This document shows positions 1 to 64,000 of a stretch of DNA of 64,000 nt, one piece after another; position 1 is the first letter of the stretch; the number at the start of each line of letters is the position of its first letter. The position numbers were made by a program, and so were the translations under genes. Source of the DNA: Sinorhizobium sp. 8-89 (GTDB lineage: Bacteria > Pseudomonadota > Alphaproteobacteria > Rhizobiales > Rhizobiaceae). Location of the stretch: NCBI RefSeq assembly GCF_030124325.1, contig NZ_JASKLR010000003.1, positions 1 to 64,000 on the forward strand. The letters run 5' to 3'. The notes beneath the pieces were generated by a model that saw only the letters and a list, made by a program, of their open reading frames with translations, searched no databases and was not told the DNA's origin.

Positions 1-57
1 TAGCTCGTCAGGCTCATAACCTGAAGGCCGCAGGTTCAAATCCTGCCCCCGCAACCA
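1..57 (+). tRNA. initiator tRNA-fMet (CAT anticodon), 5' end cut by window
   Basis: The visible 57 bases cover the D-loop end, anticodon arm, variable loop, T arm and the encoded CCA. The anticodon loop reads CTCATAA, and the T arm and acceptor end match bacterial initiator tRNA closely. The anticodon stem next to the loop reads AGG paired with CCT, giving AU/GC/GC in place of the usual three GC pairs of initiators. About the first 20 bases lie outside the window. Confidence 0.95.
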
Positions 58-67
58 ACAATCCACA

Positions 68-91
68 AAAGGCGCCCTCCCGGGCGCCTTT
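68..91 (+). terminator. rho-independent terminator after tRNA-fMet
   Basis: Perfect 10-bp inverted repeat AAAGGCGCCC / GGGCGCCTTT with a 4-base loop, starting 11 bases after the tRNA CCA and ending in a T run. It most likely ends the tRNA transcript. Confidence 0.8.
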
Positions 92-92
92 G

Positions 93-751
93 CCGTTTCT
101 GGCACATCGGCCCGCACGACAAAGCGCCCAAACCGCAAACGGCAGGCAAACGGCGCCGCGGCAGAGCCGATAAAACAAGCCCTCGCAACAATGCAGAACT
201 GAAAAGCTGTCCGCAGGAAGATCCATTTCCGGCCGTCACGGCATTCTCGACATCGGTTGCCGGCCATCCCGGAGGGGAGGGAAGCGGCGCTCGCCCATTG
301 CCGGCATACGCGCGCGCGAATACGTTTACGGCGATGATGCCATCGATAGCTTCTGGAGCGCAAGGTGGCGGGAGAAATCGTCGCCTACTGCATGTTCCCT
401 GAAATCGTAGTCGATTTGAGGATAAGACATGCATCGATTCAAAGTGCTACAGCGACCTTTATGCGTCTGAGAAGACCCACCGCGCTGTAGAAGACGATGA
501 TCTCAGGCTGCCTCGGCCTAAGATCATAAACGTTTCGATGCGAAAAAGTCAGAGCGGGATGCGAGCGGATCGATTCCGGCACTCTCCGAACGTTGCACGC
601 GAGCCGAAGTCGTGCTTCAAGATGACACGTGACTGGACATGCGGCATGGCGTTCGCAATGCCCGCTCAGACGCATGTTGCTACGATGAGGCCGGCGAAGT
701 CCGCCAGCCGGTCTAATCCATTTTGGCGGCGGTTCTCCCGAGAGACTCTCC
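93..751. other. intergenic stretch with one RIME and no convincing gene
   Basis: Apart from the RIME at 385-492 I see no supported coding region. The open frames here (36-434 minus, 439-801 minus, 538-810 plus) are Arg/Cys-rich, lack ribosome binding sites and overlap the repeat or the gshB start. A promoter for gshB should lie in the last 150 bases but no clear -35/-10 pair stands out. Confidence 0.6.
385..492 (+). repeat. RIME-like mosaic palindromic repeat, copy 1
   Basis: A 108-bp copy. It begins CTACTGCATG, has a degenerate first palindrome closing at CATGCATCG, then the conserved link ATTCAAAGTGCTACAGCG and a second palindrome closing at CGCTGTAG. The same architecture recurs at seven other sites in this window. 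The 108-bp length and two-palindrome design fit the RIME family of rhizobia. Confidence 0.85.
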
Positions 752-1696
752 ATGGCGCTCAAAGTTGCGGTCCAGATGGACCATATTTCCTCAATCAACA
801 TCGCGGGTGACAGCGCCTTTGCCTTGATGCTGGAGGCACAGGCACGCGGCCACGAGCTTTACCACTATACCCCCGACCGCTTGGCGATGATCGGCAACGA
901 CGTTTTCTGCGTGCTGGAGTCGGTCGAGGTGCGCGACGAGAAGGGCAACCATTTCGTGCTCGGCGAGAAGCAACGCATGAACCTGGCCGATGTCGACGTG
1001 GTGCTCATGCGCCAGGATCCGCCGTTCGACCTGTCCTACATCGCCGCGACCCATATGCTCGAAAAGATCCATCCCAGGACCCTCGTCGTCAACGATCCAG
1101 CCGAGGTACGCAACGCCCCGGAGAAACTCTTCGTCACCGAGTTCGCGGATCTGATGCCGCCGACGCTCATCACGCGCGACAAGACGGAAATCGACCTATT
1201 CCGTGCCGAATACGGCGACATCGTCATGAAACCACTTTTCGGTCATGGTGGTGCAGCCGTGGTCCGTCTCACCAGGGACGATCTCAACTACGGCTCCCTC
1301 TACGATATCTTCGCCACGACCTTCCGCGAGCCTTGGGTCATTCAGCAGTTCCTGCCGAACGTGAAGCATGGCGACAAGCGCATTCTCCTCGTCGACGGCG
1401 AGTTCGCGGGTGCGGTCAACCGGGTGCCTGCAGCCGGCGATTTGCGCTCCAACATGGTTCGCGGCGGCGCGCCGACCGTCGCCGACCTCACCAAAAAGGA
1501 GCGGGAAATCTGCGAGCGTTTGGGCCCTTCACTGCGCGAGAAGGGGCTCATTCTCGTGGGCATCGACGTCATCGATGACAAGCTCACCGAAATAAATGTC
1601 ACCGCGCCAACTGGTATCCGCGCCGTGAGGAAGCTTGGCGGTCCGGATGTGGCGGCGAAAGTGTGGGACGTGTTGGAGGCGAAGCTGGCGGGGTGA
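752..1696 (+). CDS. gshB: glutathione synthetase
   Basis: A 314-residue ATP-grasp enzyme that ligates glycine to gamma-glutamylcysteine, the last cytosolic step of glutathione synthesis. The N-terminal domain (about 1-120) has the typical MRQDPPFD segment. The ATP-grasp core follows, with [10 protein letters not shown] for the nucleotide loop, [10 protein letters not shown], and the metal-binding end [11 protein letters not shown]-type sequence near 285-295. The length is normal for proteobacterial GshB. The start at the ATG gives the conserved [12 protein letters not shown] opening; the region just upstream is a weak GAGA-type ribosome site. It stands alone on the plus strand. Glutathione is needed for stress tolerance and symbiosis in rhizobia, which is family knowledge and not read from the sequence. 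Confidence 0.96.
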
Positions 1697-1754
1697 GCGT
1701 CGTCTGGTGATATCCGCAGCCATTGGCGAGCGTTGTCGCGCGCGCGGATATGGA

Positions 1755-2399
1755 ATGAACTTCGATGTAGGAAACGTCTCTCACGCGCTTGGGGCCATGG
1801 CGCATGCCCATCGGCTGCTCATCCTCGAATTACTTCTCGAGCGCGAATGGTCTGTTGGCACGCTCGCCGTTCGGGTCGGGCTCAGGCAGGCGACATTATC
1901 GCAGTATCTGGCGAAACTATGCGTGGCAGGCGTTGTCCAATACCGGCGAGAAGCGCAGACGGTTCTTTATTCATGCCGCTCCGACTTCATCATGCGCATC
2001 ATGGACGTACTGAAAAAACGTCGACGAGGCGCTGTTGAGCCAAGACGAGCGTTCTGGAGTTGTGATCTGGTTCGCGCAGGCGTGGATCAGACGCGGCAGC
2101 CGGAAGCCGCCGCGCCTTGTCGATCATTCGGCCGCGAGCGTCTGCTCGCCGCTGTTCAGCGTCATCAGCCTCCTGGCGCGCGCGAGGCTTTCGGGCTGTT
2201 CGTTGCGGTACCGAGCGCCGATTTCCATCATCAGGACAGTGTCGGGCAGGAATTCGAGTTCGCTGAAAATGCTATCCCAGTCGATATCACCCCAGCCGAG
2301 CGGCATGTGCAGGTCGCCTATGCCGAGCGCAGTCGATTCCTGCGGGTGGAACGCCTTGTAAAATCCTTGCGGGCGGCCGAAGGAATCATGGACATGTAG
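1755..2399 (+). CDS. ArsR-family (NolR-like) winged-helix regulator with anomalous 3' end
   Basis: Residues 1-86 form a clear ArsR/NolR-like winged helix: a MAHAHRLLILELL helix, the recognition segment QATLSQYLAKL, and a wing with RREAQTVLYS. A normal protein of this type is 95-120 residues. Here the frame runs on to 2399, about 275 bases into the convergent isomerase gene, and the extra 120 residues look like antisense read-through. A run of six A at 2013-2018 sits exactly at the end of the domain. A change of one base there would end the protein at 2038 (94 residues) or switch it to a third frame ending LKNVDEALLSQDE. The domain call is firm; the true C-terminus is not settled and the gene could be damaged. 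Confidence 0.6.
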   Translation: MNFDVGNVSHALGAMAHAHRLLILELLLEREWSVGTLAVRVGLRQATLSQYLAKLCVAGVVQYRREAQTVLYSCRSDFIMRIMDVLKKRRRGAVEPRRAFWSCDLVRAGVDQTRQPEAAAPCRSFGRERLLAAVQRHQPPGAREAFGLFVAVPSADFHHQDSVGQEFEFAENAIPVDITPAERHVQVAYAERSRFLRVERLVKSLRAAEGIMDM

Positions 2400-3038
2400 A
2401 TGCCCGGCGACCGGCGCCATGGCGCGAAGCTGTTCGCGAAAATCGAGCCCGCGGTAGGTCGATTCGATATAGGCGTGGCTGAAGTCGATCAGCGCCACCA
2501 GGTTAGGGTGACCGACCGCCTTCACCGTTTCCGCCAGCTCGACGGGCGTCTGCCGGTATTGTCCCGGTTCAGTGGTGAAGATGTTTTCGAACGCGATGCG
2601 CACACCATAGGGCTTGCAGAACTCGGCGAGCTCGAACAGGGCTTCCCGCTCGCACCGATCGGCGGCCGCCCGATCGAAGATCTGGTCGGCACGCAGATAG
2701 CCGCCATGCTGCACGAGAATACGCGCATCGATCCGGTCACATAGCTCGACCAGCGCCTTCGCCGCGTCGATCTGGTAGCGGCAGGTGACTGGGTCCATGA
2801 AGTTCGACGATACGAGGCCGTGGACTGTATAGCGGAAATCGAACTGGTTGGTGAGCGCCACGAGCCTGTCGGCTCTTTCCTTGATGATGCGGCCGCCGGC
2901 GATAAGGTCGAGGCTGGTGAGCCCCAGTTCAACCGTGTCGACGCCGACTCCTGCAAGGCGGTGCAGGTCCGCTTCGAGACTGTCCAACTCGCCGTCGGTC
3001 GAGCCGGAATTGAAGCCTGTCGCGATGATATTGCCCAT
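2124..3038 (-). CDS. TIM-barrel sugar phosphate isomerase/epimerase family protein
   Basis: A 304-residue AP-endonuclease-2-type TIM barrel, the fold of xylose isomerase-like epimerases. Expected metal-binding positions are visible: Glu in IAFENIF, Asp-His in IDFSHAY, His in HLHVHDSFG, and a late Glu in MMEIGARYR. The ATG at 3038 follows GGAG by 7 bases and precedes the conserved beta strand IIATGFNSG; the longer open frame upstream has no homology-like sequence. It is the last gene of the minus-strand transporter operon, 29 bases after the phosphodiesterase gene. I infer that it converts the free sugar or sugar phosphate released by its neighbours; the substrate cannot be read from the sequence. 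Confidence 0.82.
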   Translation of the reverse strand: MGNIIATGFNSGSTDGELDSLEADLHRLAGVGVDTVELGLTSLDLIAGGRIIKERADRLVALTNQFDFRYTVHGLVSSNFMDPVTCRYQIDAAKALVELCDRIDARILVQHGGYLRADQIFDRAAADRCEREALFELAEFCKPYGVRIAFENIFTTEPGQYRQTPVELAETVKAVGHPNLVALIDFSHAYIESTYRGLDFREQLRAMAPVAGHLHVHDSFGRPQGFYKAFHPQESTALGIGDLHMPLGWGDIDWDSIFSELEFLPDTVLMMEIGARYRNEQPESLARARRLMTLNSGEQTLAAE

Positions 3039-3067
3039 TGTTCGTCTCCGATCGTATGATGTTGGGA

Positions 3068-3817
3068 TTATGCGTTGACCAATGTCTGCGCGCGCAGTTT
3101 CAGCGCCAGATCCGGGCTGTCGGAGGTAAGGTGTCCGATGCCGCGGTCGAGCCATTTGCGGATGAGTTCTTCATCGTTCAGCGTCCACGTGCAGAGCCGG
3201 TCGAGCGGCATGGTCCTGGTGACGAGGTCCCATTCGCGCTCCATCAATTCGTGATGGATAGCGATGATCTCGACCAGATCGTCGACGCGGCCGAGAAAGC
3301 TCTGCAGTCCACCCTGCTTGTCGGCCCACGCCGCGTTGACGGAGACGAGCCGCCGGATGTGCGGCGCATGGCAACGGCAAAGCTCGAGGACCGACGTGTC
3401 GAAGGAGGTGAGATAGCTGCGGTCGTCAAGGCCGAAGCGGGCGATCTCTGACGCCACCTTCTCGACGATAACCGGGTAGGGCGTGCCGGTTGCGTCGGAC
3501 TTGATCTCCACGTGCAGCGTCTTGTCCTTTGCCGGGGCGAGCACCGAGAGCACGTCGGCAAGAGTGGGGATGTTCTCGTCAGTGCCGCTCAGCCTGATCC
3601 GTGCACGGGTTTCGGGTGTGAGCGCGCGTACCGCACCTTCGCCCTCGGCCGTCCGTTCGAGCGTTGCGTCATGGATGACGACGAGCTCTCCAGCGTCTGT
3701 CAGGTGCACGTCGAATTCGACGGCGTCCACCTCGAGCGCAAGCACGTTGCGAAAGCCCGTCAGGGAATTTTCCGGCCAGAGATTGCGGCCGCCGCGATGT
3801 CCGGTGATGAGGGTCAT
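3068..3817 (-). CDS. glycerophosphodiester phosphodiesterase (GDPD/UgpQ family)
   Basis: A 249-residue cytosolic GDPD-family enzyme that hydrolyses a phosphodiester to an alcohol and a phosphorylated product. The N-terminal GHRGG with PENS, then EFDVHLT and VIHDATLERT, supply the catalytic histidines and metal ligands, and HVEIKSD gives a further Glu. I chose the ATG at 3817, preceded by AGGA at 7 bases. A GTG at 3850 overlaps the permease stop (GTGA) and would add 11 residues. It has no signal peptide, so the substrate must be imported first, which fits its place directly after the ABC transporter genes. In the Agrobacterium agrocinopine operon a GDPD-like protein (AccF) has the same position and role. 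Here that assignment is inference. Confidence 0.88.
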   Translation of the reverse strand: MTLITGHRGGRNLWPENSLTGFRNVLALEVDAVEFDVHLTDAGELVVIHDATLERTAEGEGAVRALTPETRARIRLSGTDENIPTLADVLSVLAPAKDKTLHVEIKSDATGTPYPVIVEKVASEIARFGLDDRSYLTSFDTSVLELCRCHAPHIRRLVSVNAAWADKQGGLQSFLGRVDDLVEIIAIHHELMEREWDLVTRTMPLDRLCTWTLNDEELIRKWLDRGIGHLTSDSPDLALKLRAQTLVNA

Positions 3818-3846
3818 TAGCTGGTCCTGTGGAGTATCGGAACGGT

Positions 3847-4743
3847 TCACCGCACCGTCGGATCGAGCGTGTCGCGCAGCCAGTCTCCGACGAGCGAGAT
3901 CGACAGCGTGGTCAGCATGATGACGAGTGCGGGGGCGAGCATGGTCCAGGGTGCGCGCGTGAGGTATTCGCGTCCGAAGCCCACCATGTTGCCAAGGCTG
4001 GTTTCCGGCGGTTGCACGCCGAGGCCGAGGAAGGAGAGGCCGCTTTCCATCAATATGATCTCAGGGAAGGTCAGCGTCATCGACACGATGAGCGTGGAAG
4101 CAACGTTGGGCAGGATGTGGCGCAGATAGACTCTCGTCGGTGTCGCCCCCAACTGCACCACGGCGGCGGCATATCCCTGCGCGCTTGCGGAAATCGCCAG
4201 GCCACGGGCGATGCGCGCGTAACGCTCCCAGCCATAAAAGCCCATCAGGCAGACCAGAAGCAGCATGGACGAGCCGAAAAAGGCGAGTACGGCAAGCGAC
4301 ATGATCAGAAACGGCAGAGCGGCCTGAAAATCGGCGAGCACCAGCACGAGATGTTCGACCGCACCACGGAATTTGGCAGCGGCAAAACCGAGCGCCGTTC
4401 CGAAGACCGCCGACAGGATCGTTGCGCCAAAAGCGATGACGAGCGAGACGCGGATCGACTGGATGAGGCGGGAGAGCACGTCGCGGCCCAGCTCATCGGT
4501 GCCCAACCAGTGCGCGGCATTGCCGGGCGATGCGAGCCGGTTGGTCAGATCCATCGCGGTGATGCCGTAGGGCCTCAAGGAGTCGGCAAAGCAGGCCACC
4601 AGGACCATGGCCGCCAGCCAGAAAATGCCGAGCCCGACCGAAAAAGGTACGTGGCGGCGAAGATACGAGATCAGCCCGAGGACGCCGCTGCGCGCCGATT
4701 GCGGTTGTGCCGATTGCTTTTGTGCCATGTCTGCCGACGTCAT
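3847..4743 (-). CDS. ABC transporter permease, DppC/OppC class
   Basis: A 298-residue inner-membrane permease of the peptide/nickel/opine importer class. It has an N-terminal membrane segment at about 35-55, an OppC-type periplasmic stretch with LGTDELGRDVLSRL, and a BPD_transp_1 core with the coupling loop ATPTRVYLRHILPN. GAGGAAC lies 6 bases before the ATG. It follows the DppB-type gene by 9 bases and its stop touches an alternative GTG of the phosphodiesterase gene. It should pair with the 4753-5679 permease to form the channel. The substrate is unknown; the neighbours point to a phosphodiester rather than a peptide. Confidence 0.9.
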   Translation of the reverse strand: MTSADMAQKQSAQPQSARSGVLGLISYLRRHVPFSVGLGIFWLAAMVLVACFADSLRPYGITAMDLTNRLASPGNAAHWLGTDELGRDVLSRLIQSIRVSLVIAFGATILSAVFGTALGFAAAKFRGAVEHLVLVLADFQAALPFLIMSLAVLAFFGSSMLLLVCLMGFYGWERYARIARGLAISASAQGYAAAVVQLGATPTRVYLRHILPNVASTLIVSMTLTFPEIILMESGLSFLGLGVQPPETSLGNMVGFGREYLTRAPWTMLAPALVIMLTTLSISLVGDWLRDTLDPTVR

Positions 4744-4752
4744 CGCCGTTCC

Positions 4753-5679
4753 TCAATGTGCAGTTTGCGCGCGCAGGCGCGGGTCGAGCCAACCGTAGAG
4801 CAGATCGACGACAAGATTCGAGATAACCATGGTGGCCGCGATCATCAGGAGGATGCACTGGACGACAGCCAGATCGCGGTTGGTGACGGATACCACCAGA
4901 AGGCGTCCGATGCCGGGCCATGAAAAAATCGACTCGACCACGACGGCGCCGGCGATCAGCGAACCGACCATGAAGCCGACAATGGTGACGATCGGCACTG
5001 CCGCGTTCGGCAAAGCATGGCCCCAGACGACGTCCGACCACTTCAGCCCCTTTGCGGAGGCCGTCCGGATGTAGGGCTGGCCCATCACTTCGATCATGGC
5101 GCTGCGCGAGAAGCGCGCCAGGATGCCGATCCCGCCGATGCTCATGGTGATGGTCGGAAGGATGCTATGCATCCATGTGTCCTGACCGCCAGAGGGAAGA
5201 ACGCCGAGGATCACCGAGAAGATCAACACCAGCAGCAATCCCATGACGAAGGAAGGGATGGTGAAGCCGAAAATCGCCAGCAGGATCACGCCGCGATCGG
5301 CAAAGCTCTGCCGATGAAGGGCTGCGTACACACCCGCCGGGATGCCGATCAGGAGCTTCAGCAGGAGCGCCGGAAGGGTCAGTTGCAGCGTCGCCGGAAT
5401 GCGCTCCAGAACGAGTTGCAAGGCCGAGACCTTGTCGCGCATCGAGACGCCGAAATCTCCGGAGAAGATCGATTTGATGTAGGCGAGATATTGCACCCAG
5501 AGGGGCTGATCCAGCCCCCACGCCTTGCGGAAGGCGTCCACAGCGTCCTGCGGAACATCCGGTCCGAGCATGACCTGTGCCGGATCGCCCGACATGCGCA
5601 GCACGACGAAAGCGAAGGTGACAACGGCGAAAATGGTCATCACGGCGCGAAGCAGGCGGGTAAGAACGAAGCGTATCAT
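4753..5679 (-). CDS. ABC transporter permease, DppB/OppB class
   Basis: A 308-residue permease with six predicted membrane segments. It opens MIRFVLTRLLRAVM and carries the OppB-type segment with RMSGDPAQVMLGPD, then the late EAA-like loop GLKWSDVVWGHALPNA. The ATG at 5679 has GGGAGG five bases upstream, so I prefer it to the GTG at 5685 that lies within the ribosome site. It sits 12 bases after the second ATPase gene and 9 bases before the partner permease. The class includes importers of dipeptides, nickel, opines and agrocinopines. The operon context favours a sugar phosphodiester. Confidence 0.9.
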   Translation of the reverse strand: MIRFVLTRLLRAVMTIFAVVTFAFVVLRMSGDPAQVMLGPDVPQDAVDAFRKAWGLDQPLWVQYLAYIKSIFSGDFGVSMRDKVSALQLVLERIPATLQLTLPALLLKLLIGIPAGVYAALHRQSFADRGVILLAIFGFTIPSFVMGLLLVLIFSVILGVLPSGGQDTWMHSILPTITMSIGGIGILARFSRSAMIEVMGQPYIRTASAKGLKWSDVVWGHALPNAAVPIVTIVGFMVGSLIAGAVVVESIFSWPGIGRLLVVSVTNRDLAVVQCILLMIAATMVISNLVVDLLYGWLDPRLRAQTAH

Positions 5680-5691
5680 CGTCACCTCCCG

Positions 5692-6678
5692 TTATGCGGC
5701 GACCGGCGCGGTTTCGCCGGGGACCAAGTGACAGGCCGCGGTTCGACCATTTCCGATCGAACGAAGATCCGGCGCGCTTGTCCGGCAGATGTCGCTCGCC
5801 AGGGGGCACCGAGGGTGGAACGCGCATCCGGAGGGACGTTTGGCGGGGTTCGGCGGCTCGCCCTGGAGGATCCTGCGCCCCTCGAGTATCTTGCCCGGAA
5901 CAGGTACGCTCGATACCAGGGCCTCAGTGTAAGGATGTCTGGGCGAGTGAAAAATCACGTCGGAGGATGCCTCCTCGACGATCTGTCCGAGATACATCAC
6001 GGCGACACGGTCCGCGATGTTGCGCACGACTTTCAGGTCATGGCTGATAAAGATCATGGCGATCCGATTCTGTTCCTGAAGGTCGCGCAGCATGTTGACC
6101 ACCTGCGCCTGGATGGAGACGTCCAACGCCGAAACAGGTTCATCGCAGACCAGTAATCGCGGACGGGAAGCGAGCGCCCTTGCGATGACCGCGCGCTGAC
6201 GCTGGCCGCCCGAAAGCTCGTGCGGAAAACGGCCCGCCTGATCTCGGCGCAAGCCGACGGCGGACATGAGTTCCTCGACACGGGCGGCACGATGTTCCTT
6301 CGGAATGAGCTTGTGAATATTCAGGGGCTCTCCGATCTGGGTGGCGATCGTCAACCGCCGGTCGAGTGCGGCAAGCGGGTCCTGGTAGACGAATTGCATT
6401 CTGGCGCGTAGCGCCCGCCATTCGGCCGTACCGGGGGGTGCCATCGGCTTGCCCTCGAATTTAACCTCACCGGATTGCGCCGGATCGATGCCGAGGAGCA
6501 TGCGCCCCAGCGTGGATTTTCCGGATCCCGATTCGCCGACGATGCCAAGGGTTTCGCCGGGCATCAGTTTGATCGAGACCCCGTTCACCGCGCGAACGGG
6601 GGTCGGCTTGCCAAAGAGGCCGCGACGGATCTGATAGATCCGTACCAGGTTATTGGCTTCGAGGAGGGCGCTAGTCAC
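5692..6678 (-). CDS. ABC transporter ATP-binding protein, DppF/OppF class
   Basis: A 328-residue nucleotide-binding subunit. Walker A is GESGSGKST near residue 50, the signature is LSGGQRQR, Walker B is LLVCDEPVSALD, and the H-loop is FISHDL. The C-terminal oligopeptide-transporter extension with a Cys-rich GCAFHPRCPLASDIC segment is present, where members of this class can bind an iron-sulfur cluster. The start is a GTG whose first base is the last base of the previous stop (TAGTG), so translation is probably coupled to the 6678-7676 gene. It should form a heterodimer with that ATPase under the two permeases. Confidence 0.9.
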   Translation of the reverse strand: MTSALLEANNLVRIYQIRRGLFGKPTPVRAVNGVSIKLMPGETLGIVGESGSGKSTLGRMLLGIDPAQSGEVKFEGKPMAPPGTAEWRALRARMQFVYQDPLAALDRRLTIATQIGEPLNIHKLIPKEHRAARVEELMSAVGLRRDQAGRFPHELSGGQRQRAVIARALASRPRLLVCDEPVSALDVSIQAQVVNMLRDLQEQNRIAMIFISHDLKVVRNIADRVAVMYLGQIVEEASSDVIFHSPRHPYTEALVSSVPVPGKILEGRRILQGEPPNPAKRPSGCAFHPRCPLASDICRTSAPDLRSIGNGRTAACHLVPGETAPVAA

Positions 6679-7676
6679 TATACGGCTTCCAGAGTTCGTG
6701 TCCTGACCGGTGGCGCCGAGACGACGGGAACGGGCCTATGGCAGGCCAGCCGCCGGCCATCATGTATCGGCTCAAGGTTCGGCAAGTCGCTGCGACAAGC
6801 CTCCACGGCGCGCCCGCAGCGGGGAGAGAAGGCGCATCCGGCGGGAAGATTTTTTGGATTCGGCACGGTGCCGGTGATTGGGATCAGCCGCTGGCGGGGA
6901 CCATCGATCCGCGGGATCGCGTCGAACAGGCCGCGGGTATAGGGATGGCGCGGTTCGGCGAACAACTGCTCCATCCGGCCCTGTTCGACGATGCGGCCGG
7001 CATACATGGCGCAGACGCGCTCGCAGACCTGCGACACGGCGCCAAGATCGTGACTGATGAACACCATCGCCATGCCGGTTTCGGCCCGAAGTTGGACGAG
7101 AAGGTCGAGGATTTGCGCCTGGATCGTCGCGTCGAGCGCGGTCGTCGGCTCGTCAGCGATAAGGAGATCAGGTTGACCGGCAAGCGCCATCGCGATCATC
7201 AGCCGCTGGCACTGGCCGCCGGAAAATTCGTGGGGGTAGAGATCGAAGCGGCGCCGGGCATCCGGAATGCCGACCATGTCCATCAGTCTGAGGGCTTCAG
7301 TTTTGGCCGCCTCACCATGAAGCCTGCGATGGATCGCGAGTGCTTCGGTGATCTGTCGTCCGATACGGATCACGGGATTGAGGGAACTCGATGGGTCCTG
7401 GAAGATCATTGCGATCCGGCCGCCACGAACCTCCTCCAGCACATGGCGGGAGCCACCGCAGATTTCGCGGCCTTCGATCCGAACGGAACCGGTGACGCTC
7501 GCCTTGCCCGGAAGCAGGCCCAGCGCCGCAAGCCAGGTCACCGATTTGCCGCAGCCGGATTCGCCGACAAGCCCCACGGACTCGCCGCGCCCGACATCAA
7601 GGTCGATGCCGTGCAGGACCTGGACGCCGTCAAAAGCAACTCTCAGACTGCGCAATTCCACGAGGTTGGGGATCAT
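6678..7676 (-). CDS. ABC transporter ATP-binding protein, DppD/OppD class
   Basis: A 332-residue ATPase with Walker A GESGCGKS, signature FSGGQCQRL, Walker [13 protein letters not shown] and H-loop FISHDL, and the Cys-rich C-terminal extension of the oligopeptide class. The ATG at 7676 has an excellent ribosome site, AAGGAGGT with a 7-base spacer; the much longer upstream open frame is antisense noise over the binding-protein gene. It overlaps the next ATPase gene by one base. A hairpin lies between it and the binding-protein gene, suggesting that the membrane components are made at a lower level. Confidence 0.9.
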
Positions 7677-7734
7677 TCCACTGACCTCCTTCGATGTCCG
7701 CGCTTGCGTGCCTTCCGGTTCGCAACTGCGCTTG

Positions 7735-7777
7735 CTGAAAAGGGGAAAGACACCGGGACTTCGGGCCACCGGTGTCT
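7735..7777 (-). terminator. intra-operon hairpin/attenuator between binding protein and ATPase genes
   Basis: On the minus strand AGACACCGG pairs perfectly with CCGGTGTCT (7748-7777, 12-base loop), followed by TTTCCCCTTTT. Such structures after binding-protein genes commonly cause partial termination or protect the upstream mRNA, giving excess binding protein. The interrupted T run suggests partial rather than full termination. Confidence 0.5.
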
Positions 7778-7789
7778 CTTGTTTGGGGA

Positions 7790-9418
7790 TCACATGGTCC
7801 AGTTGCTGGCACGGAAGTCCATTGCAAAGGCCGGAGCAGCCTTCCACTTCAGCGACGACTTCATGCCGGTGAAGACGGCGTTCTGGTGCAGGACCTGATA
7901 GACTGGGTCTTCGCGCTCGCAGATTTCGAGCATGCGGGCGAAGGCCTTCTTGCGCAGGGCCGGATCGGTGCTGGTCTCCAGAACGACCGACAGTTCGTTT
8001 GCCTCGGCATTGGTCCAGTCCTTCTTCTGCTGGACTTCGCTGTTCGGACCGAACTGGGCGACCATCGGCGTTACGGGGTCGTTGATATTGGCCGAAGCCG
8101 ACCAGTCGCGGACGCCCTTCACGCCGGACGGATCGTGGATCTGGCCCCAGTTTTCCTTCATTTCGATCTGGACGTTCAGGCCCACCTGTTTCCACATCTC
8201 CACCATGACCTGACCGTTGGCGGTCTGGTTGGTGTAGTAGTTGTTGAGCAGGCGGAAGGGGATCGGATCACCTTTGTATCCCGCCTGTTTCAGAAGGTCC
8301 TGGGCCAATTGCGGATTGTATTCGGGCGCTTTCCAGTCCTTGATGAACATGTCGCCATAGGATGAGAATTGGAGCCCGTCCGGAATCACGGTCTGGCCGG
8401 CCCAGAGCGCATCGACGATCGCCTGGCGGTCGATCGAATGCGTCATGGCGCGGCGCACGAGCGGATCCGCCAATACCGGATTCTGTACGTTGAAGACCGA
8501 AATGCGGTGGTTGAGAATGGTCGAACCCTGCACTTCGAAGCCCGAAGCGGCGCGAACGGCGCCGATCTGGTCCGGCGGTAGGTCGCAGGCAAAATCATAT
8601 TCGCCGGAGAGCAGACCGTTCACACGGGACGAAACTTCGGGAACTTCTACGAAGCGGATTTCTTCTAGCGGCGGGCGGCCACCCCAATATTCGTCGAAGG
8701 CAACCAGCGTCAGGGAAACGTCCGGCTTGTACTCGCCGACCATATAGGGGCCGGTCGTGACCGGCTTGCGGGCCCAATCGGCGTAGGTCGCAGCTTCGTC
8801 CCAAGCGCGGCGGTTTGCGATCTGGCTGCCGAATGCATAAAGGCGACCTTCGAGCGTGACGTCCGGCGTCGCATTGTGGAAGCGCACGGTATACTTGTCG
8901 ACGGCTTCCACGCCGGCGAGCGCCGGCCAGAGACGACGGCCGATGCCCGGAACGGAGGCAGGCAGTTCCTTCGCCGTCGTGGGCTTGTGTTCATCGGCGA
9001 AGATCGTCTTGCCGCCGGCGGGCTGGGTATCGCCGAAGAGGCGTTGGGCCGAGAAGCTGAAGACGACATCGTCGGAGGTCAGTTCGTCGCCATTGTGGAA
9101 CTTGACGCCCTGGCGCAGCTTGAGTTCAAGCGTCTTGTCGTCAATCCGCTTCCATTCGGTGGCGAGACCCGGCACCGGACCCTGGCTGCCCATCCAGTCG
9201 CGCAGGATCAGGCCTTCCCAGAAATTGGGGAAGAAAACGCGCTCGCCGACGTTCGACTGTTCGTTCCAGATGTCGAGGGTGTTGTTGTTGGTGATCTTCT
9301 GGACGGCGATCGTGACGGAAGGGCGCTTGCCCTGACTGAAGGCCATGCGCGGCATTATCAGGCTGCCGGCGGTGGCTCCCATTAGTCCAAGCGCGCTGCG
9401 TCGGGTGATTGAAAGCAT
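7790..9418 (-). CDS. periplasmic substrate-binding protein of peptide/opine ABC transporter (SBP_bac_5)
   Basis: A 542-residue binding protein of the large cluster-C type. The N-terminus MLSITRRSALGLMG has a twin-Arg-like motif followed by a hydrophobic core, indicating export. Family hallmarks include the early segment LDIWNEQ, the FHNGDELTSDDVVFSF motif and late helices with MVEMWKQVGLNVQIEMKE. AGGAGAG precedes the ATG by 7 bases. It is the second gene of the operon after the HAD phosphatase, with a 128-base gap. AccA, the agrocinopine-binding protein of Agrobacterium, belongs to this same class. The ligand here is inferred to be a phosphodiester because of the downstream phosphodiesterase. 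Confidence 0.92.
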   Translation of the reverse strand: MLSITRRSALGLMGATAGSLIMPRMAFSQGKRPSVTIAVQKITNNNTLDIWNEQSNVGERVFFPNFWEGLILRDWMGSQGPVPGLATEWKRIDDKTLELKLRQGVKFHNGDELTSDDVVFSFSAQRLFGDTQPAGGKTIFADEHKPTTAKELPASVPGIGRRLWPALAGVEAVDKYTVRFHNATPDVTLEGRLYAFGSQIANRRAWDEAATYADWARKPVTTGPYMVGEYKPDVSLTLVAFDEYWGGRPPLEEIRFVEVPEVSSRVNGLLSGEYDFACDLPPDQIGAVRAASGFEVQGSTILNHRISVFNVQNPVLADPLVRRAMTHSIDRQAIVDALWAGQTVIPDGLQFSSYGDMFIKDWKAPEYNPQLAQDLLKQAGYKGDPIPFRLLNNYYTNQTANGQVMVEMWKQVGLNVQIEMKENWGQIHDPSGVKGVRDWSASANINDPVTPMVAQFGPNSEVQQKKDWTNAEANELSVVLETSTDPALRKKAFARMLEICEREDPVYQVLHQNAVFTGMKSSLKWKAAPAFAMDFRASNWTM

Positions 9419-9546
9419 CTGGATCCTCTCCTTCTACAAGGGACAACTCAAAAAGCGCAGAAATCTGTCTTGTGCATTCCGGGTGTCGGCTTCTTGATAA
9501 TCCTGTGAATTTTCAGTGACATCGCTTGCATCCTCGAGGGCGCCAG

Positions 9547-10266
9547 TCATACCGGCGTTGGAATTTTCACCGCGCGCTCGGCCGGATGAACGGGTGCTGC
9601 GGAAAAGACGGTGCTCAAGGCCGCCGACAGTTCCGCGACGCCGGTGGCGACCAGTGTCGCGCCCGCCTCGGCGAGCACCGCGCTACGCCCCTCGCGAGGG
9701 TCGGTAGGGTCGATGAAGCCGATCGCGCTCATCCCGGCGGCGACGGCGCCGGCAATTCCGTGAGGGCTGTCGTCGATCACCAGGCACTTGTCTGGATCGA
9801 CGCCAAGAGTCTTGGCACACAGCAGGAAGAGATCGGGCGCAGGCTTGGCACGCGCGACCATGTCGGCGCTGAAGATGTTCGGGGCGAATTCATCCCAGAG
9901 ATCGAAGAGACCGAGACTGTTCTCCAACCGCTCCATAGTGCTGTTGGATGCGACACATTTCATATGCGGCAAGGAGCGGATAAGCTCTGCGATGCCCGGC
10001 ATCGGCGCCAGCGACCGGGCGAACTCGGCGTAGAGATTGTCCCGGGCATCCGCAAAAATACCGTCGGCGTCCTTGAGCCCCAGTTCCTGGATACAAATGC
10101 CCCTTGCATCCGCCTCCGAATAACCGGTGAACCGCTTGTGCACCTCGGCATGGGACAATGTTGCGCCAGCGCGCTGCAACGCCTTCCAAAAGACACGGCT
10201 TGCGACAGGTTCGCTGTCTATCAACACGCCGTCGCAATCGAAAATAAGCAGTTCTGGGGTCATCAT
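9547..10266 (-). CDS. HAD-superfamily sugar-phosphatase-like hydrolase
   Basis: A 239-residue cytosolic phosphatase of the beta-phosphoglucomutase-like HAD group. Motif I is FDCDGVLIDSEP (nucleophile Asp near residue 10), motif II is SNST, motif III Lys is in AKPAPDLFL, and motif IV is VIDDSPHG. The cap domain lies between motifs I and II. Two adjacent ATG codons exist (10266, 10263). It is the first gene of the minus-strand operon and divergent from the SorC-type regulator. I infer that it dephosphorylates the sugar phosphate released by the GDPD enzyme, but HAD substrate cannot be read from sequence. Confidence 0.85.
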   Translation of the reverse strand: MMTPELLIFDCDGVLIDSEPVASRVFWKALQRAGATLSHAEVHKRFTGYSEADARGICIQELGLKDADGIFADARDNLYAEFARSLAPMPGIAELIRSLPHMKCVASNSTMERLENSLGLFDLWDEFAPNIFSADMVARAKPAPDLFLLCAKTLGVDPDKCLVIDDSPHGIAGAVAAGMSAIGFIDPTDPREGRSAVLAEAGATLVATGVAELSAALSTVFSAAPVHPAERAVKIPTPV

Positions 10267-10470
10267 GATGCACGTGCCTGGTGGTGGTTATGCGGGCATG
10301 CTGGAATGCAGGAAGGCGAACTCCCGAAGAGTTTCGGATTGCCGTTTTCCAATTCGGTTGCTGACCGGCTCGCTCGGCGTGAGAATTGCCTTTGGCCGAG
10401 CGACCGTGTTGCGCTGCTTCTAGGTTACAATTGTTACGCCGATGTGACATTTGTTCAGGAGGAATTGAGC
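10267..10470. promoter_or_regulatory. divergent promoter region of the phosphodiester operon and its SorC-type regulator
   Basis: This 204-base region must hold both promoters. The stretch 10430-10455 contains an 8-bp palindrome ACAATTGT inside GGTTACAATTGTTACG, followed by TGACATTTGTTCA directly before the regulator's AGGAGG. These are reasonable operator candidates for the SorC protein. No confident -35/-10 pair could be assigned. Confidence 0.4.
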
Positions 10471-11427
10471 TTGGACATCCAGGAACTGATGGTGAAGGCG
10501 TCGTGGCTCTACCACGTGGAAGGTCTCACGCAGGCAGAGATCGGCGAACGGATGAATCTCACGCGGCGTCGGGTGAATGAGCTGCTCGCCGCCGCGTTGC
10601 ACAAGGGCATCGTGCGGGTCAACTTCAATTCCCCGCTTGCGGAGAGTATCGAACTGGAAGCGCAGCTATGCAGGCGCTTCGGCCTCCAGGAAGCTGTGGT
10701 CGTGCCCACGCCCTTGGATTCCGGCCAGATGCATGCCGTGCTCGGCCGTGCCGCCGCCGCTTTCCTCGATCGCCTGATCCACGTCCGCAAACCAGGCGCC
10801 ATCGGTGTGGGCTGGGGCGCGACATTGCGTGAGACGGTGCAGCATCTGACGGCGAGGAACGAGCCGCATATCGAAGTCTGCTCCATGATGGGTGGGCTGA
10901 CGCGCGGTTCTGAAATCAACACCTTCGAGATCGTGCGTAGCTTCGCTGCGGTTCTCAATGCCAAGTGCCACTATTTCGCGGCACCGATCTATGCGAGCAG
11001 CGAGCAATCGCGCGACGTCATCGTTGCGCAGCCGGTGTTTCAGGAACTGCTTCGGGAAAGTTCAAACGTCGATATGTCCTTCCTGAGCGTCGGCGATGTC
11101 ACCGACCAGTCCCTGCAAGTCCGCTACGGACTGCCGCTGCAAAGCGACATACGGGAGCTTGTTGCGACCGGTGCCGTGGGCGATTTGCTCGGGCACTACC
11201 TCGATGCCGAAGGGAGACCTGTCGATCATCCGCTCAATCGCCAGGTCATCTCGCCAGAGCTTGCGGACTATCTCGGCATTCCCTGCCGCATAATCGCGTC
11301 GGGTGGATCCCATAAGCGCGCCATTCTCTTGGCCACGATAAAGGCACGTTTGGCAACCGCGCTCGTTACGGACTCCGATAGCGCCCGTTGGCTGCTCTTG
11401 CAGTCCCCGGCGGAGGCCGGCCGTTGA
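10471..11427 (+). CDS. SorC/DeoR-type sugar-phosphate-sensing transcriptional regulator
   Basis: A 318-residue regulator. The N-terminal helix-turn-helix (about 10-50) carries LTQAEIGERMNLTRRRVNELL, and the rest is the sugar-phosphate isomerase-like effector domain with GVGWGATLRE and GDVTDQ segments, as in SorC family proteins that sense phosphorylated sugars. The start is a TTG at 10471 with AGGAGG at an 8-base spacing; the long in-frame extension upstream runs through the divergent HAD gene and is not credible. Its position facing the operon and its effector class support control of that operon by a sugar phosphate. This is inference. Confidence 0.88.
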   Translation: MDIQELMVKASWLYHVEGLTQAEIGERMNLTRRRVNELLAAALHKGIVRVNFNSPLAESIELEAQLCRRFGLQEAVVVPTPLDSGQMHAVLGRAAAAFLDRLIHVRKPGAIGVGWGATLRETVQHLTARNEPHIEVCSMMGGLTRGSEINTFEIVRSFAAVLNAKCHYFAAPIYASSEQSRDVIVAQPVFQELLRESSNVDMSFLSVGDVTDQSLQVRYGLPLQSDIRELVATGAVGDLLGHYLDAEGRPVDHPLNRQVISPELADYLGIPCRIIASGGSHKRAILLATIKARLATALVTDSDSARWLLLQSPAEAGR

Positions 11428-11577
11428 TCAGCCGCGCTGGCCGAGATCGATCAATTGCTAACCCATTTGAGGACGAGGTCTGTCGCTCAACGGGATTGCA
11501 ATAAACTGGTTTCACATCGACGTGAGCTTCGGTGTCAGCGTGATGATTTCCTCGAGCATCCACCCTAGGGTGCGTCG

Positions 11578-12585
11578 ATGATCAAGCTGGTTGCTGCATT
11601 TCTGTCGTTCCTGGCATTCCTGCCCTTTGCGATCGCGCAGGAGGTCCCCTCCGTGCCTTCGCTGCTCGATGGCCTTGCTGCCCGCGACGATCTGAATGCA
11701 TTGAAAACCGTCGTCATTGCCCGCGACGGCGAGGTCGTCGCGGAACGCGGCTATCGCGGTCATACGCCTCGGGAATCGACCAATATCAAGTCGGCATCGA
11801 AGGCTATCGTGTCTGCGCTTGTCGGCATTGCGATCGACAAAGGTCTGCTCGAAGGGCCGGATCAGAAGATCGCGCCGATCCTGAAAAGCGAGCTACCGGC
11901 TTCACCGGACCCGCGAATCAACGACATCACGATCGGCAACCTGCTTTCGATGCAAGCGGGACTTGGACGGATGTCGGGGCCGAACTATGGACGCTGGGTC
12001 TCCAGCCGCAATTGGGTTCGTTTTGCACTCGCGCAGCCATTCGACGACGAGCCGGGAGGGCGGATGCTTTACTCGACGGCCTCTACCCATCTCCTTTCGG
12101 CGATCCTGACGAAAGTCGGCGGCAAATCTACCCTGGCGCTCGCGCGCGAGTGGCTAGGGCCGGTCGAAGGCTTCCGGATCGGAGCCTGGGAGCGCGATCC
12201 GCAGGGCATCTATCTCGGCGGCAACCAGATGGCGATGAGCGCCCACTCGCTGCTTGCGTTCGGAGAACTTTACCGCAATCGCGGCAGGACGGCGGAGGGC
12301 CGGCAGATCGTTCCGGAAGATTGGATCGATTCCTCATGGCAGGCGCGCACCAACTCCCGTTTCTCAGGCGATGCCTATGGCTACGGTTGGTTCGGACGGC
12401 AGATCGGCGGCGAGGACGTGTATTTCGCCTGGGGATATGGTGGCCAGATGCTCTATATCGTGCCGTCGCTGCAGCTCACCGTCGTGATGACCTCGGAGGA
12501 GAGCGGGCCGTCGGCGCGCAATGGCTATCGTGACGCACTGCATGGTGTCATGGCCGATATCGTAAGAACGGTTCGCGCATCCTGA
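11578..12585 (+). CDS. exported serine hydrolase, beta-lactamase/esterase family
   Basis: A 335-residue class-C beta-lactamase-related hydrolase. Residues 1-20 form a signal peptide ending AIAQ. The active-site SxxK motif is SASK in NIKSASKAIV, the Tyr motif is YSTAS in GRMLYSTAS, and a late FAWGYGGQ corresponds to the third active-site region. This branch includes esterases and 6-aminohexanoate-dimer hydrolases as well as lactamases, so antibiotic resistance should not be assumed. The ATG is preceded by a weak TAGGGTG site at 7 bases. It stands alone between the SorC gene and the convergent oxidase operon. Confidence 0.85.
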   Translation: MIKLVAAFLSFLAFLPFAIAQEVPSVPSLLDGLAARDDLNALKTVVIARDGEVVAERGYRGHTPRESTNIKSASKAIVSALVGIAIDKGLLEGPDQKIAPILKSELPASPDPRINDITIGNLLSMQAGLGRMSGPNYGRWVSSRNWVRFALAQPFDDEPGGRMLYSTASTHLLSAILTKVGGKSTLALAREWLGPVEGFRIGAWERDPQGIYLGGNQMAMSAHSLLAFGELYRNRGRTAEGRQIVPEDWIDSSWQARTNSRFSGDAYGYGWFGRQIGGEDVYFAWGYGGQMLYIVPSLQLTVVMTSEESGPSARNGYRDALHGVMADIVRTVRAS

Positions 12586-12619
12586 AGGTGAGCCCACCAC
12601 AAGAATGGCATCCGCGCCT

Positions 12620-12958
12620 TCACTGTCCCGCGCCGAAGAACGCGAGTCGGGTGAAGAGCACGTAGTTCGATTCCGACACCATCAGGGCCACGAAAACCAA
12701 TACGAGGAGGGGCGGCAGCAGGATCGCATAGGTCAGCGCGAGGCGCTCCCAAGCCATGTGCATGAACACAGCGACGATGAGACCAGCCTTAAGCATCATG
12801 AAGATCAGGATCAGCGACCAGCGCAGATAGCCCTCAAGGCCGAGGTAGTCCACCATGTAGGAAAAAGCGCTGAGGACGAACAACAGTCCCCAGACCAGAA
12901 GATAAAGCTTGATCGGGTGGTGCTGCTGCTGCTCGGCATGCGCCTCTACCGTAGCCAT
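12620..12958 (-). CDS. cytochrome c oxidase subunit IV family protein
   Basis: A 112-residue protein with three predicted membrane helices (about 18-40, 45-68, 78-100), starting MATVEAHAEQQQHH. It contains MMLKAGLIVAVFMHM, typical of the prokaryotic COX4/CyoD-like small subunit. GAGGAGGG lies 5 bases before the ATG. It is the last gene of the oxidase operon, 10 bases after a subunit III gene. In related heme-copper oxidases this subunit helps CuB insertion and stability and is not catalytic. Confidence 0.85.
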   Translation of the reverse strand: MATVEAHAEQQQHHPIKLYLLVWGLLFVLSAFSYMVDYLGLEGYLRWSLILIFMMLKAGLIVAVFMHMAWERLALTYAILLPPLLVLVFVALMVSESNYVLFTRLAFFGAGQ

Positions 12959-12968
12959 GATGCCCTCC

Positions 12969-13691
12969 TCACCAGAGATAGAAGAATGCAAAGATGAAGA
13001 CCCAGACCAAATCGACGAAGTGCCAGTAGAGGCCGGTGATCTCGACGATCTCGTAGTGACCCTTGCGGCTGGTGAAGAAACCGCGCCGCTCCGTATCGAA
13101 ATCGCCGCGCCAGACCTTGCGGGCGATGATCAGCAGGAAAATCACGCCGAACGTGACGTGGGTGCCGTGAAAGCCGGTGATCATGAAGAAGGTCGAGCCG
13201 AACTGCGCCGCTCCCCAGGGATTGCCCCAGGGCCGCACGCCTTCGGCAATGAGCTTCGACCATTCGAAGGCCTGCATCCCGACGAAAGTTGCGCCGAACA
13301 GCGCGGTCAGAAGCATCAAAGCGGCCGTCTTGCGGCGGTCGCGGCGGTAACCGTAATTGACGGCCATCGCCATGGTGCCGCTGCTGGAGATGAGCACGAA
13401 CGTCATGATCGCGATTAGGATCAGCGGCACATGGACGCCGCCGATCTCCAGCGCGAAGACCTCGCTCGGGTTCGGCCAGGGCACGGTTGTCGACATGCGC
13501 GCCGACATGTAGGCGATCAGGAAGCAGCCGAAAACGAACGTATCGCTCAGGAGAAAGATCCACATCATGGCCTTTCCCCAGGAGACGTTCTTGAATGCCC
13601 GCTGGTCCGAGGCCCAGTCGGAGGCAAAGCCGGCGAGGCCGGACGAGCGGGGCAGCGGTTCCAAGGCAGACGGCTTTAGCGGAGCAGACAT
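12969..13691 (-). CDS. cytochrome c oxidase subunit III family protein (first of two)
   Basis: A 240-residue integral membrane protein of the COX3 family. It has a soluble N-terminus of about 40 residues, then SDTFVFGCFLIAYMSAR, GMQAFEWSKLI, FMITGFHGTHVTFG and a terminal GLYWHFVDLVWVFIF helix, all COX3 landmarks. AGGAACG lies 5 bases before the ATG. It lies 10 bases from its neighbours on both sides. A second COX3-like gene follows in the upstream direction. Bradyrhizobium coxMNOP also has two subunit III-related genes (coxO, coxP); I do not assign which is which. Confidence 0.87.
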   Translation of the reverse strand: MSAPLKPSALEPLPRSSGLAGFASDWASDQRAFKNVSWGKAMMWIFLLSDTFVFGCFLIAYMSARMSTTVPWPNPSEVFALEIGGVHVPLILIAIMTFVLISSSGTMAMAVNYGYRRDRRKTAALMLLTALFGATFVGMQAFEWSKLIAEGVRPWGNPWGAAQFGSTFFMITGFHGTHVTFGVIFLLIIARKVWRGDFDTERRGFFTSRKGHYEIVEITGLYWHFVDLVWVFIFAFFYLW

Positions 13692-13701
13692 GTCAGCGTT
13701 C

Positions 13702-14400
13702 CTATGTCAGCAATTGACGGCAGAGGTCGACGACGTCGTTGGCCCAACCGGAAAAGAGGGCGAAGAGAACCACCCAGACGGCCAGCATGAAATGCCAATA
13801 CGTGGCGCAGAGCCCGATCGCGAGACGCGTCCGCCGGTCGATCGGCGCGTCCCATGTGCGCAGCGTGACGCGCCCCAGCGCCGCAAGACCGCCGACGATG
13901 TGCAGGCCGTGCATTCCGGTGATCATGTAGAAAAAGCTGTTGGCGGGGTTGCCGCTCAAGAGATAGCCGGCGGAAGAAAGCGCTCGCCAGGCGAAAAGCT
14001 GTCCGACGAGGAAGGCGAGGCCAGCGGCGAGCGCGACGAGCAGGCTGGTCCGTGCCGCCTCGTCATTCCGGCGCTCGGCTTCGACCTTTGCCCAATGCAG
14101 TGTCACGCTGCTCACGACGAGAACGCCGGTATTGATCCACAGGAAGCGCGGCAGCGGCATTGGCGACCAGTCGGACGAGGCCATGCGCATGAAGTAGGCG
14201 CTGATGAAAAGCGTGAAGAGCGCGCCGACAACGGCGAGAAACACGCCGAGACCGATCTTGGCGGCCGGCACCGGCTCGATGCCACGGTGGTCGTGCGTGT
14301 GCCCAACTTCCAGCCACGGTTTCGAGGCCAGTCGCTGCTGTGCCAGCCACCAGGCGATGATGACGGCGATGACCGCCAGGAAGACCATCACGACCGTCAT
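13702..14400 (-). CDS. cytochrome c oxidase subunit III family protein (second of two)
   Basis: A 232-residue COX3-like membrane protein. An N-terminal helix (MTVVMVFLAVIAVIIAWW) is followed by a His-rich loop with HTHDHRG, then FISAYFMRM, FFYMITGMHGLHIVGG and ATYWHFMLAVWVVLF. Its start overlaps the subunit I stop by four bases (ATGA), so translation is coupled. It is shorter and more divergent than the other subunit III here. Together they may be two specialised copies or a heteromeric arrangement as in coxMNOP-type oxidases. Confidence 0.82.
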   Translation of the reverse strand: MTVVMVFLAVIAVIIAWWLAQQRLASKPWLEVGHTHDHRGIEPVPAAKIGLGVFLAVVGALFTLFISAYFMRMASSDWSPMPLPRFLWINTGVLVVSSVTLHWAKVEAERRNDEAARTSLLVALAAGLAFLVGQLFAWRALSSAGYLLSGNPANSFFYMITGMHGLHIVGGLAALGRVTLRTWDAPIDRRTRLAIGLCATYWHFMLAVWVVLFALFSGWANDVVDLCRQLLT

Positions 14401-16178
14401 GAAGCGGCCTCATGGGACATGCGTCCGGGTGCCGGCTGGTTCTGTGGAATGAAGTCCTCGGGCGCGCCCGGGACGCTATAGTCGTAGGCCCAGCGATAGA
14501 CGACCGGCAGTTCCTTGCCCCAGTTGCCGTGGGGCGGCGGCGTTTCGGGTGTTTGCCATTCGAGAGTCGTTGCGCGCCAGGGATTACCGCCGGCCTCTCT
14601 GCCGTGGCGCAGGCTCCAGACCAGGTTGAAGAGAAAGACGATCTGGGCGGCGCCGACGATGAGCGCTGCGACGCTGATGAACGCGTTGAGGCTGTGAACG
14701 GAGTCCGTCACGAACGACGCATCGCCAAGCTCGTGGTACCGCCGCGGCACGCCAACAAGGCCGAGATAGTGCATCGGGAAGAAGATCGCATAGGCACCAA
14801 GGAAGGTGACCCAGAAATGCAACTGACCGAGCGCCTCGTTGAGCATGCGTCCGGTAACCTTGGGATACCAATGGTAGATCGCACCGAAGATGACGAGAAT
14901 CGGCGCAACACCCATCACCATGTGGAAATGCGCCACCACGAACATGGTGTCGGATAGCGGCACATCGACGACGACATTGCCGAGGAAGAGGCCGGTCAGC
15001 CCACCATTGACGAACGTGACGATGAAGGCGAGCGCGAAAAGCATCGGCAATGTCAGGTGAATGTCGCCGCGCCAAAGCGTCAACACCCAATTGTAGACCT
15101 TGATTGCTGTCGGCACGGCGATGATCAGGGTCGTGGTCGCGAAGAAGAAACCGAAATACGGGTTCATGCCGCTGACGTACATATGGTGCGCCCAGACCAC
15201 AAAGGAGAGCGCGCCGATGATGACGATCGCCCAGACCATCATCCGGTAGCCGAAGATGTTCTTGCGGGCATGGGTGCTGATAAGATCGGAAACGATGCCG
15301 AACGCGGGCAGGGCGACGATATAGACTTCCGGATGGCCGAAGAACCAGAAGAGGTGCTGGAACAGGATCGGACTGCCGCCGCCATATTCCAACTGCTCTC
15401 CCATCTCGGCGATCGCCGGCATGAAGAAGCTCGTACCGAGCAGGCGGTCGAAGAGCATCATGACGCAGGCGACGAACAGTGCCGGGAAGGCGAGAAGCGC
15501 CATGACCGTGGCGGTGATGATGCCCCAGACCGTCAGCGGCATGCGCATCAGCGTCATGCCACGGGCCCGGCCCTGCAGGACGGTGACGACATAATTGAGG
15601 CCGCCCATCGTGAAGCCGATGATGAAGATGATCAGCGAAGAGAGCATGAGGATGATGCCCCAGTCCCTGCCGCCCGGTGTATTGGAGAGAATCGCCTGCG
15701 GCGGATAGAGCGTCCAGCCTGCCCCGGTCGGTCCGCCGGGCGCGAAGAAGCTTGCGGCCAGCACCAGCACCGCGAGCAGATAGATCCAGTAGCTCAGCAT
15801 GTTCGCGTAGGGAAAGACCATGTCGCGAGCGCCGACCATCAGCGGAATGAGATAGTTGCCGAAGCCGCCGAGGAAGAGCGCGGTAAGCAGATAGATGACC
15901 ATGATCATTCCATGCATGGTGATGAACTGGTAGTAGCGTTCCGCATCGATCAGTTCGAAGGTGCCGGGAAAGCCGAGTTGCAGGCGGATCAACCAGGAGA
16001 GCACCAGCGCGACCATGCCGATGGCGATTGCCGTCGTCGAGTATTGGATGGCGATGATCTTCGCGTCCTGGCTGAAAACGTATCGGGTCCACCAGCTGTG
16101 CGGATGATAAAGTTCAACATCCTCGACTTCGGCGGGCGGGACCGCCTCGCCAATACCTGACCGGACGTCGACCATCAT
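14397..16178 (-). CDS. coxN: cytochrome c oxidase subunit I, CoxN type
   Basis: A 593-residue heme-copper oxidase subunit I, the catalytic O2-reducing and proton-pumping subunit. Ligand motifs are visible: the low-spin heme His in ITMHGMIMV, the CuB His with the cross-linked Tyr in FGHPEVYIVAL, the CuB His pair in WAHHMYVSG, and the heme His residues in VVAHFHMVMG. Twelve or more helices are expected. GGGAGG precedes the ATG. The overlap with the downstream subunit III gene is ATGA. A RIME lies between it and the subunit II gene upstream. No heme A synthesis or CuB assembly genes are in this cluster, so it depends on factors encoded elsewhere. Confidence 0.95.
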   Translation of the reverse strand: MMVDVRSGIGEAVPPAEVEDVELYHPHSWWTRYVFSQDAKIIAIQYSTTAIAIGMVALVLSWLIRLQLGFPGTFELIDAERYYQFITMHGMIMVIYLLTALFLGGFGNYLIPLMVGARDMVFPYANMLSYWIYLLAVLVLAASFFAPGGPTGAGWTLYPPQAILSNTPGGRDWGIILMLSSLIIFIIGFTMGGLNYVVTVLQGRARGMTLMRMPLTVWGIITATVMALLAFPALFVACVMMLFDRLLGTSFFMPAIAEMGEQLEYGGGSPILFQHLFWFFGHPEVYIVALPAFGIVSDLISTHARKNIFGYRMMVWAIVIIGALSFVVWAHHMYVSGMNPYFGFFFATTTLIIAVPTAIKVYNWVLTLWRGDIHLTLPMLFALAFIVTFVNGGLTGLFLGNVVVDVPLSDTMFVVAHFHMVMGVAPILVIFGAIYHWYPKVTGRMLNEALGQLHFWVTFLGAYAIFFPMHYLGLVGVPRRYHELGDASFVTDSVHSLNAFISVAALIVGAAQIVFLFNLVWSLRHGREAGGNPWRATTLEWQTPETPPPHGNWGKELPVVYRWAYDYSVPGAPEDFIPQNQPAPGRMSHEAAS

Positions 16179-16193
16179 GTTCCTCCCCGTTCG

Positions 16194-16302
16194 CTACCGC
16201 ATGTTTCCTCAGATCGGAGCCGATTCAGGGGCAAAAACATGCAGTAATTCAAAGTGCTACGGCGACCCTGTGCGTCCGATGAAGACGCCCGGCGCCGTAG
16301 TG
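16194..16302 (+). repeat. RIME-like repeat, copy 2, between oxidase subunit II and I genes
   Basis: It begins CTACCGCATG, passes through AACATGCAGTAATTCAAAGTGCTACGGCG and ends GGCGCCGTAG. It occupies almost the whole 137-base gap inside the oxidase operon, so its RNA hairpins will be in the cox mRNA between the subunit II and subunit I genes. Confidence 0.85.
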
Positions 16303-16315
16303 TTCCTGGCGCCTC

Positions 16316-17158
16316 CTATTGCGCCGACGAGGCGTCGGCCGTGGCTGCCGTCGAGCTCCCACCGGCCGATGCCGTCAATTGCGAAAAAGTCTGCTGCTGG
16401 GCGAGCCACGTCTGATAATCGGCCTCGGTGTCGACCACCACCGTGCCGCGCATCTGCGGATGGCCGACGCCACAGAGCTCGGCACAGAGGATCTCGAATG
16501 TGCCCGTCCGCGTCGGCGTGAACCAGAAATAGGTGACCATGCCGGGCACCATGTCCATTTTGGCGCGGAATTCCGGCACATAGAAATCATGCAAGACGTC
16601 GACCGAGCGCAGAAGGACCTTGACAGGTTTGCCGATCGGCAGGTGCAACTCGCCGCCTTCTATAATGAGGTCGTCAAGAGTGGCCGCGTCGTTGCGGTTG
16701 AGGCCGAGGGAGTTCTCGGGCGCAACGTCCCGGGTTTCCGATGTTCCGAGCTTTCCGTCCGCGCCCGGCAGCCGGAAGCTCCACAACCACTGCTGGCCGA
16801 CCACTTCGACTTCCGTGGCCTCCGCCGGGACGGTGACAAACTGGTTCCAGACGAACAGGCCGGGCGCCAGCATTGCGATGACGCCAACCGTCGTGCTCAT
16901 TGCAAGCCAGCCTTCAAGCCGCTTGTTTTCGGGTTCGTAAGCGGCCTGATTGCCCGGGCGATGGCGGAAGCGCAGAACGCAATAGGCCATGAACAGGACG
17001 ACCGCGACGAAGACGAAGCCAGTGATCCAGAAGGTTATGATCAGGGTATTGTCTATGTAATTCCAGTTGGAGGCGATTGGTGTCCACCACCAGGGACTCA
17101 ACAAATGGAACAACACTGATCCGGCGGCCAACAACACCAGAATCACCACCACGGCCAT
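16316..17158 (-). CDS. coxM: cytochrome c oxidase subunit II, CoxM type
   Basis: A 280-residue subunit II. Two membrane helices (about 5-25 and 45-70) precede the cupredoxin domain. The CuA motif is complete: His in VLHDFYVPEF, then CAELCGVGHPQM (Cys-x3-Cys-x3-His, Met). There is no CxxCH, so heme c is not fused to this subunit. The C-terminus is a low-complexity Ser/Ala tail. The ATG at 17158 has AGGAGG 8 bases upstream; the longer frame to 17194 lacks a site. It lies 143 bases downstream of the cytochrome c gene. It receives electrons from cytochrome c at the periplasmic face. Confidence 0.93.
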   Translation of the reverse strand: MAVVVILVLLAAGSVLFHLLSPWWWTPIASNWNYIDNTLIITFWITGFVFVAVVLFMAYCVLRFRHRPGNQAAYEPENKRLEGWLAMSTTVGVIAMLAPGLFVWNQFVTVPAEATEVEVVGQQWLWSFRLPGADGKLGTSETRDVAPENSLGLNRNDAATLDDLIIEGGELHLPIGKPVKVLLRSVDVLHDFYVPEFRAKMDMVPGMVTYFWFTPTRTGTFEILCAELCGVGHPQMRGTVVVDTEADYQTWLAQQQTFSQLTASAGGSSTAATADASSAQ

Positions 17159-17301
17159 TTCTTGTCCCTCCTCGCCGTGATCGGCTGTGGGCATGAATAC
17201 GCAATCCGCAGAGTTCCGATCACGATTATTGCACGAACGGAAAATAGTCGCAAATCGCCAGAAAGGGTTGTTATCAGGCTCCCTTTCGCGCGTGAGTTTG
17301 G

Positions 17302-17688
17302 CTATTGAGAATGTTGTTTGAGGTAGGCAATCACGTTGGAGATATCGGCCTCTTCCTTCAGGCCGGGAAAGACCATTTTGGTTCCTTTCACCTTTGCCTT
17401 CGGATTCTGGAGGTATTCACGCAGCGTCGCGTCGTCCCAGACCAGGCCGCCCTTGCCGGCCTCGACCATAGCCGGTGAATAGCGGAAATTGGGATGCGTG
17501 CCGGCTGTCCTGCCCATGACATGGTTGAGTGATGGGCCGACTTTGTTGGTGTCTTTGTCGACGACGTGACAGACCGAGCATTTCTTGAAGACGACCGCGC
17601 CGGCCTCCGCGTCACCCTCCTGGGCGAGGGCCGTCACGGGACAGAGTGAGAGTGCCGAAAAGGAGAGGGCAACAACAGAAATTCGCAT
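17302..17688 (-). CDS. small periplasmic class I cytochrome c
   Basis: A 128-residue protein with a signal peptide (1-22, ending ALAQ), one heme-binding motif CSVCH near residue 37, and an axial Met in KGTKMVFPG near residue 105, as in mitochondrial-type c550/c2 cytochromes. GAGGAAG precedes the ATG by 4 bases. It is immediately upstream of and co-oriented with coxM, which suggests that it is the electron donor to this oxidase. The 143-base gap downstream may carry its own promoter for the cox genes, so co-transcription is not certain. Confidence 0.92.
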   Translation of the reverse strand: MRISVVALSFSALSLCPVTALAQEGDAEAGAVVFKKCSVCHVVDKDTNKVGPSLNHVMGRTAGTHPNFRYSPAMVEAGKGGLVWDDATLREYLQNPKAKVKGTKMVFPGLKEEADISNVIAYLKQHSQ

Positions 17689-17917
17689 GACACTTCCTCA
17701 ATTTCGCCGGGCGCGGGGCAAGGAGGACTATCGTCAATTCGTCGTATTGGCGGTGCTTGCTTCTCTCAATGGTGGCGCGCCGAGGGCGGTTGATACTTGC
17801 GACAAGAACAAAACTAAGGCTCGCTTGGCAGAAGTCAATTGCCATGTCGGGGCGCGTCCAGCGGTGCGAAGGCCCGGGAGATGCGATCCCTGACGGTTTC
17901 CGCGGCGGCGCGCCCGG

Positions 17918-18985
17918 TCAGATGCGGTTTCCCGCCGCGTCGAAGAAATGCAGGTAGTGTGCGGGAAAGCGGACCGGGATCGTGCCGGAGGTCGTCAGAA
18001 ACGACCGGTCATTGGTGAAGGCCTTGAAGCTTGTCCGGCCGAGCGACAGGTGCAGGATGATGCCGAAGCCGGTGGGCTCGACGAGTTCCACGGTCGCGAG
18101 CAGGCTGTCCGGCCCGTGACCCGCGAGCACGACGTGCTCCGGACGGATGCCGAGCGTCGCCTTGGCATGGTCCGCGGCCGAGGCGGACGCATCGAGCGGA
18201 ATGCTGACGCCGCTCTCCATCTCGAAGCTCGGCCTTTCTCCGGCACGGTATGTGCCCTCGAAGAAGTTCATGCCGGGAGAACCGATGAAGCCTGCAACGA
18301 AGAGATTGGCGGGTCGGTCGTAGAGTTCGAGCGGGCTTCCCACCTGCTGGACCACGCCGGCATTCATGGCGACGATGCGGTCGGCCAGCGTCATCGCCTC
18401 GATCTGGTCGTGCGTCACGTAGATCGACGTGGCGCCGAGGTCCTTGTGCAGTTTCTTGATCTCGGCGCGCATCTGTTCGCGCAGGCGAGCGTCGAGGTTG
18501 GAGAGCGGCTCGTCAAAGAGAAACGCTTTCGGCTGCCGCACGATCGCACGCCCCATGGCGACGCGCTGGCGCTGGCCGCCGGAGAGCGCACGCGGGCGGC
18601 GCTCCAGCAGGGGTTCGAGACCGAGCTTGGCGGCGGCGCCGGAAACGACGGTCGTGATCCTGTCCTTGGCCGTTTTACGAAGGCGCAGGCTGTAGCTCAT
18701 GTTCTTCTCCACCGACATATGCGGGTAGAGCGCATAGGACTGGAACACCATCGCGATGTCGCGGTCCTTCGGCGCCAGTTCGTTGACCCGCTTGCCGGCA
18801 ATCCGGATCTCGCCGGCCGTCACGCTTTCAAGCCCCGCGATCATGCGCAGGAGGGTGGACTTGCCGCAGCCGGACGGGCCGACGAGGACGACGAACTCAC
18901 CGTCGCGGATCTTCAGATCCACGTCGTGCAGCACCGGGTGGATGCCGTAGGATTTCTGGATATTGGCGATATCGATGGAAGCCAT
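17918..18985 (-). CDS. CUT1-type sugar ABC transporter ATPase (MalK/UgpC family)
   Basis: A 355-residue ATPase with Walker [10 protein letters not shown], signature [14 protein letters not shown], Walker [13 protein letters not shown]-loop YVTHDQ and a C-terminal OB-fold (TOBE) domain with GIRPEH. The ATG at 18985 gives the standard [14 protein letters not shown] opening; AAAGG lies about 10 bases before it. It is the last gene of a minus-strand operon with two permeases and a binding protein. It energises uptake; the ligand is unknown. Confidence 0.93.
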
Positions 18986-18990
18986 GGTAA

Positions 18991-19824
18991 TCAGCCTTTG
19001 ACCGCGCCGGCCGTGAGGCCCTGGACGAGATAGCGTTGAATGAGCAGGAAGAAGAGGCACGCGGGGACCAATGCCAGCACGCCGGCCGCCATCATCTGCC
19101 CGAAATCGACCGAAAACTTCGACACGAAGGACAAGAGCCCCACCGGGAAGGTCGCCTGCTCGTTGCCCGAGATCAGCATCAGCGAGAACAGCAGTTCGCT
19201 CCACGCGGCGGTGAAGACGAAGCCGAGGGTGGCGGCGATGCCTGGCAGCGTCAGCGGCAGGATGATCTGGCGGAAGGCGACGAATTGCGTGGCGCCGTCG
19301 ATCATCGCCGCTTCCTCCAGATCCTTCGGAATGCCATCGAAGAAGGACTGCATCAGGAAGGTGGCAAAGGGTACGTTGAAAGCAGTGTAGACGATGACGA
19401 GGCCGGTGAGGCTGTTGGTCAGCCCCATCGGTGACAGGATCTTGAAGATCGGCGCGACCAGCATCACCAGCGGGAACATCTGGGTAAGCAGCATCAAGGT
19501 CACCAGCCAGTACTTGCCGCGGAAACGGAAGCGCGAGAGCGCATAGCCGGAGAGCGAGGCAAGGATCGTCACGATGACCGCGGTCGAGCCCGAGACGATC
19601 AGGCTGTTGCGGAAGAAGACCGGAAAGGCGCTGTGCCTGAGCACGAAGTCGAAATGCTCGAAACTGGCGCGCGACGGCCAGAGGCGAACGCCCTCGGTAT
19701 AGAGCAGATCGTTCGGCGTGACCGCGACCTTGAGCAGCCAGAACAAGGGGAAGAGCGCAAAGGCGATGTAGGCGAGGATCGCCAGACGGTGCGCAATGGT
19801 GAGGAAGGCTGATTTGGTGCGCAT
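18991..19824 (-). CDS. CUT1 ABC transporter permease (MalG type)
   Basis: A 277-residue permease with six predicted helices and the EAA loop [20 protein letters not shown]. The ATG at 19824 opens [22 protein letters not shown], and the neighbouring permease gene ends 6 bases earlier. Its stop is 6 bases before the ATPase start, so the three genes are tightly packed. It forms the translocation pore with the 19830-20765 product. Confidence 0.92.
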
Positions 19825-19829
19825 CGGTT

Positions 19830-20765
19830 TCAATCCTTGCTGAGCAGCCACTGTCTCAGGATGACGATCAGCAGCGAATAGGCGAGCAGCAGTGCGAGCA
19901 GCACCAGCGCGATTGCCGAGGCATAACCGAAATCGAGCCGCTTGAAGGCCTGGGTGAAGATGTAGCTGGCGACGATCTGCGTCCGGTCGGCCGGCCCGCC
20001 ATTGGTCATGACGATGATGAGGTCGGCGAAGTTCGAGATCCAGACCGTGCGCAGAAGAATGGTGATCGCGATCGTCGGAGCGAGGAAGGGAAGGGTGATC
20101 GAAAGGAAGCGCTGAACCGGTCCTGCCCCGTCGATGCTGGCGGCCTCGTAAAGATCGCGCGGAATCGCCTGCAGCGCGGCGAGCAGGGTGATGGCGAAGA
20201 AGGGGATACCCCACCAGATATTGGCGACGATCGGTCCCCACATCGCGAGCTGCGGATCGGACAGGATATTGGTCGGCTGGCTCATGAACCCGAGCCCGTA
20301 GAGCCAATGCGGCAGCGGACCGACGACGGGGTTGAAGAGCCAGGCCCAGTTGAGACCGGCGAGGAAGCTCGGAACGGCCCAAGGCAGGAAGACGAGCGCC
20401 TGGGCGAGCGCGCGGCCGTGAAAGGGTTTGTCGAGCAGAAGGGCGAGGGTCAGCCCGAAAGTGAACTGCAGCAGCACGGAAGCGCCGGTCCACCAGAGCG
20501 TGTTGCTGAGCGCGCGGAAAAACGCCTGGTCCTGCGACAGCGCCCTGAAATGATCGAGCCCGACGAAGGCGCCGGAGAAGGGGTTGAGCAACTGGATGTC
20601 GCGGAAGGCATAGGAGACGCCGAGCACGAGCGGCACGAGCATGACCGCTACGATCAGGATCAGCGCCGGCGCGCTGTAAAGATAGGGCGCGGACGCGTCG
20701 GCGATGCGCTTCATCAGCGGCGGACGAATTGCGGGCAGGCCGTCATGGCGTGCAGCATAGGCCAT
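19830..20765 (-). CDS. CUT1 ABC transporter permease (MalF type)
   Basis: A 311-residue permease. A soluble N-terminus of about 28 residues precedes [20 protein letters not shown], and the EAA loop reads [21 protein letters not shown]. The chosen ATG at 20765 follows GGGGAAAATACGATCG; an in-frame Met 17 residues later (MKRIAD) is a possible alternative. It lies 101 bases after the binding-protein gene and 6 bases before the partner permease. Confidence 0.92.
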
Positions 20766-20866
20766 CGATCGTATTTTCCCCTTTTTGACCGCCGTTATCG
20801 ATCGGCGTGCCTTCTTGTCGTTACGGCGGTCGACCGGCGGCGGCGCGAGCCGCCGCCGGTGCCGGT

Positions 20867-22129
20867 TTACTTCTTGTTCGCCAGGTACTTCTGCTGCGCC
20901 TTGGTCAGGTAGTCGGCCCACTGGTTGGCGAGCTCTTCCGGCGTGATGTCGCCAAGCAGCGCTTCCTGGGTCGTCTTGATCGCCAGCGAATCCTTGAAGA
21001 AGGCGAATTCTTCCAGGTAGGTCGGCATGACGGTCAGCACGACATCCTTGTCGGCGAGTTCATCGAACCAGCCCTTGAATTGCGGGCTCGCGTAGAAGGG
21101 GTCCTTCTCGGCCGACTTGTGAACCGGCAGCGCGCCAGTGCGCTTGTTCCACTCGATATTGCCTTCCGGACCTTCGAGCGTCTCGATGAGCTTCCAGGAC
21201 AGATCCTTGTTCTGGCTTGCGGAAAGCATCGACCAGCCGGCAAAGCCGATCGTGGTGAACGCCTTGCCGCTCGGACCCTTCGGCATCGTGGTGACGCCGA
21301 AATCCTCCGGCTTCATGCGCTGGGCAATGGCGATCAGCGCATCCGGATCCTGGTCGAGGAAGGCGCAGGTGCCGCTATAGAAGCCGGCGACGATTTCGTT
21401 GAAGCCCCAGTTGACGCTGTCCTTCGGCGCGAGCCCCTTCTTGTAGAGATCGATGACCCACGTCAGGCCCTTCACCCAGCCCTCGCTGTTCATCGTCGAC
21501 GTGCCGTCTTCGTTGAAGAACTTGTTGTCGCCGGCCATGGTCGCGCCGAACATCACCCAGCCGTTGAGGCCACCCGGACCACCGCGCAGGCAGTAGCCGG
21601 ATTTGCCCGGCAGCTTGGAAACTGCTTCGGATGCTTTGACGAAGTCGTCCATCGTCTTCGGTGGCTCGGCAACGCCCGCTTCGGAAAGCAGCTTCTTGTT
21701 GTAGAACATCGCCCTGAGATAGAAGCCGTAGGGCAGCATGTAGGCGGTGTCGTTGACGTCGCGGCCGAGTTCGAGCGCACGCTCGGTCAGGCCGGAGGTG
21801 TGCTCCCACTTTGCGAGATAGGGCTCGAGGCTTTCGAGCATGCCGTTATTGGCATAGAGCGAGAGCCAGGTGTCAGGCATTTCCATGACGTCCGGGACTT
21901 CTCCCGCCGAGACCATCGTCGCGAACTTCTGGAAGGCTTCGCCCCAAGGCAGCGAAATGATCTCGACGGTGGTGCCGGGGTTTGCGGCCTCGAACTTGGC
22001 GACGATCGATTTCAGGGTTTCCGTGCGCTCGGGGCTGGTGATGACCTCGACGAGCTTCAGCTTGGTGTCGGCGAGCGCGCTGCCGGCCATTAGCGTCGCA
22101 AGCAGCGTGGCGGTGATCAGTTTCCTCAT
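20867..22129 (-). CDS. CUT1 ABC transporter substrate-binding protein
   Basis: A 420-residue extracellular solute-binding protein family 1 member. The signal peptide is about residues 1-20 (MRKLITATLLATLMAGSALA). The mature protein has the early SLPWGEAFQKFATM and DVMEMPDTW segments typical of sugar-binding proteins and a C-terminal helix rich in Gln/Lys. AAGGGGA precedes the ATG by 6 bases. It follows the PLP enzyme gene by 92 bases. The ligand may be a carbohydrate or, given the PLP lyase neighbour, a conjugate containing an amino acid moiety. Confidence 0.92.
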   Translation of the reverse strand: MRKLITATLLATLMAGSALADTKLKLVEVITSPERTETLKSIVAKFEAANPGTTVEIISLPWGEAFQKFATMVSAGEVPDVMEMPDTWLSLYANNGMLESLEPYLAKWEHTSGLTERALELGRDVNDTAYMLPYGFYLRAMFYNKKLLSEAGVAEPPKTMDDFVKASEAVSKLPGKSGYCLRGGPGGLNGWVMFGATMAGDNKFFNEDGTSTMNSEGWVKGLTWVIDLYKKGLAPKDSVNWGFNEIVAGFYSGTCAFLDQDPDALIAIAQRMKPEDFGVTTMPKGPSGKAFTTIGFAGWSMLSASQNKDLSWKLIETLEGPEGNIEWNKRTGALPVHKSAEKDPFYASPQFKGWFDELADKDVVLTVMPTYLEEFAFFKDSLAIKTTQEALLGDITPEELANQWADYLTKAQQKYLANKK

Positions 22130-22221
22130 TTCAGTTCCCCTTTTTCTTGGGTGGTTGATCGCTTCTCTGAGAACGGGATGCGGGCGGAAGACCGCTTGCA
22201 CTTTCCCCATCCCGCTCGTCG

Positions 22222-23394
22222 TCAGCCTGACGAAGCGGCGGCAATCGCCGCTTCGAGATCGCTCCAGAGGGCCTCCGTTCCCTCCAGGCCAACATGGAGC
22301 CGTACCGACCGCGGAGAAATGCCGAAGGCGGCCGCGGAATTGGGCTGGGCTTTCTGCGCCAGAACGACTTCGCCCGGCACGATGAGGCTTTCGTGACCGC
22401 CCCAGGAAACGCCGAGCTTGAACAATTGAAGATGATCGGCAAAGCGGCGCACGTCGATGCCCTCGCTGAAGATGAACGAGAACAGGCCGGACGTGCCGGA
22501 AAGACCCGGCGGCAGATGATTGGCGAGGCCGGGATGGCAAACCGTTTCGACTAGCGGATGGCTTTGCAGGCGCTGCGCAACAGTGAGTGCCGAGCGTTCA
22601 TGCGCCTTCATCCGAATCGGCAGCGTCCGAAGCCCGCGGATCAGGAGCCAGGCGTCAAAAGGCGAAAGCTTGCCGCCGAGATAGGGGTAGGCTTCGGAGC
22701 GAATGCGGCCGATCAGTTCCTTCGAGCCGGCAACGACGCCGGCGACGACATCGCTGTGGCCGCCGAGATACTTCGAGGCCGAATGTATGACGAGGTCGAC
22801 GCCGAGCGCGATCGGCTGCTGGAACACCGGGCTCGCCCAACTGTTGTCGATCACGGTGACAATGCCCTCGGCCTTGGCGAGGGCGGCCAGGGCGGCAACG
22901 TCGTGAGTATCCATGACCCAACTCGTCGGGCTTTCCATATAGAAAAGCTTGGCACCGGGCAGAGCCTTCGCCACCGCCTCCTCGTCACGCCCGTCGACAT
23001 AGGTGACTTCGACGCGCATGCGCTTCAGATGCGTGCCGAACAGCCGGAAGGCGTCGGGATAAACATGCTTCACGGCGACGATGCGGTCGCCCGGCTCGAC
23101 GAAAGAAAGAACGGTGGAGGAAATCGCCGACATGCCGCTGGCAAAGCCGATTGCATCCTCGGCACCTTCGAGTTTCGCCAGCATCTCCTCGAACATCCTG
23201 ACCGTCGGGTTTAGGCCGCGTGTATAAATCGGCCGCACCCGCTCGCCCCGGTAGGAAGCGACCATGTCGTCATAGTCCTTGAAGGTGAAGAGCGACGTCT
23301 GGACGATCGGCGGCACGACCGCATCGAAGGCATTGCCTTCGTCATGCGCGACGATGAGGGAAGCTGCATCGAATGGATCGAGGCCGTTGCTCAT
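22222..23394 (-). CDS. PLP-dependent Cys/Met-metabolism enzyme (cystathionine lyase-like)
   Basis: A 390-residue fold-type I PLP enzyme of the cystathionine beta/gamma-lyase family. The cofactor Lys is in HSASKYLGGHSD near residue 200, preceded by VIDNSWASP (Asp to PLP nitrogen). YTRGLNPTVRMFEE and GFASGMSA give the phosphate-binding and Tyr positions. Active-site Arg near the C-terminus is in PRSVRLHVGLEG. Its start overlaps the GntR stop by four bases (ATGA). Members cleave C-S or C-beta bonds of amino acids; the reaction here is unknown. Its location in a sugar-type transporter operon is unusual for simple methionine metabolism. Confidence 0.87.
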   Translation of the reverse strand: MSNGLDPFDAASLIVAHDEGNAFDAVVPPIVQTSLFTFKDYDDMVASYRGERVRPIYTRGLNPTVRMFEEMLAKLEGAEDAIGFASGMSAISSTVLSFVEPGDRIVAVKHVYPDAFRLFGTHLKRMRVEVTYVDGRDEEAVAKALPGAKLFYMESPTSWVMDTHDVAALAALAKAEGIVTVIDNSWASPVFQQPIALGVDLVIHSASKYLGGHSDVVAGVVAGSKELIGRIRSEAYPYLGGKLSPFDAWLLIRGLRTLPIRMKAHERSALTVAQRLQSHPLVETVCHPGLANHLPPGLSGTSGLFSFIFSEGIDVRRFADHLQLFKLGVSWGGHESLIVPGEVVLAQKAQPNSAAAFGISPRSVRLHVGLEGTEALWSDLEAAIAAASSG

Positions 23395-24107
23395 TTGGAC
23401 ATTTCCTTGATGTCTTCCTCGACGATCGCGAGGATTTTCAGTGTTTCCAGGCGCGCTGCGTCAGAGTCCTGCGCCGCGATTGCGTTGAAGAGCGTGCGGT
23501 GGAACGGGAAGGAGCGCCGCGCGAAATCCGGCCGGTCGAAAGGCTTCTCCCAGAAGCGCTCGAAGCCCTCGCGCATCTGTTCGAGGAGCTGGCGGAAGAG
23601 CGGATTGTGGGTGGCGTCGTAGATCGCCAGGTGGAAGGCCAGGTCTTCCGGACCGGACGTGCCCTTGGCGAGATGCACGCGTTCCATCTCATCAAGTTTT
23701 GTCTCGATGTTGATGAGATCCACATCGGTGCGGCGGCGCGCGGCCACCATGCCGGCCTCGACCTCGATCCCACGCCGCACCTCGAGCGTCTGCAGAAGCG
23801 CGTCGCGAAGGTGCTGGGTGTCGAGCGTCAGCGGCATGTGGATCGTCGCGCCGGAAATGGTGCGCAGAAGATAGGTGCCGCTGCCCTTGCGCGCTTCAAC
23901 AACGCCGAGCGCCTGGAAATGGCTGAGGACCTCGCGGACCGTGGAACGCCCGACGGCAAGCGCCGCCATCAGCTCGCGCTCGGCCGGCAGTCGATCGCCC
24001 TGCTTCAAGCCGGAATGCTGAATGTAGTCGGCAAGAGCGGCAATGACCTGCTGCACCCGATCGACCGGGGGCAGGGGCAGGAGCGTCGCCTTGTCTTGTT
24101 GAGGCAT
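23391..24107 (-). CDS. GntR-family (FadR/FCD subfamily) transcriptional regulator
   Basis: A 238-residue regulator. The winged helix (about 15-80) contains LPAERELMAALAVGRSTVREVL, and the C-terminal FCD all-alpha domain carries the metal or ligand histidines in LAFHLAIYDATHN and FPFHRTLFNAI. It is the first gene of the operon, overlapping the PLP gene by four bases, so it likely controls its own operon. Effectors of this subfamily are small carboxylates or amino acid derivatives. Confidence 0.9.
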   Translation of the reverse strand: MPQQDKATLLPLPPVDRVQQVIAALADYIQHSGLKQGDRLPAERELMAALAVGRSTVREVLSHFQALGVVEARKGSGTYLLRTISGATIHMPLTLDTQHLRDALLQTLEVRRGIEVEAGMVAARRRTDVDLINIETKLDEMERVHLAKGTSGPEDLAFHLAIYDATHNPLFRQLLEQMREGFERFWEKPFDRPDFARRSFPFHRTLFNAIAAQDSDAARLETLKILAIVEEDIKEMSK

Positions 24108-24129
24108 CCGGTTCTCCCCATGACGCCAA

Positions 24130-24144
24130 ATTGGTCTGACATCT
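24130..24144. promoter_or_regulatory. candidate FadR-type operator upstream of GntR gene
   Basis: ATTGGTCTGACATCT lies 23 bases upstream of the GntR start codon. It resembles the TGGTnnGACCA type of half-sites bound by FCD-GntR regulators. The right half is imperfect. This is a motif-level suggestion only. Confidence 0.35.
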
Positions 24145-24318
24145 GAGCAATATGCCGCCGGCGAGTTGGGCGGTCAAGCGGCAAGCCCGGTTTTCTCGGC
24201 TGATACTGCGGGACTTGAGTTCTGGATCGCCGGATCACACGGCCATCCCCGGTGGGCCCGGAAGGAAGCGGGTGCCACCGAAAAGCCAGCAGGCGGTATC
24301 CAGCCCCGAGCTTGAATG

Positions 24319-24350
24319 CAAAGGACGCCGGCGCGTTGCGCCGGCGTCCT
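24319..24350 (-). terminator. terminator of the M24 peptidase gene
   Basis: A perfect 13-bp inverted repeat, AGGACGCCGGCGC / GCGCCGGCGTCCT, with a 3-base loop, lies 21 bases past the minus-strand gene end and is followed by TTTGC. The stem is very strong while the T run is short. Confidence 0.75.
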
Positions 24351-24370
24351 GCAAGTTACGGAAAGGCGCG

Positions 24371-25474
24371 TCAGACCTTGGCGACATAAACTTCGCGCGG
24401 CAGCGAGGAGAGAACCTCCGGCCCGTCGGCGCGCAGGATCACGATATCCTCGAGCCGGATCCCGAAACGGCCAGGCAGGTAGATGCCAGGCTCGATCGAA
24501 AATACCATGCCTTCCTCAAGGATCGTTTCCGAAGTCGCGGTGATGTGGGGCGGCTCGTGACCGTCGATGCCCATGCCGTGGCCTGTGCGATGCACGAAAT
24601 ATTCGCCATAGCCGGCATCCGTAATCACCTTGCGGGCGGCCGCATCGACCTCCTTCGCCTGCACACCCGGGCGGGCTGCCTTCATCGCCGCCTGCACGGC
24701 CTTCTCGACGATCGTGTGGATCTGGCCATAGCCCTCCGGCGGGCGGCCTACGACCGCCATGCGCGTAATGTCGCTCGGGAAACCCTGTTTGCGGCCGCCG
24801 ATGTCGATCACCACGACGTCGCCTTCTTCTATAACGCGGTCGCTCGCCGAGTGGTGCGGAAAGGCGCCATTGCCGCCGGCACCCACGATCCAGAAGGCCG
24901 GTGCCGCGCCTTCGGAGGAAAAGTGGGCTCGGATCTCGGCGGCGAGTTCCTTCTCGGTCATGCCGGGACGGACCTTCGAGAACGCGGCCTGCATCGCCCG
25001 GTCGGCGATCGCCGCGTTCATCTTCAGGAGTTCGTATTCACCGCGATCCTTGCGCATGCGCAGTGCACCAAGCGTGCCCAGCGTAAAATCGCGCGCTGTG
25101 TCCGGCGGCAGATTGTCGAGAAGCAGCAGCGCAAAATCGGCGCGCATCGTCTCATCGAGAACGACGCGGCCGGGCTCTCCGGCGCCGAGGCCGGAGAGCG
25201 CCGTCCTGAGCGCCTGAACGGGACCTTCCGCGTCCGACCAACTGTAGAAGTCGATGTCGGTGTGTTCGCGCGTGCCCTCGGCATTGAGCGCCGGCATCAG
25301 AAAGGCTTCGCTTTCGGGCGCGATCAGAAGCAGGCAGGGGCGTTCGTCCGGGTGCGGATGGAAGCCGAGAATCCAGTCCATATGCGATCCAGGTGCGATC
25401 GCGATCAGTCCTGTGCCGGTTTCCGTCATTCGTGCGCGCAATGCGGCAAGCCGCGTCTTCGTCTGCTCGTTCAT
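24371..25474 (-). CDS. M24-family metallopeptidase (Xaa-Pro aminopeptidase/creatinase-like)
   Basis: A 367-residue protein with an N-terminal creatinase-like domain (about 1-130) and a C-terminal pita-bread domain. The five metal ligands are present: Asp in VVVIDIGG, Asp in FPSDITRM, His in HRTGHGMG, Glu in SIEPGIY and Glu in RLEDIVIL. The next gene upstream is an XRE-cupin regulator 47 bases away on the same strand, so they may be one unit. The family includes proline peptidases, creatinase and ectoine hydrolase; the adjacent polyamine-type genes suggest a catabolic amidohydrolase role, which is inference. Confidence 0.88.
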   Translation of the reverse strand: MNEQTKTRLAALRARMTETGTGLIAIAPGSHMDWILGFHPHPDERPCLLLIAPESEAFLMPALNAEGTREHTDIDFYSWSDAEGPVQALRTALSGLGAGEPGRVVLDETMRADFALLLLDNLPPDTARDFTLGTLGALRMRKDRGEYELLKMNAAIADRAMQAAFSKVRPGMTEKELAAEIRAHFSSEGAAPAFWIVGAGGNGAFPHHSASDRVIEEGDVVVIDIGGRKQGFPSDITRMAVVGRPPEGYGQIHTIVEKAVQAAMKAARPGVQAKEVDAAARKVITDAGYGEYFVHRTGHGMGIDGHEPPHITATSETILEEGMVFSIEPGIYLPGRFGIRLEDIVILRADGPEVLSSLPREVYVAKV

Positions 25475-25521
25475 GGGATTCTGTCCTGTGTTGGTGGAAA
25501 ATGCTGCATGTGAGGCGGGCG

Positions 25522-26202
25522 TCAGCGTGACTCGTGTTTCTTCACTGTTCGGCGGCGATCTGCCGCGCGCGTCACCGCCAGGCTGTCGTCCGGGTCGCCG
25601 GAAGGCACGCCATCGCCGAAGACATCCATGGTGCAGGTGTGCAGGATGGTCGCCGGCGCGTTCGTGTGGTTCCAGGTCGCGTGGGTACGCGTGGAGGGGA
25701 AATGGGCTGAATCGCCGGCCTCCAGTACGACCCGCTCGCCGTCGATCTCCAGCGTCAGCGATCCCTCGAGGATGAAGTAGATTTCCTCGCCCTCATGCGA
25801 CATCGGCTCGCTCCGGCGCCCAGGTGGTTCATGAATGATCGTGCTCCGAAGGATGTTGCCGGGAAAGGCCGCGGAGAGGCGTTCGTAGGAGACGTTGCCG
25901 TCGCCTTTGCCGAGCGCATAGACCGGGCGATGTGCGCGGCGGGTGACGGGCGAGGCGACCTTCGGCGGCGAGAAGAAGGTGCCGACTTCGACGTTCAACG
26001 TGCGGCAGACCGCGATCAGCGATGTCAAGGAGGGCACGGTGATGCCGCGCTCGATCTGGGAGATGAAGCCAACGGAAAAGCCGGAGCGGTCGGCGACGTT
26101 CTGAAGCGTCAGCTTCAGTTCCTTTCGGCGCCGGCGCAGCCGCTCGCCCAGCGGCGGGTCGCCTCCACCGATGTGCGCTTCTGAAGGGTTCTCCGTCTCC
26201 AA
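25522..26202 (-). CDS. XRE-family regulator with C-terminal cupin domain (PuuR-like)
   Basis: A 226-residue protein. An HTH_3 domain (about 18-75) with LTLQNVADRSGFSVGFISQIERG is joined to a cupin domain (about 110-185) with EPMSHEGEEIYFILEGSLTLEIDG and an AGDSAHFPSTRTHATWN metal-site-like strand. The C-terminal 30 residues are polar. This architecture includes PuuR, which represses putrescine utilisation in Escherichia coli. It sits beside an amine catabolic gene set, which supports a similar role. Two near-identical dyads precede its start codon and suggest autoregulation. Confidence 0.88.
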   Translation of the reverse strand: METENPSEAHIGGGDPPLGERLRRRRKELKLTLQNVADRSGFSVGFISQIERGITVPSLTSLIAVCRTLNVEVGTFFSPPKVASPVTRRAHRPVYALGKGDGNVSYERLSAAFPGNILRSTIIHEPPGRRSEPMSHEGEEIYFILEGSLTLEIDGERVVLEAGDSAHFPSTRTHATWNHTNAPATILHTCTMDVFGDGVPSGDPDDSLAVTRAADRRRTVKKHESR

Positions 26203-26214
26203 AGGCTCCTCCGC

Positions 26215-26233
26215 TTTTTAGTATTTCTTCAAA
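26215..26233. promoter_or_regulatory. candidate operator O1 upstream of XRE-cupin gene
   Basis: TTTTTAGTATTTCTTCAAA, 12 bases before the regulator start, matches the reverse complement of the better dyad at 26267-26285 at about 15 of 19 positions. It overlaps the likely transcription or ribosome-loading region of the gene, which fits autorepression. Confidence 0.45.
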
Positions 26234-26266
26234 GCTGGAGCAGTCGCGAACCGCTGTCAATGAGAT

Positions 26267-26285
26267 TTTTTAGATATACTAAAAA
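26267..26285. promoter_or_regulatory. candidate operator O2: TTTTTAG-N5-CTAAAAA dyad
   Basis: A perfect 7-bp dyad with an ATATA centre in a short AT-rich island. Its centre is about 52 bases from that of O1, near five helical turns, so both would face the same side of the helix. It is a good candidate site for the XRE-cupin regulator. Confidence 0.5.
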
Positions 26286-26349
26286 TCGCCGTCGGATGTA
26301 CTTGAGCGGGCTTGCCGCTCGGTTGCCTGTCAGTGCGTTGAGATCGGGT

Positions 26350-27042
26350 TCATCCGGCGAGGCTGAGCAGTTTACCGATCGCTTGCTGGTCAAAGCCGCC
26401 GATGCCCTCGCGGATATCGGCGCCGATTGCCTCGGCGACAGCATCCTCGTCCCGGCGTCTCAGCGCGTCGATCGCCTCGCGATGGCGATCGACGACGTAG
26501 AGTTTGGTAACGTGCTCCATGGCGATACCGAGAATGGGTCCGAGCTGCAGCCACACACTCTCGATCAGCGGCATGGCGACCTGGTCCGGATTGGCCATGT
26601 AGATCTGCCGATGGAATTCCTGGTTGGCGATCAGCGCCGCAGCCTTCTGGCCATCGAGGATTGCGGCCTCGATGGCGTCGTCGATTGCGACGATGCGGTC
26701 GATCTGCCGGTCTGAAAGGTGGGCGACAGCGCGGCGCGCGGCGTGGCTTTCAAGGACGATCCGCAGCGAAATAAGCTCCTCGAACCGTGCCGGCGTTATG
26801 CGCGGCACAACGATGCGGCGGTTCTCGAGGAAGCGCAAAGCGCCGATCGATGTCAACTGCCGCAGCGCTTCACGCACCGGCGTCGGGCTGCTCTCCAGCG
26901 CTTCGGCGAGACCTCGGATCGTGACCGAGGTCCCGGGACGAAAGGCGCCGACCATGATCGCCTGCCTGAGGCGTGCAAAGGCATAGTCATGCGTGGTCAT
27001 GCCTTCCGGCCGTTCAAACGCCGGCAAAACCGGGGTCTTCAA
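26350..27042 (-). CDS. GntR-family (FCD) transcriptional regulator
   Basis: A 230-residue regulator. Its winged helix (about 18-80) has TIRGLAEALESSPTPVREALRQL, typical of GntR recognition helices. The FCD domain includes ESHAARRAVAH and FHRQIYMAN with a conserved His. It is divergent from the glutamine-synthetase-like gene with a 101-base gap that holds a perfect TGTGATCACA palindrome. It probably controls that amine catabolic operon. Confidence 0.88.
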   Translation of the reverse strand: MKTPVLPAFERPEGMTTHDYAFARLRQAIMVGAFRPGTSVTIRGLAEALESSPTPVREALRQLTSIGALRFLENRRIVVPRITPARFEELISLRIVLESHAARRAVAHLSDRQIDRIVAIDDAIEAAILDGQKAAALIANQEFHRQIYMANPDQVAMPLIESVWLQLGPILGIAMEHVTKLYVVDRHREAIDALRRRDEDAVAEAIGADIREGIGGFDQQAIGKLLSLAG

Positions 27043-27117
27043 GACTGTGATTCCTCCTGCCGCGTCGGTTCGGCCAAGCTTGACTTCAAACCGTAAATTA
27101 TGTCAACTTTCCATAAA

Positions 27118-27127
27118 TGTGATCACA
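27118..27127. promoter_or_regulatory. candidate GntR operator TGTGATCACA
   Basis: A perfect 10-bp palindrome in the divergent GntR/synthetase gap, 16 bases before the plus-strand start codon. Its symmetry and position suit a repressor site for the adjacent GntR protein. A Crp-like half-site TGTGA is an alternative reading. Confidence 0.4.
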
Positions 27128-27143
27128 AAACAAGAATTGAGAT

Positions 27144-28504
27144 ATGTCTCTAGAGGCGGAAGATCCAAGCGCATTCAAGGTCTGGCTCGAGCAGAACGGC
27201 CCGATCGAAAGCATCCAGGCAGTTATCTGCGACCTGAACGGCAGGGCAAGCGCGTGCCGGTCGAACAGGCCTCCAAGGTGCTCGGCGGCGGCATCCGCAT
27301 GCCGCTCTCGATCGTCGGCGTGGATGTCTGGGGAGAGGACATCATCGGCAGCGAACAGGTTTTCGCGACCGGCGACCGCGACGGAATCTGCGGTGTCACC
27401 GGGCGAGGGGCGTTGCCGGTTAATTGGACGTCCCGGCCAAGCGCGCTGGTGCCGCTCTGGCTCTTCGTCGAGGAAGGCAAGCCGTTCCTGGCCGATCCGC
27501 GCCAGGCGCTTGCGGCAATCGTCAGGGAATACCGCGAACTGGGCCTGCGTCCGGTCGTGGCGACCGAGATGGAATTCTACCTGATCGATCCGGAGCCCGA
27601 CAGCGCCGTGCCGCCGATCTCGCCTTACACCGGGAAGCGGCTCGATTCCGACGCGATCCTGTCGATCGACGAGCTCGACGATTTCGGCGAGTTTTTCTCC
27701 GACGTCTACAAGGAATGTGCGCGTCAGAACGTGCCGGCCGACGCGGCGATCGCCGAGAACGGCATCGGCCAGTTCGAGATCAACCTGCTCCACACCGACG
27801 ATCCACTGAAAGCGGCGGACGACGCGATCTTCTTCAAGCGCATCGTCAAGGGGGTTGCCCGCAAACACGGGCTCGCCGCGACCTTCATGGCCAAGCCCTA
27901 CGGCACGCGATCCGGCAATGGCATGCACGTCCATTTCAGCCTGCTCGACGAGGAAGGCAACAATGTCTTCGACGACGGCAGCGACGAAGGGTCGTCCGTG
28001 CTGAAGCATGCGGTCGCGGGACTGTTGCGAGGGATGGCGGAGACGACGCTGCTCTTCGCACCGCACTTCAATTCCTACCGGCGGCTGAGGCCCGACACGC
28101 ATGCGCCGACCTCGATTTCCTGGGGCTACGAGAACCGTACTTCGGCGATCCGCATTCCGGGCGGCAATCCGGCGGCGCGGCGCATCGAGCACCGCGTGGC
28201 CGGTGCCGACGCCAATCCCTACCTCGTCATCGCCGCTATCCTTGGCGCAGCACTCGTCGGCATCCGCAACAAATGGAAGCCAGCGGCACCTGTTGAGGGG
28301 CGGGCCTATGACGCGGAGAAACTGCCCAAAATTCCTGCCGAGTGGGGGCAGGCGGTCGATGCCTTCGAGGCCGGACCGATTGCCGCCGAGATTTTCGATC
28401 CCGTGCTTCGCTCCATGCTGATCGCCTGCAAGCGCCAGGAGATCGCCGGCTTTGCCGAGCAGGTTACGGATTATGAGTTCAGCGCCTATCTGGAAATCGT
28501 ATGA
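27144..28504 (+). pseudogene. glutamine synthetase family gene (gamma-glutamylpolyamine synthetase-like), frameshifted near codon 34
   Basis: From the ATG at 27144 the frame reads MSLEAEDPSAFKVWLEQNG then a correct family start SIQAVICDLNG and abruptly turns to nonsense at 27243. The homologous sequence GKRVPVEQASKVLGG continues in another frame from about 27245 to 28504, about 420 residues with intact ATP/Glu motifs (EMEFYLID, AENGIGQFEINL, NGMHVHFS, WGYENRTSAIRIP). Compared with the family NG-x-x-RGKR pattern, 7 bases appear to be missing. A GTG at 27254, with AGGG 7 bases before it, could restart translation and give a 416-residue protein without the first N-terminal strand. The stop overlaps the next gene by ATGA. 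Either a true mutation or a sequencing error is possible; PuuA-like function is inferred from the neighbours. Confidence 0.8.
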
Positions 28505-29814
28505 TGGCAAGCGCAACGAAATCCTACGCCGGTGACGGCAGCTATCCGACGAGCTATTACGCCGCCTCCCGCAACATTATCCACACCCCGGTCAAGCTTC
28601 AGGGTCGCATAGAGAGCGACATCTGCGTCGTCGGCGCCGGCTATTCGGGCCTGTCGACGGCAATCCACCTCGCGGAAAAAGGCTACAAGGTCACTGTGAT
28701 CGAAGGCGCGCAGGTGGGGTGGGGTGCCTCGGGTCGCAATGGGGGACAGGTCGTCAACGGCCTCAACGCCAGCCTGTCGACGATCCAGCGCCGCTATGGC
28801 GAGGACGCCGCGCGTTTCATCGGCAGCCTGGTGCAGGAGGGCGGGCGGATCATCCGCCGGCTCGTCAGCCAGTACCAGATCGACTGCGACCTGAAGCCCG
28901 GCAATATCTATGCCGCCTATACCGCCGCGCATATGAGGGAACTGGAGGCCAAGCAGGCGCTCTGGCGCAAATACGGGATGGACGATCATCAGCTTCTCGA
29001 CCGCGAGGCGCTCAGGAAGCTCGTCAATTCCGATGCCTATTGCGGCGGCATGCTCGACACGACGGGCGGCCACATGCACCCGCTTAACCTCGTGCTCGGC
29101 GAGGCCCGCGCCCTCGAGAGCCTGGGCGGCACGATCTACGAGATGTCTCCAGTGACACGCGTGGACCATGAGGCGGCGCGACCGACGGTCTATACCCGAG
29201 AAGGCGAAGTCAGTGCCCGCATCGTCGTGCTCTGCGGCAACGCCTATCTCGGCGATGCCGTGCCGAAGCTTGTCTCGCGCGTCATGCCCGTCTCGACGCA
29301 GATGATCACCACGGCGCCGCTCGGCGAGGAACTCGCCCAATCGCTGATCCCGAGCGACATGTGCGTGGAAGACGTCCGCTATATCCTTGACTATTTCAGG
29401 CTCTCGGCCGACAAGCGGATGATTTTCGGTGGGGGCACCGTCTATGGCGGCACCGACCCCGCGGATGTCGTCGCCAAGCTCAAGCCCAATCTCGAAAAGG
29501 TTTTTCCGCGGCTCAAGGGTGTGAAGATCGACTATGCCTGGAGCGGGAATTTTGCGCTCTCCTTCACGCGCGTGCCGCAGATGGGACGGATCGGCGCCAA
29601 CACCTATTTTGCCCATGGCTATAGCGGTCATGGCGTCACCGGTTCCCACCTCTTCGGCCGCACGCTCGCCGAGGCGATCGACGGCGACACCGCGCGCTTC
29701 GACGTCTTCGAGAAACTGCCGTGGTATCCGTTCCCGGGCGGGCGAATGTTCCGCGCGCAATATTCGACGATCGGTTCCTGGTGGTATTCGCTGAAAGATG
29801 CGGTCGGCTGGTGA
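28501..29814 (+). CDS. FAD-dependent amine oxidoreductase (PuuB/OrdL-like)
   Basis: A 437-residue DAO-family flavoprotein. The dinucleotide motif is CVVGAGYSGLSTAIHL near residue 42, followed by EGAQVGWGASGRNGGQV, the hallmark of gamma-glutamylputrescine oxidase-like enzymes. The C-terminal FAD site includes YFAHGYSGHGVTGSHLFG. It overlaps the synthetase-like gene by four bases (ATGA), so the two are coupled, and the family pathway would be glutamylation of an amine, then oxidation to an aldehyde, then an aldehyde dehydrogenase (32084-33517). Confidence 0.88.
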   Translation: MMASATKSYAGDGSYPTSYYAASRNIIHTPVKLQGRIESDICVVGAGYSGLSTAIHLAEKGYKVTVIEGAQVGWGASGRNGGQVVNGLNASLSTIQRRYGEDAARFIGSLVQEGGRIIRRLVSQYQIDCDLKPGNIYAAYTAAHMRELEAKQALWRKYGMDDHQLLDREALRKLVNSDAYCGGMLDTTGGHMHPLNLVLGEARALESLGGTIYEMSPVTRVDHEAARPTVYTREGEVSARIVVLCGNAYLGDAVPKLVSRVMPVSTQMITTAPLGEELAQSLIPSDMCVEDVRYILDYFRLSADKRMIFGGGTVYGGTDPADVVAKLKPNLEKVFPRLKGVKIDYAWSGNFALSFTRVPQMGRIGANTYFAHGYSGHGVTGSHLFGRTLAEAIDGDTARFDVFEKLPWYPFPGGRMFRAQYSTIGSWWYSLKDAVGW

Positions 29815-30115
29815 AATGACTGCCGCTCTTCCGAGGCGATTGGTTGCTGCGGATGACGTCTTTCCCTCCCAAATCGATTCCGCTCGTCCCGATCATGCGC
29901 TAGAATTTCTTGGCTGGACCGTCTGACCGGGGCGTCCGTCTGGGCGTGATATCCTGCGTACGGCAACGGTACGCCGAGGGCTGTCCCTAGCCCGAATCTC
30001 AACAAATCGAGATCGCGGCAAACGCGACGCATGGACATCCATTTCGGGGCGTTCACGCCCTGACTGCGGGTCAGAGCCATGACGGAACGGGCGCGGTCGA
30101 TCAGGGAGGTCGGAA
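29815..30115. other. intergenic stretch without a supported gene
   Basis: Between the FAD oxidase and the transglutaminase-like gene I see no ORF with a ribosome site, no clear terminator and no repeat. The last bases, GGGAGGTCGGAA, form the ribosome site for the gene at 30116. Confidence 0.5.
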
Positions 30116-31030
30116 ATGTTCATACGCTTCGGCTACGAGATCGGCATTCGGTGCACCCAGCCAACGCCCATGATGACCTATCTTTCGGTCGTACCCGAAC
30201 GGCGTGGAAGTATTGTCCGGGAGCACGGCCCGGTCGCGTCACCGATCCTGGCGATGGAGGAAATTACCGATCCCCACGGCAATGCCTGCCTGCGGATGGT
30301 CTTGCCCGAGGGCGAAACCGGGCTCAGCTATGACGCGGTGATGAATGATGACGGCAGGCCGGACGCCTCGGATCCATTGGCGGAAGCCGTGCCGGTGGAA
30401 AGGCTTCCGCCCGCCTGGTTGCCCTATCTTTCTGCCAGCCGCTATTGCGAGACGGACCGGCTCGGTGCGCTGGCGTGGAGGCTTTTCGGCGATGTTCCGG
30501 CGGGATGGCTGCGCGTCCAGGCGATCTGTGACTATGTCCACGACCGGCTGGTTTTCAGCTACGGCTATGCGCAGGCGATGCGCACGGCACTGGAAGCGCA
30601 CGAGGATCGCTTGGGCGTGAGCCGCGACTACGCCCATCTCGCCATTGCTTTCTGCCGCTGCATGAACATGCCATCGCGTTTCGTCAACGGCTACATGACC
30701 GATGCCGGCGCGCCGGAAAGCCCGGCGCCGATGGATTTCAATGCCTGGTTCGAGGTTTATCTCGGCGATCGCTGGTATACCTTCGATGCCAAGAACAATG
30801 CGCGGCGCATCGGCCGCATCCCGGTCGCGCGCGGCCGCGACGCGGCAGACATCCCGTTGATGCAGACTTTCGGCAAACACGAACTCACCGCCTTTACCGT
30901 GTGGACCTCGGTCGAAAGCGACGTGTCGCTCACCCGGTCCCACCGCGCGGCCGATGTTTCGCTGCTGACGCCCTGGTTCAGCGAAACCTGGTCGCGACAC
31001 CTGCAGGAGCGCGACCGCAATCGGCATTGA
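30116..31030 (+). CDS. transglutaminase-like protein lacking the catalytic Cys and His
   Basis: A 304-residue protein with an N-terminal transglutaminase-associated beta domain (1-110) and a transglutaminase core. Where the family has GVCRDxAHL, this protein has GVSRDYAHL (Ser169, codon AGC at 30620), and where the family has DFHAWFE, it has DFNAWFE (Asn209). The third triad residue, Asp224 in WYTFDA, is kept. The rest of the core, including AIAFCRCMNMPSRFVNGYM, is intact and in frame, so this looks like a pseudoenzyme or an enzyme with altered chemistry rather than a broken gene. GGGAGG precedes the ATG by 6 bases. Active relatives hydrolyse or crosslink amides; the role of this one is unknown. 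Confidence 0.85.
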   Translation: MFIRFGYEIGIRCTQPTPMMTYLSVVPERRGSIVREHGPVASPILAMEEITDPHGNACLRMVLPEGETGLSYDAVMNDDGRPDASDPLAEAVPVERLPPAWLPYLSASRYCETDRLGALAWRLFGDVPAGWLRVQAICDYVHDRLVFSYGYAQAMRTALEAHEDRLGVSRDYAHLAIAFCRCMNMPSRFVNGYMTDAGAPESPAPMDFNAWFEVYLGDRWYTFDAKNNARRIGRIPVARGRDAADIPLMQTFGKHELTAFTVWTSVESDVSLTRSHRAADVSLLTPWFSETWSRHLQERDRNRH

Positions 31031-31128
31031 CCGCGGCCATGGCGCGTAAACGGATTTTTCATTTCCCACGCAATCGGCAGAAAATAATATCTATAAACTC
31101 AATCGAATACATGGGAGAACATTACTAT

Positions 31129-31232
31129 CGCTGCACGTTTCCTTAAATCCTGGCCGATTTGAGGATAAAACATGCAGCGATTCAACGTGCTACAGCGTCC
31201 TTTACGCGTCTGAGAGGACGTCCGGCGCGTAG
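31129..31232 (+). repeat. RIME-like repeat, copy 3
   Basis: It runs from CGCTGCACGTTTCC through ACATGCAGCGATTCAACG and TGCTACAGCG to GGCGCGTAG. The first palindrome arm is degenerate. It lies between the transglutaminase-like gene and a small ORF whose start codon is 27 bases further on. Confidence 0.8.
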
Positions 31233-31258
31233 TGAAGCTGCAAACGCGGAGAGACAAG

Positions 31259-31405
31259 ATGAACGCGACCAGAGCGACTCAGTCCCGCCACGTGATCTAC
31301 GCTGCACCGCCGGCCCGACGCTCTCCGGTCAATCTGATCCCTCACACCATTGCCTTTGCCGCGGCGTTCAGTTTCGTCTCGGCGCTCATTATCGGTGCGA
31401 TCTGA
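31259..31405 (+). CDS. small predicted single-pass membrane protein, 48 residues
   Basis: ATG at 31259 is preceded by GGAGA with a 6-base spacer. The product opens MNATRATQSRHVIYAAPPAR, has a basic, Pro-rich N-terminal half, and ends in one hydrophobic helix, HTIAFAAAFSFVSALIIGAI, at the very C-terminus. It resembles a tail-anchored or small regulatory membrane protein. Codon use looks like real coding sequence (GC at third positions). I do not recognise it. It follows a RIME closely and has no operon partner. Confidence 0.55.
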   Translation: MNATRATQSRHVIYAAPPARRSPVNLIPHTIAFAAAFSFVSALIIGAI

Positions 31406-31720
31406 TACGTCTAGCTTAGCCGCGTGTCCGCGAGCCGTCGGCCGCTTGGCGTCCTCTTGAGCACCTTTCCCTTTCCTGCACATTTGTCGGCACACTGCGA
31501 ACTCGAGTTCCTTTTCGACGCAGTGGGTGACAGCCTTTCGGTCGCTCGACCGACAGGCTCGGACATGGAAGCCGTCGCGGGCCTCACATAGCGCCCATTC
31601 CGCTTTGTATTCCCATCTGCTGTGCAGTGGCCAGTTGTGAAGTAAAGGCGGGATCGTTCCCCTTGCGGTTCGTGCCGCCGACGTCGTAGCTTGCCGTCGG
31701 CAAGCGGGAATGCGTGACAA
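31406..31720. other. intergenic stretch without a supported gene
   Basis: No ORF with coding character or ribosome site was found on either strand, and no repeat was seen. It ends at the start of the MBL-fold remnant. Confidence 0.5.
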
Positions 31721-32066
31721 ATGCGGCGAATTGCTCCGGAAGACTGGTATGCGGTGAAGCGTCTCGAAGATGACGTGACCGCTATTTCGGAGCCTTGCAC
31801 CCAGGAACTCTACCGCTGCAACGTCTGGCACGTCCGCGGCCGCGATTGTGACATGCTGGCCGACAGCGTCTTTAGCGGCGACATTCTGTGCGACGGACCG
31901 CTGATCGAGAACACTTACCATTCCAATGCGGACGATCTGGCGTCGATGGGCCTGCTGAGAATACCGGCACGCATCGTCCATGGTGGGGCATTTTCCGAGC
32001 TTTTCCGGCGAACGCTACCGGGAGCTGATCAAAACCTGGCAGGCCGAGATACAACAAGCACTTTGA
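31721..32066 (+). pseudogene. MBL-fold metallo-hydrolase remnant (internal deletion plus frameshift)
   Basis: The frame opens with a family-like N-terminus (RCNVWHVRGRDCDMLADS), then jumps at about 31869 to what is normally the C-terminal part, VFSGDILCDGPLIENTYHSN. The region holding the HxHxDH metal motif, about 150 residues, is absent. After RIVHGG an extra G in GGGG (about 31983-31988) breaks the frame; removing one G restores GHFPSFSGERYRELIKTWQ and a stop at 32064-32066, 18 bases before the aldehyde dehydrogenase start. The gene is therefore dead by two independent lesions. Intact relatives of this type are hydrolases of unknown substrate. Confidence 0.75.
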
Positions 32067-32083
32067 CGCGAAGGAGGGAGCGA

Positions 32084-33517
32084 ATGCTCGACAGGAGAAA
32101 ATTCTACATCAACGGCGAATGGATCGACCCCATCGAGCCCAAGGATCTGGAGGTCCTGAACCCGGCGACCGAGCAGCCGATCGCAGTGATTTCCAGGGGC
32201 ACCGCCGCCGATATCGATCGTGCCGTTGCCGCCGCGAAGAAGGCGTTCGCAAGCTACAGCCAGACCAGCGTCGAGGAGCGTCTGGCGCTGCTCGAAACGC
32301 TGCTTTCCATCTACAAGCGTCGCTATAACGAGATGGCCGCGACGATCACGATGGAACTGGGCGCCCCGGCGACGATGGCGCGCGAACAACAGGCCGATGT
32401 AGGGGTCGGTCACCTGCAGGGCTTCATCGACGCGCTGAAACGCTTGAAGACGCGTGACCGGCTTCCGAACGGCGATGTCATGCTGCGCGAGCCGATCGGC
32501 GTCTGCGGCCTGATCACGCCCTGGAACTGGCCGATCAACCAGGTTGCTCTCAAGGTCGTGCCGGCGCTTGCGACCGGCTGCACCTGTGTGCTGAAGCCAA
32601 GCGAGTTCACGCCGCTCAACGCCATGCTCTATGCGGAGATGATTGACGAGGCGGGCTTCCCGGCGGGTGTCTTCAATCTCGTCAACGGCGACGGGGTCAA
32701 TGCCGGTGCCGCACTCTCGAAGCACAAGGACATCGACATGATGTCGTTTACCGGTTCGACCAGGGCTGGTATCGCCGTCAGCAAGGATGCGGCCGAGACG
32801 GTCAAGCGCGTCACGCTGGAACTCGGCGGCAAGTCGCCGAACATCGTTTTTGCCGACGCCGATCTCGAGGATCGCGTCACCGGCAGTATTCTCGAATGCT
32901 TCAACAATTCCGGCCAGTCCTGCGACGCGCCGACGCGCATGCTGGTGGAGCGCAGCGTCTACGACAAGGTGGTGGAGATTGCGAGACGCGTCGGCGCCGA
33001 GGCGAAGGTCGGCGACCCGACAAAGGAGGGCTCGCACATCGGCCCGCTCGTCAGCCACGTCCAATACGGCCGCGTCCAGGCGCTGATCGAGGCGGGTATT
33101 GCCGAGGGCGCCAAACTGCTCGTCGGCGGGGTGGGCAAGCCGGAAGGATTTGAGACGGGCTATTTCGTCAAGCCGACGATCTTTGCCGACGTCGACAACA
33201 CCATGCGCATCGCCCGCGAAGAGGTGTTCGGTCCGGTGCTTGCGATCATTCCCTTCGATACGGAAGAGGAAGCGATCCGAATCGCCAACGACACCAACTA
33301 CGGGCTTGCAGCCTATGTTCAAACGGGGGATCGGAAACGGGCCGAACGCGTCGCCGCAAGGCTGCGTGCAGGCATGGTGCATATCAATGGCGGTCCGCAC
33401 CGATACGGCAGCCCCTTCGGCGGCTACAAGCAGTCGGGCAACGGTCGCGAAGGCGGCATGTTCGGGCTTGAGGATTTCCTGGAAGTAAAGACCGTCCACG
33501 TTCCGGACGCGGCATGA
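32084..33517 (+). CDS. NAD(P)-dependent aldehyde dehydrogenase
   Basis: A 477-residue ALDH-superfamily enzyme. Seen are the Asn in TPWNWPINQ, the cofactor loop FTGSTRAGIAV, the general base Glu in LELGGKSPN, the catalytic Cys in NNSGQSCDAPTR and the late EEVFGPVLAI. The ATG at 32084 has AAGGAGGG 6 bases upstream; the longer in-frame extension belongs to the MBL remnant. In a puu-like pathway it would oxidise the aldehyde formed by the FAD oxidase. It could alternatively serve 4-guanidinobutyraldehyde, given the ureohydrolase 3.6 kb away. Confidence 0.93.
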   Translation: MLDRRKFYINGEWIDPIEPKDLEVLNPATEQPIAVISRGTAADIDRAVAAAKKAFASYSQTSVEERLALLETLLSIYKRRYNEMAATITMELGAPATMAREQQADVGVGHLQGFIDALKRLKTRDRLPNGDVMLREPIGVCGLITPWNWPINQVALKVVPALATGCTCVLKPSEFTPLNAMLYAEMIDEAGFPAGVFNLVNGDGVNAGAALSKHKDIDMMSFTGSTRAGIAVSKDAAETVKRVTLELGGKSPNIVFADADLEDRVTGSILECFNNSGQSCDAPTRMLVERSVYDKVVEIARRVGAEAKVGDPTKEGSHIGPLVSHVQYGRVQALIEAGIAEGAKLLVGGVGKPEGFETGYFVKPTIFADVDNTMRIAREEVFGPVLAIIPFDTEEEAIRIANDTNYGLAAYVQTGDRKRAERVAARLRAGMVHINGGPHRYGSPFGGYKQSGNGREGGMFGLEDFLEVKTVHVPDAA

Positions 33518-33532
33518 TCCGCGCCAGTCGAC

Positions 33533-33563
33533 AATCAGCCGGTGCGCGCCGCGCCGGCTGATT
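33533..33563 (+). terminator. inverted repeat downstream of aldehyde dehydrogenase, possible terminator
   Basis: AATCAGCCGG / CCGGCTGATT, a perfect 10-bp stem with an 11-base GC-rich loop, lies 16 bases after the stop. It is followed by TATATCG, so it lacks a good T run on the plus strand. Confidence 0.5.
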
Positions 33564-33680
33564 TATATCGCTAATTTAGCGGTTGGCCGCTGTTGCTGGC
33601 AGCAGGCTTCTGATAGCTGGCTTGCGAGGTGCCATTGATCTCGTGGCGCCTGCCATGAGTCGACTTCTCTGGACATCGCC

Positions 33681-34571
33681 GTGACCCAACCCGCCGGTTC
33701 CGTTTCTTCCCGCGACTCGATTGCGATGACAGCGCTGCTGCTCGGTGGTGTCGCCATCGGCGGCTCGCCGATCTTCGTTCGGCTCTCCGAAGTCGGGCCA
33801 ATGGCGACGGCCTTCTGGCGCGTGGCGCTCGCGCTGCTCCCGCTCGTCGCCTGGTCATGGTTGCGCAACGGATCGGCGAGCGACAGGCGGCCGGAGCAAC
33901 TTTCCGATTACGCCACGCTCATCCTGCCGGGCGTCCTGCTTGCGATCGATCTCGCCGCCTGGCATCTCGCCCTGACCATGACGTCCGTTGCGAACGCGAC
34001 GCTGCTTGCGAACCTTGCGCCGGTCTTCGTGACGCTCGCAAGCTGGGCGCTGTTTCGCTCGCCGGTCAGCGCCGTCTTCGTCGCGGGGCTTGCCACGGCC
34101 GTTGCCGGCGTGGTGATCTTGAAGGGCGGGCCTGCCGCGCTCGCTGGCGGCGATGTCCTCGGCGACAGCATCGCTGTCGTCGCCGCGATGTTCTATGCTG
34201 GTTATATCCTTGCGATCGGCAGGTTGCGGAGCCGGTTCAGCACCAACCGGATCATGATCTGGAGCACCGCCTCGGCTGCCGTCTGTATGCTGCCGATGAC
34301 GCTTGCGTTTGAACCTGCGCTGTTTCCGGCAAGCGCCTTCGGATGGGCGATGCTGTTCGGTCTCGCCTTTGTCAGCCATGCGGGCGGACAGGTGGCGATC
34401 ACCTATGCGCTCGCCTACCTGCCGGCAGCTTTCTCCTCGCTGACGCTGCTCTTGCAACCTGTGGTGGCGGCGATCCTCGCCTGGATGCTGCTCAGCGAAC
34501 CGGTGGGCCTCGCGCAGGCGATCGGCGGCGCGATCGTGCTCGTGGGGATCTTGATCGCCCGCCGCGGATAA
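33681..34571 (+). CDS. DMT-superfamily (EamA) membrane transporter
   Basis: A 296-residue protein with ten predicted membrane helices in two EamA repeats (about 15-145 and 155-290). It contains GGSPIFVRLSEVGPMATAFWR in the first repeat and QPVVAAILAWMLLSEP in the second, both typical of EamA exporters. The start is a GTG at 33681; a later ATG (33726) would remove 15 residues. Such proteins usually export amino acids or metabolites. It is convergent with the aminotransferase gene, which ends 14 bases away. Confidence 0.88.
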   Translation: MTQPAGSVSSRDSIAMTALLLGGVAIGGSPIFVRLSEVGPMATAFWRVALALLPLVAWSWLRNGSASDRRPEQLSDYATLILPGVLLAIDLAAWHLALTMTSVANATLLANLAPVFVTLASWALFRSPVSAVFVAGLATAVAGVVILKGGPAALAGGDVLGDSIAVVAAMFYAGYILAIGRLRSRFSTNRIMIWSTASAAVCMLPMTLAFEPALFPASAFGWAMLFGLAFVSHAGGQVAITYALAYLPAAFSSLTLLLQPVVAAILAWMLLSEPVGLAQAIGGAIVLVGILIARRG

Positions 34572-34585
34572 GCCTCGAAGATCGC

Positions 34586-35764
34586 TCAGATACCGGGCAG
34601 CTCGAAGCCCGCGAGCCGTTCTTCGAGCTTGCGGATCGTCACGACGTCGGCATTGGCGAAGGCGAAGCGCAGGTAGTTTTCCTGGCCTTCGCCGAAATAG
34701 TCGCCAGGCAGGCAGACCACGCCGGCGAGCTTCGCCAGTTTTTCGGCGACGAATTGCGAATCGATGTCGGGGAAGGGGTGGCGGATATAGGCAAAATACG
34801 CCCCGACTGCCTGCAGCTTCCATTTTGCCAGGCGGCTCATGACGCCCTTGAGCGCGTCGGCACGTGCGGCAATTTCGGCGCGATTCGCAAGCCGCCAGTC
34901 CGCGAGTGCTGGAATGGCCTTGGCGACTGCCGCCTGTGCGGCCCGGGGGGCGCAGATCTGCAGGTTGTCCATGACCTTGGTGATCTGTTCCACGAGCGCC
35001 GGACCGGCGGTAATTGCGCCGAGGCGATGGCCGGGAATGCAGAAGGATTTCGAGAAACTGTAGAGGCCGATGAAGCTGTCCTGCCAGCCCTTCGTCTGAA
35101 GCAGGCCGTGCGGCGCAATGTCGGCCGATGGCAGGAAGTCGCGATAGGTCTCGTCGAGGATCAGCCAGGTGCCGTTCTTGCGGCACGCTTCGTGAATGCG
35201 CTGGAGAAGTTCCGGCGGGTAGACGGCGCCGGTGGGATTGTTGGGGGAAACGAGGGCAAGCGCGCGAATGCCCGGCCGAAGCGCCGAGACGATCGCGTCG
35301 ATCTCCGGCAGGAATCCGGCCCCGGCGTCGCAGGGCACCAGCTCGACGTTGATGCCCAGCATCGCCAGCGTCGTTTCCTGATTGAAGTAATAGGGGTTGG
35401 TCATCAGCACCGTGTCGCCCGCGCCGGCGATCGCCATGACGGCACACATAAAAGCCTGGTTGCAGCCGGAGGTGATGTGAATGTTGTCGGCCGTAACCGC
35501 CGCGCCATAGAGGCCCGCAACATGGGCGGCATAGGCCGCGCGCAATTCCGCCTCGCCCTCGATCGCACCGTAGCCGGTAAAGGCGGTCGATGCGGAAGCT
35601 TCGCCGAGCCATTTCAGCATGTCCGGATGTGCAGGATAGCCCGGCACGGCCTGCGAAAGATCGATCAGCGGACCTCTCGCCCCGTCATAGGCCTTCGCCC
35701 AGGCAAGCACGGAGGGAACCGGCGGCGGCGAGAGCTTTTCGACGAGGGGATTGAAATGCGGCAT
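34586..35764 (-). CDS. class I/II PLP-dependent aminotransferase
   Basis: A 392-residue fold-type I aminotransferase. The PLP Lys is in SFSKSFCIPGHRLG near residue 237; the Asn and Asp of the cofactor site are in SPNNPTG and LILDETYRDF, and the C-terminal Arg is in ENYLRFAFANAD. It lies 69 bases downstream of the LysR gene on the same strand. I infer that it works with the divergent ureohydrolase and transporter genes, perhaps on arginine or a derived amino acid, but the specificity cannot be read directly. Confidence 0.9.
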   Translation of the reverse strand: MPHFNPLVEKLSPPPVPSVLAWAKAYDGARGPLIDLSQAVPGYPAHPDMLKWLGEASASTAFTGYGAIEGEAELRAAYAAHVAGLYGAAVTADNIHITSGCNQAFMCAVMAIAGAGDTVLMTNPYYFNQETTLAMLGINVELVPCDAGAGFLPEIDAIVSALRPGIRALALVSPNNPTGAVYPPELLQRIHEACRKNGTWLILDETYRDFLPSADIAPHGLLQTKGWQDSFIGLYSFSKSFCIPGHRLGAITAGPALVEQITKVMDNLQICAPRAAQAAVAKAIPALADWRLANRAEIAARADALKGVMSRLAKWKLQAVGAYFAYIRHPFPDIDSQFVAEKLAKLAGVVCLPGDYFGEGQENYLRFAFANADVVTIRKLEERLAGFELPGI

Positions 35765-35833
35765 TTGAACCTTCCTGTTGCTGTTAGCGGCGGACGAAGT
35801 GCTGACGGAGAGAACTGCACAGGCCCCTTCGCT

Positions 35834-36901
35834 CTATGATTTGGCCTTGCGTTTCGGGGGGCGTTCCGGGCGCCGATTCCGCGTCGGCGACGAGATCGGC
35901 TGAAAGCTATCCGCTTTCGACGTTTGCGCGGCTTCCGGTCTGGACATGCGGCTGCGGATGATCGTACGGGCGGAGACCTGGAGCTCCGGCATAGGATCGC
36001 TTTCGAGCGCTGCGAACAGCCAGTCGATGAAAACGCGGACGATCGGCGCGGCGCGGATTTCGTTGCGGCAGGCGACAAAAAACGCGTCGTTGGCAGGCAC
36101 CGTCAGATCGAAGGGAGCGATCAGCTCGCCGCGCGCGATCAGGCTTCCGGCGGTGATCGTATCGCCGAGCGCCACGCCCTGATTGTGCAGTGCCGCCTCG
36201 GTAGAGAGTCGCGCATCGCTCATGAAATGCTGGCGGCCGCGCTGCAGGTCGATGGCGTCGGCTGCGGCGAGCCACGTGTTCCACTCTCGGCCGTCATCGC
36301 CGTGAAGCATTACGTGGTCGCGCAGATCCCGTACCGAGCGCAGCGGCCGCATGTTGAGGAGGGTCGGGCTTACGACCGGGAAAAGCTCGAGCCGGCTCCA
36401 GAGCTTCGCCCAGCAGTCGTTCCAGTTGCCATCGCCATAGAGCAGGCAGACGTCGACATCGGGGGAATGGAGGTGCGCCGCGTCGTTGGAGGCGATCAGC
36501 GTCAGCCTGACATCGGGGAACTGCTCGGTGAACTGGTGCAGGCGCGGGATCATCCAGAAGGAGAGCAGCGCCGGCACGCAGGTGATCCGAAGCTCGCCGC
36601 TCGTTGCGGGCCGGGTCATGGCCGCGGTCGCGGCGGCGATTTCCGCGAAGGCGTGGGTAACGGCCGGTAGCAGCAGGGCACCCTGTGGCGTCAATCTCAG
36701 CCGCTTGCCGCCGCGCTCGAAGAGAGTGGCGTTGAAGGAAAGTTCGAGCGCGCGGATCTGATGGCTGATCGCACCGTGCGTGACGTTGAGCTCACGTGCC
36801 GCGGCCGAAACGGAACCGCGCCGGGCGGTCGCCTCGAAGGCACGCAGCGGGTTCAGCGGGGGCAGTCGGCTCGACAAGAAAGGCTCCGAAAGGCGGTGCA
36901 A
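35834..36901 (-). CDS. LysR-family transcriptional regulator (GcvA-like) with basic C-terminal tail
   Basis: A 355-residue regulator. The N-terminal helix-turn-helix has LNPLRAFEATARRGSVSAAARELNVTHGAISHQIR, shown here only as position 15-50, followed by the GcvA-like effector domain (about 100-300). The last 45 or so residues are polar and basic (RPERPPKRKAKS at the end) and go beyond the usual family length of about 300. It is divergent from the agmatinase-family gene (195 bases between start codons) and upstream of the aminotransferase gene, so it probably controls both sides. Confidence 0.9.
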   Translation of the reverse strand: MHRLSEPFLSSRLPPLNPLRAFEATARRGSVSAAARELNVTHGAISHQIRALELSFNATLFERGGKRLRLTPQGALLLPAVTHAFAEIAAATAAMTRPATSGELRITCVPALLSFWMIPRLHQFTEQFPDVRLTLIASNDAAHLHSPDVDVCLLYGDGNWNDCWAKLWSRLELFPVVSPTLLNMRPLRSVRDLRDHVMLHGDDGREWNTWLAAADAIDLQRGRQHFMSDARLSTEAALHNQGVALGDTITAGSLIARGELIAPFDLTVPANDAFFVACRNEIRAAPIVRVFIDWLFAALESDPMPELQVSARTIIRSRMSRPEAAQTSKADSFQPISSPTRNRRPERPPKRKAKS

Positions 36902-37096
36902 GAATGTGAATTTTTCTCACACGAAACGCTATAACAATGTCAATTGATTTTCCAGCAAAATTGTTTCCTAATATGTGCCAACAAGGGCAAAAGCCTGGGG
37001 AACGTGACCGCGCCGGCAAAGCCGGCGAAATCGCAGATCGTCATTTGCGGTGCTTCGCGCACATGTCCCCGGCTGAACACACGGAGGTTCGGGCGC

Positions 37097-38158
37097 ATGG
37101 CCTGGGATGAACAGAAGCTCAACGAATTGAAGGTGAAATATGGCGAAAGCCACGGCGGTGAGCTCTTCGATCCGGCGTTTCGCAAGGTCGCCGACAAGAT
37201 CTTCACGAAGAGCGGCACGCGGCTGGCGCCCTATTCCGGCATCCCGACCTTCCTGACCGCGCCCTATATGCCGGTCGATGCCGAAAATCCGGATTTCGGC
37301 AATCTCCAGGTGGCAATCGTCGGCATACCGATGGACCTCGGTGTCACCAACCGTCCGGGCTCCCGTTTCGGACCGCGGGCGCTGCGTGCGATCGAGCGCA
37401 TCGGGCCCTACAACCACGTGCTCGGCTGCGCGCCCGTCCACGATCTCCGGGTCGCCGATATCGGCGACGTTGCCTTCCAAAGCCGCTACCGGCTGGAGCT
37501 CAGTCATGAGGACATCGAAAAGCGCATCAACCAGATTGTCGACGCCGGCGTCGTACCGCTGTCGGTCGGCGGCGACCATTCGATCACGCATCCGATCCTG
37601 AAGGCGGTCGGCAAGAAACGCCCGGTCGGCATGATTCATATCGACGCCCATTGCGACACCGGCGGCGCCTATGACCTCACGAAGTTCCATCACGGCGGCC
37701 CGTTCCGCAACGCGGTTCTCGACGGCGTGCTCGATCCCACTCGCGTCGTGCAGATCGGCATCCGCGGCTCGGCCGAGTATCTCTGGGAATTCTCCTACGA
37801 ATCCGGCATGACCGTGATCCATGCGGAAGAGGTTTCCGGTCTCGGCATTCCGGCGATCATCGAGAAGGCGAAGAGGATCGTCGGCGAGGGTCCGACTTAT
37901 CTCTCCTTCGACATCGACAGCCTCGACCCGAGTTTCGCTCCCGGGACCGGCACGCCGGAAGTCGGCGGCCTGACGACCCGTGAGGTGCTTGAACTCATTC
38001 GCGGTTTCAAGGGCGTCAATCTCGTCGGCGGCGACGTCGTCGAGGTCGCCCCGCAATACGACGCGACGACCAATACGGCGCATGCCGGGGCGCAGGTGCT
38101 CTTCGAAATCCTGAGCCTGATGGTTTTCAGCCCGGCGATCACCGGCAGGGCCGGCTGA
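37097..38158 (+). CDS. speB: agmatinase/arginase-family ureohydrolase
   Basis: A 353-residue binuclear metal ureohydrolase. Metal motifs are GGDHSITHP, IHIDAHCDTGG and SFDIDSLDPSFAPGTGTPE. The first 50 residues (WDEQKLNELKVKYGES and onward) extend beyond classic SpeB. Substrates in this family include agmatine, guanidinobutyrate, guanidinopropionate and guanidine; all release urea (or ammonia from guanidine after urea). The ATG at 37097 has GGAGG 9 bases upstream. It heads a plus-strand unit with a PotF-type transporter and a carbon-nitrogen hydrolase. I did not find a guanidine riboswitch or nickel chaperone genes nearby, so agmatine or guanidinobutyrate is more likely. Confidence 0.88.
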   Translation: MAWDEQKLNELKVKYGESHGGELFDPAFRKVADKIFTKSGTRLAPYSGIPTFLTAPYMPVDAENPDFGNLQVAIVGIPMDLGVTNRPGSRFGPRALRAIERIGPYNHVLGCAPVHDLRVADIGDVAFQSRYRLELSHEDIEKRINQIVDAGVVPLSVGGDHSITHPILKAVGKKRPVGMIHIDAHCDTGGAYDLTKFHHGGPFRNAVLDGVLDPTRVVQIGIRGSAEYLWEFSYESGMTVIHAEEVSGLGIPAIIEKAKRIVGEGPTYLSFDIDSLDPSFAPGTGTPEVGGLTTREVLELIRGFKGVNLVGGDVVEVAPQYDATTNTAHAGAQVLFEILSLMVFSPAITGRAG

Positions 38159-38244
38159 GCCTTTGACGCTCGTTCTGCCGTCGAACTGGAAGCGGCGGCG
38201 GAGCGAGAGCCGGAACAAACAAACTTCCAGGCAGGGGGACCACG

Positions 38245-38598
38245 ATGTCGTCTTGTTTCCGGAACCGGGACAGTTTGCCGGTTGCATCGGGAATGAAGCG
38301 ATCGTCGGCGCCGACGAAGCCGGATGCGGTCGTGTCCGGCATCGCCTTTGACACGCATCGGGAGCAGTGATCGAATGCCAGGCTTCTCAGGATGGCCAAT
38401 GCGGTCGATAATGCGGACGTGGAGTTTTTTGCGGCCGACAGGCTGATTGCGGCCTTGTTCGCGCTTTGCGACGCGCTGATCGAACATGGGACAATTCTCC
38501 AGCGACAAATGCTGGCGGAGCGAGCCGAAAAGATGCAAGGAATCAACTACAACAGGGAACGCGGCGGTAGCCGCCAAAACAAAGGAGACATGCGATGA
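38245..38598 (+). pseudogene. possible small gene interrupted by one in-frame stop
   Basis: An ATG at 38245 with GGGGGA 7 bases upstream opens MSSCFRNRDSLPVASG and stops at a TGA (38368-38370). The same frame continues without another stop for 75 codons, including VDNADVEFFAADRLIAALF, and ends with a TGA that overlaps the binding-protein start codon as ATGA. The shared frame and coupling-type overlap suggest one gene of about 117 codons with a nonsense change. A chance open frame is possible. No function recognised. Confidence 0.35.
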
Positions 38599-39674
38599 AC
38601 ATCAATTCCATCAAGCGCCGCACGCTGCTGGGGGCAGGGCTTGCCGGCGCGTCGATGCTGGCGATGCCGGCCGTCCTGAGAGCGCAGGACAAGTCGCTGA
38701 AGGTCGGCGTCTACGGCGGCTACTTCAAGGATTCGTTCGACAAGAACATCTTCCCCGAATTCACCAAGGCCACGGGCATCGCGATCGAGTCTGTCGCGGA
38801 GCCGACCGGTGAAGCCTGGCTCGTCCAGTTGGAACAGGCCGCTCGCGCCGGCCAGGCTCCGGCGGATGTCTCGATGATGTCGCAGGTCGCAATGCTCAAG
38901 GGGCAGGCGACCGATCTCTGGACACCGATCGACATGGCGAAGATCAAGAACAGCTCCAACCTGCTCGACCGGTTCGTCAACAAATATCCGGACGGCCGTA
39001 TTGCAGGTATCGGTGCGGTTTCCTGGTACATCACTCTCGTCACCAACACCGACGCCTACAAGGAAGCGCCGACATCCTGGTCCGCCTTCTGGGATCCGGC
39101 CAATGCCGACAAGCTCGGGCTGCTCGCGCTTGTCTCGAACTCCTTCCTGCTCGAGGTGACCGCCAAGACCTTCATGGGTGGCACCAATGCGCTCGACAGT
39201 GAAGAGGGCATTCTCAAGGCTTTCGAAAAGCTCGCCGAAGTGAAGCCGAACGTGCGGCTCTGGTATCGTGACGAAGCGCAGTTCGAACAGGCGCTGAAGT
39301 CCGGTGAAATTCCGATGGGCCAGTACTACCACGACGTGACCGGCCTTGCCGCGGCCGATGGCCATCCGGTGCGCTCTACCTTCCCCAAGGAGGGCGGCAT
39401 TCAGGATTCGGGTTGCTGGGCATTGTCGCGCGCCTCGCAGAAGACAGAGGAAGCGCACATCTTCATCGACTATATGTGCCAGCCGTCGATTCAGGCGACG
39501 CTGTCGCGCAAGGTCGGAACTTCGCCGACGGTCAAGCGCGAATCGACAGATCTCACGGACAAGGAGTTTGCAGCCGTGTCATCGGACATCGAACCGATTG
39601 TCCCGCGCTACGATCTCTACCAGACCAAGTCGGATTGGCTGAACCAGAAGTGGACGGAACTGATCGTCGGCTGA
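38595..39674 (+). CDS. polyamine-type ABC transporter substrate-binding protein (PotD/PotF class)
   Basis: A 359-residue periplasmic binding protein. The N-terminus INSIKRRTLLGAGLAGASM is a Tat-like signal ending in an Ala-rich cleavage site near residue 32. The mature protein opens KSLKVGVYGGYFKDSFDK, typical of the extracellular family that binds polyamines, iron or aminoalkylphosphonates. GGAGAC precedes the ATG by 5 bases. A RIME separates it from the transporter ATPase gene. With the ureohydrolase and amidase neighbours, I infer a guanidino or amine ligand. Confidence 0.9.
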   Translation: MNINSIKRRTLLGAGLAGASMLAMPAVLRAQDKSLKVGVYGGYFKDSFDKNIFPEFTKATGIAIESVAEPTGEAWLVQLEQAARAGQAPADVSMMSQVAMLKGQATDLWTPIDMAKIKNSSNLLDRFVNKYPDGRIAGIGAVSWYITLVTNTDAYKEAPTSWSAFWDPANADKLGLLALVSNSFLLEVTAKTFMGGTNALDSEEGILKAFEKLAEVKPNVRLWYRDEAQFEQALKSGEIPMGQYYHDVTGLAAADGHPVRSTFPKEGGIQDSGCWALSRASQKTEEAHIFIDYMCQPSIQATLSRKVGTSPTVKRESTDLTDKEFAAVSSDIEPIVPRYDLYQTKSDWLNQKWTELIVG

Positions 39675-39721
39675 TCGCCAACAGGGCTCCCGCCAGCCGA
39701 GCGCCGGCGGGAGACCGCATT

Positions 39722-39859
39722 GCAGCGCCATTGCGCGTCTGACAAGACACGCGGCGCTGTGGAAACCATCTGCGCATGAGGCGCTACTGCATGGTTCCTT
39801 AAATCGGGAACCGAGTTAAGGAAGCGATACAGCGACCTAGAGACGCACGGCGCTGTGGG
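39722..39859 (+). repeat. RIME-like repeat, copy 4, composite with an extra partial palindrome
   Basis: A partial unit CAGCGCCATTGCGCGTC...GCGGCGCTG (39722-39761) corresponds to the second palindrome alone, followed by a truncated unit from CTACTGCATG (39784) to GGCGCTGTGG (39859). It fills the gap between the binding-protein and ATPase genes of one operon. Confidence 0.8.
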
Positions 39860-39870
39860 ACGGGGAATAC

Positions 39871-40908
39871 ATGTCGGGACTTGCCCTTCAGAACGTCGTC
39901 AAGGAATTCGGATCTTTCACGGCCGTCAACAATGTCGAGCTCACCGTGCCGCACGGCACCTTCGTTTGCATGCTCGGCCCATCGGGCTGCGGCAAGACGA
40001 CGTTGCTGCGCATGATTGCCGGGCTTGATCTCCCGACGGGAGGTGCGATCCATCTCGACGGCGAAGACATCACCCGCGTGCCGACCCACAAGCGCAACCT
40101 CGGCATGGTGTTTCAGTCGCTGGCGCTCTTTCCGCACCTGACCGTCGGCGAAAACATCGCCTATCCCTTGCGCATCCGAAATGCACCGAAGGAGGACCAG
40201 AAGCGGCGGGTCGAGGAACTGCTGTCAATGATCCATCTCTCGGGCTATGCGGACCGGCCAGTTTCCAAGCTTTCCGGCGGCCAGCGTCAGCGTGTCGCGA
40301 TCGCTCGCGCCCTGGCGATCTCGCCGAAGCTTTTCCTGCTCGACGAGCCGCTCTCGGCGCTCGACGCGAAACTGCGCGAGGCGATGCAGGTGGAGCTCCG
40401 GCAACTGCAGCAGAAACTCGGGATCACGACAATCGTCGTCACGCACGACCAGCGCGAAGCGATGACCATGGCCGATACGGTGGTCGTCATGAACGGCGGG
40501 GAAATCCGTCAGGCGGCCTCGCCGATCGAAATCTACCGTCGGCCGGCGGACAGTTTCGTGGCCGATTTCATCGGTCAGACCAACTTGATCGAAGCCGAAG
40601 CGGACTCGGTCGGCCATGTTTCCGTGCTCGGCCAGCCAGTGCCCGGTCTCGCGCTGCTCCCCGGCGCGGCCAAGGCGACGTTGTCGATCCGTCCCGAGGA
40701 CGTGCACCTGACGGCGCCGGGTGCCGGTGCAATTTCCGGCACGGTCACCTTCGTGCGCGATTTGGGCGGGACGATCGAAACCTTTGTGGATGTTGCCGGT
40801 CGCCAGATTGTCGCCGTTTCCACGCCGCGCGAGCGGCCGGACGTCACCGTCGGCCAACAGGTCGGCGTCGCGCTCACTCCGGATGTTTGCGTGGTGCTCA
40901 GGAAATGA
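39871..40908 (+). CDS. polyamine-type ABC transporter ATPase (PotA/PotG class)
   Basis: A 345-residue ATPase with Walker A GPSGCGKTT, signature [14 protein letters not shown], Walker B FLLDEPLSALD, H-loop VVTHDQ and a C-terminal TOBE domain with SIRPEDVHL. GGGGAA lies 4 bases before the ATG. Its stop overlaps the permease start by four bases (ATGA). It powers import with the two permeases that follow. Confidence 0.93.
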   Translation: MSGLALQNVVKEFGSFTAVNNVELTVPHGTFVCMLGPSGCGKTTLLRMIAGLDLPTGGAIHLDGEDITRVPTHKRNLGMVFQSLALFPHLTVGENIAYPLRIRNAPKEDQKRRVEELLSMIHLSGYADRPVSKLSGGQRQRVAIARALAISPKLFLLDEPLSALDAKLREAMQVELRQLQQKLGITTIVVTHDQREAMTMADTVVVMNGGEIRQAASPIEIYRRPADSFVADFIGQTNLIEAEADSVGHVSVLGQPVPGLALLPGAAKATLSIRPEDVHLTAPGAGAISGTVTFVRDLGGTIETFVDVAGRQIVAVSTPRERPDVTVGQQVGVALTPDVCVVLRK

Positions 40909-41759
40909 GACGCGAACCGCCCCAGACCATCGGCGACTACGCGCCGCTTCTTTTCCCCGCGGCGATGCTCACGATCTTCTTCGTCGTGCCCTTCGGCACG
41001 ATGATCGCCGTCAGCTTCTTCCAGCGCCAGCAGGGCGGTTTCTATACGCCGGCCTTCGTTTACGACAATTACGCCCGCTTCCTCTCGGCCTTCTTCGGCG
41101 GCGTGCTCGGCTTCTCGCTCATGATGGCGATCGCGGTCGCCATCTGCTGCATCGTGCTGGCGCTGCCCTTCACCTATATGCTGACGCGGATGGCGCGCAA
41201 CGTGCAGGTCGTCTGGCTTGTCGCGCTGCTCTCGGTGCTATCGCTCTCGGAGGTCATCATCGGTTTTGCCTGGTCGACGCTCTTTTCGCGCACGGCCGGC
41301 ATCACCAATATCCTTGTCGCGCTCGGCCTCATGGGTGAGGCTAAGGCGCTGACGCCGAGTTTCGCGGCAGTGCTGACGGGCATGGTCTATCAGGCCTTCC
41401 CTTATACGGTGCTCGTCCTCTTCCCGGCGCTCGTCCGCCTCGATCCGACCTTGACGGAAGCTGCTCGCACGCTCGGCGCCTCGCCGCTCAAGGCCTTCTT
41501 CACCGTCGTCGTTCCGGCACTCAGGAACACGATCGTCGCGACGCTGATCATGGTCTTCATCTTCGCGCTCGGGTCCTATCTGCTGCCACAGCTTCTCGGA
41601 CGGCCTCAGCACTGGACGCTGTCCGTCCTGATCACCGACCAGGCGATCTACCAGTCGAACATGCCCTTTGCTGCGGCGATGGCGGTGTTCCTCGTGCTGG
41701 TGACGCTCGGCCTGGTCGCCTTGACGGTGATTGCGGGACGGAAGGGAGAAGCGGCATGA
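40905..41759 (+). CDS. polyamine-type ABC transporter permease (PotB/PotH class)
   Basis: A 284-residue permease with six predicted helices and the EAA loop EAARTLGASPLKAFFTVVVP near residue 190. The start ATG at 40905 overlaps the ATPase stop (ATGA) and its own stop overlaps the next permease in the same way, so the four genes from the ATPase to the hydrolase form a translationally coupled chain. Confidence 0.92.
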   Translation: MRREPPQTIGDYAPLLFPAAMLTIFFVVPFGTMIAVSFFQRQQGGFYTPAFVYDNYARFLSAFFGGVLGFSLMMAIAVAICCIVLALPFTYMLTRMARNVQVVWLVALLSVLSLSEVIIGFAWSTLFSRTAGITNILVALGLMGEAKALTPSFAAVLTGMVYQAFPYTVLVLFPALVRLDPTLTEAARTLGASPLKAFFTVVVPALRNTIVATLIMVFIFALGSYLLPQLLGRPQHWTLSVLITDQAIYQSNMPFAAAMAVFLVLVTLGLVALTVIAGRKGEAA

Positions 41760-42556
41760 CGTCCATTTTCCGCAAGTTCTATTTCTTCCTGATCGCGCTC
41801 TTCCTCGCGCTGCCGCTGATTGTGGTTGCCGGCGTTTCGATCAACGAAAAGCAGACGCTCGCCTTCCCGCCGCAAGGCTTCTCGACATCCTGGTATGGCG
41901 AGATCTTCCTGAATCCCGAATGGCGAAACGCGCTGATGGCCTCGATCACGCTTGCCGTGCTTTCGGCGGCGCTTGCCGTCGCCATAGCCCTGCCGCTTGC
42001 CTGGTTCCTGTGGCGGCGCGTGGCGCCTTGGGCGAATATCTTCCAGCTTCTGGGCGTCGCACCCTTCACGCTGCCGCCGGTCATCACGGCGCTCGGGCTT
42101 CTCACCTTCTGGGCGACCGCCGGATTCTACGGCCAGCCATGGACTGCAGTCGTCAGCCACGCGATCTTCTTCGTGACCTTGCCGCTCGTCACCCTGTCGC
42201 TCGGTTTCACGTCGATCGATCGTTCTTTGGTCGAGGCGGCCTCAACCATGGGCGCGGACGAGCGTACGGTTTTCCGTACGGTGGTGCTGCCGCTGATCCT
42301 GCCCTACATCGTTTCAGGCTATGCCTTTGCCTTCGTGCTATCGCTCAACGAATATATCGTCGCCTATATGACCGTCGGCTTCACCATGGAGACGCTGCCG
42401 ATCAAGATCTTCAACGCGCTGCGCTATGGCTACACGCCGACCATGGCGTCGGTGACGATCCTCTTCGTCACGACGGCTGCGGTCATCTTCGGTCTCGTCG
42501 CCCGCTTCGGAGACCTACCGAAGTTGCTCGGCGCCATGTCATCGGATGGTAAATGA
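41756..42556 (+). CDS. polyamine-type ABC transporter permease (PotC/PotI class)
   Basis: A 266-residue permease. The first helix is RKFYFFLIALFLALPLIVVAG, a periplasmic part follows with SINEKQTLAFPPQGFS, and the EAA loop reads EAASTMGADERTVFRTVVLP. ATGA overlaps link it to the genes on both sides. It should pair with the 40905-41759 permease. Confidence 0.92.
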   Translation: MTSIFRKFYFFLIALFLALPLIVVAGVSINEKQTLAFPPQGFSTSWYGEIFLNPEWRNALMASITLAVLSAALAVAIALPLAWFLWRRVAPWANIFQLLGVAPFTLPPVITALGLLTFWATAGFYGQPWTAVVSHAIFFVTLPLVTLSLGFTSIDRSLVEAASTMGADERTVFRTVVLPLILPYIVSGYAFAFVLSLNEYIVAYMTVGFTMETLPIKIFNALRYGYTPTMASVTILFVTTAAVIFGLVARFGDLPKLLGAMSSDGK

Positions 42557-43338
42557 TGAGGCTTGCCGCTCTGCAGATGAAATCCATTGCCGGCGACGTT
42601 GCCGCCAATCTCGGCCGGATCGGCGGGGCGGCGGCGGAGGCTTCACTCCAGGGTGCGACGTTGCTGGTCACGCCCGAACTCGGCATTACAGGCTACGGCG
42701 CGGGCGATGTGATCCGTGACCTCGCCGAGCCCGCCGATGGCCCTATCGTGCGGCGATTGCAGCAGATTTCGGCCGAAACCGGTATCGCGATCATTGCCGG
42801 CTTCGCCGAGCGCGAGGGCAATGCCGTCTACAACAGCGCGGTCTACGTCAACGGCGACGCCGCCCCGACCGTCTATCGCAAATCGCATCTTTATGGCGAC
42901 TATGAGCGCGGGCTGTTCACGCCGGCTGAGCCGTCGACGCGCCTCTTCGAACACCGGGGCGTCACCTGCGGCATGCTGATCTGCTACGATGTCGAGTTTC
43001 CCGAAAATGTCCGGCGGCTCGCGCTTGCCGGCGCCGAGGCGGTATTGGTGCCGACGGCGCTTCCGGCCGGCTGGTCGGGAACCTTCATCACCGAGCATAT
43101 GATCCAGACAAGGGCGTTCGAAAACCAGGTCTTCGTCGCCTACATCAATCATTGCGGTTCCGATCCGATGTTTTCTTTCGCCGGCTTGTCGCGGGTTGCC
43201 TCGCCGGACGGCCAACCCCTGGCGAAAGCCAATTCCGCGGACGAGACCCTGATCTTTGCCGAGATCGACCCGGGGGCATTTGCCATTTCGCGCTTGGAGA
43301 ATACTTATCTCAAGGACCTGCAGCGTCCGCACCGCTAG
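42553..43338 (+). CDS. carbon-nitrogen hydrolase (nitrilase-superfamily amidase)
   Basis: A 261-residue nitrilase-fold enzyme. The catalytic triad is visible: Glu in VTPELGITGYG, Lys in YRKSHLYGDYE and Cys in LICYDVEFPE near residue 140. It overlaps the permease gene by four bases, so it is part of the transporter operon. This branch hydrolyses simple amides or carbamoyl amines. A role as guanidinobutyramide or N-carbamoylputrescine amidohydrolase would fit the ureohydrolase, but this is inference. Confidence 0.9.
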   Translation: MMRLAALQMKSIAGDVAANLGRIGGAAAEASLQGATLLVTPELGITGYGAGDVIRDLAEPADGPIVRRLQQISAETGIAIIAGFAEREGNAVYNSAVYVNGDAAPTVYRKSHLYGDYERGLFTPAEPSTRLFEHRGVTCGMLICYDVEFPENVRRLALAGAEAVLVPTALPAGWSGTFITEHMIQTRAFENQVFVAYINHCGSDPMFSFAGLSRVASPDGQPLAKANSADETLIFAEIDPGAFAISRLENTYLKDLQRPHR

Positions 43339-43493
43339 ATCGTTCGCGTTTAGAGAACAATCTGTTCGCGTCGTTTCCTCTTTTTGAAACGACCGGGCCG
43401 ACCGATGTTCTGCTCAACGAGGTGCCCGCCTTACGGCGCCGCGCGTCCCCGGATGCGCAAAGTCCGCCGTAACGCTTCGAATTGGAGGCAATC

Positions 43494-44447
43494 ATGAGCT
43501 TGCAACTAACAGGTATCCACCATCTCACGGCGATCACGGCCAATGCACCGGAAAACCTGCGCTTTTACACGAAGACGCTGGGACTGAGGCTGGTCAAGAA
43601 AACCGTCAATCAGGACGATACGACCGCCTACCATCTCTTCTATGCCGACGGGAAGGCGACGCCCGGAACGGACCTGACGTTCTTCGACTGGCCGGTCGGC
43701 CCCGAGGGACGCGGCACGCACAGCATTTCGCGCACCGGCCTTCGCGTTGGCAGTGCCGAAAGCGTCAGATGGTGGAAGCGCCGTTTCGAGGAGCTAAGCG
43801 TCTCCGCCGGCGAGGTCACGGAAATCGATGGCCGCACCTCGCTTGCCTTCGAAGACGGCGAAGGCCAGCGTTTCCGGCTGCTGGACGATGGCGGACTGAC
43901 GCCGTCGCATCCCTGGGACAGGAGCCCGGTTCCAGCCGAGCATCAGATCAAGGGCCTTGGTCCCATTACCATCAGCGTGCCGGATATCACCAACACGGCG
44001 CTCGTGCTCACGCATGTGATGAACATGGCGGAGGTGCGCCGCTACGCTTCGCCCGACGGCTCCGGCGAAGTACACGTCTTCTCGATGGGCGAGGGTGGTC
44101 CGGCGGCCGAATTGCATGTCGCGGTTCAACCGGACCTGCCGATTGCGCGCCAGGGCGCTGGCGCCGTTCACCACGTGGCGTTCCGGGCGCCGGACGTGGA
44201 CGCGCTGCATCAGTGGACCGAACGCCTGAACGGCTTCCGCCTGCCGTCGAGCGGCGAGGTCGAACGCTTCTATTTCCGCTCGCTCTACTTCCGGGAGCCG
44301 AACGGCATCCTGTTCGAGATCGCGACCGACGGGCCCGGTTTTGCTGTCGATGAACCGATGGAAACGCTCGGCGAAAGCCTGTCGCTGCCGCCCTTCCTGG
44401 AGCCCAAGCGGGCTCAGATCGAGGCAAGGCTGAAACCGCTGGAATAG
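43494..44447 (+). CDS. VOC-family ring-cleaving dioxygenase-like protein (MhqO-like)
   Basis: A 317-residue protein with paired vicinal-oxygen-chelate modules. The first opens [34 protein letters not shown] (residues 5-38), and the second has [11 protein letters not shown] and [21 protein letters not shown]. His and Glu positions fit the metal site. TTGGAGG lies 5 bases before the ATG. MhqO/MhqE relatives in Bacillus are induced by quinones and hydroquinones. The adjacent FMN reductase and VOC-esterase strengthen that reading. A good terminator follows. Confidence 0.87.
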
Positions 44448-44457
44448 TGCCAAAGCA

Positions 44458-44489
44458 AAAGCCGGGACGCTCCTCCTGGCTTTCTTTTT
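44458..44489 (+). terminator. rho-independent terminator of the VOC gene
   Basis: AAAGCCGGGA / TCCTGGCTTT, a 10-bp stem with one G-T pair and a 6-base loop, followed by CTTTTTG, 10 bases after the stop codon. Confidence 0.85.
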
Positions 44490-44522
44490 GTCCTTTGATC
44501 TCTAGTTCTAATGAGATGCGGC

Positions 44523-44629
44523 CTACAGCGCCCTGCGTCTTGTCCGACGCGCAAAAGATGCTGTAGCCCTTTGAATTGCTGCATGTTCTTATCCCTAAAT
44601 CGGCTAGGATTTAAGGAAACATGGAGTAG
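44523..44629 (-). repeat. RIME-like repeat, copy 5 (reverse orientation)
   Basis: Read on the plus strand it runs CTACAGCGCCCTGCGTC ... GATGCTGTAG, then CCCTTTGAATTGCTGCATG and CTAAATCGGCTAGGATTTAAGG to GGAGTAG. It is the reverse complement of the copy 1 layout, and lies between the VOC gene terminator and the FMN reductase gene. Confidence 0.85.
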
Positions 44630-44666
44630 CGCCACCGAGGCATAAATAAGAGGAAACCAAGCATTC

Positions 44667-45227
44667 ATGACGAAGATACTCGGCATATCAGGCAGTCTGC
44701 GGAAGGCTTCCTTCAATACGGCCTTGCTGAAGGCTGCAAAGTCCGTCGCGCCGGACGATGTCGAATTCGAGAGCGCGACGCTGCACGGCATCCCGCTTTA
44801 CGACGGCGATGTGGAGGCTGAGAGCGGCGTTCCGGCGGCGGCGGCCGATCTCAAGCAGAAGATCGTGGCGGCGCACGGCGTGATCCTTTTCACGCCGGAA
44901 TACAACAATTCGATGCCGGGCGTTTTTAAGAACGCGATCGACTGGCTCAGTCGCCCGCCGGCTGACATCCGAAAGGTGTTCGGTGGTCGTCCCTTTGCCT
45001 TGGCCGGCGCCTCTCCCGGCAGTTTCGGGACCATTCTCAGCCAGAATGCCTGGCTCGCCGTGATGCGGACGCTCGGAGCCGAGCTTTGGTCGGGTAAGCG
45101 GCTGATGCTGCCGAAGGCCGACACGCTCTTCGACAGCGAAGGGCAGTTGACCGACGACCAGACCAGGGAGCGGTTGCGCGGCTTCGTCAGGGCTTTCGCC
45201 GACCATGTCGCGACAGTGAAAGCATAA
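44667..45227 (+). CDS. NAD(P)H-dependent FMN reductase (ChrR/YieF-like)
   Basis: A 186-residue flavodoxin-like reductase. The FMN phosphate loop is GISGSLRKASFNTALL (residues 6-21) and the isoalloxazine segment is TPEYNNSMPGVFKNAIDWLSRPP. Such enzymes reduce quinones, azo dyes and chromate by two electrons. GAGGAAA lies 11 bases before the ATG. It is convergent with the VOC-esterase fusion gene, which begins 9 bases beyond its stop. Together with the two VOC genes this suggests quinone detoxification. Confidence 0.9.
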   Translation: MTKILGISGSLRKASFNTALLKAAKSVAPDDVEFESATLHGIPLYDGDVEAESGVPAAAADLKQKIVAAHGVILFTPEYNNSMPGVFKNAIDWLSRPPADIRKVFGGRPFALAGASPGSFGTILSQNAWLAVMRTLGAELWSGKRLMLPKADTLFDSEGQLTDDQTRERLRGFVRAFADHVATVKA

Positions 45228-45235
45228 GGCGGTGT

Positions 45236-46792
45236 TCAGAGCCTGTTTTCCGCCATCCAGCGGCGAATGGCTGCAACATCGTCGTCGCCGATACCGTGAT
45301 GGGTATCGATATCTAGTGCCTCGAGATTGGCGCCGGTATCGGCGAGGACCTTCTTCAAGGCCGGCGCATGTTTGCCGTAGGGATCCTGCTTTCCGGTGAG
45401 CACCAGGATGTTTGCTTCGGCAAGATCGGGCTTCGGCGCGTCTTCGAGCGCGGACATCGCGCGCATCATCACCACGTTCCTGAGCAGGCCGGGATAAAGC
45501 AGCATGACGGCAGCCAGCATGTTGGCGCCGTTGGAATAGCCGATGAATATTGTCTTGTCAGGAGCGAGCCCGTAGCCCTCGCACGCGCCTTCGACGAAGG
45601 CCACGAAGGCCGCTGCCTCCGAGCGGATGTCTTGCTGGTCGAAGGTCGTCATCGACACGCGGCGGAACCACCGGGGAAAACCTTCCTCGTTGCTTCGGCC
45701 ACGCATTCCGAGCAAGGTGGCGTGCGGATCGACCTGATGTCCGAAGGGAAGCATATCCGTCTCGTTGCCGCCGCTGCCGTGCAGCAGCACGAAGGTGCGA
45801 TCATTCGGCTGGTCCGGATGATAGAACCGGTGGATAAAGGGCAGGTCGCGCGGCGTTAGCCGCGGCTCGCCGGGAAGGGCGAATTGCGGCAGCTTGACCA
45901 AAGTCGCAGCCGCGTCGGCATCCAGATGCGATGGCAGGAAGAGCTTGGATCCGAGCGTGTCCGAAGGCTCGTCGACAGAAAAACCCGGACCGTCGGTGGC
46001 CAGCTCGAAGAGCGAGCCGCCCGGCTCACGCACATAGAGCGAGAAGAAGTACTTCCGGTCATGCGCATTGGTGGCGCCGGCGTGCTCCTGCTCGAGATCG
46101 GCGCGCACGGCAAGCACCGTCGCCTCGTCTGGCGCGCGAAAGGCGATATGGTCGATCGTGCCCGTGCCGGGCGCCGACGTCCAGAAGCCGGTGGCGTCGC
46201 GCACGTCGATGACATCTCCGGATTTCGACGTGAAGCGCCGGATCGTGGCTGTCGCTCCGGTCTCCGAATAGCCGAAATGGTTTTGAAGGAAGTGAGCGGT
46301 TTCCTTGGGCTTCTCGGTGAGAATGGTCGCGCCGCGCAGCCGCCGGACCGCGTCCGTTTCGGGGATGTCCCGGCTCGCCCACGGGGCAGGTTCGGCGAGC
46401 GCGTTCGTTCCGACCAGTTTCACGATCACGCCGTCCGGATCTTTCAGACGCAACACCGGTTCGCCGAACTCCTGTGCCGGGCCGGTCGCCTGAATGTTGA
46501 ATTGCAACGCACGCGTCAGCCAGAAGCCGATGCTCTCCGGCGGGATGGCAAAGGCGATTTCGCTCGGCTGGCCATGCCCGACGCGTCCTGGCGAGCCGTC
46601 CTCCCACATAAGGAAGGTAACGAGCGAACCTGGCGATCCCACCGCATCGCCGTAAAAGAGATGCAATTGATTAGGGTCCTCGTAGCCGCCGGTGCGCTTG
46701 ACGAGGCGCAGGCCGAGAAAGCCGACATAGAAATCGACATTTGCTTGCACTTTTCGGGCGATCAGGGTGATGTGGTGAATACCGCTCGTCAC
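45236..46792 (-). CDS. fusion of VOC ring-cleaving dioxygenase (MhqE-like) and alpha/beta carboxylesterase (MhqD-like)
   Basis: A 518-residue two-domain protein. Residues 1-300 are a paired VOC protein like the 43494-44447 product (GIHHITLIARK, then TIDHIAFRAPD and LFELATDGPGFSVDEP). Residues 310-518 are an alpha/beta hydrolase with LLHGSGGNETDM, nucleophile elbow GYSNGANM, Asp in LTGKQDPYG and His in DTHHGIG. In Bacillus these functions are separate neighbours (mhqE, mhqD). The GTG at 46792 has GGAAGG at 8 bases; an ATG at 46825 lies inside the RIME palindrome and would add 11 residues, so I prefer the GTG. An intradiol or extradiol cleavage product hydrolysed in the same chain is a reasonable inference. 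Confidence 0.85.
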   Translation of the reverse strand: MTSGIHHITLIARKVQANVDFYVGFLGLRLVKRTGGYEDPNQLHLFYGDAVGSPGSLVTFLMWEDGSPGRVGHGQPSEIAFAIPPESIGFWLTRALQFNIQATGPAQEFGEPVLRLKDPDGVIVKLVGTNALAEPAPWASRDIPETDAVRRLRGATILTEKPKETAHFLQNHFGYSETGATATIRRFTSKSGDVIDVRDATGFWTSAPGTGTIDHIAFRAPDEATVLAVRADLEQEHAGATNAHDRKYFFSLYVREPGGSLFELATDGPGFSVDEPSDTLGSKLFLPSHLDADAAATLVKLPQFALPGEPRLTPRDLPFIHRFYHPDQPNDRTFVLLHGSGGNETDMLPFGHQVDPHATLLGMRGRSNEEGFPRWFRRVSMTTFDQQDIRSEAAAFVAFVEGACEGYGLAPDKTIFIGYSNGANMLAAVMLLYPGLLRNVVMMRAMSALEDAPKPDLAEANILVLTGKQDPYGKHAPALKKVLADTGANLEALDIDTHHGIGDDDVAAIRRWMAENRL

Positions 46793-46816
46793 CGTCTTGT
46801 CCTTCCTGCTGTTCCC

Positions 46817-46919
46817 CTGCTGCATGATTCCTTAAATCGGAATCGATTTAAGGAATCATGCAGCGATTCAAGGTGCTACAGCGATCTTAGCGCGTCCGCT
46901 TGGACGCGCGGCGCTGTAG
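46817..46919 (+). repeat. RIME-like repeat, copy 6, with the most perfect palindromes
   Basis: The first palindrome has perfect 20-bp arms (46820-46839 and 46844-46863) around a GAAT loop. The second contains nested GCGCGTCC / GGACGCGC inside CTACAGCG / CGCTGTAG. This is the best model copy in the window. It sits just upstream of the VOC-esterase gene and 42 bases past the SDR gene end. Confidence 0.9.
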
Positions 46920-46961
46920 AACCGCCCGTCGGGTTGCCTTGTTTCGTCGGGCGGCCGTTTC

Positions 46962-47813
46962 TCAATCGCGGTCGAGGAATGCCTTGAAAGCGTCGCCGTG
47001 ATCGGGGTGCCAGCGCGAAAGCGGCGGCCGGTTCTCGACGATATCCCCGGCGGCCCACAGGATGCGTTTCTCGTCCGTCGAGCGGACGACTTCGTTGTCC
47101 GGGCAGAGGATATAGAAATCGCCGCGTTCGAGGCTATCCATCATGAAGTCCACCGTCTGCTCGGGCGTCCACGCTCCCGCCGGTTTCTCCGTCCGTCCAT
47201 GGGCGGTCAGCGACGTATAGACGAAACCGGGGATCAGCAGGTGGGCGGCAACCTTGCAGCCTTCGGTGTTGCGCAGCTCGTGCTGCAGCGCTTCGGTGAA
47301 GACCTTAACGCCGGCCTTCGACACGTTGTAGGCGGGGTCGCCGGGCGGCGTGGTGATGCCCTGTTTCGAGCCGGTATTGATGATCAGCCCCGGTTCGCCA
47401 TGGGCAATCATCGCGGGCGCGAAAATACGCGAGCCGTTGATGACACCCCAGAGATTGACGGCGATCACGCCTTCCCAGTTCTCCAGCGGGCCGAACATCG
47501 AACTGCCAGGCTGGATGCCGGCATTGTTCATCAGCACATGAACGTGGCCGAAGCGTTCGCGTACCGAGCGCGCCAGCGCCACGAGATCGTCAGGCCGGGA
47601 GACATCCGTGGCGATTGCGGCGACATCGCTCGCGCCCCCCGTGGCACCCTTTGCCACCTCGGTCGCAGCCGCCTGCAAGCGCTCACCGGGCAGGTCGGCA
47701 AGGACAACCTTCAGCCCGAGGCCAGCGAAGCGCTTGGCCGCGGCAAGTCCGATGCCAGAGGCAGCTCCGGTGATGACGGCGACATGGTTTTTTGCAATGG
47801 CGGCGTAGGACAT
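46962..47813 (-). CDS. short-chain dehydrogenase/reductase
   Basis: A 283-residue SDR. The cofactor loop is TGAASGIGLAAAK, NNAG is present, and the catalytic residues are Ser in IINTGSKQG and YNVSK. The ATG at 47813 gives the expected opening with the first beta strand at residue 10; the upstream extension lacks homology-like sequence. A GGGGATC lies about 6 bases before it. It is divergent from the Crp/Fnr gene. Substrate unknown; it may act on aldehyde or quinol products of its neighbours. Confidence 0.9.
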   Translation of the reverse strand: MSYAAIAKNHVAVITGAASGIGLAAAKRFAGLGLKVVLADLPGERLQAAATEVAKGATGGASDVAAIATDVSRPDDLVALARSVRERFGHVHVLMNNAGIQPGSSMFGPLENWEGVIAVNLWGVINGSRIFAPAMIAHGEPGLIINTGSKQGITTPPGDPAYNVSKAGVKVFTEALQHELRNTEGCKVAAHLLIPGFVYTSLTAHGRTEKPAGAWTPEQTVDFMMDSLERGDFYILCPDNEVVRSTDEKRILWAAGDIVENRPPLSRWHPDHGDAFKAFLDRD

Positions 47814-48022
47814 GGCGTAGATCCCCGTTGACGGCGGAAAGTTCCGAAAGAGATAGAGCGGCGCCGCTGCCAAGTCCATCGCAATCACCGCCGAACGGGC
47901 CCGTGAAACATCTGAAATGTCATCGCTTTCCAGCAACCTCCTTGTCCGCAAGCGCGTGAGCGCTACTTCACGACTTGGGTCTAATGGATGAGTGCCGTTG
48001 CACGCCCGGCCACGAGAAGTTC

Positions 48023-48778
48023 ATGGCAAGCCAAACGAGCAAGAACAGCAAGCGCACGCCCTGTGACCATTGTCCTCTTCGTCAGCTCGCGGTCTTCCGC
48101 GATTTCACAGCCGAGGAACTCGCCTTCGTTTCGGACTTCAAGACGGGCGAGTTGGCAGTCGATAGCGGCGCGACGATAGTTCTTGAAGGCACGCATAGCG
48201 CTCACCTCTTCACCGTTCTTTCCGGTTGGGGCTTTCGATACAAGATGCTCGATGACGGCCGGCGCCAGATCCTGAACTATGTCATGCCTGGAGACATCGT
48301 CGGACTGCAAGGCAGTCTGATGGGAGAAATGCAACATTCCATCGAGGCGCTTTCACCGGTTACTCTCTGCGTCTTCGAACGGGACAGGCTCAATCAGCTT
48401 TATACCAGGCATCCCGACCTTGCTTATGATCTGACCTGGATTGCAGCCCGGGAGGAACGCATGCTTGACGAGCATCTCCTGAGCATCGGCCGGCGTTCGG
48501 CACTTGAGAGGGCCGCCTATCTCCTTGCTTTTCTTTACCAGCGGGCAAAGGTACTGGACCTCTTTCGCGGCAATCGAGTCGCGATCCCGATCCGCCAACA
48601 ACATGTTGCCGATACGCTTGGCCTTTCGGTCGTCCACACCAACAAGACCCTGAAGAAACTTGCCGACCGCGGGCTTATTCGGTGGGTGGACGGTGGGTGC
48701 AACGTGCGCAATGTCGATGGGCTGCTTGCGATTGCCGAGTGGAGGGGTATCACCGAGCACAAGCGTCCATTCATCTGA
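48023..48778 (+). CDS. Crp/Fnr-family transcriptional regulator with N-terminal CxxC
   Basis: A 251-residue regulator. A cyclic-nucleotide-binding-like domain (about 30-140) has LSGWGFRYKMLDDGRRQILNYVMPGD, and the C-terminal winged helix has IPIRQQHVADTLGLSVVHTNKTLKKL. The N-terminus carries PCDHCPLRQ, a CxxC seen in many rhizobial members, but the full four-Cys pattern of an oxygen-sensing FNR cluster is not complete. Start choice: ATG 48023 has GAGAAG 5 bases upstream; ATG 47984 is an alternative. Many rhizobial members respond to low oxygen or stress. Confidence 0.88.
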   Translation: MASQTSKNSKRTPCDHCPLRQLAVFRDFTAEELAFVSDFKTGELAVDSGATIVLEGTHSAHLFTVLSGWGFRYKMLDDGRRQILNYVMPGDIVGLQGSLMGEMQHSIEALSPVTLCVFERDRLNQLYTRHPDLAYDLTWIAAREERMLDEHLLSIGRRSALERAAYLLAFLYQRAKVLDLFRGNRVAIPIRQQHVADTLGLSVVHTNKTLKKLADRGLIRWVDGGCNVRNVDGLLAIAEWRGITEHKRPFI

Positions 48779-48885
48779 TTTACTGGCCGTATGTCATTTT
48801 TAAGTGCCGAACCGCTCCTTAGCGCCTAGGTTAGCTTGTCGGGTCGAGCCCCGGTCTTGCGCAGGGTTCTGAAAGGGCGTCGGGA

Positions 48886-49272
48886 GTGCAAAGCAACGAA
48901 ATTCCGCCGACAATTAAGACGGTTCTCGTTTTGGACGACAATTTCATCATTGCGATGGACGCCGAGGAAATCCTCACATCCTTGGGAGTGGCAGAGGTTC
49001 ATGTCGCCACCAATGCCGAGCAGGCGTTGGAAATGGCTACCGCTCACTCGATCGATTTTGCCCTCATCGACGTCAATCTCGACAGCGATACAAGCTTTGT
49101 CGTCGCCGATGCCCTGATCGCGCGCGGCATCATGGTCGGATTTACCAGCGGATACGGAGAATCGTTTCCTTCGCCGCAGCATCTGCGCAGTATTCCGAGG
49201 ATCGACAAACCTTTCAGCGAGACGACGATCGGCAGCCTTATCGCCGCCGCGTATGACCAGCGCGGTCCTTGA
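48886..49272 (+). CDS. single-domain response regulator receiver protein
   Basis: A 128-residue CheY-like receiver without an output domain. The acidic pair is in VLVLDDNFIIAMD, the phosphoacceptor Asp is in ALIDVNLD, Ser/Thr is in VGFTSGYGE, and the Lys is in RIDKPFSE. The start is a GTG at 48886 with a GGGA close by; a weak site. It follows the Crp/Fnr gene by 107 bases. No histidine kinase is adjacent. Stand-alone receivers of this type in rhizobia often belong to phosphorelays with HWE kinases; partner unknown. Confidence 0.85.
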   Translation: MQSNEIPPTIKTVLVLDDNFIIAMDAEEILTSLGVAEVHVATNAEQALEMATAHSIDFALIDVNLDSDTSFVVADALIARGIMVGFTSGYGESFPSPQHLRSIPRIDKPFSETTIGSLIAAAYDQRGP

Positions 49273-49289
49273 AACGATTTCGTTGATCA

Positions 49290-50066
49290 TCAGGGCCTGC
49301 CGCGGGCGACGAACCAGGGATTGGCAAAATCGCTGTCGTGGCGCTGATTGCGCTTGCCATAGGTGAGCGGCGTTCCCTCCATGGTCAGCGTCTCGCCGCC
49401 GGCAGCCCGCAGAATGGCGTCGCCGGCTGCCGTGTCCCATTCCATGGTACGGCTGAAGCGCGGGTAGATGTCGGCAAGCCCTTCGGCCAGTAGGCAAAAT
49501 TTCAGCGATGAGCCGACAGCCTCATAATCGGCAATGCCCTGATCGGCGAGGTAGGCGATCGTCTCTGCGCTGTTGTGCCAGCGGCTGGTCAGCGCCACCG
49601 GCCGGTCGCCGCAGGTGCGGCAGCCGATAACTGCGTGGGGAGCGGCAACGCGATCGTCCTCGATCAAGGCCTTCCTCGCTTTGCCGGCACTTGCCGAATA
49701 GAGGATGCCGAGCGCGGGCGCATAAACCACGCCGGCAACGGGGACGCCATTCTCGATCAAGGCGATGTTGACGGTGAAATCGCTGCTGCGGCCTACGAAC
49801 TCCTTGGTGCCGTCCAGGGGATCGACGAGAAAGAAGCGTTTTCCGGAAATATCGGGTACATGCCCGGCCGCAACCGATTCCTCGGCGATGACCGGAATAT
49901 CGACAAAGTTCGCCGCGAGAGCGGCGAGGATTATGCGTTCGGCGCTGTGGTCCGCGTCGGTGACCGGCGAAGCATCGGCTTTGTAGGCGACGGCCGGCCC
50001 GGCGTTGTAAATGTCCAGGATTGCCCTTCCAGCCGCGATCGCCGATCTTTCCAGTATTTCCAGCAT
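49290..50066 (-). CDS. cysQ: 3'(2'),5'-bisphosphate nucleotidase, CysQ type
   Basis: A 258-residue inositol-monophosphatase-fold enzyme that hydrolyses PAP (and PAPS) to AMP (APS). The metal motif is FFLVDPLDGTKEFVGR, the second is MEWDTAAGDAIL, and EES at VIAEESVAAG supplies a Glu. The ATG at 50066 has AAGAG 4 bases upstream; the 56-residue upstream extension is Arg-rich noise. It is divergent from soxB and convergent with the receiver gene. Confidence 0.92.
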   Translation of the reverse strand: MLEILERSAIAAGRAILDIYNAGPAVAYKADASPVTDADHSAERIILAALAANFVDIPVIAEESVAAGHVPDISGKRFFLVDPLDGTKEFVGRSSDFTVNIALIENGVPVAGVVYAPALGILYSASAGKARKALIEDDRVAAPHAVIGCRTCGDRPVALTSRWHNSAETIAYLADQGIADYEAVGSSLKFCLLAEGLADIYPRFSRTMEWDTAAGDAILRAAGGETLTMEGTPLTYGKRNQRHDSDFANPWFVARGRP

Positions 50067-50291
50067 CGTCACTCTTCTTTTTCCACGCCGTTGCTGCGAT
50101 TCGCATGAGCCGGGCCGAATACCGATAGGCTTCTTCCGTTCATACTCAAATCTTTCTCTTTGCCGCAATCGCGGACGCTCGACGCCGTGGCGACCCATCA
50201 CCGCGGCATTTTGCAGCCGCAGGGCCTCTTGCATCTTTGCGTTGCGCTTCGCTTATGCAAAAGTGGCCGCGCAAGTGAACTGGATGCCTTC

Positions 50292-51542
50292 ATGCGCTAC
50301 TCCGCATTCTCGATCGTCAAGAACGCTCTCTCCGGAAATCTGAATTGGAAGCCGCAATGGCGACAGGCCGAGCCAAAATCGCATTATGACGTGATCATCG
50401 TCGGCGGTGGGGGTCATGGCCTTGCAACCGCTTATTATCTCGCCAAGGAATTCGGTATCAAAAACGTTGCCGTGCTGGAGAAGGGCTATCTCGGCTCCGG
50501 GAATGTCGGCCGCAACACGACGATCGTCCGCTCCAATTACATGCTGCCGGGCAACGAGCCGTTCTATGAATTTTCCATGAAGCTTTGGGAAGGGCTGGAG
50601 CGGGAGCTGAACTATAATGTGATGCTGTCGCAACGCGGCGTCATCATGCTTTACCACAGCGATGGCCAACGCGACGCCTATATACGGCGCGGCAACGCCA
50701 TGTGGATGGAAGGCGTGGCGGCGGAGCTGATCGAGCGCGATCAGCTGAAGAAGATGATCCCCTTTCTCAACTACGACCACGCCCGCTATCCGATCCTCGG
50801 CGGGCTCCTCCAGCGGCGCGCCGGTACGGCCCGACACGATGCGGTCGCCTGGGGTTACGCGCGCGGCGCCGACCGGCATGGTGTCGATATCATCGAGCAC
50901 TGCGAGGTGACCGCGATCCGTCGCGAGAATGGCGTCGTCACCGGTGTCGAGACGACCAAGGGGTTCATCGGCTGCGGCAAGCTCGCGCTGGCGGCCGCGG
51001 GCAACAGCTCCCGCGTCGGTGAGATGGCGGATCTGAAGCTGCCGATCGAGAGCCATGTGCTGCAGGCCTTCGTCACCGAAGGGCTGAAGCCCTGCATCGA
51101 TCATGTGATCGTCTATGGCGGCGGCCACTTCTATATCTCGCAGTCGGACAAGGGCGGCCTCGTCTTCGGGGCGGAGATCGACGGCTACTCCTCCTATGCC
51201 CAGCGCGGAAACCTCGCGACCGCCGAGCATGTGATGGAGGAGGGCGTAACGATGATCCCCGGTCTTTCGCGCGTCCGCGTGCTGCGCTCCTGGGCCGGCG
51301 TCATGGACATGAGCATGGACGGGTCGCCGATCATCGACCGCACGCCGATCGACAATCTCTACCTGAACTGCGGCTGGTGCTACGGCGGCTTCAAGGCTAC
51401 TCCCGCATCCGGTTACTGCTTTGCCCACCTGATCGCCAAGAACGACACGCATCCGGTCGCACGTGCCCTGAGGCTCGACCGCTTCGCCCGCGGCTATGCG
51501 GTCGACGAGGCCGGTGCCGGTCCACAACCCAATCTTCACTGA
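50292..51542 (+). CDS. soxB: sarcosine oxidase subunit beta (tetrameric)
   Basis: A 416-residue flavoprotein subunit of heterotetrameric sarcosine oxidase, which oxidises sarcosine to glycine, passing the methylene to tetrahydrofolate. The FAD motif is DVIIVGGGGHGLATAYYL near residue 33, followed by KGYLGSGNVGRNTTI, where the family also carries the covalent FMN His region. The C-terminus has NCGWCYGGFKATPASG. The ATG at 50292 matches the family start MRYSAFSIVKNAL. The gene heads a soxBDAG operon with 69 bases to soxD. Confidence 0.96.
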   Translation: MRYSAFSIVKNALSGNLNWKPQWRQAEPKSHYDVIIVGGGGHGLATAYYLAKEFGIKNVAVLEKGYLGSGNVGRNTTIVRSNYMLPGNEPFYEFSMKLWEGLERELNYNVMLSQRGVIMLYHSDGQRDAYIRRGNAMWMEGVAAELIERDQLKKMIPFLNYDHARYPILGGLLQRRAGTARHDAVAWGYARGADRHGVDIIEHCEVTAIRRENGVVTGVETTKGFIGCGKLALAAAGNSSRVGEMADLKLPIESHVLQAFVTEGLKPCIDHVIVYGGGHFYISQSDKGGLVFGAEIDGYSSYAQRGNLATAEHVMEEGVTMIPGLSRVRVLRSWAGVMDMSMDGSPIIDRTPIDNLYLNCGWCYGGFKATPASGYCFAHLIAKNDTHPVARALRLDRFARGYAVDEAGAGPQPNLH

Positions 51543-51611
51543 CAGAAGCGGCGAGCCCGCAGCGGCCGCATTTCGAGCCAACTGGACCCGCTCGGGCCCA
51601 AGGACAAGACG

Positions 51612-51890
51612 ATGGCAAGCCTGATCACCTGTCCCCATTGCGGGGTCCGTCCAAAAGAAGAGTTTTCGATCCGCGGCGACGCGTCGCTCGTTCGTCCGGC
51701 GCCGACCGCATCGGACGAGGCCTGGCACGATTACGTCTATGTACGCGCCAACCCGCGCGGGCGCACGCTCGAGCACTGGCAGCACGTGGCGGGCTGCCGC
51801 CGTTTCCTCGTGGTCGAGCGCGACACGTTCACCCATGAGGTCCATTCCGTGACCGACGGCGCGGTCTTCGCCCGGGAGAACGGCCGATGA
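51612..51890 (+). CDS. soxD: sarcosine oxidase subunit delta
   Basis: A 92-residue small subunit. It has the zinc-type motif CPHCGVRPKEEF near residue 6 and later H and C ligands in WQHVAGCRRF, as expected for the delta subunit. AAGGA precedes the ATG by 7 bases and its stop overlaps soxA by four bases (ATGA). Confidence 0.95.
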   Translation: MASLITCPHCGVRPKEEFSIRGDASLVRPAPTASDEAWHDYVYVRANPRGRTLEHWQHVAGCRRFLVVERDTFTHEVHSVTDGAVFARENGR

Positions 51891-54844
51891 CCGCCTATCG
51901 CCTGACGGCCGGAGGGCTGGTCGATCGCAGCCGTTCGCTCAGTTTCAGCTTCGACGGCCGCCCCTTGCGTGGTTTTGCCGGCGATACGCTGGCCTCGGCG
52001 CTGATTGCCAACGACCAGATTCTGGTCGGCCGCAGCTTCAAATATCATCGTCCGCGTGGGATCGTCAGCGCAGGCTCTTCGGAACCGAATGCGCTCGTCA
52101 CCATCGGCTCCGGCGCGCGCAGCGATCCCAACACAAAGGCGACCGTTGCCGAGCTCTATGCCGGATTGACGGCGCGCAGCCAGAATCGCTGGCCGTCGCT
52201 CGGCGTAGATATCGGCGCGGTAGTTGATCTTTTCTCGCCATTTCTCGGTGCGGGTTTCTACTACAAGACCTTCATGCGGCCGGCGCAACTTTGGGAAAGG
52301 CTCTACGAACCGCTGATCCGCCGGGCTGCCGGTCTCGGTCGCGCAGTGCTCGAACGCGACCCGGAAAGCTACGAGAAATCCTGGGCACATTGCGATCTGC
52401 TCGTCGTTGGCGGCGGCCCGGCCGGGCTGATGGCCGCGCTGACCGCGGGACGCGCGGGGCTTCGCGTCATTCTCGCCGACGAGGATTTTCGCCTGGGCGG
52501 TTCGCTCCTTTCGGAGACGCAGCCGATAGACGGTGCGCCCGCGCATGTCTTTGCCGATCGCGCCGTTGCCGAATTGCAGGCGCTGCCGAATGTAACCTTG
52601 CTGCCGCGGACGTCAGTCTTCGGCTGGTACGACGACAATGTTTTCGGCGCGGTCGAGCGGGTCCAGAAGCATGTCGCCGAGCCCTCGGCCAAGCTGCCGA
52701 CGGAGCGGGTCTGGCGCATTGTCGCGAGGCGAGCGCTTCTCGCGACCGGTGCGGAGGAGCGCCCGCTTGTCTTCGGCGGCAATGACCGGCCGGGAGTCAT
52801 GATGGCCGGGGCACTCAGCACCTATGCCAACCGTTACGGCGTGGCGGCCGGCAGGTCGGTTGCGATTTTCACCAATGGCAGCGCGGGGTATTGCACCGCC
52901 CGCGATCTCAGCGCCAAGGGCATCGCCATTGCTGCAATCGTCGACAGTCGCGCAGCGGCAGCGGACGCCGCGCCGGAAGGCGTGCGCGTGATCCGTTCGG
53001 CCTCCGTCGTCGATACGCGTGGACGCCTGCGGGTTTCCGGGCTTGTGGTCGAACGGTCGGGTTTCGAGGAGCTCGTCGCCTGCGATGCGGTCGGCATGTC
53101 CGGCGGCTGGAGCCCGGTCATCCACCTGGCCTGCCAACGGGGAGCGAAGCCTGTGTGGTCCGAAGCTCTAAGCACGTTCGTCGCGCCGGCTGTCGGCGGT
53201 GGATTGCGCGTTGCCGGTTCGGCGAATGGCGTTTACACGCTCTCGGGCTGCCTCGGCGACGGGGCCGCCAAGGCGTCGGCGATCGCGTCCGAGCTGGGAT
53301 TCAAACCCGTTCAGGACGTCTTGCCGGCAACGGGAGAGGAGACCGATCCGTCGTTCACCGCACTTTGGTACGCACCCGGTGCAAAGTCCAAGGCCTTTGT
53401 CGATTTCCAGAACGACGTGCACGCAAAGGATCTGGGGCTTGCGCTCCGCGAAGGGTTTGGCCACGTCGAACACGCCAAGCGCTACACGACCAGCGGCATG
53501 GCCACGGACCAGGGCAAGCTCTCGAACACCAATGCAGTCGGCATTCTTGCCGGTATGCGAGGAGTAAGCCCCGCGGATGTGGGGACGACGACATTCCGCC
53601 CGTTCTACACACCCGTTTCCTTCGGCGCGCTTGCCGGCACGGCGCGCGACAAGCATGCAGCATCTGTCCGCAAATCGCCGTTGCATGAATGGGCACGGAA
53701 AAACGGGGCGACCTTCGTCGAAGCGGGCCTTTGGTATCGATCCGCCTGGTTTCCTCGGGCGGGCGAAAAGACCTGGCGCGAGAGCGTCGATCGCGAGGTG
53801 CTGAACGTGCGCGCGAACGTCGGCATTTGCGATGTGTCGACATTAGGCAAGATCGAACTTTTCGGACCGGACGCGGCTGAATTCCTCAATCGGCTTTATT
53901 CCAACGCGATGTTGAAGCTCCCGGTCGGCAAGGCGCGTTATGGCCTGATGCTGCGCGAAGACGGCTTCGTCTATGACGATGGCACCGTCAGCCGGCTCGC
54001 GGAGGAGCATTTTCTCGTCACGACGACGACCGCGCTCGCGGGTGGCGTGATGTCCCACATGGAATATTGCTCGCAGGTGCTCTGGCCGGACCTGAAGATT
54101 CGCTTCTGCTCCGTCTCCGACCAATGGGCGCAGATCGCGATCGCCGGTCCGAAGGCGCGCAGCGTGCTGCAGCAGATCGTCGAGGACGACATCTCCAATG
54201 CGGCATTCCCGTTCCTCGCTGCCGGAACAGTAACGCTCAAAGGCGGCCTGAAAGGGCGGTTATTCCGCATCTCCTTCTCCGGCGAGCTGGCTTTCGAACT
54301 GGCCGTTCCGGCAGGATTTGGCGTGGCGGTCGCCGATCAGATCATGGAAGCGGGCCATGCCTTCGATATCTGCGCCTATGGCGTCGAAGCGCTCAACGTC
54401 CTGCGGCTGGAGAAGGGCCTGCCGACGCATGCCGAGTTCGACGGCCGGGTGACGCCGGACGACGCCGGACTCGGCCGAATGGTTTCGGCGCAGAAGACGG
54501 ACTTCATCGGCAAGCATCTTTCGGCACGATACGGGCTGACCGCCGCAGACCGCTCGCAACTCGTGGGACTGAAGCCGGTGGACAAGGAAAAGGATATTCG
54601 CGCGGGTGCGCATCTGCTGCGTGAGGGCATGAAGCCATCGACCCTCAACGACCAGGGCTGGGTGAGCTCCGCCTGCTTCTCGCCGGTGCTCGGTCACCAT
54701 ATTGCGCTTGCCTTCCTCAAGTCGGGCCGTGAGCGCTATGGCGAACGGATTGTTGTCTGGGACAAGCTGCGCGATCAGGAGGTGATGGCCGAGGTCTGCG
54801 ATCCGGTCTTCGTCGATCCCGAAAACGCCAGAATGAAAGCCTGA
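51887..54844 (+). CDS. soxA: sarcosine oxidase subunit alpha
   Basis: A 985-residue subunit. Domains in order: an N-terminal ferredoxin-like region (FDGRPLRGFAGDTLASAL, GRSFKYHRPRGI), a NAD-binding Rossmann domain with LLVVGGGPAGLMAALTAGR near residue 172, a second dinucleotide part, and a C-terminal aminomethyltransferase (GcvT-like) folate domain from about 600 with DVSTLGKIELFGPDA and EKGLPTHAEFD. The length is normal for the tetrameric enzyme. It follows soxD with an ATGA overlap and precedes soxG by 10 bases. Confidence 0.96.
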   Translation: MTAYRLTAGGLVDRSRSLSFSFDGRPLRGFAGDTLASALIANDQILVGRSFKYHRPRGIVSAGSSEPNALVTIGSGARSDPNTKATVAELYAGLTARSQNRWPSLGVDIGAVVDLFSPFLGAGFYYKTFMRPAQLWERLYEPLIRRAAGLGRAVLERDPESYEKSWAHCDLLVVGGGPAGLMAALTAGRAGLRVILADEDFRLGGSLLSETQPIDGAPAHVFADRAVAELQALPNVTLLPRTSVFGWYDDNVFGAVERVQKHVAEPSAKLPTERVWRIVARRALLATGAEERPLVFGGNDRPGVMMAGALSTYANRYGVAAGRSVAIFTNGSAGYCTARDLSAKGIAIAAIVDSRAAAADAAPEGVRVIRSASVVDTRGRLRVSGLVVERSGFEELVACDAVGMSGGWSPVIHLACQRGAKPVWSEALSTFVAPAVGGGLRVAGSANGVYTLSGCLGDGAAKASAIASELGFKPVQDVLPATGEETDPSFTALWYAPGAKSKAFVDFQNDVHAKDLGLALREGFGHVEHAKRYTTSGMATDQGKLSNTNAVGILAGMRGVSPADVGTTTFRPFYTPVSFGALAGTARDKHAASVRKSPLHEWARKNGATFVEAGLWYRSAWFPRAGEKTWRESVDREVLNVRANVGICDVSTLGKIELFGPDAAEFLNRLYSNAMLKLPVGKARYGLMLREDGFVYDDGTVSRLAEEHFLVTTTTALAGGVMSHMEYCSQVLWPDLKIRFCSVSDQWAQIAIAGPKARSVLQQIVEDDISNAAFPFLAAGTVTLKGGLKGRLFRISFSGELAFELAVPAGFGVAVADQIMEAGHAFDICAYGVEALNVLRLEKGLPTHAEFDGRVTPDDAGLGRMVSAQKTDFIGKHLSARYGLTAADRSQLVGLKPVDKEKDIRAGAHLLREGMKPSTLNDQGWVSSACFSPVLGHHIALAFLKSGRERYGERIVVWDKLRDQEVMAEVCDPVFVDPENARMKA

Positions 54845-54854
54845 GGGACTGCCG

Positions 54855-55409
54855 ATGATCCGCGATTACTACAACCGTCATGCACTCGATGAGAAGCTGC
54901 GCGGCGCGCCTCGGCCGGCAGGTGTCAATCATCTGGCCATCGGCCACAGGCAGGCGGTCGCTATGGTGCTCGCCCACGCCGGCGAGGAGGACACCGTCCA
55001 ACAGGTGTTGTCATCGGCAACTGAATTCACCGTGCGTTTCAGCGCGCCAGGCGAATGGCTGGTTGTTTCTGAAAGCGATACGTCGGAAGGGCTGCAGCGT
55101 CGTATCGACGCCTTTTGCGCCGGCCGGGCCTATGTCGTCGACCAAAGCGAGGCACGTGTCCTGTTCCGGCTTTCCGGTCCGTCGACGCACCGGATTCTTG
55201 CAAAGGGCGTCGGCCTCGACCTGCATCCCGCAGCCTTTGCGACCGGCGCCAGCGCGAATGCGTTGTGCGGCCACATCGCCGTCAATCTGGCCCGAACGGG
55301 AGACGACACATTTGAACTGATCGCTCCACGCTCTTTTGCCGAATCCCTTTTCGACGACCTCATGGCGATGGGACGCGAATACGATCTGACTGCGGCATTC
55401 GCCGGTTGA
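54855..55409 (+). CDS. soxG: sarcosine oxidase subunit gamma
   Basis: A 184-residue subunit of the GcvT-like fold, supporting the folate-dependent half of sarcosine oxidase. It contains FRLSGPSTHRILAKGVGLDLHP and a late ELIAPRSFAESLFDDL, both typical of SoxG. GAGGGACTGCCG precedes the ATG. It ends the soxBDAG operon. I see no clear terminator after it. Confidence 0.93.
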   Translation: MIRDYYNRHALDEKLRGAPRPAGVNHLAIGHRQAVAMVLAHAGEEDTVQQVLSSATEFTVRFSAPGEWLVVSESDTSEGLQRRIDAFCAGRAYVVDQSEARVLFRLSGPSTHRILAKGVGLDLHPAAFATGASANALCGHIAVNLARTGDDTFELIAPRSFAESLFDDLMAMGREYDLTAAFAG

Positions 55410-55713
55410 CGAGGCAGGCCGCGGCGAGAATCCGCCCTGATATGATCCGCGCGCTATGTCGGCACGCCAGCCACCGATTTCCGCGCTTTTGCGTTCAAAG
55501 TTGCCCATTTGGCGTGCGAATGCTGCTAAAAATTTGATTTTTCTGGCTCCGAAAGCGCCAAATCGATTTTATCGCCGAAGAATCTGGCGAGGAAGCATTT
55601 TTTAGCTTTCATTTTCATTTGAAAGAGGTATGGAATCGGGGCAAATAGCACGCTCACAATGAGCGCCAATAACAAGAGATCGGACCGATAGGATCTGGTC
55701 CAGGGGAAGATTG
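55410..55713. promoter_or_regulatory. AT-richer intergenic region with the likely liv operon promoter
   Basis: This 304-base gap has no credible gene. The part 55520-55690 is clearly more AT-rich than the surroundings and includes a short A/T inverted repeat AAAAAT-TTG-ATTTTT (55528-55542). It is the natural place for a regulated promoter of livH, for example an Lrp-type one, but no specific site was assigned. Confidence 0.4.
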
Positions 55714-56616
<903 letters not shown>

Positions 56617-56620
56617 TTCC

Positions 56621-58006
56621 ATGGCAAACATTGCATCTACTACTGCAAGCGCCGGCACTGAGGTGACGGCGCGGGCCCTGCGCGAGGCTGTCTTCGCCGG
56701 CCTCATCACCCTCGGTCTGTTCGTGCTCTTCGTTGGCCTCAAGACCGACCAGAACATTCGCAACGAGTTGGTCCTCACCCAGCGCTGGGGGCTGCTGGCG
56801 ATCTTCGTGATCGTTGCCATGGTCGGTCGCTTCCTGATCGTCGCCTACGCCCAGCCCTGGCTCGCGCAGAGAAAGGCGGTGAAGGCTGCCGCTCCAGAGG
56901 TTGCCAAGGAGGAAAGCTTCTTCAGCCGCAACTTCTCGAAGATCGCGATAGTGGCTCTGGTTCTCTATCCGCCGGTCATACTGGCCCTCACCGGTGTCCA
57001 GGGATCGCTGAAGTGGGTGGACAACTTCGGCATCCAGATCCTGATCTACGTGATGCTCGCCTGGGGCCTTAACATCGTCGTCGGCCTTGCCGGTCTTCTC
57101 GACCTTGGATACGTGGCCTTCTATGCGGTTGGCGCCTATTCCTATGCGCTGCTCTCAAGCTATTTCGGCCTGTCATTCTGGGTGCTGCTGCCGGTTGCCG
57201 GCCTTCTATCCGCCTGCTGGGGTATGGTCCTCGGTTTCCCGGTGCTGCGCCTGCGCGGTGACTACCTGGCGATCGTCACCCTCGCCTTCGGGGAAATCAT
57301 CCGCCTCGTGCTGATCAACTGGACCGAGGTCACCAAGGGTACCTTCGGTGTGTCCGGCATCGCCAAGGCGACGCTGTTCGGCATCAAGTTCGATGCTTCC
57401 AAGGACGGCTTCGCGGCGCTGATGGGCCTGCCGATCTCCTCGGCCTACTATAAGATCTTTCTATTCTATTTGGCCCTCGGCCTTTGCATGCTGACGGCCT
57501 TCGTCACCATCCGGATGCGTCGGATGCCGATCGGGCGTGCCTGGGAAGCGCTGCGCGAAGATGAGATCGCCTGCCGTTCGCTGGGCATCAACACGGTCAC
57601 CACCAAGCTGACTGCGTTTGCGATGGGCGCTATGTTCGGCGGCCTTGCAGGGTCCTTCTTCGCCGTTCGTCAGGGCTTCGTGTCGCCGGAATCGTTCGTG
57701 TTCCTCGAATCTGCGGTGATCCTTGCAATTGTCGTTCTTGGTGGCATGGGATCACTGACCGGCATAGCAATCGCAGCGATTGTCATGATCGGCGGCACCG
57801 AAATCCTGCGTGAGCTCACCTTCCTGAAGCTGGTCTTCGGACCGAACTTCACGCCCGAACTTTACCGCATGCTGATCTTTGGCCTAGCCATGGTCGTCGT
57901 CATGGTCTGGAAGCCGCGCGGCTTCGTCGGATCGCGCGAACCGACCGCGTTCCTCCGCGAGCGTAAGGCCGTCTCCGGCAGCTTTACCAAGGAAGGTCAC
58001 GGCTGA
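56621..58006 (+). CDS. livM: branched-chain amino acid ABC transporter permease LivM
   Basis: A 461-residue permease with the N-terminal extension of about 120 residues usual in rhizobial LivM, then [31 protein letters not shown]-type sequence (residues 145-180) and the loop [24 protein letters not shown]. It is 4 bases after livH and its stop overlaps the livG start by one base. Confidence 0.94.
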
Positions 58007-58899
58007 TGGCCATCGAGACAATGACTACGACAATGACAAAAGACCCCATTCTCAAGGTTGAGCACCTGTCGATGCGCTTCGGCGGTCTCATGGCGATCAA
58101 CGACTTCTCCTTCGAGGCCTCTCGCGGCGACATCACCGCGCTGATCGGCCCGAACGGAGCGGGCAAGACGACAGTGTTCAACTGCATCACCGGCTTCTAC
58201 AAGCCGACGATGGGCATGATCACGATGAAGCAGAGATCCGGAAAGGAATACCTGCTTGAGCGTCTGCCGGACTTCGAGATCACCAAGCATGCGAAGGTGG
58301 CGCGCACGTTCCAGAACATCCGGATGTTCTCAGGCATGACGGTGCTCGAGAACCTGCTGGTCGCGCAGCACAACAAGCTGATGCAGGCGTCGGGCTATAC
58401 GGTGCTCGGACTGCTCGGATTTCCGGCCTATCGGCAGGCCGCCAAGGACGCGAAGGAACTTGCGAGGCATTGGCTCGAGAAGGCGTCGCTGATCGATCGC
58501 GCCGACGACGCGGCCGGGGACCTCCCCTATGGTGCGCAGCGGCGGCTCGAGATCGCCCGGGCGATGTGCACCGAGCCGGAACTGCTCTGCCTTGACGAGC
58601 CTGCGGCCGGCCTCAACCCACGCGAATCGCATGCGCTCAATGAATTGCTGCAGAGCATTCGCGCTGAAACGGGCACATCCATCCTGTTGATCGAGCACGA
58701 TATGTCCGTGGTCATGGAGATTTCCGACCATGTGGTCGTGCTTGAATACGGTCAGAAGATTTCCGACGGCAACCCGGATTTCGTGAAGAACGATCCAAGG
58801 GTCATTGCGGCCTATCTGGGTGTCGAGGATAAAGAGGTTGAAGAGGTGATCGAACAGATCGAGGAAATCGAAGGCGGGCAGGGAGGCACCAAGCAATGA
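58006..58899 (+). CDS. livG: branched-chain amino acid ABC transporter ATPase LivG
   Basis: A 297-residue ATPase. Walker A is GPNGAGKTT, Walker B is LLCLDEPAAGLNP, and the H-loop is LIEHDM. The signature is degenerate in the LivG way (LPYGAQRRLEIARA). The C-terminus is an acidic tail with repeated Glu (EDKEVEEVIEQIEEIEGG). It overlaps livM by one base and livF by four. Confidence 0.95.
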   Translation: MAIETMTTTMTKDPILKVEHLSMRFGGLMAINDFSFEASRGDITALIGPNGAGKTTVFNCITGFYKPTMGMITMKQRSGKEYLLERLPDFEITKHAKVARTFQNIRMFSGMTVLENLLVAQHNKLMQASGYTVLGLLGFPAYRQAAKDAKELARHWLEKASLIDRADDAAGDLPYGAQRRLEIARAMCTEPELLCLDEPAAGLNPRESHALNELLQSIRAETGTSILLIEHDMSVVMEISDHVVVLEYGQKISDGNPDFVKNDPRVIAAYLGVEDKEVEEVIEQIEEIEGGQGGTKQ

Positions 58900-59621
58900 G
58901 TGCGCCGCTGCTGCATGTAAGAGCCGTCGAAACCTATTACGGCAATATCCGGGCGCTGAATGGCGTCGATGTGGAGGTCCACCGCGGAGAAATCGTCAGT
59001 CTTATCGGCGCCAATGGTGCCGGGAAGTCGACACTGATGATGACGATCTGCGGCAGCCCGCAGGCGCGCACCGGCTCCGTCTACTTCGACGGTCAGGACA
59101 TCACGCGTCTGCCGACGCACGAGATTGCCCGTCTCAGGATTGCGCAGTCGCCGGAAGGGCGACGCATCTTCCCGCGCATGACGGTTCTGGAAAACCTGCA
59201 GATGGGGGCGAGCCTCGATAACCTGAAGCATTTCAACGAGGACGTCGAAAAGATCTTCACGCTGTTCCCGCGCCTCAAGGAACGGCAGGCGCAGCGCGGC
59301 GGTACGCTGTCGGGCGGCGAACAGCAGATGCTGTCGATCGGGCGTGCGCTGATGGCGCGACCGAAGCTCCTGTTGCTCGACGAGCCGTCGCTCGGTCTTG
59401 CTCCGCTGATCGTGAAAGGCATCTTCGACGCGATCAAGAAACTCAACAAGCAAGAGGGCCTGACGGTGTTCCTCGTAGAACAGAACGCCTTCGGTGCGCT
59501 CAAGCTGTCGGACCGCGGTTATGTCATGGTGAACGGCAGGGTGACCATGAGCGGGACAGGCAAGGATCTTCTCGCCAATCCGGAAGTCCGTTCGGCCTAT
59601 CTCGAAGGCGGCCGTCATTGA
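58896..59621 (+). CDS. livF: branched-chain amino acid ABC transporter ATPase LivF
   Basis: A 241-residue ATPase with Walker A GANGAGKST, signature LSGGEQQMLSIGRA, Walker B LLLLDEPSLGLAP and a VEQN switch typical of LivF. It overlaps livG by ATGA. It forms the ATPase heterodimer with LivG under LivH/LivM. Confidence 0.95.
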   Translation: MSAPLLHVRAVETYYGNIRALNGVDVEVHRGEIVSLIGANGAGKSTLMMTICGSPQARTGSVYFDGQDITRLPTHEIARLRIAQSPEGRRIFPRMTVLENLQMGASLDNLKHFNEDVEKIFTLFPRLKERQAQRGGTLSGGEQQMLSIGRALMARPKLLLLDEPSLGLAPLIVKGIFDAIKKLNKQEGLTVFLVEQNAFGALKLSDRGYVMVNGRVTMSGTGKDLLANPEVRSAYLEGGRH

Positions 59622-59645
59622 TGCGCCGCACCTGGAGTATGTGAC

Positions 59646-59990
59646 ATGCAGGGAATTCTCTACGAAGAAGCGTCGATCTGGCAGTTTCTCTTCATCACGT
59701 GTGTGCTGGGCGGATGGACTGCCTGGCGGACGGGCAAGAGCGTCGCCGACACTTGGCATAACTTTCCGCGGCTGCTGCTCTACGTGGCGCTGCTAGGCTG
59801 GGCTATCCGCTTCATCCACCACGCTCTTTTCGGCGGAACCATGTTCAGCCTGCAGTACTATATCGTGGACACGATCGTGCTTTTGTTGTTTGCTACCGCC
59901 GGTTTCCGATACTACCGGACCAGGCAGATGACCAAGAGCTACTACTGGCTCTATGAGAAGGCGTCGCCCTTCTCATGGAAAACCAAATAA
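59646..59990 (+). CDS. small membrane protein of the liv operon (DUF6867-like)
   Basis: A 114-residue protein with three predicted membrane helices (about 12-30, 42-62, 70-88) and an aromatic C-terminus (YYWLYEKASPFSWKTK). It lies 24 bases after livF and 114 bases before livK on the same strand. I recognise it as the conserved hypothetical gene kept at this spot in rhizobial liv operons; its function is unknown. Its constant position suggests an accessory role to the transporter, which is inference. Confidence 0.8.
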   Translation: MQGILYEEASIWQFLFITCVLGGWTAWRTGKSVADTWHNFPRLLLYVALLGWAIRFIHHALFGGTMFSLQYYIVDTIVLLLFATAGFRYYRTRQMTKSYYWLYEKASPFSWKTK

Positions 59991-60104
59991 GGGAACAGCG
60001 CGTGCCGGTCCGCCGCGGCCGGTGCGAAAGAACACCGGCGCAATTAAGGTGGGCATTGCGCAGGCTTGGAAACAAGACCCGCTCGAATATTTGGGAGTAA
60101 CAAG

Positions 60105-61223
60105 ATGAAAAAGTCTCTTCTGTCGGCCGTTGCGCTGACGGCAATGGTCGCCTTTAGCGGCTCTGCATGGGCTGACATTCTGGTCGGCGTTGCCGGCCCG
60201 CTGACCGGCCCGAATGCTGCCTTCGGTGCGCAGCTTCAGAAAGGTGCGGAACAGGCGGCGGCCGACCTCAATGCTGCAGGCGGCATCAACGGGGAACAGA
60301 TCAGGGTTGTGCTCGGCGACGACGTGTCCGACGCCAAGCAGGGCGTTTCGGTCGCCAACAAGTTCGTTGCTGATGGCGTGAAGTTCGTCGTCGGCCACTT
60401 CAACTCGGGCGTGTCCATTCCGGCTTCGGAAATCTACGCCGAAAACGGCATTCTGCAGATCACGCCGGCCTCCACCAACCCGCAGTTCACCGAGCGCGGC
60501 CTGTGGAACACGTTCCGTACTTGCGGTCGCGACGACCAGCAGGGCGCGGTTGCCGGTGCCTACCTCGCCGCCAACTTCAAGGACGCGAAGATCGCCGTCG
60601 TTCATGACAAGACCCCCTATGGTCAGGGCCTTGCCGATGAAACCAAGAAGGCGATGAACGAAGCCGGTCTGACCGAAGCCCTCTACGAAGGCATCAACAC
60701 CGGCGACAAGGACTTCTCCGCGCTCATCGCAAAGATGAAGGAAGCCGGTGTTTCGATCGTCTATTACGGTGGCCTGCACACGGAAGCCGGCCTGATCATG
60801 CGCCAGATGAAGGACCAGGGCCTGAAGGCAACGATGATGTCGGGCGATGGCATCGTCTCGAACGAACTGGCCTCAATCGCCGGTGACGCCGTCGACGGCA
60901 CGCTGATGACTTTCGCGCCGGATCCGCGCAAGAACCCTGAAGCCAAGGAACTCGTCGAAAAGTTCCGCGCTGCCGGCTTCGAACCGGAAGCCTACACGCT
61001 CTACGCCTATGCTGCCCTCCAGGTCATCGCCGAAGGCGCCAAGGCTGCCGGCGGCAATGATCCCCAGGCTGTCGCCGAAGCGATCAAGGCCAAGGGTCCG
61101 TTCAAGACCACGATCGGCGAGCTCGGCTACGACGAAAAGGGCGACATCACCCGCCCGGACTACGTCATGTACACCTGGAAGAAGGGTGACGACGGCAAGT
61201 ACAGCTACTTCCAGAACGAATAG
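60105..61223 (+). CDS. livK: branched-chain amino acid ABC transporter binding protein LivK
   Basis: A 372-residue periplasmic Leu/Ile/Val-binding protein. Signal peptide about residues 1-23 ([23 protein letters not shown]). The mature start [20 protein letters not shown] and the [14 protein letters not shown] ligand-site segment are typical of LivJ/LivK. The ATG at 60105 has GGGAG 8 bases upstream; the 13-residue upstream extension is not credible. A strong terminator follows 22 bases after the stop. Confidence 0.96.
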
Positions 61224-61245
61224 TATCGTTCGATCCGCTTTGGAG

Positions 61246-61275
61246 GACCCGGCGTGCGAGCGCCGGGTCTTTTTG
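61246..61275 (+). terminator. rho-independent terminator of the liv operon
   Basis: GACCCGGCG / CGCCGGGTC with a 6-base loop, followed directly by TTTTTG. A RIME begins 3 bases later. Confidence 0.9.
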
Positions 61276-61277
61276 TT

Positions 61278-61383
61278 CTACAGCGCCGCGCGTCCAATCG
61301 GACGCGCAAAGATCACTGTAGACTTTGAATTTCTGCATGATTTTGTCCTTAAATCGATTCCGATCTAAGGAGTCATGCGGTAG
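61278..61383 (-). repeat. RIME-like repeat, copy 7 (reverse orientation)
   Basis: It runs from CTACAGCGCCGCGCGTCC through ACTTTGAATTTCTGCATGA and CTTAAATCGATTCCGATCTAAGG to CATGCGGTAG. It abuts the liv terminator and precedes the MarR gene end by 50 bases. Confidence 0.87.
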
Positions 61384-61433
61384 GGCGGCATCCACGCCGT
61401 TCGATGCGCATGTCTACGTGATTGGAAGCAGCG

Positions 61434-61886
61434 TTATTTCAGCAGTGATGTGCGCAGCGTCGCGATCTCCTGCTTGAGCCGGACGAGCTCCGCAGGCTCC
61501 ATCCCGGTGGCATTGGCAATGCCATACGGTACGTTGTCGGCCTTTTTCCGCAAGTCGCGGCCGGTTTCGGTCAATTTCACGCGCACCTGCCGTTCATCGG
61601 CCCTGTCGCGGACCCGCGAAATGTAGCCCATGCCTTCGAGGCGTTTCAGCATGGGGGTGAGCGTGCTCGATTCCAGAAAAAGCTTTTCACCCAAATTGCC
61701 GACGGTCTGGTCGTCCTTTTCCCAAAGGACCACCATTACGAGATATTGCGGATAGGTGAGATCCAACTCGTCAAGCAGTGGCTTATAGACGCGCGTGAAC
61801 GCATGGTTCGCGGAATAGATTGCGAAGCACAGGAAATTGTCGAGCTTCATAAGGTCTTCGTGAGAAGGATTTTCTGCCTTGGTCAT
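61434..61886 (-). CDS. MarR-family regulator, OhrR-like peroxide sensor
   Basis: A 150-residue winged-helix regulator. The N-terminal LDNFLCFAIYSANHAFTRVYKPLL has the reactive Cys at the OhrR position (residue 19), followed by LTYPQYLVMVVLWE with the family Tyr. The DNA-binding part has VGNLGEKLFLESSTLTPMLKRLE, and the wing has RDRADERQVRVKLT. The ATG at 61886 fits OhrR length; a 15-residue upstream extension to 61931 is possible but overlaps an operator-like repeat. It is divergent from the Tat-exported hydrolase gene. It probably represses both genes and is released by organic hydroperoxides. Confidence 0.88.
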   Translation of the reverse strand: MTKAENPSHEDLMKLDNFLCFAIYSANHAFTRVYKPLLDELDLTYPQYLVMVVLWEKDDQTVGNLGEKLFLESSTLTPMLKRLEGMGYISRVRDRADERQVRVKLTETGRDLRKKADNVPYGIANATGMEPAELVRLKQEIATLRTSLLK

Positions 61887-61922
61887 TGTTCTAACCCAGA
61901 TTTCGTCATGCGATAAAAATAA

Positions 61923-61941
61923 ATCGTTCACGATCTAATCG
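61923..61941. promoter_or_regulatory. MarR operator candidate 1
   Basis: ATCGTTCACGATCTAATCG matches the site at 61977-61995 at 17 of 19 bases. Its left 12 bases are a dyad ATCGT-TC-ACGAT. It lies just upstream of the regulator gene start. Confidence 0.55.
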
Positions 61942-61948
61942 CAAGGTA

Positions 61949-61977
61949 TTGACACGCGAAATTCGGCCCGATAATTA
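61949..61977 (+). promoter_or_regulatory. sigma-70-type promoter for the Tat-exported hydrolase gene
   Basis: TTGACA (61949-61954), a 17-base spacer and TAATTA (61972-61977). The predicted start point near 61984 falls inside operator candidate 2, which would let bound regulator block initiation. Confidence 0.6.
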
Positions 61978-61995
61978 TCGTGCACGATTTAATCG
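61977..61995. promoter_or_regulatory. MarR operator candidate 2
   Basis: ATCGTGCACGATTTAATCG; its first 12 bases are a perfect palindrome. It overlaps the -10 end and start point of the hydrolase promoter. It is 54 bases from candidate 1, near five helical turns. Confidence 0.55.
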
Positions 61996-62027
61996 ACAGC
62001 GATTAAAGCGGGAACCTAGAAATTTAA

Positions 62028-62046
62028 CTCGCGCGCGATTTAGTTG
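62028..62046. promoter_or_regulatory. MarR operator candidate 3 (degenerate)
   Basis: CTCGCGCGCGATTTAGTTG matches candidate 2 at about 14 of 19 positions and is 51 bases further on, in the hydrolase leader. It is weaker than the other two. Confidence 0.35.
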
Positions 62047-62087
62047 CGGATTTGGACTAGGCTCAACGGGAAACAAGGAGCACTCCC

Positions 62088-63080
62088 ATGACAAAGGCAA
62101 AGGCAAGTGCAATCGCGAACGGCATCTCTCGAAGAGGCATGCTGGCTGGCACTCTGGGCGCCGCTGCGGCAGTATCTGCCGTCGGCCCGGCTAGGGCGCA
62201 AACGCCAGCGAAGACAACAACCAGCAACAGCGAAGGAGCAAGGACCATGGGCAGCAGGATCATCACCCGCGACGGCGTCGAAATCTATTACAAGGACTGG
62301 GGTCCGAAAGACGGACCGGTGGTCGTGCTCAGCCACGGCTGGCCGCTGTCATCCGACAGCTGGGAGGCCCAGGCTTTCCATCTCGCCAACAATGGCTTCC
62401 GCGTCATCACCCATGACCGCCGCGGTCACGGCCGCTCCAGCCAGCCTTGGGACGGCAACGACATGGACCACTATGCCGACGATCTCGCGGAGTTGATCGA
62501 ACAGCTGGATCTCACCGAAATCTTTCTCGCCGGCTTCTCCACCGGTGGCGGCGAGATCTCGCGCTATATCGGCCGCCACGGCACCAAACGCGTCGCCAAG
62601 GCCGGGCTCATCTCGGCGGTGCCGCCGCTGATGGTCAAGACTGAGACCAACCCCGGCGGCCTGCCGAAGGAGGTGTTCGACAATCTGCAGGCGGCAAGCG
62701 TCGCCGACCGCTCGCAGCTCTACAAGGACATCGCCTCCGGCCCGTTCTTCGGCTTCAACCGACCGGGCGCCAAGGCTTCTCAGGGCATGATCGACAGCTT
62801 CTGGCTGCAGGGCATGATGGGCGGCCACAAGAACACCTATGACTCGATCGTCGCCTTCTCGCAGACCGACTTCACCGAGGATCTGAAGAAGTTCGATGTG
62901 CCGACCTTGATCATCCATGGCGACGACGACCAGATCGTGCCGATCGACGCGGCGGCGCGGGCCTCGAAGAAGCTGGTGCCGCACGCGACGCTGAAGGTCT
63001 ATCCGGGCGCTCCGCACGGCATCACCGACACCCACAAGGATCAGCTTAACCAAGACCTGCTTGAATTCGCGAGGTCGTAA
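62088..63080 (+). CDS. cpo: Tat-exported alpha/beta hydrolase, chloroperoxidase-like
   Basis: A 330-residue protein. The N-terminus has a twin-Arg signal ([21 protein letters not shown]) with cleavage near ARAQ at residue 38. The mature domain is a non-heme chloroperoxidase-type hydrolase with [19 protein letters not shown], nucleophile in AGFSTGGGE, acid in HGDDDQIVP and His in [14 protein letters not shown] precedes the ATG by 7 bases. A secreted peroxidase of this type, Smc01944, induced by oxidative stress, is reported in Sinorhizobium meliloti. The divergent OhrR-like regulator and shared operators fit peroxide control. Confidence 0.9.
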
Positions 63081-63094
63081 TTCGCGCGAAAGAG

Positions 63095-63222
63095 AAGAGG
63101 GCGCCCGCGGCGCGTCTTACAAGACGCTCAAAAGATGCTGCAGCACTTTGAATTGCTGCATGTTTCTATTCTTAAATCGGTTAGGACTTAAGGAAACATG
63201 CAGTAGCGGCGCCCTCTTGCTT
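63095..63222 (+). terminator. terminator-like stem split by a RIME
   Basis: AAGAGGGCGCC (63095-63105) pairs perfectly with GGCGCCCTCTT (63208-63218), followed by GCTTTTC. The loop between the arms is exactly the RIME. Without the insert this would be an ordinary rho-independent terminator 14 bases after the hydrolase stop. Confidence 0.6.
63106..63207 (-). repeat. RIME-like repeat, copy 8, inside a hairpin loop
   Basis: It runs GCGGCGCGTCTTACAAGACGC ... ATGCTGCAGC, ACTTTGAATTGCTGCATG, CTTAAATCGGTTAGGACTTAAGG to CATGCAGTAG. It has the same orientation as copies 5 and 7 and is flanked by the two arms of an 11-bp inverted repeat. Confidence 0.87.
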
Positions 63223-63299
63223 TTCATGGGAACAGGCTGTCCGCAGGCGCGATTTTGTGCACTATCCGGAGCCGATTCTTCATTCTCGGAGGGTAATCC

Positions 63300-64000
63300 A
63301 TGACCGCAAAGCCGCGCATTCTTCTCACCCGCCGCTGGCCACGAGCCGTGGAAGAGGTTCTTGCCCAACGCTTCGAGACAGTCTTCAACGAACGCGATGT
63401 GCCCCTCGATGCCGCCCAGCTTGCAGAGGGGCTTCGCAACTTCGATGCCTTGCTGCCGACAGTATCCGATCGCCTGCCTGCGCCACTCTTCAAGGACGGT
63501 GACCTTCGCTGCAGGATTCTCGGCAACTTCGGGGTGGGCTACAACCACATTGACGTCGAAGCAGCGAAGGCGTCGGGCGTCGTGGTGACGAATACGCCGG
63601 GGGTCCTTACCGATTGCACGGCGGATCTCGCCGTTTCGCTGCTGCTGACCGTCGCGCGGCGTGCCGGCGAGGGCGAGCGGCAGGTGAGGGCAGGCGAATG
63701 GGAAGGCTGGCGCCCCACGCATATGATCGGAACGAAAGTCACCGGCAAGACGCTCGGCATTGTCGGTTTCGGCCGCATAGGCAAGGCTATGGCCAAGCGC
63801 TGCCACTTCGGCTTCGACATGGACGTGGTCTTCTACAACCGATCGAAGATCGCGGAAGAGGAAGCGCAACGCTTCGGTGCCCGCCAACTCGACACGATCG
63901 AGGATGTCCTGAGGGAATCCGACTTCGTCTCCCTGCACATCCCCGGCGGCGGCGAAAACCGGCATCTGATCGATGCGGCGCGCCTCGCGGTCATGAAGCG
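63300..64000 (+). CDS. D-2-hydroxyacid dehydrogenase (glyoxylate reductase-like), 3' end outside window
   Basis: The first 233 codons are visible. The N-terminal catalytic domain opens TAKPRILLTRRWPRAVEEVL, with ILGNFGVGYNHIDVEAA near residue 75. The cofactor domain starts about 100 with VVTNTPGVLTDCTADLAVSLLL and the NAD loop GIVGFGRIGKAMAKR near residue 155. The active-site His and Glu are beyond the window. GGAGGG lies 6 bases before the ATG. It probably reduces glyoxylate or hydroxypyruvate; the exact acid is unknown. Confidence 0.9.
   Translation, partial: MTAKPRILLTRRWPRAVEEVLAQRFETVFNERDVPLDAAQLAEGLRNFDALLPTVSDRLPAPLFKDGDLRCRILGNFGVGYNHIDVEAAKASGVVVTNTPGVLTDCTADLAVSLLLTVARRAGEGERQVRAGEWEGWRPTHMIGTKVTGKTLGIVGFGRIGKAMAKRCHFGFDMDVVFYNRSKIAEEEAQRFGARQLDTIEDVLRESDFVSLHIPGGGENRHLIDAARLAVMK

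Follow-up and report, generated by a model that had tools for sequence, protein, structure and literature searches.

An acc-like operon for a putative sugar or polyol phosphodiester in Sinorhizobium sp. 8-89

Results and Discussion

Gene organization of the locus

A Pfam domain search of the open reading frames (ORFs) in the window, the 64-kb stretch of DNA analysed, recovered all the genes that had been named earlier from sequence alone. The sequence-only reading had described a minus-strand operon of a binding protein, four ABC subunits, a GDPD phosphodiesterase, a HAD phosphatase and a TIM-barrel protein facing a SorC regulator, and all of these are present (Table 1). The AccB-position ATPase starts at GTG 7685 or, alternatively, at an ATG nine bases further in. 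The regulator gene had been started at 9526; that ORF is a read-through, and the likelier start is TTG 10471, eight bases past AGGAGG at 10457-10462. Cytochrome oxidase genes, as read from translations, adjoin the locus on the same contig. Among the named ORFs of the window's first 16 kb there was no traR, gtfA or agrocinopine synthase gene, and no ligand synthesis gene or ligand source was found.

Table 1. Features of the operon and of its divergent regulator, with positions in the window.
Feature	Position	Strand	Evidence
AP_endonuc_2 TIM-barrel protein, 304 aa	2124..3038	-	Pfam E 1e-35
GDPD-family phosphodiesterase, 260 aa	3068..3850	-	Pfam E 1e-25
ABC permease (BPD_transp_1), AccE position	3847..4743	-	Pfam
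ABC permease (BPD_transp_1), AccD position	4753..5685	-	Pfam
ABC ATPase (ABC_tran+oligo_HPY), AccC position	5692..6678	-	Pfam
ABC ATPase (ABC_tran+oligo_HPY), AccB position	6678..7685	-	Pfam
AccA-clade cluster C binding protein, 542 aa	7790..9418	-	SBP_bac_5 E 1e-78, PDB search, tree, pocket residues
HAD-IA phosphatase, 239 aa	9547..10266	-	Pfam E 1e-22
Operator-like palindrome TTACAATTGTTA / TAACAATTGTAA	10425..10436	.	Divergent intergenic region
SorC/DeoR-family regulator, divergent from operon	10471..11427	+	Pfam Sugar-bind E 3e-55; start from RBS

The binding protein and its transporter

A search of solved structures with the binding protein returned AccA as the best match (E 2e-79), the next family following at 2e-27. 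In the tree the protein lies inside an AccA clade of 36 of the 57 rows (SH-aLRT 100) that leaves out DppA, NikA and GsiB as well as 18 of the 19 other SBP_bac_5 proteins of its own genome. A firm placement among dipeptide or nickel binders, for which the tree was examined, was thus not obtained, and the protein belongs to none of the DppA, NikA or GsiB groups. It is 36% identical to AccA of pTiC58 and 40–43% identical to the AccA proteins of pAtK84b-type plasmids.

The comparison of pocket residues with AccA that the sequence-only reading had proposed used the residue roles (phosphate contacts, OH1 anchors) given in PMC4526662, and the phosphate contacts proved to be kept. The phosphate-contacting residues N54, Y375, Y376 and S419 are identical in the window protein and in all 80 of the best 80 orthologues, whereas the genome encodes 19 further SBP_bac_5 proteins, delimited for this control from match coordinates, and 18 of them lack the full set. 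N284 (AccA numbering) is conserved in 79 of the best 80 orthologues, so that three of the four sugar-OH1 anchors of C58 AccA (N54, N284, S419 and E510) are kept in the window. The full OH1 template of C58 AccA is not matched: Phe replaces Glu510 in the window and in each of the best 80 orthologues, and the further AccA positions Y145, W178, M372, T430 and E434 are also changed in the window. The objection raised by this substitution is weakened because Phe occupies the same position in the AccA encoded by the complete acc operon of pAtK84b, a plasmid for agrocinopine catabolism. K84 has three AccA proteins, and two of them, among which is the one from the complete acc operon, agree with the window protein at each of the nine AccA positions compared.

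The transporter subunits follow the same pattern. The AccE-position permease is 51% identical to pTiC58 AccE as against 36% to NikC, and the AccD-position permease is 48% identical to pTiC58 AccD as against 39% to both GsiC and NikB and 37% to DppB. The ATPases in the AccC and AccB positions share 44% and 45% identity with their respective pTiC58 counterparts.

GDPD and HAD enzymes

The GDPD product contains the segments HRGG..PEN, EFD and IHD, which we take to hold the catalytic residues. Its assignment as an AccF orthologue was not supported, since by pairwise identity, the one measure used, it is 27% identical to AccF as compared with 22–31% to the other GDPDs of the genome. The HAD sequence carries a DCDGVLIDS segment; its top NCBIfam matches are sugar-phosphate phosphatase equivalogs, which score below their cut-offs, and among the models shown the broad HAD-IA model alone passes. 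This enzyme is proposed to be the functional counterpart of AccG.

Conservation across homologous loci

The survey comprised the 71 homologous loci, out of the best 80, that had enough flanking sequence, with mechanical ORFs as gene models in unannotated loci. A GDPD gene is found in 63 of the 71 (absent from 8), an AP_endonuc_2 gene of either of two types in 58 (absent from 13), both enzymes in 50 and one or both in all 71, and this HAD is missing from 41. The second AP_endonuc_2 type replaces the window-type TIM barrel in Rhodobacterales and is about 20–24% identical to it. Since all 71 of these loci from the best 80 have a GDPD, an AP_endonuc_2 gene or both, the clustering of the binding protein with such genes is beyond chance; in the organism's own genome, where coordinates were compared by eye, the window's is the only one of 20 SBP_bac_5 genes to lie within 10 kb of a gene for a GDPD or an AP_endonuc_2 protein. 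All eight loci without GDPD carry the second-type TIM barrel. The argument that an Endo IV-like enzyme there replaces the missing GDPD proves little by itself and was set aside, because 50 of the 63 GDPD loci, again among the best 80, also carry a TIM barrel of one or the other type.

These results bear on the rival reading of a standard dipeptide or nickel importer whose downstream enzymes are unrelated to it. The subunits do carry peptide/nickel designations in their Pfam family and record names, and two of them score within about 15% of a model cut-off, one permease for a nickel model and one ATPase for a dipeptide model. However, every listed NCBIfam dipeptide and nickel model scores the binding protein far below its cut-off, the linkage is maintained over the 71 loci (of the best 80) despite several gene orders, and tree placement and pocket residues speak against such an importer, which was rejected as an extremely improbable reading.

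Beyond the best 80 loci, the phosphoesterases near AccA-clade binding proteins are of GDPD, PF01663/alkaline-phosphatase, PehA, metallophosphatase and Endo IV-like types. Close relatives of the binding protein number at least 590 in alphaproteobacterial genomes, some of them in Rhodobacterales that came from seawater or a diatom culture.

The TIM-barrel protein

Relatives of the TIM-barrel protein are usually annotated as sugar phosphate isomerase(/epimerase) or TIM barrel protein. The sequence-only reading had likewise called it a sugar isomerase, which is probably incorrect. The nine metal ligands of endonuclease IV (Endo IV), at the positions that we take them to occupy, are invariant in 24 of 24 window-type and 19 of 19 second-type rows (43 of 43), and all nine residue types were confirmed in the E. 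coli Nfo sequence. In a profile alignment of the second type with Nfo, eight of the nine ligands are in register, H69 falling outside the local alignment; the window type gave no direct profile alignment with Nfo, and the two types align to each other, with the nine ligands lining up in multiple alignments. The genome encodes 21 further AP_endonuc_2 proteins; 20 of them do not have the full set, and the one that does, allowing a two-residue shift at one position, is encoded about 4 kb from a GDPD gene. Furthermore, a paralogue with 54–57% identity lies directly after ugpC in 11 of 11 contexts examined, the slot that in E. coli is occupied by ugpQ. Because the Endo IV ligands are kept and the paralogue takes the ugpQ slot of ugp operons, the TIM-barrel protein is, from its sequence and genomic context, probably a trinuclear-metal phosphodiesterase, although the fold searches failed to distinguish it from tagatose 3-epimerases.

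A true sugar isomerase or epimerase, acting on the dephosphorylated or phosphorylated sugar, seems unlikely by comparison. It would agree with the database names, with the lack of a direct profile alignment to E. coli Endo IV and with the fold searches, which placed MJ1311 and TTHB071 on top, epimerases next and Endo IV first at rank 44 and 33; D-tagatose 3-epimerases, which share family and fold, stood above Endo IV in both fold searches and mostly also in PDB-sequence profile searches. For MJ1311 and TTHB071 we know of no function. The epimerases have four metal ligands, all of them among the nine of Endo IV. Against an isomerase stand the invariance of all nine ligands across two groups of such low mutual identity, the rarity of the full set elsewhere in the genome, the single exception lying near a GDPD gene, and the position of the paralogue after ugpC, a context that needs no sugar isomerisation.

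The added isomerase had also been thought to set the locus apart from acc, but the TIM-barrel protein is 76% identical to a protein encoded in the agrocinopine region that pAtK84b-type plasmids carry (Arad_14120 in K84); row L065, with mis-framed coordinates, was left out of the tree cited with this comparison. The phosphodiesterase assignment would be in keeping with CbiR, from which it is known that the AP endonuclease 2 superfamily contains small-molecule phosphodiesterases (PMC7733943, available portion). The CbiR profile itself matches the TIM barrel at E 4e-5, far under its cut-off, and the sequence identity to Endo IV, with which the nine ligands are shared, is very low.

The SorC regulator and its putative operator

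The pattern TAACANNTGTAA has a single match in the 64-kb window, the palindrome of Table 1, against a chance expectation of 0.00. The same kind of site occurs in 30 of 39 sorC-operon intergenic regions, a count to be read knowing that the pattern was picked after inspection of these same regions. Five of the nine site-negative regions had misestimated bounds (L022, L029, L057, L059 and L060), and the site is truly missing from four (L021, L034, L050 and L058). The difference from acc that had been seen in a SorC regulator in place of AccR still holds.

Relation to known systems

The analogy with acc drawn from sequence alone is well supported by the AccA structure match, the strong clade, the kept phosphate pocket and the gene order of pTiC58. 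The pTiC58 acc operon for agrocinopines A and B has the same order of binding protein, two ATPases, two permeases and GDPD (accA-F), and likewise an AccA-clade binding protein, a phosphatase and a regulator at its head. It differs in having the DeoR-type AccR and the SuhB-type AccG where the window operon has SorC and HAD, and the TIM-barrel match on pTiC58 is only partial and located away from acc. The pAtK84b-type region (K84, Yub002 pAt2 and pAvCG412) shares these likenesses to pTiC58 acc and, in addition, the closely related TIM barrel; unlike the window operon, it has two AccF-type GDPDs, a SuhB phosphatase, NUDIX, an aldose epimerase and the quorum-sensing gene traR. In the available part of PMC6546132, Arad_14120 is named among the ACC-region genes and is given no function there. 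Since the GDPD shows no specific likeness to AccF, and HAD and SorC take the places of AccG and AccR, the operon is acc-like and not an agrocinopine operon proper.

A further likeness is to uptake of glycerol-3-phosphate and glycerophosphodiesters by ugpBAEC(Q). In E. coli ugp, ABC importer genes are followed by a phosphodiesterase gene, as in the window, and in some rhizobial ugp operons the last gene is the TIM-barrel relative described above. The operon could be a second Ugp-like system, a general scavenger that draws carbon and phosphate from the head groups of deacylated phospholipids (such as glycerophosphoinositol or glycerophosphoglycerol), which is possible, if on the unlikely side. 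Glycerophosphodiesters are common GDPD substrates, the TIM-barrel paralogue is at home in ugpBAEC operons, and head-group ligands would still suit a phosphate pocket with hydroxyl anchors. However, the binding protein is of the AccA type and not of the UgpB type, UgpB being from another binding-protein family, and the ugp system has no HAD or SorC; the sugar-type SorC and the HAD phosphatase appear better suited to a sugar phosphate. PHO-box control of the operon was also rejected, as PHO-box-like sites (by the consensus used) are at chance level in the window (3 versus 3.1 expected), with none in the operon.

Proposed function

The locus is likely to be an acc-like operon that handles a sugar or polyol phosphodiester, and no Ti-plasmid genes were seen in its surroundings. 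What the sequence itself shows is which genes are present and in what order, the place of the binding protein in the AccA clade, the residues of the pocket and of the metal site, and the conserved operator-like site; the class of ligand, the two cleavage steps, the dephosphorylation, the binding of SorC and the nature of the inducer are inferred. The ligand itself would most likely be a phosphodiester of a sugar or polyol in which a hydroxyl neighbours the phosphate. The AccA-clade protein would capture a molecule with a phosphate beside a free ring hydroxyl and pass it to the four-subunit ABC importer, and in the cytosol the phosphodiester would be cleaved by GDPD and the Endo IV-like TIM-barrel enzyme, the latter perhaps acting on a second type of diester or on a cyclic 1,2-phosphate formed via the neighbouring hydroxyl. 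The HAD enzyme would take the phosphate off the released sugar phosphate, and the sugar phosphate may relieve the SorC-family regulator sitting at the TTACAATTGTTA site, so that the operon would be induced by its own product, in parallel with the AccR system, where L-arabinose-2-phosphate is the inducer.

Searches by topic of the freely available literature returned no publication dealing with this operon or with the function of the acc-region TIM barrel. To our knowledge, the window operon has no uptake genes in common with the xanthosan system of Xanthomonas (XanT, XanP). As described in the available part of PMC12807533, that system makes a sugar phosphodiester a nutrient of a plant-associated bacterium, but by a TonB-dependent transporter and a 2H phosphoesterase; the same part of the source suggests that sugar phosphodiesters may be broader nutrients in host-microbe interactions.

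Rhizobia and their relatives have an operon built like the tumour sugar-phosphate operon of Agrobacterium, off any tumour plasmid. The abundance of AccA-clade relatives would mean either that such molecules are common yet overlooked or that the clade takes a wider range of phosphodiesters. The chances appear evenly balanced that the 'sugar phosphate isomerase/epimerase' family is a new Endo IV-fold class of three-metal phosphodiesterases acting on small phosphodiesters of sugars and glycerol, which would serve three importers (the window-type operon, the pAtK84b-type agrocinopine system and rhizobial ugp), and that the use of agrocinopines by Agrobacterium would be an offshoot of a general alphaproteobacterial diet of sugar phosphodiesters, in soil and sea.

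Operon layout and related loci

On one side the window operon borders a gene for glutathione synthetase and a small frame resembling ArsR. Its neighbours on the other side encode a serine hydrolase of the beta-lactamase type and cytochrome oxidase; the ArsR and oxidase names come from reading of the translations. In pTiC58 the order of the agrocinopine (acc) operon is regulator, binding protein (SBP), two ATPases, two permeases, GDPD and a SuhB-type phosphatase, so that from the SBP to the GDPD the order is identical to that of the window. The window permeases share 48% and 51% identity with AccD/AccE, against 36–39% with those E. coli permeases of the Dpp, Nik and Gsi systems that were compared.

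Genes of the acc-like operon and its divergent regulator
Feature	Coordinates	Strand	Support
HAD phosphatase	10266-9547	-	Pfam above cut-off
Binding protein	9418-7790	-	Pfam above cut-off
Two ATPases, two permeases	between binding protein and GDPD	-	Pfam above cut-off
GDPD	3850-3068	-	Pfam above cut-off
AP_endonuc_2 TIM barrel	3038-2124	-	Pfam above cut-off
SorC/DeoR-type regulator	10471-11427	+ (opposite to operon)	Pfam above cut-off

The genome scan yielded at least 590 binding-protein relatives among at least 594 pattern matches, and the best 80 were kept as orthologues. Gene content was counted in the 71 of these best 80 loci whose flanks reach 3 kb or more on the 5' side and 7.5 kb or more on the 3' side, using HMMs built from the same loci (E 1e-8, from -4.5 to +9.5 kb of the SBP start). 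GDPD was present in 63 of the 71 and an AP_endonuc_2 protein of either of two types in 58; both occurred together in 50, and every locus had at least one. The window-type HAD was found in 30/71 loci and a SorC-type regulator in 37/71 (34 of the window type, three of another). Gene order is not fixed: L025 has its GDPD, its HAD and a SorC regulator of a second kind upstream, and in Paracoccus loci such as L081 the GDPD is followed by the HAD and the second, Rhodobacterales TIM-barrel type. Genome G031 (L018 and L178) holds a degenerate operon copy in which the binding-protein match stops after 179 residues, near the second permease; the transporter genes in between seem to have been lost by internal deletion.

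Among 39 intergenic regions between sorC and the operon (that of the window and those of 38 loci), 30 contain a TAACANNTGTAA-type palindrome, with five variants allowed in a pattern chosen after inspection of these regions; the 38 whole loci give 36 one-strand matches in 787,245 bases. The single occurrence of TAACANNTGTAA in the 64-kb window is at 10425-10436, and we infer that SorC may bind this palindrome.

The binding protein

In a search of all PDB sequences, the best matches of the window binding protein were entries of AccA, the agrocinopine binding protein, with E values from 2e-79 to 3e-75; no other family came closer than E 2e-27. A quick tree of 57 rows, which includes 16 of the 80 orthologues and carries a long-branch warning, places it inside a 36-row clade (SH-aLRT 100, stem 1.03) together with AccA of C58, three AccA proteins of K84 and paralogues of other rhizobia; DppA, NikA, GsiB and 18 of the 19 other SBP_bac_5 proteins of the genome that carries the window fall outside. 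The window protein's own subclade (19 rows, support 100) is separate from the Ti plasmid AccA. Across the genus the binding protein has a patchy distribution: of 33 genomes, nine have a full-length copy and one more has a fragment.

El Sahili et al. (PMC4526662) name N54, Y375, Y376 and S419 as the phosphate contacts of AccA, and N54, N284, S419 and E510 as holding OH1 of the sugar; the Glu504 that they name is a Trp in the AccA sequence, whereas the eleven other single residues agree with the numbering. Among the best 80 of at least 590 relatives, all four phosphate contacts are kept in 80/80, N284 is kept in 79/80 and the E510 position is Phe in 80/80; the window protein keeps the four contacts and N284 and has the Phe. 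Phe is also found at the E510 position in AccA of the complete acc operon of pAtK84b, described in a review as a nopaline- and agrocinopine-catabolic plasmid (PMC4231840).

Other branches of the AccA clade have various phosphoesterases near the binding protein: a GDPD in pTiC58 and pAtK84b; PehA in R. johnstonii 3841, which belongs to the subclade of the window protein; phosphodiesterases of the alkaline-phosphatase or PF01663 type in S. meliloti AK83, S. garamanticum/G019, G001, G025, contig C55 of the genome that carries the window, and one G007 locus; a metallophosphatase and DUF1045 at another G007 locus; in G058, two Endo IV-like proteins that keep all nine metal ligands (below); and in G054, an Endo IV-like protein of the second type. 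This survey leaves out G006, G026, a third G007 locus, Bradyrhizobium and many other plasmid matches. The binding protein on C55 (own_L121; L156, 1-10709), a second member of the AccA clade in that genome, keeps N54, N284, Y375, Y376 and S419; near it are genes for two ATPases, a class III aminotransferase and the PF01663 phosphodiesterase. At L157 of G054, which has a tandem pair of binding proteins, the transporter genes are followed by a 495-aa ORF (14090-15577) with no Pfam match at E up to 1e-5. In S. meliloti AK83 pSINME02 (L109) and S. garamanticum (L110, L158) the binding protein and ABC genes adjoin asnB, a large aminotransferase and a formyltransferase, and at L110 also a CDP-alcohol phosphatidyltransferase gene; the arrangement resembles a biosynthetic cluster of the phosphonate type that has an importer of its own.

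The TIM-barrel protein

The two TIM-barrel types are about 20–24% identical to each other. An alignment of 34 rows that covers both types has among its invariant columns H73, H111, E151, D185, H188, H215, D242, H244 and E272 (numbering of the window protein). In E. coli endonuclease IV they align to H69, H109, E145, D179, H182, H216, D229, H231 and E261, the three-metal site of that enzyme; the residue types at these nine positions were confirmed in the E. coli sequence. The second type has the nine ligands invariant in all 19 rows. The 21 other AP_endonuc_2 proteins of the genome have 3–8 of the nine by strict columns; with a two-residue shift allowed, all nine are found in one, on contig C40, and at most seven in the rest. 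The C40 protein is Endo IV-like and lies with phosphonate-type ABC transporter genes and a GDPD about 4 kb away (L171, 10000-25101), a candidate for another phosphodiester locus. No GDPD lies within 10 kb of the remaining 20, as judged by eye from coordinates. Calculated by hand, the association of nine ligands with a nearby GDPD is 1/231 when the window locus, which prompted the test, is counted (2/2 vs 0/20), and 1/21 when it is left out (1/1 vs 0/20). AlphaFold models of the TIM-barrel proteins (mean pLDDT 87.6 and 90.4) gave MJ1311 and TTHB071 as top Foldseek matches, then epimerases, with Endo IV slightly lower, so the fold leaves phosphodiesterase versus epimerase undecided.

Relatives of the gene bear on this choice. 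Paralogues, 54–57% identical where measured, form a separate clade (8 rows, 96/92), and the gene lies directly after ugpC in all 11 contexts examined (seven genomes of the genus, G065, Ensifer adhaerens, Rhizobium sp. CC1099 and Phyllobacterium); in one context PDB matches and NCBIfam (E 2e-99, under the cut-off for UgpB) identify the transporter as UgpB-type. A relative further removed (37%) instead adjoins a transporter of the tripartite tricarboxylate kind. In E. coli, ugpC is followed by ugpQ, which encodes a GDPD; in the genus, comparison by eye gave no GDPD match (E up to 1e-10) on the same contig within 100 kb of any of the 45 UgpB matches. Five other ugp regions were opened; in two the next gene encodes a 330-aa protein, and in the other three no gene of this kind follows. 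This pair (L209 and L211, ugp operons of the genus; 81.5% identical), with an Exo_endo_phos match in one and none in the other, is possibly another phosphodiesterase in the ugpQ position. The slot after ugpC thus appears open to phosphoesterases of more than one fold, and this speaks for reading the TIM barrel as a phosphodiesterase.

The sequence-only reading took the protein for an isomerase setting the locus apart from acc, but a gene 76% identical lies in the agrocinopine region of pAtK84b-type plasmids. A tblastn survey with a same-genus paralogue matched 106 plasmid records, of which seven were opened, and pAtK84b additionally. In pAtK84b, pAt2 (A. tumefaciens Yub002) and pAvCG412 the agrocinopine region has accF, accG and a NUDIX gene (annotated as a conserved hypothetical protein in K84), and the TIM-barrel gene comes after them; the K84 and pAvCG412 copies are identical. 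The plasmid protein is nested in the operon-enzyme clade (26 rows, 98/98), which holds every operon row except the distant L084. The matches in pTiC58 and pTiLMG305 extend over 71% of the query, and the one in pTiLMG305 is close to agrocinopine synthase and a short stretch of accF; PMC6546132 describes such a fragment, mostly truncated, homologous to Arad_14120, the K84 gene. Neither tblastn nor the opened locus gave a match at the pTiC58 acc operon, so the enzyme is dispensable there for use of agrocinopines A and B.

Proposed pathway and relation to acc

The importer would bring in a phosphodiester, to be cut by the GDPD and/or the Endo IV-like TIM-barrel enzyme, and the HAD would remove phosphate from the resulting sugar phosphate, the predicted inducer of the operon. 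GDPD chemistry beside a free hydroxyl could yield a cyclic 1,2-phosphate, and chemical hydrolysis of such a ring to glucose-1- and -2-phosphate is reported in PMC7356202; speculatively, a three-metal enzyme could open the ring. The analogy to acc drawn from sequence alone holds for the SBP-to-GDPD order, the AccA clade and the phosphate contacts, but AccF orthology, AccG, AccR and E510 place the window operon outside agrocinopine operons proper. 'Acc-like' here means a likeness in mode of working, together with partial homology.
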